IMG/VR virus record: IMGVR_UViG_3300028800_002457
Location: 1-33,678 of that record
DNA from: a virus
Direction: 5' to 3' (one strand)
Length of the DNA: 33,678 bases
Shown: positions 1-33,678 of the stretch, one piece after another
Position numbering within the stretch: the first letter of the stretch is position 1
How the letters are laid out: every line of letters starts with the position of its first letter
Notes under the pieces: generated by a model
What the model was told of the DNA's origin: nothing
Databases searched by the model: none
Seen by the model: only the letters and a program-made list of their open reading frames with translations
Program-made: the position numbers and the translations under genes

Positions 1-558
1 TTACGCCGAACCACTGTCGCCGGTCGCTGACGCCGAACCCCTGTAGCCGGTCGCTGACGCCGAACCACTGTCGCCGGTCGCTGACGCCGAACCCCTGTAG
101 CCGGTCGCTGACGCCGAACCACTGTCGCCGGTCGCTGACGCCGAACCCCTGGATCGCGCCTCGATAAAAGATAGTCTTTCTTTCATCGTGAACGCCATTG
201 CTCCGGCCTGCGTTCCGCAATAAACAACGTTTGCGCAATCACCATCCACGCCTGGCACAACCTTCACCTTGCCGCCGAGATCGATGACATTCTCCGGCTT
301 GGCAGTGAAGACGAGCCAAACCCCTGACGCCATCGGGTCTTTCCCAGCGCTGATAAATAATCCCAACGGCCATCCGAATAGACCACCGCTGTCGCAATCC
401 GCTTCGCGACTCCATTTGTCAGGCTTCACCGGTCCAGCCTTCGGCCATTTGAATTCCTGATAACTCGTCATATCTGGATTCACGCATTTGACCATTTCCA
501 CGACGCCCGATGCATTCACCCACTGATGTGCAGGCGTTTTTAAAGTGTTTTTACTCAT
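1..558 (-). CDS. Phage protein with C-terminal 18-residue tandem repeats (DUF7666-like architecture)
   Basis: The product is 185 residues and complete; its stop codon is the first three bases of the window. Residues 1 to about 137 form a globular domain rich in Trp, Gly and Cys. The last 48 or so residues are GSASATGDS and GSASATGYR alternating, ending GSA. Phage proteins with a short N-terminal domain followed by GD-x-SAA-type repeats (the DUF7666 type) have this architecture, but membership here is inferred from layout, not from an alignment. It is the last gene of the leftward early operon, 26 bp after Gam. The repeats are hydrophilic and probably form a beta-solenoid or a disordered tail. 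The function is unknown. Confidence 0.75.
   Translation of the reverse strand: MSKNTLKTPAHQWVNASGVVEMVKCVNPDMTSYQEFKWPKAGPVKPDKWSREADCDSGGLFGWPLGLFISAGKDPMASGVWLVFTAKPENVIDLGGKVKVVPGVDGDCANVVYCGTQAGAMAFTMKERLSFIEARSRGSASATGDSGSASATGYRGSASATGDSGSASATGYRGSASATGDSGSA
4..150. repeat. 27-bp tandem repeat, two alternating variants
   Basis: Five full 27-bp units begin at 4, 31, 58, 85 and 112, and a partial sixth begins at 139. Units 1, 3 and 5 are identical to each other, as are units 2 and 4; the two variants differ at two bases (an a/c and a c/a change). The array therefore also has a perfect 54-bp period. It lies inside the repeat-protein gene and is in frame, so gain or loss of units changes protein length without a frameshift. 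Confidence 0.95.
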
Positions 559-584
559 GTGTTTTTATTGGTGGTTAACGGCAG

Positions 585-1142
585 TTAAGCCGCTTTTTTT
601 ATTGGGGCGGTGTCGGTGAGATTGGGTTCCACGTAGAACGTTTCGTCCTGCGTAACCTTCACTCCAATCGGATCGAGGACTTTTGCCTGGAGGCTCGCTT
701 TGTCTTTTTCCGCCGCCGCAAATTCGATGATGGCTTCCTTGTCCACTTCCGCCGTGGACCGCACAAAACTGAAGGCACGCTCCTGGATGGCTGTTAAAAC
801 TTTTTTCCAGTTCCATTTGCGGTTTAAGAGTTCAACCTTGGGAGTGCCGGTGCGGAAGCCGAGCGTGCCACTCAGGAAATCAATACTCTTGCGGTCCTTG
901 GGAAACTCAGCGGGATTGGCCAGCGCCCAAATTTTCAACGATTCCATCCGCGCCGCATTGGCGGCTTGCATCACCGCCAGGCCGGATTCGTATTCCTTTT
1001 TGACGGCGAGAATTCGCGCATCCATCTCAGCCGTCACTTTCAGGATGGCGTTGGTGCTCGCGGCCATAGCGCCAACCATGGCCTCAGCCTGCGAGCGATT
1101 GAGGATGGGCGGCAGCTTTGCCTTGATTCTATTTTTACTCAT
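585..1142 (-). CDS. gam: Host-nuclease inhibitor Gam (Mu Gam family)
   Basis: The product is 185 residues. Mu Gam is a Ku-like DNA-end-binding protein that protects linear phage DNA from RecBCD-type exonucleases. The sequence shows a long amphipathic helical N-terminal half (about residues 15-65, with a K-K-E-Y-E-S core), then a central stretch with W-ALANPAEF and a D-F-L-S-G-T-L-G-F-R-T-G-T-P segment, a pattern I recognise from Gam-family proteins. The start chosen is the ATG at 1142, because the open frame upstream is low-quality Arg/Pro/Trp-rich sequence overlapping the next gene. It lies downstream of transposase and MuB-type ATPase genes on the same strand, the same order as in Mu. Confidence 0.85.
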   Translation of the reverse strand: MSKNRIKAKLPPILNRSQAEAMVGAMAASTNAILKVTAEMDARILAVKKEYESGLAVMQAANAARMESLKIWALANPAEFPKDRKSIDFLSGTLGFRTGTPKVELLNRKWNWKKVLTAIQERAFSFVRSTAEVDKEAIIEFAAAEKDKASLQAKVLDPIGVKVTQDETFYVEPNLTDTAPIKKAA

Positions 1143-1155
1143 AGGATTTACTTGG

Positions 1156-1431
1156 TTATGGTTTTTTAACGGTCGTGGAATTGGTGGCGGTCGCTTCGCG
1201 TTCAAGACGTTCCAGGCAGGCATCGCAGCAACCATGCGTGGTCTGCCACGCCAGCGGATTGCCGCTGGTCCGGCGCATGGGCTGGCACCACGCACAGACG
1301 TGCCGCCAGGAAACCCAATGCCACAGGACCAGCGAATGAAACACCAGCCACGCAAGCCAGCCGCCGCGCTCCTGCATGGCGGCTTCAGGATCGGGTTGAA
1401 CAGGAGGCAACGGAGTCAACAGAGTTTTCAT
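1156..1431 (-). CDS. Small putative zinc-binding protein
   Basis: The product is 91 residues. The C-terminal half carries a C-A-W-C motif followed about 20 residues later by T-H-G-C-C-D-A-C, a layout typical of a short treble-clef or zinc-ribbon element. The N-terminus is Pro- and Trp-rich. Its ATG overlaps the stop of the upstream gene in an ATGA arrangement (1428-1431), indicating translational coupling. No specific function can be assigned; nucleic-acid or protein binding is a guess from the Cys pattern. Confidence 0.65.
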   Translation of the reverse strand: MKTLLTPLPPVQPDPEAAMQERGGWLAWLVFHSLVLWHWVSWRHVCAWCQPMRRTSGNPLAWQTTHGCCDACLERLEREATATNSTTVKKP

Positions 1432-1631
1432 GGCTTCCTCGCTTTCTGTTTACGGAATTCGTTGATGGCGTGGCGGGCGCTGGTGATCGCGTCAGATTCA
1501 GAGTCGTACATCCGTGCGGTGCGCTCGCGATGGATGGGGTCGCCATCCACCCAAATTTTCAAGCTATACAAAGTCCGCGAATCTAAAGCCACTGCCTCCT
1601 CGTTGATTTCTATGATGGTTTGGCTTCTCAT
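1428..1631 (-). CDS. Small hypothetical early protein
   Basis: The product is 67 residues, not recognised. It has an N-terminal beta-like half and a basic C-terminal helix with an A-R-H-A-I-N-E-F-R-K-Q-K-A-R-K run. Both ends are joined to neighbours by 4-bp ATGA overlaps (1628-1631 and 1428-1431). This supports it as a real, coupled gene of the early operon even though it is short. Confidence 0.6.
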   Translation of the reverse strand: MRSQTIIEINEEAVALDSRTLYSLKIWVDGDPIHRERTARMYDSESDAITSARHAINEFRKQKARKP

Positions 1632-1840
1632 GGCCGGGTTCCTTTCCGCTTGGGGTGTTCGAGCAAAATGACTTTGTAAAAATCTATGAGGTCGCCGAGT
1701 TCCAGCGATTGCAACCAGGCGCGATACGCCTTGTGCGTTCTGAATGGCGACGTGGTGTCGCGCTTTACGATCTCATCAATTATCGCGCGCTGTCTCAACA
1801 GGTCGCGGGCCGTGGGGCTGATGGCTTCCAGGATGCTCAT
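1628..1840 (-). CDS. Small hypothetical early protein
   Basis: The product is 70 residues, mostly helical and charged, with no recognised motif. It begins 15 bp after the MuB-type gene. GGAG lies about 9 nt before the ATG, a good Shine-Dalgarno sequence and nearly the same leader (GGAGATCA-GAGC) as is found before the MuB-type gene. It ends in an ATGA overlap with the next gene. Confidence 0.65.
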   Translation of the reverse strand: MSILEAISPTARDLLRQRAIIDEIVKRDTTSPFRTHKAYRAWLQSLELGDLIDFYKVILLEHPKRKGTRP

Positions 1841-1855
1841 GCTCGTGATCTCCGG

Positions 1856-2947
1856 TTAAGATGGCTTCTCCATCTTCATCAGGCTGTTGTGCGCATCCAC
1901 CACCAGGCCCCAGGAGAGATTTTGTTCTTCCGCCACGGCCAGCTTTTGCGCCATGCGCAGGATCAGGAGCCACATGCCGAGCGCCTCGCTATCGATCATC
2001 TTCGTCTCGATCTCGCGGGCGATGCCGCTGCTCGGCTCCAGGTCATAGGCGGCGGCAAACGTGTTGAGATCATCACGCGATGGGCTGTTGGGCAACTGCA
2101 TCGCGCACAGGCGGCGGCGTTTGGTCTGTTTCAAAACCAGCGCGACCGCGCCGTCTTCCATCGCATGCCTGAAAACGTTGGTGGCGCAGAACACCACGCC
2201 GCATTTTTTGCGGTTAAAGATTTCGCGGATGAACTCAATCGTCCCTAACGCGCTCTTCGACACTCCGGGTTGTCCCGGTATCGCCCGGTGCGCCTCATCC
2301 ACGATTAGCAGCATCCGGTCGTCGAAAGACTCGATGATGCGATGCCGCATTTCCCGCAGGCGATTGCCGGTGCCGATCTTCAGGATTTCCGCCAGATGGA
2401 TCATGTAATCAACCTTGCCGCCGCCCGCCGGCATCTCCGTGTAGATCGTGCTGCCGTGGTTATTGCGCACCTGGTACTCCTCCAGCGCCGCCGATTTTCC
2501 GATTTGCGAATCAGCGAACAGAAAACCCATGCGTTGGAACTCGCGCGCGAGGTCGCACACATCCCACATCTTGGTGGCGAGCTTCGTCACGATAAACGGC
2601 AGCTTGCGCGATTCCTTCCGCTTCCCTTCCAGGTCGATAAAATCCTTCATCGCCTTCGCGATGCCGTCCACCTTCGCGCCGTATTTTCCGCGAAACACCG
2701 TGCCGATGGCCGCATCGCCGAACTTGATGAGCTTGGCCAACTCACGGTTGCTCAGATCGTGCTCGACCGCGTAGGCGTGAAAACCACGGATGGCGCTGCG
2801 TTGCCAGTCCGGCAGGTCCGCCGTGGCTTTGAAAACCACATCGCCTGGGATGCGTTGGCCGCGAAAGGCGGCGATGCCGCCTTTTGTTTCCTCGGACTGG
2901 ATGTCCTCAGTTTCTTTACCGTGTTCTGGATGTGACGCTGCATGCAT
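1856..2947 (-). CDS. MuB-like AAA+ ATPase (transposition target selection)
   Basis: The product is 363 residues. MuB-type ATPases form filaments on DNA, select the insertion target and activate the MuA transposase. An N-terminal helix-turn-helix-like region lies around residues 66-103 (N-R-E-L-A-K-L-I-K... G-T-V-F-R-G-K-Y-G). A P-loop of the degenerate type A-D-S-Q-I-G-K-S lies at 145-152, with K151 and S152 as nucleotide-binding residues. Walker B is L-L-I-V-D-E-A-H, with D217 and E218, and a sensor-1-like C-A-T-N lies near 254-257. The missing first Gly of the P-loop is tolerated in MuB/TniB-type proteins. The gene sits 12 bp downstream of the transposase with a GGAG about 9 nt before the ATG, so the two are surely co-expressed. 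Confidence 0.9.
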   Translation of the reverse strand: MHAASHPEHGKETEDIQSEETKGGIAAFRGQRIPGDVVFKATADLPDWQRSAIRGFHAYAVEHDLSNRELAKLIKFGDAAIGTVFRGKYGAKVDGIAKAMKDFIDLEGKRKESRKLPFIVTKLATKMWDVCDLAREFQRMGFLFADSQIGKSAALEEYQVRNNHGSTIYTEMPAGGGKVDYMIHLAEILKIGTGNRLREMRHRIIESFDDRMLLIVDEAHRAIPGQPGVSKSALGTIEFIREIFNRKKCGVVFCATNVFRHAMEDGAVALVLKQTKRRRLCAMQLPNSPSRDDLNTFAAAYDLEPSSGIAREIETKMIDSEALGMWLLILRMAQKLAVAEEQNLSWGLVVDAHNSLMKMEKPS

Positions 2948-2959
2948 GCTCTTGATCTC

Positions 2960-4927
2960 CTATGGTTGTTGTTTGTTCAGTCGTGCTAAAAAGTCTGACC
3001 CATCGTCTTCCGGTTCGGCTTCGACGGCCGGCGCAAGAATGGCGCGCTCGGCTTCGTTCATTCTTCGGATTGCTTCCGGCGTCATCTTTGCTATATGGCG
3101 AGAGGCACGCAGGGCCGTGGTGTTTGCGTTCACGTCCGCCAACATCTCCCGCGACTGTTCGCGGCCCGCGTCGGCCAGCGGCTTGAGCAGCTCTCGCTTG
3201 ATCTTCTCAGCCGCGCCCACTTGTCGATGCAGCGCGTCAGTATCGTCCTTGCGCACGCGGCCCCAATGTTGCAGCACGCCCAGCCAACGGCCGTCCGCCG
3301 CGTAGATGAAGAGTTCGCCGGGCGCGCATGGGTTCACCACGCAATCAAATTTATCTCCCGGCGCGAAGTGATGCGCCAGATAACGCAACGGCGATGGCGA
3401 AACGGCCGCGTCGTCAAACTCCACCAGGTGTTGCCGGTTCACGGTGACCGGCTCTTTGCGGCGCGCGTGATACAACATCAGCGCGATCTGCTCCCCGCGA
3501 AAACGGGTAAGCCGTTTGCTGCCGCGCGCGAAGACTTCCATCGGCGAGCATTTGCGCGGCGCAGTCGTCGCCAGCGCGGTCACGGCGGCTTGTTGTTCCG
3601 TTGACAAGCCGGCCAATTTTGCGAGCCACGCGGCTTCGCTGAACGTGCCGGCTGGCGTCTCGTAATCCGTCGTCGTCAAACCCGCTTCCACGTAACCCTC
3701 AATGTCGTGGACCTGACGGCGGTTGATGCGGTCCATCACCGATTCTACGAGCCATTTGGCTTGGGTGACTTCCAGGAAGCTGTGTTTGAGTTTTGCCAGC
3801 ACCGTCATCGGCAGCACCGCCATGGCCGCGAGCAATTGGTCCTCCGTCTTTTGCCGTCCAGCCAATTCTTCAGGGGCATTTAAACGGGCGTTAAAACCCG
3901 TTTGACCGGGGAACTCGATCATGTCCGCCGTCTCGTTATGGATCAAGTTACCGAGTGATTCCAACGAAGCCTTGAACCGGAAATTCCCCTTGCCGCGCCC
4001 GAGATATTGACCGGCAAACGCCCGCTCACTGGTCACTTCTCCCACATGCACACACACCCGCCCGCCGCTCAGGTCGTACAGCTTTTGCGCCAGCGCCTCG
4101 CGGATCACCGCCGTGCCCGCTTCCACGATCAACGTCGTGCCCGCCTCGCGATAACCAAACGTGCCCAGCACATGCGCGACCAGGAATAACATTTCATCCT
4201 CCGCCAGGTTCGTGGCCGTGCCGTCCTCGCGCCGCAAACGCGGCTTCAAACCCCGCGCGAACTGGCACGCGCTGAACAGATCGTGCGCATGCAATTGCAG
4301 CAACCGGCTCCGCTGCCGTGAACCCAATGTCACGACTTCAAAGTCATGCCACATATCGTCAAACATGAAATACTGGCCTACCTCCAAACCAACTCGCGTG
4401 GTGAACACCAGCGGGCGGCAATCTGCCGCTGCTTTGATACCGATGCGCGCCGCTTTTTTCTCGAACGGCGTGGGCGTGTATTTGCGGAAGTTGCTCTTGC
4501 TCCACGCGGCTGGCAGCCGATGCCGCTCCGTTCCATGTGGAACACCGGGGATGGCCTGCCCCGCAAAAAACATGCGGATCAACTTGCGATACGCCGGCGC
4601 ATCCTTGCGCGCATTCTGCAAACAAAGGTCATGATAAAACGCACCCGTTTCTGGATGCAAATCTACCGCCCGTGCCAGGCCAAACTGCGGATGACGGCTC
4701 GCATCCACCAGCGCGCGCCAACCGCGCTTTTGCCAGCCGTAATATTTGCGCAGGGCCGTCTGCATGCTCACGCCCAGGTCACGCGCAACTTGCGCCACCG
4801 CCCGCGTGATCGGCGGCGTCACCTTTTCGAGCGCCCGTTGCCACCGCTCCACTTCCTCCCGCTGGTCGGCGGGGATCTGTGCCAGGTCCAGAAAACCAAT
4901 GCTCATGATCGCGTTTGAGTCATTCAT
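2960..4927 (-). CDS. MuA-like DDE transposase
   Basis: The product is 655 residues from the ATG at 4927, which lies 2 bp after the upstream stop; a TTG at 4945 is an alternative. Mu transposases cut phage DNA ends and join them to target DNA by an RNase-H-fold catalytic core. An N-terminal helix-turn-helix segment is followed by a core with M-F-D-D-M-W-H-D-F (D190/D191). The K-A-S-L-E-S-L motif (E323) is followed by a P-G-Q-T-G stretch like the sequence around the MuA catalytic Glu. The segment that should carry the second Asp reads L-I-V-E-A-G-T, giving Glu at 269. Spacing to E323 is 54 residues, close to the 56 in MuA. The C-terminal region is basic and charged, where MuA binds MuB. Length is close to MuA (663). 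Confidence 0.88.
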   Translation of the reverse strand: MNDSNAIMSIGFLDLAQIPADQREEVERWQRALEKVTPPITRAVAQVARDLGVSMQTALRKYYGWQKRGWRALVDASRHPQFGLARAVDLHPETGAFYHDLCLQNARKDAPAYRKLIRMFFAGQAIPGVPHGTERHRLPAAWSKSNFRKYTPTPFEKKAARIGIKAAADCRPLVFTTRVGLEVGQYFMFDDMWHDFEVVTLGSRQRSRLLQLHAHDLFSACQFARGLKPRLRREDGTATNLAEDEMLFLVAHVLGTFGYREAGTTLIVEAGTAVIREALAQKLYDLSGGRVCVHVGEVTSERAFAGQYLGRGKGNFRFKASLESLGNLIHNETADMIEFPGQTGFNARLNAPEELAGRQKTEDQLLAAMAVLPMTVLAKLKHSFLEVTQAKWLVESVMDRINRRQVHDIEGYVEAGLTTTDYETPAGTFSEAAWLAKLAGLSTEQQAAVTALATTAPRKCSPMEVFARGSKRLTRFRGEQIALMLYHARRKEPVTVNRQHLVEFDDAAVSPSPLRYLAHHFAPGDKFDCVVNPCAPGELFIYAADGRWLGVLQHWGRVRKDDTDALHRQVGAAEKIKRELLKPLADAGREQSREMLADVNANTTALRASRHIAKMTPEAIRRMNEAERAILAPAVEAEPEDDGSDFLARLNKQQP

Positions 4928-4929
4928 AA

Positions 4930-5622
4930 TCAGAGAGTCTTCCAAAATTCCTTCGCGGCTTTCACGTCACGTTTACCGAGGGGGGTTTTTAGCCAGTGAT
5001 GGATAAGCTTGGTGCGCCGTTCCAGGTCGCTGAGCGCGACCGATAGCGCGTTATCATCCAGGAGCAGCAACTCCTCCTGAACCTTATCCAGTTCCTTGAT
5101 CGCATGGCCCACGCGGCTCATCACCCACTTGCGCCGCTGCTCAACTGTTTTATGGCCGTGAAAGCCGCCCTCACACCCCGCCGTGCGGCCACGCACAGAT
5201 TCCATGTTGCCGTTTTCATCCACGCGGGCTTGTTTAAACTCCACAAACAACTCCAACTGTGTTTTGCCGTTGATAATATTGAGGAGGGAGGAGGGCAATT
5301 CTCCGGCGTGGGCAAATTGTGGAAAATCCACAATTTGAAATTTACCCTTCTCGGAAACATCCCTCGCCAATCGCATGTACGTGGCGCAGGTGTTCCAAGG
5401 CACAGAGGGTAGGTTTTTTTCGAGCCACCGCCCGAACTCACCGTGCGGAATGCTCTTGTCCTCTTTGCCGCGCGTCTTGATATGGATGAGGCACAGCCCC
5501 AGCCAAAGAGCTTTTTTTGTGGAGTCGAGAAACGTCTCATGGATGGCAGAGGCGTTCTCGGTCAGAATTTCAATCGCTTCCGCGTGCCAGGCGGGGGCTG
5601 TTTTTTGTAGCTTGCTGCTCAC
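4930..5622 (-). CDS. DUF3102-like phage DNA-associated protein
   Basis: The product is 230 residues using the GTG at 5622, which overlaps the upstream stop as GTGA; the longer ATG frame would intrude on the upstream gene. The central part reads A-L-W-L-G-L-C-L-I-H-I-K followed by I-P-H-G-E-F-G-R-W-L-E and T-Y-M-R-L-A. This resembles the DUF3102 pattern, in which a helix is followed by HG-x-F-x-x-W(l/i) and a helix-turn-helix-like segment. Such proteins occur near phage replication or partition genes. It lies directly upstream of the transposase, so a role in DNA binding during transposition or in its control is inferred only. Confidence 0.6.
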   Translation of the reverse strand: MSSKLQKTAPAWHAEAIEILTENASAIHETFLDSTKKALWLGLCLIHIKTRGKEDKSIPHGEFGRWLEKNLPSVPWNTCATYMRLARDVSEKGKFQIVDFPQFAHAGELPSSLLNIINGKTQLELFVEFKQARVDENGNMESVRGRTAGCEGGFHGHKTVEQRRKWVMSRVGHAIKELDKVQEELLLLDDNALSVALSDLERRTKLIHHWLKTPLGKRDVKAAKEFWKTL

Positions 5623-5888
5623 GCGGAAAACCCCCTCTCGCCACCGTCGCAACACTCCAGAACCATCCGCACTCTTCTCATATCCTCCAGCTCGTCCGCC
5701 TCACCCATGTCCGCCAATTTCAGGAAGCTTTTGTAATCGTCCCCTGACAATGACTGGCTGGCCGCCCAGGTGATGAAAAAAGCCCGTATCAGAAGCTCCG
5801 TGCCGGCCACGCCCATTTCTTTATCGAAAAGTGCCCGCGCTTTTTCCCGCAATGCGGCATGGGCCGTGGCTAATGATTGAATGTTCAT
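5619..5888 (-). CDS. Small hypothetical early protein
   Basis: The product is 89 residues, mostly alpha-helical, with an acidic C-terminal half (G-E-A-D-E-L-E-D-M). It is not recognised. The stop overlaps the GTG of the next gene (GTGA). Only 2 bp separate its ATG from the upstream stop, consistent with a tightly coupled operon. Confidence 0.6.
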   Translation of the reverse strand: MNIQSLATAHAALREKARALFDKEMGVAGTELLIRAFFITWAASQSLSGDDYKSFLKLADMGEADELEDMRRVRMVLECCDGGERGFSA

Positions 5889-5890
5889 AA

Positions 5891-6172
5891 TCAGTCGATG
5901 GGTTTAAGGACTTTCCAGAATTTGCGATGCGCCACACTGCCCTTCTCAACAAAGAGAAACGTGTTTTCCGTCGCGCGGAGAATCGCTTTAAGTTGAGCCA
6001 GCGACTTTACTTTGCGCAGATCCACCTCAAGATGGTTGGAATTGAACCAGTGCACACATTCTTCCTGCCCTTTGTCGCTGGCGTAATACTCAGACATTGA
6101 GTCGCCACACCCGTATTCACATTCCGTCTGCCCTTCTGGTAGTTCCTTTCCACATTTCCAACACGTGCTCAT
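5891..6172 (-). CDS. Small protein with N-terminal zinc-ribbon motif
   Basis: The product is 93 residues. C-W-K-C at the N-terminus (residues 4-7) and a second Cys pair about 10 residues later (C-E-Y-G-C) form a likely short zinc ribbon. The rest is an unrecognised alpha/beta domain. A GAGGAG sequence lies about 6 nt before the ATG, and the ATG overlaps the upstream stop (6169-6172). Confidence 0.65.
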   Translation of the reverse strand: MSTCWKCGKELPEGQTECEYGCGDSMSEYYASDKGQEECVHWFNSNHLEVDLRKVKSLAQLKAILRATENTFLFVEKGSVAHRKFWKVLKPID

Positions 6173-6426
6173 GATTGCTCCTCTTGATCGCCCGTGCGGC
6201 TCGCACCCAGTTCAGCGCGGGTTAGGTTTCTGCCTGGCCAGGGGAAAAGTTTTAACGGCCCATCCCGATGCGGTTGCAACGCCCAAAAGAACCGACCGCA
6301 ATCGCACCGCACCAATTCGTAGTGCATGAGATATTGCCCGCACCGCTCGCCACAGGGACACTCCGTGGAAATAAAAGATGACTTTGCGCCTGCTGCCTTG
6401 TCTGCGGTTAAAGCCAGCGCGCTCAT
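6169..6426 (-). CDS. Small putative zinc-ribbon protein
   Basis: The product is 85 residues. Cys residues in C-P-C-G-E-R-C (about 23-29) and C-D-C-G-R-F-F (about 41-47) fit a four-Cys zinc ribbon. The C-terminus is polar and probably disordered. It is overlapped by its neighbours at both ends (6423-6426 and 6169-6172). The function is unknown. Confidence 0.62.
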   Translation of the reverse strand: MSALALTADKAAGAKSSFISTECPCGERCGQYLMHYELVRCDCGRFFWALQPHRDGPLKLFPWPGRNLTRAELGASRTGDQEEQS

Positions 6427-6932
6427 ATACTCTCCCCCACTTGCCGTTCGCCGATGAATTCGGAAAAGCTTTGCGCGGTGATGACCGCCTCGCCGCCATG
6501 GCCGCGCCGAAACGTCGTCTTGGGCACCAGCTCCAATTCATCGGCATTGACCAGGTCGATGACGATCTCCGAGGAACAATTCAGCGCGCGCTGGATCTCG
6601 CCGTTCGTCAGGATCGGTTTATCGTGCGGCAAAAGAAACCGGAGGATGGTGGCAAATTCCAACCCCTGCGCCTTGCCGGTGTTTTTGAAATGGTCCAGCG
6701 AGGCGCAGAGGAAACGCAGTTCGCGCCGCGCATCGCGTTCCACGGCGATATTGAACGCGATCAGCAGCCCACTGGAGAGCAAGTCATCCACCTGGAGCGC
6801 ATCCCGGTCGAGGATGGCCATCGCGCCATTGAGGTCCACGGTCGGACGGAAAGTCGGGTCGCCCAGGTTAAACCATTTCTGAAACGTCGGGAGCGGGCGT
6901 TTCAAATAGTTTTGGGTGGCGATTGAAGACAT
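6423..6932 (-). CDS. Hypothetical early protein with possible C-terminal winged helix
   Basis: The product is 169 residues from the ATG at 6932, which shares one base with the upstream stop (TAATG); an upstream in-frame ATG at 6971 would overlap the neighbour needlessly. The C-terminal 60 residues read like a small winged helix: a helix with L-T-N-G-E-I-Q-R-A-L, a turn, S-S-E-I-V-I-D-L-V, then a basic F-R-R-G-H-G-G hairpin. The N-terminal part is unrecognised. A DNA-binding role is an inference from this pattern. Confidence 0.6.
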   Translation of the reverse strand: MSSIATQNYLKRPLPTFQKWFNLGDPTFRPTVDLNGAMAILDRDALQVDDLLSSGLLIAFNIAVERDARRELRFLCASLDHFKNTGKAQGLEFATILRFLLPHDKPILTNGEIQRALNCSSEIVIDLVNADELELVPKTTFRRGHGGEAVITAQSFSEFIGERQVGESI

Positions 6933-7270
6933 TAGTATCTCGTGGTTCGTGGTGAAGGTTTGCCGGTCCATTTGAGCGACTTGTCACATTGGCGGCAGTG
7001 CGTGAACGCTTTCTCCGACCATTTGCTTGATCCAATCTTCCGCTGCCGGAAATAGACGAGCCCGCAACAAGTCAGACGTTCCTTCTCGAACACGCGCGGC
7101 AATGGTGGAAGTTTGGCGACGGCGGGTTTAGCTGACCGCGTCCATTCCTTAACGGCCTTTTCCTTTACCACCCGATTAACGGTCAATGAATCGGCAATCC
7201 GCCGCGCCTGGATCACCGGATCAACCTCGCGGTGAACGTCGTCAAAAATCTTTTTTAAATCAGCGTTCAT
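6932..7270 (-). CDS. Small hypothetical early protein with Cys/His motifs
   Basis: The product is 112 residues from the ATG at 7270, 7 bp after the upstream stop. The longer reading from 7342 is a basic, proline-rich extension lying inside the upstream gene. The C-terminal part has T-C-C-G-L-V-Y-F followed by H-C-R-Q-C-D, a possible zinc site. The middle is basic. It is not otherwise recognised. Confidence 0.6.
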   Translation of the reverse strand: MNADLKKIFDDVHREVDPVIQARRIADSLTVNRVVKEKAVKEWTRSAKPAVAKLPPLPRVFEKERLTCCGLVYFRQRKIGSSKWSEKAFTHCRQCDKSLKWTGKPSPRTTRY

Positions 7271-7277
7271 CAGCGGG

Positions 7278-7598
7278 TTAACTGGCGGCAAATTCCGTCT
7301 GCGCTTCGGCGACGTGGATGATCGGTTCAGGGTCAAAGGCAAACGGCACTTTGCCCGCCACCGTCTTGCGCAGGCTGTCGATGGCTTCGCGCTGGTTGTT
7401 CAGCAGCGTGCGCGGCTGCGTGAGAAAATCGGTCATGAAGTAAAGCGCCCATTCGTTGAGCGGTTCCGGCAGCGCATACAACAGCGGGCTGCGCGTCATG
7501 ATGAGCGATTCCAGGTGGCGGCAAAACGTGAGCCGTTCCAAATCCTCCTCTGGCAATCCGAGGTTCCGGTCGTGCGTGTCGTGGGTGATGGTGTTCAT
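7278..7598 (-). CDS. Hypothetical early protein
   Basis: The product is 106 residues, helical, with no recognised motif. The ATG at 7598 is preceded directly by a degenerate heptamer repeat rather than by a Shine-Dalgarno sequence. It is the first leftward gene after the embedded rightward gene at 7642-8064. It may therefore need its own promoter or readthrough past that gene. Confidence 0.6.
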   Translation of the reverse strand: MNTITHDTHDRNLGLPEEDLERLTFCRHLESLIMTRSPLLYALPEPLNEWALYFMTDFLTQPRTLLNNQREAIDSLRKTVAGKVPFAFDPEPIIHVAEAQTEFAAS

Positions 7599-7603
7599 AT
7601 TTT

Positions 7604-7638
7604 GGATTTGCGATTGCCGATTGCCGATTTACGATTGG
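7604..7638. repeat. Degenerate heptamer repeat (CGATTGC / CGATTTA family)
   Basis: Five adjacent 7-bp units follow one consensus: GGATTTG, CGATTGC, CGATTGC, CGATTTA, CGATTGG. They fill the gap between divergent start codons at 7598 (leftward) and 7642 (rightward). The reverse complement is the same family as the AATCGTA units at 21844-21871 and 25934-25961. Confidence 0.85.
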
Positions 7639-7641
7639 CGG

Positions 7642-8064
7642 ATGAATTCCCCCTGGGATCAACTGGCGTTTCTGATGAAGGACACGCACAAACGTTTTTC
7701 GGCCCACGAATACACCGGCCATGTGGTAGGCGACCTTTACAACCCCGAAGCACTTGAAGAATGGCTGCGCGACAAAGATTCAGAACTCGCCGAAAGATTG
7801 GAAACCGTGATCCAGGAATACGCCCAGACGGGCCAGTGGCCGGAAGTGACGTGGCACGAGGCACTGCTGATTGTGATCCGGGCCGAACACGCGATTGATC
7901 TGCTGCGCCTGATAACGGTACGGCAGGGCAATGAAGATTTGGTGGTGCCAAACGCACGTATTCCACAACCAATCCTGGTCTATTGGTTACTGCAAAATTC
8001 GTGGCTGGATTGCCGCGACCGTTCGTATCCACACGTTGCGCGGCGGCTTGTGGGTAAAACTTAG
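7642..8064 (+). CDS. Unknown protein encoded against the early operon
   Basis: The product is 140 residues, acidic and helix-rich, with a soluble, well-balanced composition (Y-N-P-E-A-L-E-E-W-L, E-V-T-W-H-E-A-L-L-I-V-I). The opposite strand gives only poor Arg/Ser-rich or Pro-rich frames, so the rightward reading is favoured. It is the only rightward gene inside the leftward early module. It is divergent from the gene at 7598 and converges on the gene ending at 8068 with a 3-bp gap. No family is recognised. An accessory (moron) gene is inferred from its orientation. Confidence 0.65.
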   Translation: MNSPWDQLAFLMKDTHKRFSAHEYTGHVVGDLYNPEALEEWLRDKDSELAERLETVIQEYAQTGQWPEVTWHEALLIVIRAEHAIDLLRLITVRQGNEDLVVPNARIPQPILVYWLLQNSWLDCRDRSYPHVARRLVGKT

Positions 8065-8067
8065 AAC

Positions 8068-8259
8068 TCACGCCGGGCCTCCGTTCAGGCCCAGGGCGGT
8101 CTTTATCTTGTCGGCCACGTCCAACCGGCCAGCGGCCACACAACGGGCGATCACCGCTTCTTGCGCGGCCACATGGCCCGCCACAAATTCCGCGCTGAAT
8201 GTCCAGCCAAACGCCGTGTTAAATTCCTCCATCGCCAACGCAAGTGATTTCAGGTTCAC
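8068..8259 (-). CDS. Small hypothetical early protein
   Basis: The product is 63 residues, helical (S-A-E-F-V-A-G-H-V-A-A-Q-E-A-V-I-A-R). It starts with GTG at 8259, overlapping the upstream stop as GTGA, which argues that it is real and coupled. It is not recognised. Confidence 0.6.
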   Translation of the reverse strand: MNLKSLALAMEEFNTAFGWTFSAEFVAGHVAAQEAVIARCVAAGRLDVADKIKTALGLNGGPA

Positions 8260-8477
8260 GATTGGCCTCCGGGGTTGGAATAAAATTTCAGGGGCAGTTC
8301 CCGCTGCATCTGTTCCAACTCCTCCAACATCCGCAACTCGCGCTCAGCCGCTTTGCGCACCGGGCTTTTAGAGGGGAACTGAGAAATGAATGCGCTCAGC
8401 AAACGGATGCGCTTTTGCGGCTCATTCTGGTAGGCGGTGGCGGCAGCCTCGAAAATGATTTGTTCAGAATTAAACAT
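8256..8477 (-). CDS. Small hypothetical early protein
   Basis: The product is 73 residues from the ATG at 8477. This start is chosen because AAGGAG lies about 7 nt upstream, and because the longer frame would run into the regulator gene in low-quality sequence. It is helical, with E-E-L-E-Q-M-Q-R-E-L at the C-terminus, suggesting a short coiled coil. The function is unknown. Confidence 0.6.
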   Translation of the reverse strand: MFNSEQIIFEAAATAYQNEPQKRIRLLSAFISQFPSKSPVRKAAERELRMLEELEQMQRELPLKFYSNPGGQS

Positions 8478-8649
8478 TGGCGATCTCCTTAATGCGGCGG
8501 CGCACACGGGGAAGCCGCTCGGGTTCGTTGCAAACAGTATGGATTGACCAAGGACTACACGGCACACGGCGAGCCAAATCGGTGAGCGTAAAAATACCGA
8601 GGCCAGCCAGATTTTTCCGCAGTTCTTTTTTATTGATTCTTTGGCTCAT
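8470..8649 (-). CDS. Ner/Cro-like small DNA-binding regulator
   Basis: The product is 59 residues from the ATG at 8649; a GTG at 8679 is possible but would start inside the operator palindrome. The sequence L-T-D-L-A-R-R-V-P-C-S-P-W-S-I-H-T-V followed by R-V-R-R-R-I-K-E-I-A reads as a helix-turn-helix plus closing helix, as in Ner and Cro proteins. It is the first gene of the leftward early operon and diverges from the repressor gene. By analogy with Mu ner it would damp early and repressor transcription during lytic growth. This is inferred from position and fold. Confidence 0.7.
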   Translation of the reverse strand: MSQRINKKELRKNLAGLGIFTLTDLARRVPCSPWSIHTVCNEPERLPRVRRRIKEIANV

Positions 8650-8652
8650 AGG

Positions 8653-8695
8653 CGTTAGAACTTTACTTGCTAACGACACGTTAGTTAGTTTCTAA
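8653..8695. promoter_or_regulatory. Divergent operator between Ner-like and repressor genes
   Basis: A perfect inverted repeat CTAACG-ACA-CGTTAG lies at 8670-8684. Further half-sites are CGTTAG at 8653-8658 and GTTAG at 8684-8688. A weak rightward promoter could be TTGCTA (8667-8672), a 17-bp gap and TTCTAA (8690-8695), which would place the palindrome in the promoter; that promoter is a guess. The region is the only gap between the two oppositely read regulators, so one or both are likely to bind here. Confidence 0.6.
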
Positions 8696-8728
8696 AGGAA
8701 GTCAACAGAAATTTTAGTTATTAAAGTC

Positions 8729-9226
8729 ATGGAGGGATTAAAGAACCAAACACAAATCAGGTTCGCGGACCTGATCCAGGAAATGAAGCTGCGCGGGTTT
8801 AATGCCGCCCGCGTTTCAAAGCTCTTGGGCAAATCTCACGCGAGCGTCAGCCAATACCTCGCCGGTAATTCCACCCCGCCACCGGGCGTAATGTCTTTAT
8901 TAGAAAGAATCGTGGCGGAGGAAATTGCCAGGGAACACGTTCAAAGAATTGAAGCTTCCAGCAACCAATCAGACGAGCTGCGCGATCAATTAACCGATCT
9001 GGCCCGGAATAATCCCGATGGCTTTGCAGCCGCCAAGGTAATGATCAACGCCTTGCACCAGGGCTTGCCGCCAGAAAGAAAAGTGACCTATGGCCGCCCC
9101 ATGGTTCTCCATGCAGAAAAAGACACCGACCGCGCCAACGCCGGTGCGCCAGCAGCCAACGAGATCGCCCGGGCCATGCCAGATAAAAAGAAGCGCCGCA
9201 ACGGCAACCAGCCCAAGGCGTCATGA
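8729..9226 (+). CDS. Phage repressor-like helix-turn-helix protein
   Basis: The product is 165 residues. Residues about 10-62 form an XRE-type helix-turn-helix: F-A-D-L-I-Q-E-M, then A-A-R-V-S-K-L-L-G-K-S-H-A-S-V-S-Q-Y-L-A-G-N, then P-P-P-G-V-M-S-L-L-E-R-I. The middle is helical and may oligomerise; the last 40 residues are polar and basic. No Ser/Lys peptidase motif of LexA/CI type is seen. It is divergent from the Ner-like gene across the CTAACG palindrome and is the best candidate for the lysogeny repressor. Its stop overlaps the next start (ATGA, 9223-9226). Confidence 0.75.
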   Translation: MEGLKNQTQIRFADLIQEMKLRGFNAARVSKLLGKSHASVSQYLAGNSTPPPGVMSLLERIVAEEIAREHVQRIEASSNQSDELRDQLTDLARNNPDGFAAAKVMINALHQGLPPERKVTYGRPMVLHAEKDTDRANAGAPAANEIARAMPDKKKRRNGNQPKAS

Positions 9227-10068
9227 AAACTCTTCCCATCCTTTGCCTGGCCGCGCTGCTCACCGGCTATGAAGATGCCAGTGCCCAAATCGCCCGGCAC
9301 AAATTCTACTACGGTCCGCTGCCATCTGTCCCATATCAACCTCCGACGCAGGAAGAAATCACGGATTCCTACCTTCAATCCAAAAAGATTTATTTTGTTC
9401 CCCGCGACCCGTGGCGGGAAATTGGTGGCCAAACCACTTACGCCCAAGGTAGCAACTGGGTTCAATTCGTCGGTCGGGTTTTGCAATCGACCCCGGACGG
9501 CATCCGGGTAAAAGGCTATTACGGGACTCCTATGCAATTGCCAGATAATCTTTACGAGCCGTTTCTGGTTAGATCAGATGACAAAACGCAATTACTGGTC
9601 CCGGACAATGAAGAATTCTTTATCCAGGGTTTTCCCTATCAACTCGCCGACAACGATTTCATTTCCTGGCCATCCAGACTTGTTGCGCTCAATGACGGCG
9701 TCTATAGCTATGGCACTGTCGGCGGCTCAACGCGAACACTGCACAAGCTCACTTATGGTCGAGTCGTACAAGCTCCCATCGCAGCGGAATTAACACCGGA
9801 AGAGAAAGCGGCCCAAAGCAAAAAACTGGCGGATGAAAAAGCGGCGGCGGAAAAAAAGGCATTGGACTGGAATCAAAAGCAAGCAGATGCCGGGGATGCT
9901 TATGGCCAATGGCGCATGGGGCAACGTTACCTTACAGGAAACGGGGTGGATAAAAACATCACTAAGGCGCGGGAATATTTTTCCAAAGCCGCCGACCAGG
10001 GCAATCCCGATGCCAAAAAAGCGCTGGAATCATTCTCGCAAGACGATTTAACGGCATCCAAAAAATAA
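9223..10068 (+). CDS. Secreted protein with Sel1-like repeat, coupled to the repressor
   Basis: The product is 281 residues. A Sec signal peptide is visible at residues 1-21 (K-T-L-P-I-L-C-L-A-A-L-L) with a likely A-S-A/Q cleavage. A beta-rich domain of about 165 residues follows, then a Glu/Lys/Ala-rich helix. The C-terminus carries Sel1-like helical repeats (A-Y-G-Q-W-R-M-G-Q-R-Y-L-T-G-N-G-V then A-R-E-Y-F-S-K-A-A-D-Q-G). Sel1 repeats mediate protein-protein contacts and are common in secreted bacterial proteins. Because it is translationally coupled to the repressor it should be made in the lysogen. A lysogenic-conversion or surface-exclusion role is inferred. Confidence 0.8.
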   Translation: MKTLPILCLAALLTGYEDASAQIARHKFYYGPLPSVPYQPPTQEEITDSYLQSKKIYFVPRDPWREIGGQTTYAQGSNWVQFVGRVLQSTPDGIRVKGYYGTPMQLPDNLYEPFLVRSDDKTQLLVPDNEEFFIQGFPYQLADNDFISWPSRLVALNDGVYSYGTVGGSTRTLHKLTYGRVVQAPIAAELTPEEKAAQSKKLADEKAAAEKKALDWNQKQADAGDAYGQWRMGQRYLTGNGVDKNITKAREYFSKAADQGNPDAKKALESFSQDDLTASKK

Positions 10069-10106
10069 TCCGTGACAATTCGCGGAATCCGCGTAAGAGT
10101 TTTCCC

Positions 10107-10153
10107 CGAACCCCAAAGCGCATAAGCCATGCCCTTTGGGGTTCGCGCTTTTT
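10107..10153 (+). terminator. Intrinsic terminator-like hairpin after the repressor operon
   Basis: A perfect 12-bp stem is formed by 10107-10118 (CGAACCCCAAAG) and 10134-10145 (CTTTGGGGTTCG) with a 15-nt loop. A T-run follows at 10149-10153 after CGC. It lies 39 bp after the stop of the Sel1-repeat gene and would end repressor-operon transcription. The T-run is short and offset by three bases, so efficiency is uncertain. Confidence 0.65.
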
Positions 10154-10197
10154 CAAGCGCGTCGCGCCAAAGCGGAGCGAAGGCGGATCAGTGAAAT

Positions 10198-10287
10198 TGG
10201 AAACGGTTTCCACTTTCAACCCGGACGCCCGCGATTGTTCCACAAGGAACAGTGTGTGAAACCGGGATAATGGAAACGGTTTCCATT
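10198..10287. promoter_or_regulatory. Two identical 15-bp palindromes upstream of the late operon
   Basis: TGGAAACGGTTTCCA occurs at 10198-10212 and again at 10271-10285; the second copy extends to 19 bp as a near-palindrome (AATGG...CCATT, 10269-10287). They are 73 bp start to start, about seven helical turns. A third partial copy (GCGGTTTCC) lies near 10321. The shape resembles operators of LacI-family or other dimeric regulators. Which protein binds is unknown; this could equally be a host-type dispersed motif. Confidence 0.5.
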
Positions 10288-10477
10288 TTCTCCCTTGCCA
10301 AATCTTCGCCAAAACCGCCCAGCGGTTTCCCCAATTCAAAGAAGTGTGGTTAAGTCGCCATTGTGTTTCTCTCGGGCAGTGGCTGGCGCGCGGTTTCAAA
10401 GGTTCCCTCCTGGCACCTCGCGCCAGCCTTTTCCCTCAAACCCTCGCCACGTTCCGCGTGGAAATCACCCCAATCCC

Positions 10478-10864
10478 ATGACCATGAAAAAAATTAAGTC
10501 TCTTTTTTGTATCGGCCTTTGCGCCGCCCTCACCGCGTGCGCCTCGCTCAACTCCACCGTCTTCCAGGCGGAAAACCTCGCGGCAGATGCCGCCACGGAC
10601 GCCACGCATGCGTTCAATCAATATTATCATTCCGCCACCAACAATCTGGCGGATAAAGCCCTGGCGAATCTCGAATCCACCCGCACGCAGGTTTATGCGG
10701 CGGATGAAAAGCTGAGCGATTATCTCGCCACGCTGGATGGCCTGCGCCTCGCTTACAATTCTGGTGGCACAAACAAAGCCGCCGTCCTCAACGCGCTGGT
10801 CGCCGTGCAGTCCCAAAGCACGAACATCGTCGTGCTCATCAAACCGTTTCTCCCGCAGAAATAA
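10478..10864 (+). CDS. Small lipoprotein
   Basis: The product is 128 residues from the ATG at 10478; the ATG at 10484 is an equally good start. A basic start (M-K-K-I-K-S) and hydrophobic core end in a clear lipobox L-T-A-C, so signal peptidase II should cleave and lipidate this Cys. The mature part is helical with Asn/Gln/Ala-rich heptads (A-T-D-A-T-H-A-F-N-Q-Y-Y). It opens the late operon at a place where lysis genes are usual. An outer-membrane spanin or surface-exclusion lipoprotein is possible but unproven. Confidence 0.75.
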   Translation: MTMKKIKSLFCIGLCAALTACASLNSTVFQAENLAADAATDATHAFNQYYHSATNNLADKALANLESTRTQVYAADEKLSDYLATLDGLRLAYNSGGTNKAAVLNALVAVQSQSTNIVVLIKPFLPQK

Positions 10865-10894
10865 ACATCCACCAAAATTCACCACGCATTTTTT

Positions 10895-11149
10895 ATGAAC
10901 ATAACCTCCGATCAAATCCGCCAGGACGCCAGCGTCGCTGGCCCCATCATCGACCAGGCCGCGACCATCGGCGCGACGGTTGCGCCGGAATACGCGGCCT
11001 TCATCATCCTCGGCGCTGCTGTCGCCAAGGGCGCGCCGAATCTTTTGGCCGATGCCATCGACCTCGCGAACAAGAAAGAGCCCACGCCGGAAGACAACGC
11101 CGCTTTCCAGGCCAAGGTCACGGCTCTGCGGAATCCTGAAACCCTTTGA
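10895..11149 (+). CDS. Small hypothetical protein of the lysis region
   Basis: The product is 84 residues. A weakly hydrophobic stretch around residues 31-48 (E-Y-A-A-F-I-I-L-G-A-A-V-A) could be membrane-associated but is short for a confident membrane helix. The ends are polar. Position between a lipoprotein and a hydrolase gene makes a holin-related role conceivable. No family is recognised. Confidence 0.5.
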   Translation: MNITSDQIRQDASVAGPIIDQAATIGATVAPEYAAFIILGAAVAKGAPNLLADAIDLANKKEPTPEDNAAFQAKVTALRNPETL

Positions 11150-11394
11150 ATGGAATTCTTACAAACCATGAAACGCCACGCCAGGGCGGCGATGCATCAT
11201 CTGCTGGACCGGCCAGTCCGGTGGATGCGCCAGAGCCTGGCACTGTGCGCCCGACACAGCCAACCCTTGCGAGTGACGCTTGCGTTACGGGGGATCGGGC
11301 AACCTTCAAAACTTTTCCTGACGATTGGATTTCGCGCCACCTGTGGTGGCACGACCTCGGCCACGGCGGTTACATGAAACCGAAATTTTTCTGA
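11146..11394 (+). CDS. Possible small protein upstream of the lipase-like gene
   Basis: The frame encodes 82 residues from TTG at 11146. Its first half is Pro/Ala/Ser-rich and the end reads W-W-H-D-L-G-H-G-G-Y-M-K-P. Its TGA overlaps the ATG of the lipase-like gene (TGATG), which favours this frame. The competing frame 11150-11377 has an ATG directly after the upstream stop but an Arg- and His-rich composition typical of chance reading. The start is uncertain. Confidence 0.4.
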   Translation: MNGILTNHETPRQGGDASSAGPASPVDAPEPGTVRPTQPTLASDACVTGDRATFKTFPDDWISRHLWWHDLGHGGYMKPKFF

Positions 11395-12200
11395 TGAATC
11401 TCGCCGCCACATCATTTGACCTGGACAACGCCCGCTGCTGCGCCGCGCTGGCCGATGCGGCTTATGGCGATGACACACAGATCATTCCCGGCGCACTCTC
11501 CATCAAACTGATCCAGGGCGAGCAAACAGATACGCAAGTGCTGGTCGTGGAATTCCCTGAATACATCTCCGTCAATTTTTGCGGCACTAAAAATCTCAAG
11601 GATGCGCTCACGGATGTTAAGATCAAGCGCATGCCCATCGCGGGCGGTTCCGCGCATGTCGGTTTTGTCCAAGCCATCCTGGAGGCGTTCCCCAAACTCG
11701 AAGCGTATCTCGCCACGCTTTCCACGCTCAAGCCGCTCATCATCACCGGCCACAGCCTGGGAGGCGCATTGGCCGCGCTCTTCGCCTACCTCTGGGAATT
11801 GCGAAATCGAAAATATAAGCCCGGCGCACTGGTGCCTCAATCCATCGCTTTCGTCTATACCTTCGGCAAGCCGCGCGTCTTTGGTCGGCTCGCGCAATTT
11901 TCTTACAACGCTGCGTTGCGGTCGCGCACCTTCCGCGTCGTGAACTGCGGCGACCCGGTTCCGCTGCTGCCCGGACTGCTCATCGGTTATCTGCATGAAG
12001 GGCAAGAAGCGTTTTTAAGCGACACACCTGTTTTGCATAAAGTGGAACTGCGCATCAATCCCTCGCGCCTCTGGGAAATCTTCAACGACTCGTGGGATTT
12101 ATACGACGACCTCAAGGACCGCGACTGGTCCGCGCTCCTGGCTTCCGAACATCACATCGAATTTTACCGGACCCAACTTGCGCTGGCATGCGCTGCTTGA
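11394..12200 (+). CDS. Class-3 lipase-like alpha/beta hydrolase
   Basis: The product is 268 residues from the ATG at 11394. Fungal-type class-3 lipases split ester bonds of lipids. The nucleophile elbow G-H-S-L-G-G-A has S121. An acidic residue fits D187 in V-N-C-G-D-P-V-P, and a His fits H253 or H254 in E-H-H-I-E-F-Y, giving a complete Ser-Asp-His triad. An N-F-C-G-T-K-N segment near residues 61-67 matches the family's oxyanion-hole strand (usually F-R-G-T), and H-V-G-F about 25 residues later matches the family's H-x-G-F. No signal peptide is seen, so a holin-like route would be needed to reach an envelope substrate. Its position suggests an envelope-degrading lysis role; this is inference. 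Confidence 0.82.
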   Translation: MNLAATSFDLDNARCCAALADAAYGDDTQIIPGALSIKLIQGEQTDTQVLVVEFPEYISVNFCGTKNLKDALTDVKIKRMPIAGGSAHVGFVQAILEAFPKLEAYLATLSTLKPLIITGHSLGGALAALFAYLWELRNRKYKPGALVPQSIAFVYTFGKPRVFGRLAQFSYNAALRSRTFRVVNCGDPVPLLPGLLIGYLHEGQEAFLSDTPVLHKVELRINPSRLWEIFNDSWDLYDDLKDRDWSALLASEHHIEFYRTQLALACAA

Positions 12201-12204
12201 ATGA

Positions 12205-12534
12205 ATGGACCTTGGCTACATCCAAATCAACGCACCGATGCTCGCATTGGGTTACGACAACGCGCAGCTCGTGGCGTTTTTGCTCAAGTCAATTCCAGCG
12301 GAGAAGCACAGCGCCCGGATGAAATATTGGCTGCACGAACTGGAGGCGGGCCTCGTGGCCGGTCAGCATCAATGGAACAATCTCGCCCAGGTGCTGCTCG
12401 GTTATGCGCATCTCTACGGATTTCACGCCGATCAGCCCGTGGCGTATTGCGTGAGCATGGCGCAAACGTCCAAGCCGACCGTCACCATCACAACCGATCC
12501 TTTCGCGCGCTGGAAAGCGCAACGCGGTGATTAA
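12205..12534 (+). CDS. Hypothetical protein
   Basis: The product is 109 residues, alpha-helical and aromatic-rich (L-G-Y-A-H-L-Y-G-F-H). There is no signal peptide, no membrane segment and no recognised motif. The start ATG is 4 bp after the lipase-like stop. It may partner the hydrolase, but this rests on adjacency only. Confidence 0.6.
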   Translation: MDLGYIQINAPMLALGYDNAQLVAFLLKSIPAEKHSARMKYWLHELEAGLVAGQHQWNNLAQVLLGYAHLYGFHADQPVAYCVSMAQTSKPTVTITTDPFARWKAQRGD

Positions 12535-12538
12535 AAAT

Positions 12539-12967
12539 ATGATTCCCATGTTTTCTGAAACCGTAGCCACCAATGTGAACTGGTCGCTGATCTCGACCAT
12601 TGTCATGGCCATGGCCACGGTCGGCATGTGGCTGGATGCGCGCAAGCAACGCAAGGTCACGCTGGACCAGCCGGTTGATGTTCGCCTGGTGAAAGCTCTC
12701 CATGATGAGTTCGCCAAACAGTCGGAACTGCACGCGCTCGGCTTGGTGGTTAAGGACCTCTCCAAACACAACACGGAGAGGCACGGCCAGTTATTCAACA
12801 AGATCGCTGACGTGGAACGCCAGGGACGCGAGGCGATGGACCGGCGCTTTGCCACCCTGGCGGAAGACCGGGCTGAATCGCTGGAAAAACTGAATGAACA
12901 ATTCCAGTTCATCCGCGAAAGCATCGTCGCCATCAATACCGAACTCAAAATAAGGAACGAAGACTAA
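12539..12967 (+). CDS. Membrane-anchored coiled-coil protein (i-spanin-like layout)
   Basis: The product is 142 residues from the ATG at 12539; a GTG at 12527 overlapping the previous gene is an alternative. One N-terminal membrane helix (S-L-I-S-T-I-V-M-A-M-A-T-V-G-M-W-L) is followed by a basic segment and a long charged coiled coil to the C-terminus. This single-anchor coiled-coil layout is that of inner-membrane spanins or of Mu-type small lysis-region membrane proteins. Homology is not established. Confidence 0.65.
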   Translation: MIPMFSETVATNVNWSLISTIVMAMATVGMWLDARKQRKVTLDQPVDVRLVKALHDEFAKQSELHALGLVVKDLSKHNTERHGQLFNKIADVERQGREAMDRRFATLAEDRAESLEKLNEQFQFIRESIVAINTELKIRNED

Positions 12968-13215
12968 TGACTGCGCGCGAAACCTTGATCGGCAAAAAGA
13001 TTCTCGACGCCCTGCACGCATTGGACAGCGGGCAGGCCCACACGCTGGCCATCCATGCGGACGTGGGCGGTTACACGCTGTGCAGCGGCACGGAGTTTGA
13101 CGCCGTGATGGCCGAACTTTCCACGCGTCGCTACGTGGTGGGCATCAAAAGCAAACATCGCGGCATGTTATGGAACATCAGCGATGCCGGTGAAGCCGCG
13201 CGATTGGAGATGTGA
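12967..13215 (+). CDS. Small hypothetical protein, possible winged helix
   Basis: The product is 82 residues. It looks like a small alpha/beta fold with a terminal beta hairpin (S-T-R-R-Y-V-V-G-I-K-S-K-H-R-G-M-L-W-N-I-S), as in winged helices. Its ATG shares a base with the upstream stop (TAATG at 12965-12969). A late-gene regulator is possible, but no family can be named. Confidence 0.55.
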   Translation: MTARETLIGKKILDALHALDSGQAHTLAIHADVGGYTLCSGTEFDAVMAELSTRRYVVGIKSKHRGMLWNISDAGEAARLEM

Positions 13216-13217
13216 TT

Positions 13218-13394
13218 ATGAAAAAAGAAACTAAATCCGTGTCCATGAGTGTTGCGGCGATCATCGCATGGGGAATTTGCATCATGCTGATCTGTATCGG
13301 TGTGGGCGGCTGCATGATGCTCGGCCAGTCGAAGATCGATCTGAAATTTGACAACACCCGCAACGTGCAACCTGCAACTTGCCACCCGCGTTGA
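13218..13394 (+). CDS. Short membrane protein or lipoprotein
   Basis: The product is 58 residues from the ATG at 13218. A hydrophobic segment (A-A-I-I-A-W-G-I-C-I-M-L-I-C-I) runs into V-G-G-C, which could be a lipobox. If lipidated, the mature peptide would be only about 28 residues, reminiscent of short outer-membrane spanin lipoproteins. Its C-terminal codons are made of a degenerate heptamer repeat (13360-13387), so the tail may not be conserved. Confidence 0.55.
   Translation: MKKETKSVSMSVAAIIAWGICIMLICIGVGGCMMLGQSKIDLKFDNTRNVQPATCHPR
13360..13387. repeat. Degenerate heptamer repeat (GCAACNT family)
   Basis: Four contiguous 7-bp units, GCAACGT, GCAACCT, GCAACTT and GCCACCC, encode the last residues of the small membrane protein. 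They end 8 bp before its stop codon is complete and just before the terminase genes. Confidence 0.8.
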
Positions 13395-13398
13395 ATGA

Positions 13399-13968
13399 AT
13401 GAGCGCCGACGACAAATTGAAAGGTACCGCGCCTGGGAAACCCAAGAGCGAACTCACGCGGCTCAAGGAAGCCTGGTTGCGCACCCTGTCCGACGAGGCG
13501 CGTGTTTATTGGCGGGAACAATTCTGCTCATCGCGCACGCAGTCGGATATCCGGTCGGAGATTTTCAAAAAGTTGAAGATCAATCTACGCGAGGACAATC
13601 AGCTTACGTTCTTCCGCCAATGGCTGGGCGAGCAGGATATCCGCGACAAGGAAGCGGAAGCCGTCCAACGGGACGAGGTGGATCTGGATTCCCAGGGATT
13701 GAAAGGCGAGGACTTGCGGCGCGAGTTGATCGACCGGATGACGCGTCGCGCACTGGCGCGTGGGGATTTCAAACTTGGCGGCAATGCGGTGAAACTCGGC
13801 CAGCGAGAGGAGATCGTGGCAATCGACAAAGGCAAGCTGGCGTTGCTCCAGAAAAAATCCGATGCCTACGATCGTGCGCAAGCGGCTTTGACCAGCGCGA
13901 AACAGTCCAAGGGTGGCATCACCAAGGAAACCCTTACTCAGATCGAACGGGAATTAAAACTCTTGTGA
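13399..13968 (+). CDS. Terminase small subunit-like protein (Mu gp27 / DUF3486-like)
   Basis: The product is 189 residues, helical and highly charged. Small terminases recognise phage DNA and deliver it to the large subunit. The N-terminal part has helix-turn-helix-like segments (Q-S-D-I-R-S-E-I-F-K-K-L). The C-terminus ends K-G-G-I-T-K-E-T-L-T-Q-I-E-R-E-L-K-L-L, which resembles the conserved tail of Mu gp27-type proteins. It overlaps the large-subunit gene by 4 bp (GTGA), the standard pairing. The assignment rests mainly on position and C-terminal pattern. Confidence 0.7.
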   Translation: MSADDKLKGTAPGKPKSELTRLKEAWLRTLSDEARVYWREQFCSSRTQSDIRSEIFKKLKINLREDNQLTFFRQWLGEQDIRDKEAEAVQRDEVDLDSQGLKGEDLRRELIDRMTRRALARGDFKLGGNAVKLGQREEIVAIDKGKLALLQKKSDAYDRAQAALTSAKQSKGGITKETLTQIERELKLL

Positions 13969-15302
13969 AGCGCGCCGACGAAAAATATTTCCTGCCATAT
14001 CAAGCGGATGTCATCCGCGACCAGTCCGGGCTGATCATTGTCGAGAAAGGCCGGCAGATCGGTTTAAGTTATGCGGTCAGCTATAAGGCTGTGACCTTGT
14101 CGGCGTTGAAAAACGGGCGCGACACCTGGGTGATGTCGCGTGATGAGGTTCAGGCCAAACAATTCATTCTCTACTGCAAACGCTGGGCCAACGTCCTGAA
14201 ATATGCCGCAAACGATCTGGGCGAACAGGTTTTGGAAGATGCCAATGGTAAGCCGTTCAAAGTCCAGGTGCTGACCTTTGCCAGTGGCGCGAGCATCTAC
14301 GCGCTCAGCTCCAACCCGGATGCCATCGTCGGCAAAACCGGAAATTTCATCGGTGATGAATTCGCCGTCGCTAAAAACCAGCGCGACCTTTATGCGATTT
14401 CAAAACAGGTCACGCAATGGGGCGGCCAGTATATTTTAATTTCCACCCATCGCGGCGTGTCATCCGTTTTTAATTCCATCATCACGGATATTAAAGAGCG
14501 GAATAATCCGATGGGCTGGTCACTCCACACCATCCCGATCCAGCGCGCCGTAGCGGATGGCCTCGTCAAAAAAATAAACGCCGCCACCGGAAAGAACGAG
14601 ACCGACGAGGAATGGCTCAGCCGAATGCGCCGCGAGTGTATTGATGAAGAACAATGGTTGCAGGAATACTGCTGCATCCCCGCCGATGAATCCTCCGCCT
14701 TCATCACTTACGAGATGATCACCGGCTGCGAGGATGATTCCGCGCTGAAGGATTTTGCGTATCTGGAGAAATGCACCAACCCTCTTTATATCGGGTTCGA
14801 TGTGGCGCGCAAAAAAGATTTATCGGTCATCGACGTGGAAGAAAAGGTTGGCGACGTATTTTGGGAACGGATGCGCATTGAGATGCTGAAGAAGAAATTT
14901 GCCGAGCAGGAATTTGAGCTGTACCGGCTGCTCAAACTTCCCCTGGCGCGCCGCTGCTGTATCGACTCCACCGGCCTGGGCATGCAGCTCGCCGAACGGG
15001 CCATTGAGAAGTTTGGCAATTACCGCGTGGAAGCGGTCGGGTTCACCAACCAGGTCAAATCCGACCTCGCCTACCCGCTCCGCGCCGCCCACGAGGACCA
15101 TACGCTGCGCTATCGCAAAAACGAGAAACTGCGCGCCGATTTGCGCGGCATTAAAAAAGAAACCACCGCCGCCAATAACATCCGCTTCATCGGCGATGGC
15201 GACGATTCTCACTGCGACCGTTTCTGGGCCAAAGCCCTGGCGCTGCACGCGGGCCGCACCGCTGGAACGTGGGGCGGCGGCAAGGGGGCCATATTAGTAT
15301 GA
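13965..15302 (+). CDS. Terminase large subunit (Mu gp28-like ATPase/nuclease)
   Basis: The product is 445 residues starting with GTG at 13965; the open frame extends far upstream but that part overlaps the small subunit. The motor ATPase has a Walker-A-like E-K-G-R-Q-I-G-L-S (27-35) and Walker B F-I-G-D-E-F-A with D131/E132. A coupling motif-like I-L-I-S-T follows at 157-161. The RNase-H-like nuclease shows acidic residues in G-F-D-V-A (D279), C-I-D-S-T-G (D334) and D-D-S-H-C-D (near 413-418). It drives packaging into the prohead and cuts the DNA. The Mu gp28-type Q-I-G-L-S loop fits headful packaging, as in Mu. Confidence 0.88.
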   Translation: MKRADEKYFLPYQADVIRDQSGLIIVEKGRQIGLSYAVSYKAVTLSALKNGRDTWVMSRDEVQAKQFILYCKRWANVLKYAANDLGEQVLEDANGKPFKVQVLTFASGASIYALSSNPDAIVGKTGNFIGDEFAVAKNQRDLYAISKQVTQWGGQYILISTHRGVSSVFNSIITDIKERNNPMGWSLHTIPIQRAVADGLVKKINAATGKNETDEEWLSRMRRECIDEEQWLQEYCCIPADESSAFITYEMITGCEDDSALKDFAYLEKCTNPLYIGFDVARKKDLSVIDVEEKVGDVFWERMRIEMLKKKFAEQEFELYRLLKLPLARRCCIDSTGLGMQLAERAIEKFGNYRVEAVGFTNQVKSDLAYPLRAAHEDHTLRYRKNEKLRADLRGIKKETTAANNIRFIGDGDDSHCDRFWAKALALHAGRTAGTWGGGKGAILV

Positions 15303-15571
15303 TTTTATCTTTTACCAATCCGGCTGACCGCTTTGGGGTTCATGCGCAGGGCATCGCGCATTCCAGGGAGAGCGCGACTGAGCAGCCGGTGCATCCATCG
15401 TCCGGACGGATTGGTTTCTTTTCCCCGCCACGCCCCGAACTCGACTGCCCACGTCCGAACTCCCGCTCCCGGGAGCGTGGCGCGCCTCAAGGCATCGTGG
15501 CGCGTTTTAAAACGTGTTTAAAAGGGTGGGGGGTCATCTTTAGATCGTTTTTGAGAGGGGTGGAATCATGA
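15299..15571 (+). CDS. Doubtful small gene between terminase and portal
   Basis: The frame encodes 90 residues and is tied to both neighbours by ATGA overlaps (15299-15302 and 15568-15571), as most genes here are. Against it, the product is Arg/Pro/Ser-rich without hydrophobic core. The stretch 15340-15490 also looks like a non-coding spacer, including the 14-bp palindrome CGCTCCCGGGAGCG at 15464-15477. If not a gene, this is a 265-bp spacer in an otherwise gap-free operon. Confidence 0.35.
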   Translation: MILSFTNPADRFGVHAQGIAHSRESATEQPVHPSSGRIGFFSPPRPELDCPRPNSRSRERGAPQGIVARFKTCLKGWGVIFRSFLRGVES

Positions 15572-17883
15572 CCGACGCCTCCCTTGTCGAAAAAATCATG
15601 ACCTTGGGCCGGTTTGACGCCGCCCGTGCTGGCTGGTTTGCCGCTGTGGGCATTGAAAATCCCTTTGTTCAACGGGATGTGGGCGATGCGGGCGTGGGCA
15701 TGGTGGTCGGTTCCCAGGGCGTTCCGGCCCAATGGTTCGCCCGCGCCATCGATACTGGCATCGGCGAATCGCTTTCCGCGCCCTATGCCGTTTCGGCCTG
15801 GGTGCGCGCCGCTATCAAATATGTCGCCATGCCCATCGCCTCGGTGGATCTGGTGTTCTCGCGTCCCAAGACGGGCGCGGTGATGCGCCGTTTCAAAGGC
15901 AAGGGCCAGCGGCTTTACACCAAAGACGGCCCTGTGCAACGCCAGCCGGAGACGGAGGTCGAACTTCCCCAGGTGCGCGCGCTCCTCAAAGAGCCGGTCG
16001 CCGGTCTGTCCTACGAAGATTTTGTGGAAGCCAGCATCGGCTGGAAAAAACTCCAGGAATGTTTCTGGGTGCTCGGCGATGACGCCGTGGTTCCGTTCCC
16101 GGAGGTTTCCCAAAATCCTTTCAAGCAACTCATCATGGCGCGGCCCGACCGCATGCGCCCCACGACGGAGGCCGGAAAGATTTCCGCGTGGAATTTTACC
16201 GATGCCACCGGCAAGGTCTGGGAACTGGACCCGTTGCAGGTCGTGCGCTATCACGGATGGAATCCTTATGATCCCGTGCGCGGCCTGGGAGATTATCCCA
16301 GCGCAGCCGTCGCGGCGGAGAGCCACTGGCTCGGCGGCAAGTTCAAACGCAACCTCACCGGCGATAACGACACCGCGCCTATCATCTCCTCCAAGAACGG
16401 CGCGCTCTCCGATCCACAGACTGAGCAGATCAAGATGTCGCTCCAGGAACGCCGCGCCGCCCGCATGCGCGGCCAGAGCAAAACTTTATTCCTGCCCGGC
16501 GAAGTGGACGTGCATGATCCGAAAATCCTGAGTGTGGACGCCGCGTTCATTGCCGGGATGCTGGAAGACCGCCACGAAATATTTGTGGCCAACGGCGTAC
16601 CGCCTTCGCTCGCGGACGTGAAGGCCAGTTATTCCATCGGCCAGGCCAGCGATTGGTTTGCGCTCATCTTCAATACCTGCATCCCGGAAGGTAAAAAATT
16701 CTGCGGCGCGCTGGAGCGGCTCATCAAGACGCTCACGGGCGAAGATATCGAGGTCGCGCTGGATTGGGATGAACACTACGTCATGCAACAGGTCCGCAGC
16801 GAACGCATGAAAGATGCGGACAGTCTTTTTGGCAAGGGCATGCCGGTGAAATCCATCAGCGAATACCTGAAGCTGAACCTGCCGCAATTCGATGGCGATG
16901 ATGTGGGCTATCTCCCCATCAACATCGTTCCCGTGGGATCTTCGGAGGCCGACACGACGACGGACAATGTCGATTACTCCGAGACGCAGGACAAAGCCGA
17001 CGATGCACCTGAAGGCGTGAAGGCGATGCTGCGCGCACTCCGCTGTGGCTGTTCAACTCGTAACCCGAAACTCGAAACCCGAAATACCAAGAGCAAAGCT
17101 CTTTGGGAATCCCACATGCGCGCCCGCCTGGGCAGCGTGAAGATGTTCCAGAGCAAGGCCAGCAAGCTGTTCAACGAATATCGAATCAAGGCGCTGAAAC
17201 ATCTCGACGCCGTTAAGTCTTTTGCCGATCTCGAATCGCGAATCCCTCAAGGTGCATCCAAACGAAGTTTGGTCGATGTCATCTTTAACGCTGATCTATT
17301 CGGCGTGGACCTGGTCAAGGCGCTTGATCCCGTGAGTCGCGTCACGCTGGATACCGCTGGCACAGAGTTGCTGGCGGAGATCGGCAAGGATGATCCGTGG
17401 AAGATGCCGCCCGCCAAGGCGCTGAATTATCTGGGCACGCGCAGTCATTGGCTCAAGCGGGTCGGCGCGACCGCTGCCGATCAATTGCAGACCGCGCTGG
17501 ATGAAGGCAAGAGTGCAGGCGACACCATGGACCAGCTCGCCGACCGCGTGCGCGGCGTGTTCAACAATCTCGGCAAGTTTGAGGCCCGCCGCATCGCCAT
17601 GACCGAGACCGCGTCTGCTTACGGCTTCGCCCGCCACGAGGCGATGACCAGCGCAGGCATCGAATTCAAAGCCTGGCTCTCCAGCCACGGCCCCAACGTC
17701 CGCGAGGCGCACGCGCTCGCTGAAGAAGTCACCCGCGACAATCCTGTGCCGGTTGATGAACCGTTTGATGTGGACGGTGAATCGCTGATGTATCCCGTCG
17801 ATCCGAGCGGTTCACCCGGGAACATCATCAACTGCCAATGCGTGCAGATCGCCGTACAGAAACCTGAAGGAGAAGAATCATGA
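15568..17883 (+). CDS. Fused portal (HK97-type) and MuF head-morphogenesis protein
   Basis: The product is 771 residues. Residues about 40-470 match the HK97-type portal pattern: an early W-V-R-A-A-I-K-Y-V-A segment, V-V-R-Y-H-G-W-N-P, A-A-V-A-A-E-S-H-W, and G-V-P-P-S-L-A-D before the stem helices. The portal ring is the DNA entry vertex. Residues about 575-765 form a MuF (Mu gp30, SPP1 gp7-like) domain: R-R-I-A-M-T-E-T-A-S-A-Y, A-W-L-S-S-H-G-P-N-V-R-E-A-H, then D-P-S-G-S-P-G-N-I-I-N-C-Q-C. The two halves are usually separate genes. The junction (about 490-512) is encoded by a heptamer repeat and hairpin. AGGAGA near its end serves the next gene. Confidence 0.88.
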   Translation: MTDASLVEKIMTLGRFDAARAGWFAAVGIENPFVQRDVGDAGVGMVVGSQGVPAQWFARAIDTGIGESLSAPYAVSAWVRAAIKYVAMPIASVDLVFSRPKTGAVMRRFKGKGQRLYTKDGPVQRQPETEVELPQVRALLKEPVAGLSYEDFVEASIGWKKLQECFWVLGDDAVVPFPEVSQNPFKQLIMARPDRMRPTTEAGKISAWNFTDATGKVWELDPLQVVRYHGWNPYDPVRGLGDYPSAAVAAESHWLGGKFKRNLTGDNDTAPIISSKNGALSDPQTEQIKMSLQERRAARMRGQSKTLFLPGEVDVHDPKILSVDAAFIAGMLEDRHEIFVANGVPPSLADVKASYSIGQASDWFALIFNTCIPEGKKFCGALERLIKTLTGEDIEVALDWDEHYVMQQVRSERMKDADSLFGKGMPVKSISEYLKLNLPQFDGDDVGYLPINIVPVGSSEADTTTDNVDYSETQDKADDAPEGVKAMLRALRCGCSTRNPKLETRNTKSKALWESHMRARLGSVKMFQSKASKLFNEYRIKALKHLDAVKSFADLESRIPQGASKRSLVDVIFNADLFGVDLVKALDPVSRVTLDTAGTELLAEIGKDDPWKMPPAKALNYLGTRSHWLKRVGATAADQLQTALDEGKSAGDTMDQLADRVRGVFNNLGKFEARRIAMTETASAYGFARHEAMTSAGIEFKAWLSSHGPNVREAHALAEEVTRDNPVPVDEPFDVDGESLMYPVDPSGSPGNIINCQCVQIAVQKPEGEES
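17056..17103. repeat. In-frame heptamer repeat and hairpin at the portal/MuF junction
   Basis: Four 7-bp units, ACTCGTA, ACCCGAA, ACTCGAA and ACCCGAA (17056-17083), are followed by a perfect hairpin AAGAGC-AAA-GCTCTT (17089-17103). They encode a basic linker (T-R-N-P-K-L-E-T-R-N-T-K-S-K-A-L) with no domain character, between the portal and MuF parts. Confidence 0.85.
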
Positions 17884-18089
17884 GCATCAAGATAAACGAA
17901 CTACGCAAAAAACTTCCCGGCGTTACTGTGCGCCGCACCGGCGTGATGGGCCTCGGCAAAAAGGTCGAGTTCGAGGGCGGCGGTTTGAAATACCGCGTGG
18001 ACAAAGGCGCGTTCAAAGATTCCGGCGAAATGGCTGCTGCCATCGCCAGCCGGATCCCTGGCGCAACCATGATTCCCGGCCAACGATGA
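17880..18089 (+). CDS. Small hypothetical head-module protein
   Basis: The product is 69 residues, basic and Gly-rich (G-K-K-V-E-F-E-G-G-G-L-K-Y). It overlaps both neighbours by ATGA and has an AGGAGA ribosome-binding site about 7 nt upstream. It is not recognised. Confidence 0.6.
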   Translation: MSIKINELRKKLPGVTVRRTGVMGLGKKVEFEGGGLKYRVDKGAFKDSGEMAAAIASRIPGATMIPGQR

Positions 18090-18424
18090 AAAAACCGTTC
18101 TACAACGATTCCGGTTCACTGACCGCCGTGCGGCGCGAGTTGCGCAAGGCGAAATGCGCGGACGTGGTCGCCGTCCAGATCTCCCTGAAGAACTTCTGGA
18201 AGCCCTGGGTGTTGTGGCGCGCCATCGTTTTCGTTTTCAAGAATCAGCGCCGTCAAAAAGTCCTGGGCACGATGGTCCGCGCCAAGATGGGTTTCGCCTG
18301 GCGAAACGCCATGCCCAAAAAACATCAACGTCAACTCGGCATGCTGCCGCCAGTGGGCCAACAGATGAGCGACCAGATCAACAACCAGCTTTTCAGGGAA
18401 GCTATTGGAGCAAAAAAATCATGA
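18086..18424 (+). CDS. Small basic hypothetical head-module protein
   Basis: The product is 112 residues, strongly basic, with an aromatic/hydrophobic core around 36-52 (N-F-W-K-P-W-V-L-W-R-A-I-V-F-V-F) and a Lys/Arg-rich middle. Overlaps at both ends indicate coupling between portal-MuF and the prohead protease. A nucleic-acid- or scaffold-binding role is conceivable from charge alone. Confidence 0.6.
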   Translation: MKKPFYNDSGSLTAVRRELRKAKCADVVAVQISLKNFWKPWVLWRAIVFVFKNQRRQKVLGTMVRAKMGFAWRNAMPKKHQRQLGMLPPVGQQMSDQINNQLFREAIGAKKS

Positions 18425-19107
18425 AAGCCATACGCCGCACCATTCATCCGGAAGTCCGCATTGTGGACGAGAAACGGTTCATCGCCGAATTTGTCGCCAG
18501 CACGGAGACGATTGATTCCTACAACGAAGTCATCCGCGCCGATGGCTGGCTGTTCAGCCGCGTGCAAAAGAATTTTCCCCTGGTCAATTCCCACGACTAC
18601 TCCGATATCCGCAACACGCTCGGCAAGATCATCGATTACAGCGTGAAGGGCGGCAAGTTGATGAACACGGCGCAATACGCCTGTGAGGTGCAGGAGAATC
18701 AATTGGCCATGTTCGCCTGGAAGATGCTCGTCGCCAAATTTCTTCCCGCTGTCAGCGTCGGCTTTGCGCCGATCACTTATGCCTGCCGTTGGGATTCTGA
18801 TAAAACCAAATACGACGCGCAGTGCTCGGAGCTGCAACTGTCGCGCGACTGCAATCCCAACGTGATTTATATCACCCAGGAGCAGCTCGAACTTTCGCAA
18901 TGTGTCATCGGCGCGAATCCCGACGCCGTGGCCAAAGCTTACAAGGCCGGTGCCATCACGGATGCCGACCTTGATTTCCTTTCCACCGAACAAGCCAAAA
19001 GCAAAATCGCCGACTCGACCGATAGTCCCGCTGCTGTCGAGAAGGCCCGCCAGCGGGTGCGCACGGCATTGTTGATGGAGTTCACCACCAAAATAAAACG
19101 TCTGTAA
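18421..19107 (+). CDS. Prohead protease (HK97 / S78 family)
   Basis: The product is 228 residues from the ATG at 18421, overlapping the previous stop. S78 proteases cut the delta domain of the capsid protein during maturation. The expected pattern is present: an N-terminal V-A-S-T-E-T-I-D-S-Y-N segment, a catalytic His in V-N-S-H-D-Y (H58), L-G-K-I about 10 residues later, and the catalytic-Ser segment F-L-P-A-V-S-V-G-F (S112). Length fits the family. It lies directly before the major capsid gene, its substrate. The last 60 residues are a charged helix. Confidence 0.82.
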   Translation: MKAIRRTIHPEVRIVDEKRFIAEFVASTETIDSYNEVIRADGWLFSRVQKNFPLVNSHDYSDIRNTLGKIIDYSVKGGKLMNTAQYACEVQENQLAMFAWKMLVAKFLPAVSVGFAPITYACRWDSDKTKYDAQCSELQLSRDCNPNVIYITQEQLELSQCVIGANPDAVAKAYKAGAITDADLDFLSTEQAKSKIADSTDSPAAVEKARQRVRTALLMEFTTKIKRL

Positions 19108-19118
19108 AAATACCGTTT

Positions 19119-20621
19119 ATGAATCCGAAAAATCGAAATCTGAAATTGTGCGCGGTGCCCGTGCTGATGCTCGCCGCGCTGCCGCTGCTCATCATGGTCC
19201 TGGCCGCCGCGATGTTCCTCGCTATTCCCGGCAAAGCCATGTGCGCCCTCACTCCGCTGGTCCTGCCGGAAAAAGGCAAAGCCCTGGATGAATCCGAATT
19301 CCAGCGCACGCTGATGACTGGCGTCAATGACCTGATGGATGAGCAGGGCAAGTTCAAGTCCGCCCAGCAAAAAGTCCTCGATGACCTGGACCGTTCCGAC
19401 AAGGAAGTGAAAAAGGCCATGGAGGAACTCACTAAAGTGAAGAATACCACGAACAGCACCTTCGAGGACTTCATGAAGAAGATGGAGAAGGTGCAGAAAC
19501 AGGTCGCGCTCAATGCACGGTCCAGTTGGCGCAGCCCGGAAGAGCGTGTGTTGGCTGATGAAGAAGTTCGTTTCGGTTTGAATGCAATGGCCCGCTGCGT
19601 CCTCGCCACAAAGTTCCCTGGCGAATTCAAGCTCGATGATGCTTTCAAAAAGTATGTCGAAGAGAACAATTCCAAAACGAAAGCGCTGACCGGCGTCGAC
19701 GCCGGTCTCGGCCAGGCCACTGTGCCCACCGATACCTTCAATCAGATCTACGATCTGCTTTTGGAATACGGTGATTACACCACGCTCGGCGTGCAACGTG
19801 TCGGTTCACGTTTGAATGTGCTGCCCATCGCCACCGCCCGCCCGCAGTTCTACTGGATCGGTTCCCAATCAAGTCTGGCAGAGGGCTCGAATATCACGGC
19901 TGGCGCATTCACCGGCTCGCAAGTACTCAACGTCATCAACACGCTCGCCGTGCTCATGTATGTCGCCCGCGAGCTGCTCGCCGATTCCACCGTGGATCTC
20001 GCGCCCTACGTTCTGAACCAAATGGTCCAGAGCGCCAACTGGGGTCTCGATACCGCCGCGTTCATCGGCAACGGCAACGCCGACACCACCAACGCCGGTT
20101 ACATCGGCATCTTCAACGCCGCGCTCGCCAATACTAACATGGCTTACAGCGCTGCCGCTGGCCGTACCACGGTCTCCGCGACGAAGCTGGATGACTGGGT
20201 GAATGCCACCCTCACCGTTTCTCCCCAGGTGCTGAATCGTAAACCGAAATGGTGGATGCATTCCCAGATGATCGCGCGCGCCGCGCTCATCCGTGATAAC
20301 AACGGACGCCCCATCTTCCAGACCTGGCAGGAAGTGCCGAATCCTGGCAGCATCGGCAGCATTCTCGGCGCTCCCGTGCATCCTACGGCCATCGCGCCGA
20401 CCACGGATGGCGCAAGCCAGCCCATCGCCGTCTTCGGCGAAGGTGCGGCCCAATCCGTCCTCATCCGCCAGGACCTCGAACTCGCGACGAGCGACGACAT
20501 CGGCTTCCCGCAAAACCTGCGCGCCTTTCGTGCACTGGTCCGTGCCGGTGTGAAAATGAAAACGCAGGCCGCGAGCACCACGCTCAAGCCCTTCGCCGTG
20601 CTGTCCACTGCGGCAGCCTAA
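19119..20621 (+). CDS. Major capsid protein (HK97 fold) with N-terminal hydrophobic segment
   Basis: The product is 500 residues. Residues about 60-140 are a charged coiled-coil delta domain (scaffold). From about 185 on, the HK97-type core is seen: P-T-D-T-F-N-Q-I-Y, A-E-G-S-N-I-T, L-M-Y-V-A-R-E-L-L-A-D, A-F-I-G-N-G and N-L-R-A-F-R-A-L-V-R-A-G. The protein is the shell subunit, cleaved by the upstream protease. Oddly, residues 10-37 are a strongly hydrophobic stretch (L-M-L-A-A-L-P-L-L-I-M-V-L-A-A-A) like a membrane helix or signal peptide. Its first codons contain a heptamer-like repeat. An ATG at 19239 after this segment would give a conventional product of 460 residues, but I see no Shine-Dalgarno sequence deciding between them. 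Confidence 0.88.
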   Translation: MNPKNRNLKLCAVPVLMLAALPLLIMVLAAAMFLAIPGKAMCALTPLVLPEKGKALDESEFQRTLMTGVNDLMDEQGKFKSAQQKVLDDLDRSDKEVKKAMEELTKVKNTTNSTFEDFMKKMEKVQKQVALNARSSWRSPEERVLADEEVRFGLNAMARCVLATKFPGEFKLDDAFKKYVEENNSKTKALTGVDAGLGQATVPTDTFNQIYDLLLEYGDYTTLGVQRVGSRLNVLPIATARPQFYWIGSQSSLAEGSNITAGAFTGSQVLNVINTLAVLMYVARELLADSTVDLAPYVLNQMVQSANWGLDTAAFIGNGNADTTNAGYIGIFNAALANTNMAYSAAAGRTTVSATKLDDWVNATLTVSPQVLNRKPKWWMHSQMIARAALIRDNNGRPIFQTWQEVPNPGSIGSILGAPVHPTAIAPTTDGASQPIAVFGEGAAQSVLIRQDLELATSDDIGFPQNLRAFRALVRAGVKMKTQAASTTLKPFAVLSTAAA

Positions 20622-20659
20622 CCGATGGTTTAACCGAAACAATTCATCGAATAAAAGCC

Positions 20660-21691
20660 ATGAAATCTGAAACCGAACTTAAGAACCTGCCGCCCGAAGA
20701 GCGCCAGAAAATCGTCATCGAACTGCAACAGGTCAAGACCGGCGACAAAGCATATGCCAACGCCAAAGCCATCATCGACCTGATCGAAAATTCCAAGGGG
20801 TACGAAAAACCGGACAAGCTTCGCGTGAAAAACATCTCCGGCCATGCCGTGACCGTGGATGATGTTGTCATCGCTCCAGACGCGACGGGGAGTGTCTACA
20901 CCTGGCAATACCACGCGCTCGCCCGTTTCCTGCAACCGGAAGCTGCTTATGAGAATCATTTGTCCGAGCTTTCTGAGAAACAGCAAGCACTGGACAAGAA
21001 GACTGATGCCGCCAACCAGCCGCAGACCGTCGATCTCGGCAAGGTGGTGCCGGAAGCGATTGCCAAAGGCTTTGAAAGCCTGAAGACAAAAGCCGCCGCG
21101 CTCATCCTGCTCGCCTTCCTGTTGTGCTTCGCCACCACGGCCAAAGCGCAGAATCAAACAACCGTGTTTGGTTCGCCTGCGGGAGCATGGACGGTAGGGG
21201 TCGCTGGTTTGATTCCCGGCTCAACCAATAGCTGGGCGGGAACCAACAATTCCTTCAGCGCCACGGTGCTCACCACCAACTTCATTAATCAACCCTCGGT
21301 CACGTATAGCAACGGTGTAGCCTACTTCACCACGAACAGTGCGGTTGGCAGCATCCTCACTAATACGCCCGGCTTGGTTTACATGGGTGATTGGGACGCC
21401 TTCGGTATTACCTGGTCATTCCAGACGGTCGGCGGCGGCACCCAGCCTTGCACGAATACCTGGGACATCTCCGATGACCTCGCGACCTGGCAAACCAACT
21501 GGATGGTCTTGTACGGACCAGGCGGCGCCATTGGCGCCCCCACTACCGGCAGCACCAACGTCACCGGATTCCATCATAATTGGATTCGCCTGGGACAATG
21601 GTACATGGCTACTAACGTGGCTTCCGCCGCGAACCAATTCACGAATACCGTCATGGAAGTCACCCGTAAACACTTCCGCAGCGGCCAATAA
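20660..21691 (+). CDS. Capsid-adjacent protein with an internal signal-peptide-like segment
   Basis: The product is 343 residues in two unlike parts. Residues 1-140 are polar and cytosolic in character, with a beta segment L-R-V-K-N-I-S-G-H-A-V-T-V-D-D-V. Residues 141-163 form a textbook Sec signal peptide (K-T-K, then A-A-L-I-L-L-A-F-L-L-C-F, then A-K-A/Q). Residues 164-343 are an Asn/Thr/Ser-rich beta domain typical of secreted proteins. No ATG, GTG or TTG with a good ribosome site separates the parts; a CTG lies at residue 141. Position directly after the capsid gene suggests a head decoration protein. A fusion of two genes is the alternative. Confidence 0.65.
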   Translation: MKSETELKNLPPEERQKIVIELQQVKTGDKAYANAKAIIDLIENSKGYEKPDKLRVKNISGHAVTVDDVVIAPDATGSVYTWQYHALARFLQPEAAYENHLSELSEKQQALDKKTDAANQPQTVDLGKVVPEAIAKGFESLKTKAAALILLAFLLCFATTAKAQNQTTVFGSPAGAWTVGVAGLIPGSTNSWAGTNNSFSATVLTTNFINQPSVTYSNGVAYFTTNSAVGSILTNTPGLVYMGDWDAFGITWSFQTVGGGTQPCTNTWDISDDLATWQTNWMVLYGPGGAIGAPTTGSTNVTGFHHNWIRLGQWYMATNVASAANQFTNTVMEVTRKHFRSGQ

Positions 21692-21717
21692 ACCGCATTT
21701 AAAAATCGCTTAACGCT

Positions 21718-21876
21718 ATGCAAAAACAACCGCCAGCGGATCGGATGATCAAATCACAGGACACTGTGACGCGCGCCCGCCCGCTGGCGGTTTCTCCTAA
21801 AACCGTCGAACGCCCGAAGGCCAGGACAGAAGATGTCCTTCCCAAATCGGCAATCGTAAATCGTAAATTGATATGA
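21718..21876 (+). CDS. Possible 52-residue peptide before the cold-shock gene
   Basis: The frame from the ATG at 21718 ends in an ATGA overlap with the cold-shock gene, as expected of a coupled leader gene. The product is polar and basic with no recognised motif, and its last codons are a heptamer repeat. The DNA also forms a long inverted repeat. The region may thus be a structured leader rather than a gene. Confidence 0.35.
   Translation: MQKQPPADRMIKSQDTVTRARPLAVSPKTVERPKARTEDVLPKSAIVNRKLI
21728..21792 (+). promoter_or_regulatory. Stem-loop in the leader of the cold-shock gene
   Basis: A perfect 12-bp inverted repeat pairs AACCGCCAGCGG (21728-21739) with CCGCTGGCGGTT (21781-21792). Its loop holds an inner hairpin CACAG-GACA-CTGTG (21757-21770). 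It lies 80 bp before the cold-shock ATG. An RNA switch, attenuator or imperfect terminator are all possible; no T-run directly follows. Confidence 0.5.
21844..21871. repeat. Degenerate heptamer repeat (AAATCGT family)
   Basis: Four 7-bp units, AAATCGG, CAATCGT, AAATCGT and AAATTGA, run up to one base before the ATG of the cold-shock gene. This is the same family as 7604-7638 (reverse strand) and 25934-25961. Confidence 0.85.
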
Positions 21877-22076
21877 CCAGCACAGTTAAACGATGGATCG
21901 AAGATCGGGGCTACGGCTTCATCTACAATCCTACGGCGGTCGGCAAGGACATCTTTGTCCATCACCGCAACATTAAAGGCACCGGCCACAAAACCTTGCG
22001 TGAAGGACATCGCGTCGAATTTGAAACCATCGAAACCGCTGAAGGCTTTGAGGCGTTGAACGTCCGCCAACCCTGA
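21873..22076 (+). CDS. Cold-shock-domain protein
   Basis: The product is 67 residues, the full length of a CspA-type protein. Both RNA-binding motifs are present: RNP1 as R-G-Y-G-F-I and RNP2 as D-I-F-V-H-H. The family's V-K-x-W start and L-x-E-G-x-x-V-x-F-E segment also match. Such proteins bind single-stranded nucleic acid and melt RNA structure. It is unusual in that it sits between the capsid genes and the neck genes, read with the late operon. An autogenous link to the stem-loop upstream or a role in late mRNA translation is inferred. Typical hosts carry several such genes, so recent acquisition is likely. Confidence 0.92.
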   Translation: MTSTVKRWIEDRGYGFIYNPTAVGKDIFVHHRNIKGTGHKTLREGHRVEFETIETAEGFEALNVRQP

Positions 22077-22079
22077 TCT

Positions 22080-22724
22080 ATGAACTGTGGCCTTTCCAAT
22101 CTCACCGCGCTGAAGAATCAAATCCTCGCGCCCGGTCTCGCGGTCGCGACCGACTTCGACAGCGATATCCAGATGGTCGGCCTCGCGGTCGCAGGTGCGT
22201 TCGACTCCAACTGCAATCGCAAATTCGCTTTCCTCGCTGATGAACAGGAAACCGTCACCGGCGACCGCTCGCATTGGTACGTCAATCGTTTCCCGTTCAT
22301 CTCGTTTTCCAAGATCGAGCTTCAATTTTTCCGCACCGATGCCTGGACCGATATCTCCGGCCAGCCCGTGAGCCAGAATCCATCCACCGGCCTCGTGCAT
22401 TTCGGTTTCACCCTGGGCCGCTCGCCGCTCATGGTGCGCCTCACTTACAGCGGCGGCTATTTCTTTGAAACGCTGGAGGCAGCAGATCCCGGTTATCCCT
22501 CTGTAAAACCAGATGGCGCAACCGCCTTGCCCACCGACCTCCAAGCCATGTTCTTCCTGCAATGCAAGCGCGTGTGGGAATCCCTGGACAAGATCGGCGA
22601 CAAGATCTCCGAGGTGGGACCGGGCGAAAAGGGCGGGCGTTTTGAACTTGGCATCGGCGGACTCGAACTCGCGCCCATCATAAAAAACTTTTTATCAAAC
22701 AAAATCCGTTACCAGGTCACATGA
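22080..22724 (+). CDS. Head-tail connector-like protein
   Basis: The product is 214 residues. The N-terminal 60 residues are helical and carry A-V-A-G-A-F-D-S-N-C-N-R-K-F, similar to the helix/C-x-R-x-F motif in gp6-like and phiE125 gp8-like adaptor proteins. The remainder is beta-rich. Order (capsid, connector, gpG-like, terminator-like) fits the neck module. The upstream stop is only 3 bp away, and its own stop overlaps the next ATG. Confidence 0.55.
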   Translation: MNCGLSNLTALKNQILAPGLAVATDFDSDIQMVGLAVAGAFDSNCNRKFAFLADEQETVTGDRSHWYVNRFPFISFSKIELQFFRTDAWTDISGQPVSQNPSTGLVHFGFTLGRSPLMVRLTYSGGYFFETLEAADPGYPSVKPDGATALPTDLQAMFFLQCKRVWESLDKIGDKISEVGPGEKGGRFELGIGGLELAPIIKNFLSNKIRYQVT

Positions 22725-23293
22725 GCGAATCATTCTCCATCAAAGTTTCCGGCGATGCGCTCCAGGTGATGGAACGCATCAAAGACCGCGCTGGGCTTAT
22801 GCACGCCCTCGCCGGTGCGGTGGATAAACAAAATCAATTTTCTGTTGGGCGCATCGTGCAGGACCGCATGAATGGCGTCGGGCCGTTTCCTCCGGAGCAA
22901 CATCGCCTCGGCTTCCGCACCGGTTTGCTCAAAGGTTCGTTGCACGCCTCCGCCGCCCAGGTCTCCGGCGATGGCATACGGAGCGCCATCGGCTCCAATG
23001 TCAGATACGCGGCCATCCACGAATTTGGCGGGGTCATCCATCATCCGCGCCGAGTCGGCTTTGTGCGTTTGCGCACGGATGCCAAAGGCAACCAACTGCG
23101 CCGGGGCAATCTCGCCATCTTTGCCAGCCGCGCCCACAAACGGTTTGAATCCGTTCGCTACCAGGCCGGCGCTTACGATGTGACCATGCCGGAACGTTCG
23201 CCCGTGCGCACCGGCATTGCCGACCGCGCAGCCGACTACTCCCGTGCCCTCGGCACCGCCATAATCAACTTTTGGACCAAGGAAAATTCATGA
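22721..23293 (+). CDS. Virion morphogenesis protein (Mu gpG / HK97 gp10-like)
   Basis: The product is 190 residues. The motif R-Y-A-A-I-H-E-F-G-G (about 91-100) is the signature of this neck or tail-completion family. It is preceded by S-V-G-R-I-V-Q-D-R-M, and R-T-G-L-L-K-G-S-L is typical of the family's central region. Such proteins complete the head-tail joint. ATGA overlaps link it to the genes on both sides. Confidence 0.72.
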   Translation: MSESFSIKVSGDALQVMERIKDRAGLMHALAGAVDKQNQFSVGRIVQDRMNGVGPFPPEQHRLGFRTGLLKGSLHASAAQVSGDGIRSAIGSNVRYAAIHEFGGVIHHPRRVGFVRLRTDAKGNQLRRGNLAIFASRAHKRFESVRYQAGAYDVTMPERSPVRTGIADRAADYSRALGTAIINFWTKENS

Positions 23294-24009
23294 GCGCGCC
23301 CGATACCAAATTCCTCCGCGCCTTCCAGGATCACACGGAGATGAAACTCAACAGCGAGTCGCTGTTGCAATACGTCGCCATTGTCTCCCAGCGCAAACAA
23401 GTGAAGCTGGATGCCACCAAGCGCGTTGCCCCGCACATCGCCGGGCGCAACGGCAAAGTCGGCGCCGGCTTGCTCATTGGCCTGCCCGTCATCGATCCTG
23501 CCGATAACGACGTGCCCGGCGCGCAGATGGTGGTGAAGCTGCCCATCGATATCCTCGTCAAAGACGATCTCAGCCTGGTGTTGAGCAATGGCGCGGGCGT
23601 CAGCGCGGAAGAGGTCCTCGTCATCACCTGGCAATTGCTCCATCAGTTCCTGAACAAATATCTTGGCACCGGCAATTGGACCGTGGCTGGCGCAGACCCT
23701 ATCGAGGACCAGCGCGGCGCGTATGGTTATCAGCTCGTCCTGGAAGTTCGTTTCGGTTCCGATCAACCGGATAAAACTCCCACGCCCACATTTTCACTCG
23801 CGGGCGGCAACGTCACCCTCACGCCGTTTCCGGGCAGCACCGCCTATTACACGCTCGATGGCTCGTTTCCCGCGAACAGCGCCACCATCAATCCAGCCAC
23901 GCACCTTTACGCCGCGCCCTTCGCCGTCACCAGCGGCCAGACCGTCCTCTGGGCCGCCTACCAGGCTAACTACATCAGCAGCGATGTCTGGGCCGAAACC
24001 ATCCCTTGA
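23290..24009 (+). CDS. Tail-terminator-like protein with C-terminal chitobiase-type Ig-like domain
   Basis: The product is 239 residues from the ATG at 23290. The N-terminal 165 residues are alpha/beta and in the position of a tail terminator. Residues about 168-239 read T-P-T-F-S, V-T-L-T-P-F-P-G-S-T-A-Y-Y-T-L-D-G-S-F-P, L-Y-A-A-P-F-A-V-T-S-G-Q-T-V and A-A-Y-Q-A-N-Y-I-S-S-D-V. This is the pattern of the small beta-sandwich found at the C-terminus of chitobiase and other glycan-binding enzymes (CHB_HEX_C type). On virions such Ig-like domains usually decorate the surface and bind carbohydrate weakly. The N-terminal assignment is by position only. Confidence 0.6.
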   Translation: MSAPDTKFLRAFQDHTEMKLNSESLLQYVAIVSQRKQVKLDATKRVAPHIAGRNGKVGAGLLIGLPVIDPADNDVPGAQMVVKLPIDILVKDDLSLVLSNGAGVSAEEVLVITWQLLHQFLNKYLGTGNWTVAGADPIEDQRGAYGYQLVLEVRFGSDQPDKTPTPTFSLAGGNVTLTPFPGSTAYYTLDGSFPANSATINPATHLYAAPFAVTSGQTVLWAAYQANYISSDVWAETIP

Positions 24010-24011
24010 AC

Positions 24012-24039
24012 AATAACCAAAAACCAAATCACCAAATGA
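24012..24039. repeat. Degenerate heptamer repeat (AAAAACC family)
   Basis: Three to four 7-bp units, AATAACC, AAAAACC, AAATCAC and CAAATGA, lead directly into the ATG at 24036. No separate Shine-Dalgarno sequence is visible. Confidence 0.7.
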
Positions 24040-24590
24040 AAATCATCCGTCACACAAAAGCCTCGCTCACCAACCTCGACAATGTCACCCGCGATCACCA
24101 TCGCGTGTTTTTGTTCGGATTCCAGATCGCTGGATGGCGAACAAAACACAAGAGCCGCCCGTCTGATTGGATGCGTAGGCAGGTGCGGCTCGCACCTTTG
24201 CTCCTTTGCGTCTTTGCGTTGAACGTCTCGACCTCCCGCGCTGGCCTGTTCTCCTTCTTTGGCAACCTGCCCACCGTCAAAGCCAGTTCATCCACCAATT
24301 CACCGCTCGTGCAGGTCGGCACGTTCACTTTTAACGGTGCCACACTCTTCCTCTCGAATGGTGGCACGGCGATCCCTACCAACCTCACCGCGATCCCGAT
24401 GCTCACGTTCGATGCCACCGGCACAAACTTTTGGCTGTTCGCGCAGCAGGTTCATCCGTCGCAATCCATCGCCACCAATAACGAAGGTTTTGTGATCACC
24501 AACTTCACCGTCCCGGTTTATGGCGCGCTCCGCCTCATCAACACCACCAACGTGGATCAGACCGCAGGCGCTTCCGCCAACATCAACTGA
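24036..24590 (+). CDS. Asn/Thr-rich tail-module protein with signal-peptide-like segment
   Basis: The product is 184 residues from the ATG at 24036. Residues 46-69 look like a signal peptide (M-R-R-Q-V-R-L-A-P-L-L-L-C-V-F-A-L, then S-R-A/G). An ATG exactly at its start (24171) could give a 139-residue exported protein. The remainder is an Asn/Thr/Pro-rich beta domain. The hydrophobic core is encoded by an octamer repeat at 24195-24218, so the segment may be repeat-derived. Its position between the terminator-like gene and the tail tube suggests a tail or exposed structural protein. The function is unknown. Confidence 0.55.
   Translation: MKIIRHTKASLTNLDNVTRDHHRVFLFGFQIAGWRTKHKSRPSDWMRRQVRLAPLLLCVFALNVSTSRAGLFSFFGNLPTVKASSSTNSPLVQVGTFTFNGATLFLSNGGTAIPTNLTAIPMLTFDATGTNFWLFAQQVHPSQSIATNNEGFVITNFTVPVYGALRLINTTNVDQTAGASANIN
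24181..24218. repeat. Hairpin plus octamer repeat inside a coding sequence
   Basis: AGGTGCG-GCT-CGCACCT (24181-24197) is a perfect hairpin. It overlaps three 8-bp units, CCTTTGCT, CCTTTGCG and TCTTTGCG (24195-24218). Tandem TTTGCG-type units are familiar as dispersed non-coding repeats in bacterial genomes. Here they encode the hydrophobic core of a signal-like segment. Confidence 0.75.
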
Positions 24591-24598
24591 ATAAAATT

Positions 24599-25537
24599 AT
24601 GCAACGAAGCAACTTGATCATCGGCCCCGGTTACGCCACGCGTAACGGCTTTAACTTCCGCTACGACGACGGCGGCGCGCGCGTCAAGTTCATGAAAAAA
24701 TTCCGCGAAGTTTCCGCTGAGGAATTTGGCCGCTTCGATTCCACCCAATACGACCGCCAGATCGAGATCAGCATCAAGCTCTGGAGCGGTTACGAGAATC
24801 TCGCCGCGCTTTTCCCGTCGTCGATGCTCACGCCCACCATCGGCGGTCGTATCATGCCCAGCGGCTCGGATGTGCCCTTCACGTTCAACGCCCAGGACGG
24901 CGGGCGCGTCGTTGTGGCCAATACCGCCATCACCGCCTTCACCAATCTCACGCTAAGCACCGAGAAAAATCTGTGGAGCGCTGATCTCAAATCCATCGGC
25001 CTGCTCAAGAGCGGCGCGTTGCCCACCGATGCCAACGCGTATTTCACCGAATCCACCGGCAACAGTTACGCCGCGCCGTCGTTCACCAAATCCAACTTCC
25101 TCGCCCCTGCGCCCGTCGTCTCCTGGGGCGCTCGCGCTGGCTTCACCTCCATGGCCATGCGCAAAGGCCTCGCCATCGATGGCAAGTTCGAGATCAATTG
25201 GGAACCCGGCTTTGTGGATGGTTATGGCACGCTCGATGGCGTCATTGATGGCTTCGAGGCCAGCGCCAAAGGCCAGCCCATCGGTCCCACGCTCGCGCAA
25301 TACCTCAATGGCCTCGGCTACGGCACCGCGTTCGGCGCGCTGCAATCCACCGCCAACACCGACGACCTCGTTATCACCGCCAGCGGCCTGGCCATCACCT
25401 TGCCTCAATCCTTCATCGAAGACGCTGGCGACGGCATCGCGTATGCCCGCAAAACCCAGCGCCTCCCGGAAACCACCTGGCGCACCACCGTCCCGTTCAG
25501 CGCCGGCGCGCCCGCCGCCCGCGCCGCTATTGGATAA
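24599..25537 (+). CDS. Major tail tube protein
   Basis: The product is 312 residues, beta-rich. It shows F-N-F-R-Y-D-D-G-G near the start and a middle P-V-V-S-W-G-A-R-A-G-F-T-S-M-A-M-R-K-G. This is followed by F-E-I-N-W-E-P-G-F-V-D-G-Y-G-T-L-D-G, a pattern seen in long siphovirus tube subunits. Hexameric rings of this protein form the tail tube. No sheath gene is next to it, so the tail is non-contractile. Assignment is by composition, size and place in the operon. Confidence 0.62.
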   Translation: MQRSNLIIGPGYATRNGFNFRYDDGGARVKFMKKFREVSAEEFGRFDSTQYDRQIEISIKLWSGYENLAALFPSSMLTPTIGGRIMPSGSDVPFTFNAQDGGRVVVANTAITAFTNLTLSTEKNLWSADLKSIGLLKSGALPTDANAYFTESTGNSYAAPSFTKSNFLAPAPVVSWGARAGFTSMAMRKGLAIDGKFEINWEPGFVDGYGTLDGVIDGFEASAKGQPIGPTLAQYLNGLGYGTAFGALQSTANTDDLVITASGLAITLPQSFIEDAGDGIAYARKTQRLPETTWRTTVPFSAGAPAARAAIG

Positions 25538-25568
25538 CCTGACACCTGACACACAAAAAACCTGACAC
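25538..25568. repeat. Degenerate heptamer repeat (CCTGACA family)
   Basis: CCTGACA occurs three times (25538, 25545 and 25561), the first two in tandem, in the 41-bp gap between the tail-tube stop and the next ATG. It is the only longer gap in this part of the operon. Confidence 0.85.
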
Positions 25569-25578
25569 TAAAATTAAT

Positions 25579-25935
25579 ATGAAAATCGCCCTCATCGCCT
25601 CATCCGTCGCCGCCCTCGCCGCGCAACTCGCGCCCAAAGGCGTCACCCCGCCCACCGCCGACGACATCATTGCCGCCGTGCCGTCCGACAAAGCCGATCT
25701 GCTCACCGGCCTGGAAGCCGATGCCAGGACCATCAACGGCCTCCGCGACAAATACGCCCCGCTCGTCGCCGGTGCGCCACACCTGGTCAACACCATCGGC
25801 GGCCTCCGCACCTCCGTGAATTGTGCCGAACAATACGCCGAGAGCGTTTTGAAAACCGCCATGCACAAACTCATCACGCCAGCGCCGGAAATGCCCGCTG
25901 CACCGGTCGCCGCGAAAACTCCCAAGGCCGCGTAA
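25579..25935 (+). CDS. Small Ala/Pro-rich tail-module protein
   Basis: The product is 118 residues, mostly helical, with an Ala/Pro/Lys-rich tail. The first 20 residues (K-I-A-L-I-A-S-S-V-A-A-L-A-A-Q-L-A) are mildly hydrophobic and might be read as a weak signal peptide. It occupies the place of a tail-assembly chaperone (after the tube gene). No overlapping second frame or slippery site was seen. Confidence 0.55.
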   Translation: MKIALIASSVAALAAQLAPKGVTPPTADDIIAAVPSDKADLLTGLEADARTINGLRDKYAPLVAGAPHLVNTIGGLRTSVNCAEQYAESVLKTAMHKLITPAPEMPAAPVAAKTPKAA

Positions 25936-25961
25936 ATCAAATATCGTAAATCGTAAATCCA
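25934..25961. repeat. Degenerate heptamer repeat (AAATCGT family)
   Basis: Four 7-bp units, AAATCAA, ATATCGT, AAATCGT and AAATCCA, fill the whole gap between a stop codon (25933-25935) and the next ATG (25963). They share the AAATCGT unit with 21858-21864. Confidence 0.85.
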
Positions 25962-25962
25962 G

Positions 25963-26403
25963 ATGGAGATCACCGCTTATGACACCGCGAAAGTGCCGAC
26001 CATCCTCGGCACCGTCGCCGTGGACCGCGCCGATCAGATCTGGGCCAAGGCGCTCAAGTCCACCTCGCGCCGGTCGCTCGAACCCGTGTTCTGCTACGAA
26101 TCACCCGCGCCCACCATCGTGGACAATGTCGGCACGAGCGAAAACTTTTCCTTTCGCGCCGACCGTTCCTTTGGCAATTCAGCCATCTCGCCCGGCCAGG
26201 CCCTCGCGCTCATCGCTAAACATCGCGCCGCCGTCCCGCGTCTCTGCGCCGCCGTTAAATTCGTCCAGACCGGCACCACCATCTGGCTCGTCAATTGCGG
26301 AATCACCGGCGTTGATGTCGCCGAAAAGAACGGCGCTTACATCGGTTTTGACTACACCGTCATCGGCGGCAGTTGGTCCCTCATCAACCCCTTAACCACA
26401 TGA
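25963..26403 (+). CDS. Tail-module protein of unknown function
   Basis: The product is 146 residues, alpha/beta, with two Cys residues flanking the centre and a C-terminal beta hairpin (G-F-D-Y-T-V-I-G-G-S-W). There is no signal peptide. It overlaps the next gene by ATGA. It may be a second tail-assembly or tail-completion protein, inferred from position only. Confidence 0.6.
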   Translation: MEITAYDTAKVPTILGTVAVDRADQIWAKALKSTSRRSLEPVFCYESPAPTIVDNVGTSENFSFRADRSFGNSAISPGQALALIAKHRAAVPRLCAAVKFVQTGTTIWLVNCGITGVDVAEKNGAYIGFDYTVIGGSWSLINPLTT

Positions 26404-27257
26404 GCGTCGCACGCACAGCCAGATTCGCCGTCGAAGAACGCACCTGGGTGGCCGCCCAATCGGCCTTTGACGGTTCCTCCTCCGTCAAACATCCCGCTGG
26501 CAATCCGCTGCGCCTCGATGTCTTCCTGCTCACCGGTGGCAATCCCATCACCGACGTTTCTATCACTGCCGTCTCGGCCTCCATCCTCGCCAAAGATTTC
26601 ACCGGCGATTCGTTTGCCGATGCCGTCAGCGCGAGTTTTGATGTCACGGTTAATACCACAACCTGGCAGGCGGGCACCGCTCAGAGTGCCACCATTAATT
26701 TTACCGGCGCACAATTGGAATTGCCCATCGCTGACGGCCAGGAATCCCAGGACTACGTCATCGTCCTTTATTTCAGCGATACCACTTTTGGCTATATCAC
26801 CCTCACCATCGTCCGCGATGGCGTGCCGACTGGAGAGTTGCCGGTCCAGAGCGGCAACATTGTGCCCGGGGGCGCGACCTACGATGGCTCCGGCCACTAC
26901 ACCCTCACCGTCATCGCGAGCACTTACTATATCATCGGCTTCGGCACACACGATGCCTCCGTGGATAACGGCAGCGACAACTACACCGATTCCTTGCACG
27001 TCTTTCAAGCCGCAGGCTCAACCGTTTTGCTGCACGGTACCGCCAGCGCCACCGTGACGGCCGTAGTGCGGCCCAATCCCGTCGCCACTACCGCGCTCGC
27101 CCAGCAGATCGCCTCGCAAGGTTCTGTGACCATCTATGACCATCTGTGGGTGAAATCAAAAGACAGCGCGCTCTATTACAAAGTGCGTATCAGCGATGCG
27201 GGCGGATTTCCCGCGCTCAATGTTGATGAAACCTCTGGAACTGCGACCCCATCATGA
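26400..27257 (+). CDS. Beta-rich tail or fibre-associated protein
   Basis: The product is 285 residues from the ATG at 26400. It is rich in Thr, Ser, Val and Gly. The first 140 residues look like an Ig-like or BppU-type sandwich (L-R-L-D-V-F-L-L-T-G-G-N-P-I-T-D-V). The rest is further beta segments, ending in a W-V-K-S-K-D-S-A-L-Y-Y-K-V-R strand pair. Overlaps at both ends, including with the fibre gene, suggest a fibre-attachment or baseplate-periphery role. No family is named with confidence. Confidence 0.6.
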   Translation: MSVARTARFAVEERTWVAAQSAFDGSSSVKHPAGNPLRLDVFLLTGGNPITDVSITAVSASILAKDFTGDSFADAVSASFDVTVNTTTWQAGTAQSATINFTGAQLELPIADGQESQDYVIVLYFSDTTFGYITLTIVRDGVPTGELPVQSGNIVPGGATYDGSGHYTLTVIASTYYIIGFGTHDASVDNGSDNYTDSLHVFQAAGSTVLLHGTASATVTAVVRPNPVATTALAQQIASQGSVTIYDHLWVKSKDSALYYKVRISDAGGFPALNVDETSGTATPS

Positions 27258-29623
27258 CCATGAAACGATTCTCCCTCTTTGCGATCCTTGTGTTCTTTGT
27301 GGCCAATGCTTCCGGCATCAGCGGCCTAATGATCGGCGATGACCGCGTGGCCTTGCAGACCAACATCACGTTTAAGGGCGTGACCACCTTCACCAACCTG
27401 ACGCCGGGTCAGCGCGTCGTTCTCAGCAACGGCACCGTGCAGGCGTCTTCACTCGTGGCCACGGGCACCGTGAGCGCTGCCGTCATCAGCGGCACCGCCT
27501 TCACCGGCAGCGCCAGCGGCCTAGCCCATTACATCACCACCAATCTCGATGGGACCATCGATCCCGCGCAAGCGCCCGCCCTCGCGAAAACCTACGAAGA
27601 CACCCGCACTGTCACCGACGCGAATTGCAACGTCACCAATTTTATGGTTGGCGGTTCGATCATCTTCGCATCCACCACCAATGCGGTCCATGTGTCGGCT
27701 GCCGGCGAACAGAATGCCATCGGCAATTTTGCCACCAACGGCATGACCGGCGTGGTGACCAATCTCATCACAAACATTTCCATCCAAAAAATCTCCAGCC
27801 TTTATTATTTCGTGCAAACCAATGGCGCGCTCCTGTATTCCAGCCCCACTCTCTTCTCTGCCAGTTGGACTCAGATCACCGGCGCGTTGCCCACGCCGAT
27901 CACCACGCCCGGAAACATCTTTGATTCCAGCACCATCGCGACCATCGGGGCTACGCTCGGAACGATCCTACTCGGCTTTACGCCATACACGCCTGCCCAG
28001 GTGGACGCCGCCAATAGCGCAATGTCCAATTCCATAATAAATCTATCGACCAATTATGTGCCCTCTCGTGCGGTCGCCTCGGCGAGCTTTACCGGATACG
28101 CGCTTGAGGAGACCAATGGCCCGACGCATCCAGGGCCGAACCCGTTGGGGCTGCTCAATCCCTATCTACTGGATTCGCATACAAACCTGGCGGCGCACCT
28201 TGATATTTTTGGGGTATTGATATTTGAGCAGAATCCGACGCGCCACTCGGACGATGCGGCATTTCTGACCGTTAATGACTTATCGAGCACTTCATTTTAT
28301 GCGCCAATTGACGGGAGTGGTTTGGCAAACGTGGTAAAAGAGGAATACATCCACGGAGCTGGAACGCTCTCTATCAACGGAGGGACATTTATTATTTCCC
28401 CCAATACCGACCCATTAGCGAAGCAATATGCCTTGGATGCGGAAGAGGCGATACTAGGTCAAGGAGCGATTTCAGTTGATTCATCCATTGTTCTCTTTGA
28501 GCAGCAAGACCAGACGAATTGCTTCGCCTATGCCGCCGAAGGTGCAGTAGCAGGTGGTGCGTTTGTTGGTTCTCAATCCTGCTACTCGTCTGCCGCTGAT
28601 GGCGGGCTGGCTTCTGGCAACTTCGACGGCTCCTCTTTTTGTTCAGCGACGGCAGGTGAAGGCGGTTCGATTGCAGCCGCACAGTTCAGCGATTCATCGA
28701 ACTGCACGGTGTTCGCTCAGGCTTCCAGCTTTGCCGGTTTGGACGCCGGGACGGGAGCAACAAACATACACCTGAACGGTTCAGGGTTTATTTACGGCAG
28801 CTTGCCCGGAGCGTCTAACGTGACGGTGACTGGTGTGAATTCGATTCTCTTAGTCCAGGATACCACGAATTATACCGCCACATTTACCAGGGCATTTGGA
28901 ATAATTTACAAAGGAATTTTTTCCGGCTTCGACGGCACAAAATTTATCGGCAACGCTTCCGGCCTCACCAACCTCAACGCCTCATCGCTCGCCAGCGGCA
29001 CCATGCCAATGGACAGACTTAACCCCAACATCCAGACCAACGCCATTTCTTTTCTCACCAGCACCAACGGCTATTTTTACCCCTCTGCGACGAACAACGG
29101 CGTCATCACCTTTGCGTTTCAAATCACCAACACGCCCGGTTCCACCATTAGTAGCACAATCCCTCAGTCCACGCTGCCCGTCTTCCCTTACGGCAACCTG
29201 CGCTTTTCGCTCGGCACCCTGGCAACCTTCGGCGGGAGCAGCTCCTATGAACGCCTGACTAATTTCAACCAGTTCGCCTCCAACAATTTCACTGGCGATC
29301 TCGGCCAGGGCACCATGACCAATACCATCGCCGGGTTTTATACAGAAAACTCCACCATAGTTGTCGAGAGCGGCAACGATGCCAACCCCATTTATGTGGA
29401 AGGCTTTTTCACCAATGGCGTTTTAGCTGGCGTGGAGATTCAAAATAATTTTGCCAACCAATTCGCGGGCGGCACCGTAGACCTTTCCTTCAACCAAACC
29501 GGCCAGACATTTTTTCTCCCGGCCGGGACGCGGTGCGAATGGAAAATAAAACAGACGGGCGGCGGCGGCCCGGAAAGCTACGATCTCAAATCCGCGAGCG
29601 TCCGCCTTCAATACAAACCGTGA
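27254..29623 (+). CDS. Tail-fibre-like protein with N-terminal signal peptide
   Basis: The product is 789 residues. Residues 1-22 are a classical signal peptide (M-K-R-F-S-L-F-A-I-L-V-F-F-V-A-N-A-S-G). Two copies of the stalk motif seen in bacterial and phage fibres are present: G-S-A-S-G-L-A-H-Y-I-T-T-N-L near residue 80 and G-N-A-S-G-L-T-N-L-N-A-S-S-L-A-S-G-T near 568. Between them, about residues 415-495, Cys-spaced repeats of 20-21 residues (A-x-G-G-x-x-A-G-x-F) look like a beta-helix. The C-terminus is a beta domain ending in a Gly-rich loop. It probably recognises the host surface. A signal peptide on a cytoplasmically assembled fibre is unexpected. Confidence 0.72.
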   Translation: MTMKRFSLFAILVFFVANASGISGLMIGDDRVALQTNITFKGVTTFTNLTPGQRVVLSNGTVQASSLVATGTVSAAVISGTAFTGSASGLAHYITTNLDGTIDPAQAPALAKTYEDTRTVTDANCNVTNFMVGGSIIFASTTNAVHVSAAGEQNAIGNFATNGMTGVVTNLITNISIQKISSLYYFVQTNGALLYSSPTLFSASWTQITGALPTPITTPGNIFDSSTIATIGATLGTILLGFTPYTPAQVDAANSAMSNSIINLSTNYVPSRAVASASFTGYALEETNGPTHPGPNPLGLLNPYLLDSHTNLAAHLDIFGVLIFEQNPTRHSDDAAFLTVNDLSSTSFYAPIDGSGLANVVKEEYIHGAGTLSINGGTFIISPNTDPLAKQYALDAEEAILGQGAISVDSSIVLFEQQDQTNCFAYAAEGAVAGGAFVGSQSCYSSAADGGLASGNFDGSSFCSATAGEGGSIAAAQFSDSSNCTVFAQASSFAGLDAGTGATNIHLNGSGFIYGSLPGASNVTVTGVNSILLVQDTTNYTATFTRAFGIIYKGIFSGFDGTKFIGNASGLTNLNASSLASGTMPMDRLNPNIQTNAISFLTSTNGYFYPSATNNGVITFAFQITNTPGSTISSTIPQSTLPVFPYGNLRFSLGTLATFGGSSSYERLTNFNQFASNNFTGDLGQGTMTNTIAGFYTENSTIVVESGNDANPIYVEGFFTNGVLAGVEIQNNFANQFAGGTVDLSFNQTGQTFFLPAGTRCEWKIKQTGGGGPESYDLKSASVRLQYKP

Positions 29624-29629
29624 TGAATT

Positions 29630-31321
29630 ATGGGTGATGAAAACAAAGCACTTTCGATTGACATTATCCTGAACCTCCTCGGCCAGGGCAAAGTCGCCGA
29701 GGCCACGGCGTCACTTCAGCAGTTCAAGAAACAAGCCGAGGACGCCGGTCAAAAAGGAAAGGAGGGCGCGGGCGAAGCCGAGCTTGGCCATCGTCAACTC
29801 GCCGCCATCGTCCAACGCCTGGCCGGAAATGATTTTCCCGAACTCGGCCACGCCATTTCGCACCTGGCTTTCGGGGGCACGGTCGTTGGTTCCATCTACG
29901 CCATCGTCGGGCTGATTGAGATGGTCCGGCACTCCGTCGAAGCTTATCAGGAAAAGCTCCACGAGATTGAAGTGGATTCCAGCAAAGCCATCTTCCTGCC
30001 CGGCATCGAGAAGAAACTGGAGATCGCCCGCCAGGTCGTAGACGCGCTGGCCGATTATCAGCGCGCCATCGATCAACAGCAGGCCGCTGAACACAACGTC
30101 ACCGCCGAACTTGCCGAGCAGCTCGTCCTGCACGCCGCCATTCGTGCCGCCCAACAAAGCCAGTTGGAAGCCGAGCACACCCTCGCCGTCGCCAAACTCG
30201 AACAGGACAAAGCCCTCGGCAATATCACGCCCGTGGACGCCGCCATCCAGAAAGGCGAGATCGAGAAACAATATCTTCGCGACAAAGCCAAAGCCCAGCA
30301 TGATGCCACTCAACAGCAAATCTCTGATGAACTCGCCGCCGCCCAGGCCGCCGCCAAGAAGCAGGACGATCTCGTCAAAAATAAAAAGGACGCTGACCAG
30401 GCCGTGGCTGATGAGAAGGACCGGCAACGCGAACTCGATGAAGACTTGAGCGATTTCGACGAAAAAGATGTGGCCGCTGCCCGCATCAAAGCGGGCGGTC
30501 TCACCCAGGATGAGCTGCGGGAAAAGCTGGCCCAAAACGCGCAAGACGCCAAAGACACTGCCGGTGAAGACCCGCTTGGATTTGTCGCCGCCGAAAGAGC
30601 GCGTCTGGAACAACAACTCCAGGCCGCGCAGACCCGCGACGAATTTGACAAGCTCACCGTCCGGAAAACTGAAATCGCCCGCGACAATCCTTTACATGGA
30701 CTGGAAGCTGCCGCTGCCGAAGCCACCAAACTTGCGGAAGACAATAACAAGGTCCGGCTCGACGCCGATAAAAAAGCCAAAGACCTCACCGAGCAATACA
30801 ATGGTGCTTTGGCCGCCCGCAATGCCGCGCTGGCTGCCCAGATCAAAGCCATCGATGCAGGCACCCAATCCGAACTCGGTCGCGCCACCGGCCTCGGCCC
30901 CAATGGCAATACCCAGGAGCGCGGCGCGCAACAGCAGGGTATCCTCACGCTCGCAGCACTGGCGGACATTATTTCACGCGGAGAGGCGGCGCGCAAAGAC
31001 TTCAACGAAGGCCGCGTCAACCAATCGCTCAATCCGGAAGCCTTCAAACGCAACCAGCGCGATATTGCCGCCGAAGATGCCATTCCGCAGTCACAGAAAG
31101 ATTTGGTCAAAGCCCTCGGCGACTTTTCCAACCAGCACCAGAACACCATGCAACAGGCGGCGAATATCATCGGCAAACTGAATGACACGCCCGATGCTTT
31201 CCTCGCCACCCTGACTAAGCTCGTCAGCAAAGCGGAAAGCAATGATGTCATCGCCCGCAATCTGTTGGATCGCGTCACGAATCTTGAATCACGCGGCAGC
31301 CTGCCCAATCGCGGCCAATGA
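29630..31321 (+). CDS. Tape-measure-like protein
   Basis: The product is 563 residues, almost wholly helical and rich in Ala, Lys, Glu, Gln and Asp. One hydrophobic segment lies near residues 78-102 (A-F-G-G-T-V-V-G-S-I-Y-A-I-V-G-L-I), and long coiled coils fill 110-420. Tape-measure proteins set tail length and enter the host envelope during DNA ejection. At about 1.5 angstroms per residue it would specify a short tail of roughly 85 nm. It is followed by the tail-tip gene with an ATGA overlap, the usual order. Confidence 0.7.
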   Translation: MGDENKALSIDIILNLLGQGKVAEATASLQQFKKQAEDAGQKGKEGAGEAELGHRQLAAIVQRLAGNDFPELGHAISHLAFGGTVVGSIYAIVGLIEMVRHSVEAYQEKLHEIEVDSSKAIFLPGIEKKLEIARQVVDALADYQRAIDQQQAAEHNVTAELAEQLVLHAAIRAAQQSQLEAEHTLAVAKLEQDKALGNITPVDAAIQKGEIEKQYLRDKAKAQHDATQQQISDELAAAQAAAKKQDDLVKNKKDADQAVADEKDRQRELDEDLSDFDEKDVAAARIKAGGLTQDELREKLAQNAQDAKDTAGEDPLGFVAAERARLEQQLQAAQTRDEFDKLTVRKTEIARDNPLHGLEAAAAEATKLAEDNNKVRLDADKKAKDLTEQYNGALAARNAALAAQIKAIDAGTQSELGRATGLGPNGNTQERGAQQQGILTLAALADIISRGEAARKDFNEGRVNQSLNPEAFKRNQRDIAAEDAIPQSQKDLVKALGDFSNQHQNTMQQAANIIGKLNDTPDAFLATLTKLVSKAESNDVIARNLLDRVTNLESRGSLPNRGQ

Positions 31322-33678
31322 GCTACACCCTAGAATATTTCCCCGCCGATGGCTCATCCTCCATCAAGCAATCGCTCGCCGTCTGGGGCTTTGAGAAATC
31401 ATGGTCCGGTTCCTTCCGTTCACTGGTCCCTGATGAGCTACGCCTGGTCATCGTTAAAACCCGCGCCGCCATCCTCGATACCTTCCAGCCGCGCTCACAA
31501 TTCATCCTGCGCGATGGTAGCAACAACATTATTTTCCAGGGTGTCAACAGCAGCGACGGCAATCGCCGCGCCGGTCCCAACGCCAGCACCATCACCTTCA
31601 CCATCTCCGGCCCGTGGTGGTGGTTGGAGGGATTGCCCTTCTCGCGCACCGTCCATACCGATTATTGGGCGGGCGGCGCGGTCGGCCTGCCGCCCCACGT
31701 CGTCTTCGATACCGAACTCACCAGCTTCAACATGAACCGCACGCTCGATGGCACCTTCCAGGCCACCCGCGCGCAGCTCACCGAGATTCTGAATTTCGCC
31801 ATCGGCAAAGGCGCTAACTTCCAGTTCAACTCCACCGAATTGCCGGACTTCGCCATTCTGCCACAGCCCTGGCAAAACGGTTTATGTGCAAATGCCATTC
31901 GCGGCCAGCTCGCCGACGTGGACGCCGTGGTGTGGTTCGATCACTCCACCTTGCCGCCCACGCTGCATATCAAACAATCCGTCGATTGCACCGCCGTCAG
32001 CCGCACGCTTGGCGCAATCAACCAGGTCATTGAATGGACGTTGAACCGTCGCGACGATCTGCGCGTGCCCTACGTGGCGCTCACCTTCATCGGCGGCGTG
32101 GTCCAGAACGGTGTCACCTTCAACAATCCGCAGACCTACACCTATCCCACGCCGCGCCCCACCGGCGCGTTGAACAATTTTTATCCGTTGGTGGCCACCA
32201 TCCCGCTCAATCCGCTCGTCATCAACACCACGCAAGCGCGCATATATACTATAGCCATCACCAGCGACCTCGCCTGGCTGAAGGCTGTGCGCCCTGAGTA
32301 CGATCCCGCCCAAAATCCCAAAGCGGCGGATGAATACCAAAACCTCACCGTCACCAACGTCGCCCGGCAAACTACCTTGCCGCGCATGTTCATCCCGGAG
32401 AAAGGCAACTACGCCTCCTGGATGGGCGGCACCGTCATCCGCGAGACCATTACCGTCACCATCTCTTACTCGCGCAAAGTCACCGCCATCCTCAGCAACA
32501 AGGTCCAGACGCACACCATCACCATTCCCGTCCTCGCCACCGACCTCAACGCCAATGGTATCAATGGCTCATTGCTCACCAGCCCGCCGAACATCACCGC
32601 CATCGGCGAAAATCCGGCCGATTTTTCCTCATTGCCTCAGACCATCTACAACACGCTCAATGCTCCGTGTTACGAAGGCACCATCAAATGCCTGGAAGCC
32701 AGTTCGCAGGGCTGGATCAGCATCGGCAACGTCGTGAATCTCCTCGGTGCTGCCGCCATTTGCCGCCCGGAATGGAACACCATGCGCGCACTGGTCCATG
32801 AAGTGGAATTTGAAACGCACGGCGGCGCATCGTTCTGGGTTACCGTCCACGTCGGCACCAACAAGAAGATCACCGCTGGCCAATACCGCGAACGCATCGA
32901 GGCCCAACGCCTTTTGCGCCCGGAGTTCAATTACAATTATTCCGGTGCCACCTTCAACGTCCAATCCGGCAGCGTCGAGATTCCCGATCAGCGCGCTGGC
33001 AACGGCAGCACCGATAACGAACCAATCTTTTCCGAGCACACGATCATTTCCACGCCCGCTGGCGATGGCTCCAGCTATCTCATCCGCCAAAGCTCGGATG
33101 GCAATGCTGGAGTGCCTGTGCTGGAAATAAAAAAAGTCGATGCCACCGGCGCAGTCATTCCCACCGTGCCTCAACTCTCCCTCACACCGAACGATATGCC
33201 CGGCGCACCGAGCGGCACAGTCGCCAAAATGCGCGATTGGGGCAGCGGCATTTCTGTTCTTTCCACTGGCGTCGCGTCCATCACGGGCGGTGGCGTCAAA
33301 ATGATGATCATCTCCGAGATTGATGGGGATTATTTGAAAGCCAAAGATTGGGACACCGTTTCCGCTGGCGCCGAACACAAAGTCGCCAAGCCTGGCCATT
33401 TCCGACAGTCCCACACCAGCGAGACCATCGAAGGCATCGCGTTCAACTACCAATATTTCGACAGCAACGAACGCTTGTCGGATGACGGCACGCAATCCGA
33501 ATATCAAGTCGTCGTTCCCCCTTACAACATTGGCGATGTTATCTACGTCGCCACCGCCTCACCGCACAGCGGCGTGATCGATATCGCGGGCATCCCGCCA
33601 ACCGGAAGCAACACCTATATCACGCTCATCGAAGTCTTGCCCGCCCGCATGTGGTGCCGCAAATACAACCAGGGTTAA
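31318..33678 (+). CDS. Tail-tip / hub-like protein
   Basis: The product is 786 residues and ends with TAA at the last base of the window. The N-terminal 400 residues are beta-rich with G-P-W-W-W-L-E-G, F-A-I-G-K-G-A-N-F-Q-F and V-D-A-V-V-W-F-D-H, consistent with a hub (distal-tail or gp27/gp44-like) architecture. Residues after about 520 are Ser/Gly/Thr-rich and more fibre-like (T-P-A-G-D-G-S-S-Y-L-I-R-Q-S). It follows the tape measure directly, as hub proteins do. No peptidase or lysozyme motif is seen. Confidence 0.65.
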   Translation: MSYTLEYFPADGSSSIKQSLAVWGFEKSWSGSFRSLVPDELRLVIVKTRAAILDTFQPRSQFILRDGSNNIIFQGVNSSDGNRRAGPNASTITFTISGPWWWLEGLPFSRTVHTDYWAGGAVGLPPHVVFDTELTSFNMNRTLDGTFQATRAQLTEILNFAIGKGANFQFNSTELPDFAILPQPWQNGLCANAIRGQLADVDAVVWFDHSTLPPTLHIKQSVDCTAVSRTLGAINQVIEWTLNRRDDLRVPYVALTFIGGVVQNGVTFNNPQTYTYPTPRPTGALNNFYPLVATIPLNPLVINTTQARIYTIAITSDLAWLKAVRPEYDPAQNPKAADEYQNLTVTNVARQTTLPRMFIPEKGNYASWMGGTVIRETITVTISYSRKVTAILSNKVQTHTITIPVLATDLNANGINGSLLTSPPNITAIGENPADFSSLPQTIYNTLNAPCYEGTIKCLEASSQGWISIGNVVNLLGAAAICRPEWNTMRALVHEVEFETHGGASFWVTVHVGTNKKITAGQYRERIEAQRLLRPEFNYNYSGATFNVQSGSVEIPDQRAGNGSTDNEPIFSEHTIISTPAGDGSSYLIRQSSDGNAGVPVLEIKKVDATGAVIPTVPQLSLTPNDMPGAPSGTVAKMRDWGSGISVLSTGVASITGGGVKMMIISEIDGDYLKAKDWDTVSAGAEHKVAKPGHFRQSHTSETIEGIAFNYQYFDSNERLSDDGTQSEYQVVVPPYNIGDVIYVATASPHSGVIDIAGIPPTGSNTYITLIEVLPARMWCRKYNQG

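Follow-up and report, generated by a model that had tools for sequence, protein, structure and literature searches.

Conserved export signals on capsid, capsid-adjacent and fibre-like proteins suggest assembly at the cell membrane in a group of Verrucomicrobia siphoviruses

It is taught that tailed phages are assembled in the cytoplasm and that the membrane serves them only as a platform, as in T4, or in lysis. Coat proteins of filamentous phages (Inovirus) possess signal peptides and are inserted into the inner membrane before assembly; the phages described here resemble them in having putative virion proteins with signal peptides, however Inovirus belongs to an unrelated realm, lacks an icosahedral head and is extruded without lysis. 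Assembly of the T4 prohead initiates on the inner membrane with the gp20 portal, gp40 and YidC (PMC9958956). An inner-membrane start of head assembly is also what is proposed below, but in T4 the membrane-bound initiator is the portal and not the capsid protein, and no export signals have been described on T4 capsid or decoration proteins. Lambda gpFI sits on the prohead lattice and aids terminase docking (PMC4856287; PMC7889075). Like YqbF-like and DUF7210 proteins, it shares with the post-capsid protein of the present locus a gene position right after the major capsid protein (MCP) gene and a build of a helical part plus a small alpha/beta domain; nevertheless gpFI is soluble, has neither signal nor jelly-roll, and shows no sequence similarity to the N-domain discussed below. 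XepA of PBSX is likewise encoded by a phage and exported, and its beta-sandwich resembles the jelly-roll of the post-capsid protein (VIA Z 8.3 over 104 residues, 10% identity), though folds of this sort are widespread and several unrelated entries tie with it. XepA forms part of the lytic cassette in a Gram-positive prophage (PMC6834076), whereas the post-capsid protein is encoded directly 3' of MCP. P8625, also a siphovirus of Verrucomicrobia and about 33 kb long, was reported without any signal peptides (PMC4642752); phages of this phylum therefore do not share the trait in general.

The stretch of DNA analysed (the window, 33,678 nucleotides) represents a group of temperate tailed phages, siphoviruses whose hosts are Verrucomicrobia and, in part at least, members of subdivision 3; lineages of the group are designated here by L numbers. 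A subdivision 3 host is described with extensive internal membrane (PMC2647929). The MCP of the family is present in 3 of the 388 Verrucomicrobiota genomes searched, hence its prophages are rare among the sampled genomes. In INPHARED all MCP relatives fall below 30% identity and neither the post-capsid protein nor the fibre domain has any relative, while profile scans of viral contigs gave no match with the L040 MCP and the self-match alone with the stand-alone jelly-roll of L034. A literature search, with most subscription journals outside its reach, returned nothing relevant on tailed-phage capsid proteins that bear a signal peptide or an N-terminal membrane segment. The coordinates of the features are collected in Table 1.

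Table 1. Location of the features discussed in the text, in window coordinates
Feature	Position	Strand	Basis
Prohead protease-like gene, directly 5' of MCP	18421..19107	+	weak PHROG matches
MCP, HK97 fold, N-terminal scaffold region	19119..20621	+	Pfam Phage_capsid, PHROG, relatives
MCP N-terminal hydrophobic anchor, residues 11-37	19149..19229	+	conservation, dN/dS, tree
Second short MCP hydrophobic stretch with conserved Cys (MCALTPLVLP)	19239..19268	+	MCP N-terminus alignments
Post-capsid protein N-domain (residues 1-93), resembling gpFI in fold and position	20660..20938	+	homologue identity, model, VIA
Internal signal with signal-peptidase-I-type site, residues 141-163, LKTKAAALILLAFLLCFATTAKA before QNQ	21080..21148	+	22/22 lineages
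Exported jelly-roll domain of post-capsid protein	21149..21688	+	stand-alone forms; fold comparison weak
139-aa protein, N-terminal signal 24171-24242	24171..24590	+	homologue L028:8480-8911
Fibre-like protein 5' of tape measure, with signal (27254-27310 or 27316) at its N-terminus	27254..29623	+	signal rule

Signals were predicted by rule and by visual inspection, taking account of hydropathy and charge as well as of cleavage motif and conservation, and signal-peptide-like segments were counted with one fixed rule in the genes between MCP and the tape measure of ten relatives. Such segments were found in 28 of 87 genes versus 0 of 49 head-tail genes of the control phages (lambda, HK97, D3, Javan191 and an Oscillospirales phage), a difference for which the Fisher p of 8.5e-7 is descriptive only because homologous genes are not independent. 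Signal-like segments in this region exceed chance. The first-pass annotation had marked four hydrophobic segments with signal-peptide features in predicted virion proteins of one operon; all four are present, and their recurrence in relatives shows that they are not accidental. The idea that they form a single kind has to be abandoned: the MCP carries a membrane anchor on its scaffold side, the other three proteins genuine export signals, which makes two kinds at least. The attributes of a Sec signal (a basic n-region and a hydrophobic core, with small residues at -3 and -1) are found in the post-capsid protein of 22 lineages, in the 139-aa protein and in the fibre-like protein.

The identity of the MCP is given by Pfam Phage_capsid (PF05065, 3.4e-26; cut-off 24.2 bits), the PHROG major head protein (5.4e-30), relatives 65-77% identical and the adjoining protease-like and portal genes. 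The protease-like gene, with weak PHROG matches to head maturation protease and major head, likely starts at ATG 18421, to judge from the conservation of MKAIRRTIHPEV. The capsid segment, annotated earlier as residues 10-37, is indeed hydrophobic (maximum KD19 2.75) and is shared with six near relatives (L002, L003, L004, L006, L007 and L037), whose MCPs have in common a K-rich, basic N-terminus, a PVLALAALPLL core and a Cys soon after the stretch. On the tree the anchor occurs in 15 of 25 lineages (the window and 14 others), both deep outgroups and early branches included, which requires a minimum of four to six gains or losses, and it is probably ancestral in the phage family; dN/dS of the MCP N-termini is below 1 in all pairs. 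It is absent in the other 10 lineages and is thus dispensable, and even sisters differ in this respect (L002 with, L018 without). The anchor is an addition to the HK97-fold family, whose usual state is anchor-free, and gives no ground for exclusion from that family. The second short stretch may be the return half of a hairpin. Translational restart past the anchor was considered, as ATG or GTG codons lie near the conserved Cys in several relatives, however L037 has none and L003 has GTG codons only, inside the end of the stretch, so restart is not a general means of skipping the anchor. The conserved Cys was also rejected as a lipoprotein site, the -1 residues (M, T, S, L) being a misfit to the lipobox.

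Towards the end of the MCP stretch there are small residues, but their position drifts between relatives and no consistent cleavage site is present. This would agree with the view that the hydrophobic segments form helices with a structural role in the particle, for oligomerisation or as a hydrophobic scaffold core in the prohead, and never cross a membrane; moreover, the anchor precedes the scaffold coiled coil, which in HK97-type phages faces the prohead interior. Yet basic residues precede each core, two- or three-pass-like MCP N-termini occur in L020, L025, L027 and L038, and in the post-capsid protein AxA/Q cleavage sites are conserved, with stand-alone forms carrying classical signal peptides. 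The view is improbable for the set as a whole; it is easier to accept for the MCP by itself than for the remaining three proteins. The same multi-pass-like N-termini, together with several hydrophobic anchors per genome, could be taken for a lipid-containing particle, in which the anchored MCP surrounds or bears a patch of membrane together with the other anchored proteins. The absence of the anchor from 10 lineages argues against it, we know of no HK97-fold tailed phage with internal lipid, and this is the least probable of the explanations weighed here.

The gene of the post-capsid protein (20660-21691) lies directly 3' of MCP in all lineages with the fused protein. The internal signal noticed in it by the first-pass annotation is kept in position and type in all homologues (22 of 22 lineages); 21 of these have Ala at -1 and 17 have Gln at +1, and export of the protein is well supported by the sequence. 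In L034 and L055 the jelly-roll stands alone behind an ordinary N-terminal signal peptide (HMM 1.9e-17 and 9e-16), and an N-domain-like protein stands alone in L040 and L046; the protein therefore consists of two separable modules with the signal between them. Apart from L034 and L055 all lineages (20 of 22) encode the jelly-roll in fusion with the gpFI-like domain, and a second such pair is found 3' of the major tail protein, alone in L007 and fused in L002 and L039. An internal start just upstream of the signal was rejected for L037, where the 60 codons before the core offer no start but ATG53, so the fusion is real there. The N-domain is 26-63% identical across homologues and its predicted model (pLDDT 83) weakly resembles the prohead-binding lambda gpFI: VIA gave Z 4.5 to the gpFI C-domain (1.5 A, 41 residues), tied with unrelated GINS domains, and Z 5.2 to YqbF. 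By sequence hhalign returned a probability of 0.1 against Packaging_FI, the fused protein has no Pfam match, and profile searches of the post-capsid protein and N-domain against PDB sequences gave no meaningful match.

For the 139-aa protein the signal is real, although the 24036-24590 frame annotated earlier begins too early: alignment with L028:8480-8911 (36%, 1e-12), of the same place and architecture, puts the start at ATG 24171 (MRRQVRLAPLLLCVFALNVSTSRA before GLF) and makes it an ordinary N-terminal signal peptide. In the fibre-like protein the N-terminal signal proposed earlier (MTMKRFSLFAILVFFVANA) was recovered by the rule, and each of the ten relatives examined has a signal or an anchor in the product of the gene before the tape measure. 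Its N-part is conserved and its C-part variable. Pfam and PHROGs gave no match for the fibre-like and distal tail proteins, except a GH27-like (alpha-galactosidase-like) C-terminus in L038. This C-terminus, the Fn3_assoc domain in a neighbouring gene and an AxA/Q signal style like that of one exported host protein (L044) speak for host secreted domains captured along with signal peptides which are now vestigial. The first-pass annotation had offered recruitment of host-derived secreted domains as one reading, which is partly right; vestigial signals, however, are contradicted by a cleavage site that all 22 lineages have retained while the jelly-rolls diverged to about 20-40% identity, and capture with signals now vestigial, already disfavoured, is highly improbable.

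A serious rival, doubtful but deserving real weight, and already among the readings of the first-pass annotation, is that the jelly-roll, 139-aa and fibre-like proteins are non-virion proteins exported to the host envelope, for phage exclusion, surface adhesion or polysaccharide digestion for example, their genes merely lying within the late operon, and that only the MCP is structural. The signal peptidase sites look genuine, the GH27-like C-terminus belongs to an exported protein, and late operons are known to harbour "moron" genes whose products have membrane segments but do not belong to the virion (e.g. HK97 gp15). Against this, the position directly 3' of MCP is constant in every member, 20 of 22 jelly-rolls are fused to the gpFI-like domain of a head gene, the fibre-like protein has the layout of a fibre, and the MCP anchor is left unexplained. 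A signal peptide is easily taken as proof that a protein does not belong to the particle; this phage family would caution against that reading.

Conserved export signals on capsid, capsid-adjacent and fibre-like proteins suggest that assembly of the particles takes place at the cell membrane and not free in the cytoplasm. Of the three readings offered by the first-pass annotation the one with most support is membrane-associated assembly, the MCP anchor being probably ancestral and the capsid-adjacent signal conserved; the latter keeps its position in 22 of 22 lineages and the former is present in 15 of 25. It is tentatively proposed, with somewhat less than even confidence, that head assembly and packaging are tethered to the inner membrane while jelly-roll and fibre domains are exported to the periplasm; we infer both the tethering and the virion membership of the signal-bearing proteins. 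The MCP anchor would recruit precursors to the inner membrane, as the T4 portal nucleates proheads there, and the prohead protease would later sever the scaffold, anchor included, from the shell. The gpFI-like N-domain may stay cytoplasmic and keep proheads near the membrane for packaging, its jelly-roll partner being translocated and perhaps cleaved off, and the exported jelly-roll and fibre-like proteins would wait in the periplasm to join heads and tails upon breach of the membrane. Counted in favour of tethering are the post-capsid signal in all 22 lineages, the separable modules, the anchor in outgroups, dN/dS, the gpFI-like fold and gene position, the T4 precedent, the 0 of 49 controls and the internal membrane of subdivision 3. 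Against it stand the topological problem that anchors on many subunits would lie inside a closed shell, the dispensability of the MCP anchor, and the weak gpFI match (with its GINS tie), invisible by sequence. Since L034 and L055 have the jelly-roll without the N-domain, tethering through the latter is not universal, and signal cleavage would part the two domains and weaken any tether. A broader possibility, which is rather unlikely, is an HK97-fold tailed phage with head morphogenesis coupled to Sec, through capsid subunits anchored in the inner membrane, a prohead-binding domain like a packaging chaperone that the internal signal keeps at the membrane, and head or tail appendages that join from the periplasm, with a lipid-keeping particle as its extreme.

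Conserved membrane signals on capsid, adjacent and fibre-like proteins alike would mean a second assembly route, and the site of head and fibre assembly becomes directly testable; matched pairs, such as L002 with the MCP anchor and its sister L018 without, are supplied by its repeated loss in nature. A signal-like N-terminus of the large terminase in the lists of open reading frames proved to be a wrong-frame extension of the true gene and was discarded.

All four hydrophobic segments named in the first-pass annotation, those of the major capsid protein (MCP) and of the products of 20660-21691, 24036-24590 and 27254-29623, are present in the window sequence, which at 33.7 kb is the entire viral contig. 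The segment of 24036-24590 would be internal if the gene began there, but the gene starts at ATG 24171, as in L028:8480-8911 (a related phage locus, like the other L-numbers; same position, 36%, 1e-12), and the segment is thus an ordinary N-terminal signal peptide. Comparison with relatives makes the observation real and stronger than could be known when it was made.

Features of the window in gene order; late-operon names not backed by a family match reflect position only
Feature	Position	Strand	Remarks
Lipase/esterase-like gene	11325-12200	+	upstream of terminase; PHROG esterase/lipase 2.4e-17
Terminase		+	
Portal		+	with Mu-F domain
Protease-like gene		+	
MCP	19119-20621	+	hydrophobic residues 11-37
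Post-capsid protein	20660-21691	+	N-domain, residues 1-93; internal signal, 21080-21148; jelly-roll, 21149-21688
Cold-shock-domain protein	21873-22076	+	67 aa; Pfam CSD 8.8e-17
Adaptor-position gene		+	
Neck		+	
Tail-terminator-like position	23272-24009	+	C-terminal end is Fn3_assoc / chitobiase C-terminal domain
Exported protein	24171-24590	+	139 aa
Major tail protein candidate		+	
Small gene	25579-25935	+	118 aa; weak fifth signal-like start, MKIALIASSVAALAAQLAP
Other small genes		+	
Fibre-like protein	27254-29623	+	
Tape-measure-position gene		+	

Relatives found by MCP scans are viral contigs and Verrucomicrobia genomes, subdivision 3 among them. In the bacterial contig L039 the phage genes (about 5.4-40.0 kb) form an apparent prophage and are followed by cellular genes, which we take from sequence to be lpxC and transhydrogenase. 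At least one member of the family is therefore temperate, and the MCP relatives in bacterial genomes together with this prophage identify the hosts as Verrucomicrobia.

From MCP to the gene before the tape measure, a fixed signal rule was satisfied by 28 of 87 genes in ten relatives versus 0 of 49 in control phages (lambda, HK97, D3, Javan191 and an Oscillospirales phage); the Fisher value of 8.5e-7 is descriptive, because homologous genes do not count as independent observations. The rule was composed after the relatives' sequences had been seen, its 28 include two weak matches not counted as signals (window 25579 and L036:13122), and it misses the signals of the L037 post-capsid protein and of window 24171. 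Signal peptides were reported to be absent from P8625, a cultured phage of Verrucomicrobia (PMC4642752). Because of this and of the empty controls, export signals are general neither to tailed phages nor to Verrucomicrobia phages.

In 20 lineages the product of the gene directly 3' of MCP starts with an N-domain (about 90 residues) and ends in a jelly-roll; between them lie a hydrophobic core, usually preceded by Lys, and an AxA-like site. In two further lineages (L034; L055 with its near-copies) the same jelly-roll forms its own protein, led by a classical N-terminal signal, MKKLLLSAFCAFSAVIPAYS and MRIIKQVFGVALVVTSLIGTAQA respectively, each with Q after the site; both match by HMM (1.9e-17 and 9e-16, best shuffles 0.01 or worse). 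Across the 22 lineages the predicted cleavage site has Ala (21) or Ser (1) at -1 and A, V, L, T, G or S at -3, counts biased towards the motif by placement by eye, on which the Gln at +1 (17 of 22) depends less strongly. The distant L040 and L046 carry a short N-domain-like protein alone after MCP. From these separate occurrences we conclude that the post-capsid protein arose from two proteins meant for opposite sides of the membrane, which were joined through the signal. A second such pair follows the major tail protein, alone with a signal in L007:16145 and fused behind a soluble domain in L002:15604 and L039:15490.

The jelly-roll model (pLDDT about 77 in its better part) resembles C1q/TNF/CBM-type sandwiches, with VIA Z scores of 8.7 to IBDV VP2 and 8.3 to XepA, an exported protein of PBSX; all these structural matches are too weak to assign a family. 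The N-domain model (pLDDT 83) combines a helical part with a small alpha/beta one. This second part matches YqbF at Z 5.2 and, at Z 4.5 with 1.5 A over 41 residues, the C-domain of the lambda packaging protein gpFI, but GINS domains score equally. DUF7210 phage proteins are among the viral matches, and the stand-alone protein of L040 matches DUF7210 below cut-off. Sequence comparison of the N-domain with gpFI did not support membership. In lambda, FI likewise follows the MCP gene E, and gpFI is located on the gpE lattice of the prohead and proposed to aid terminase docking (PMC4856287; PMC7889075). Fold and gene position suggest that the N-domain may work like gpFI.

The hydrophobic MCP N-terminus is kept in the nearest relatives and gives way in others to longer forms resembling two or three passes, always with a basic N-terminus and always ahead of the coiled-coil scaffold region. 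Its dN/dS is below 1 in 27 of 27 pairs, yet above that of the MCP core, as expected for a segment kept by hydrophobicity and not by exact sequence. Since the cleavage region drifts and multi-pass forms exist, an anchor is more likely than a cleaved signal. On the MCP tree it occurs in 15 of 25 rows, including the deep outgroups L040 and L046 and the early branches L032 and L033; parsimony gives six changes, of which well-supported branches force four. The simplest reading is an ancestral anchor lost repeatedly, the tree method itself being blind to gain versus loss. Among later-added lineages it is present in L063 and absent from L055, L058 and L065. Anchor-less MCPs (L026, L017, L022, L028, L039) often start with a short motif like MKRILLIADAAEG, which also opens the soluble portion of the exported fusion encoded behind the major tail protein (L002:15604, L039:15490).

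In 10 of 10 tabulated relatives the product of the gene just 5' of the tape measure bears a signal, which is N-terminal, combined with an anchor or, in L025, internal; those of L022 and L038 were assigned partly by eye, their core being under the hydropathy threshold. Several of these proteins share a domain after the signal and then vary at the C-terminus; a conserved domain with variable C-termini is the usual tail-fibre layout. The exported protein L038:17886-20279 ends in a GH27 alpha-galactosidase-like domain (Melibiase_C 2.4e-6; PDB 1uas 2.7e-5). An extra membrane span precedes the signal of the fibre-like protein in L037:16371, L002:16671 and L039:16359, with the same mature domain behind. 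In the L039 prophage the final gene encodes a signal and then IGTTPNDGTGDTLPVAFTKLN. Cyanophage baseplate/tail-fibre proteins are numerous among its non-significant phage-collection matches (E 5-8), a likeness that is suggestive only.

Signals are conserved, fusion is modular and anchors are distributed over the tree, and on these observations membrane-associated assembly, the first interpretation in the first-pass annotation, is the best supported of its readings, though short of proof. The main rival is that exported envelope effectors are merely carried in the late operon. We favour a model in which heads are assembled and packaged while tethered to the membrane, and in which the jelly-roll and fibre-like domains are periplasmic: signal-bearing proteins would be translocated by Sec, the N-domain would act in a gpFI-like manner, proheads would be tethered to the membrane and the exported parts would be added late. 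The membrane as prohead platform has a precedent in T4 (PMC9958956), and a subdivision 3 member has extensive internal membrane (PMC2647929). Tethering poses a topological problem, as anchors would sit inside a closed shell; the scaffold might be cut before closure, a minority of subunits might be anchored, or lipid might be enclosed.

As to minor features of the window, the product of 25579-25935 is aligned by L007:16615 only from residue 42 onward. The lipase/esterase-like gene is possibly part of lysis, and at the matching place several relatives have a lipase-like sequence containing GHSLGG.
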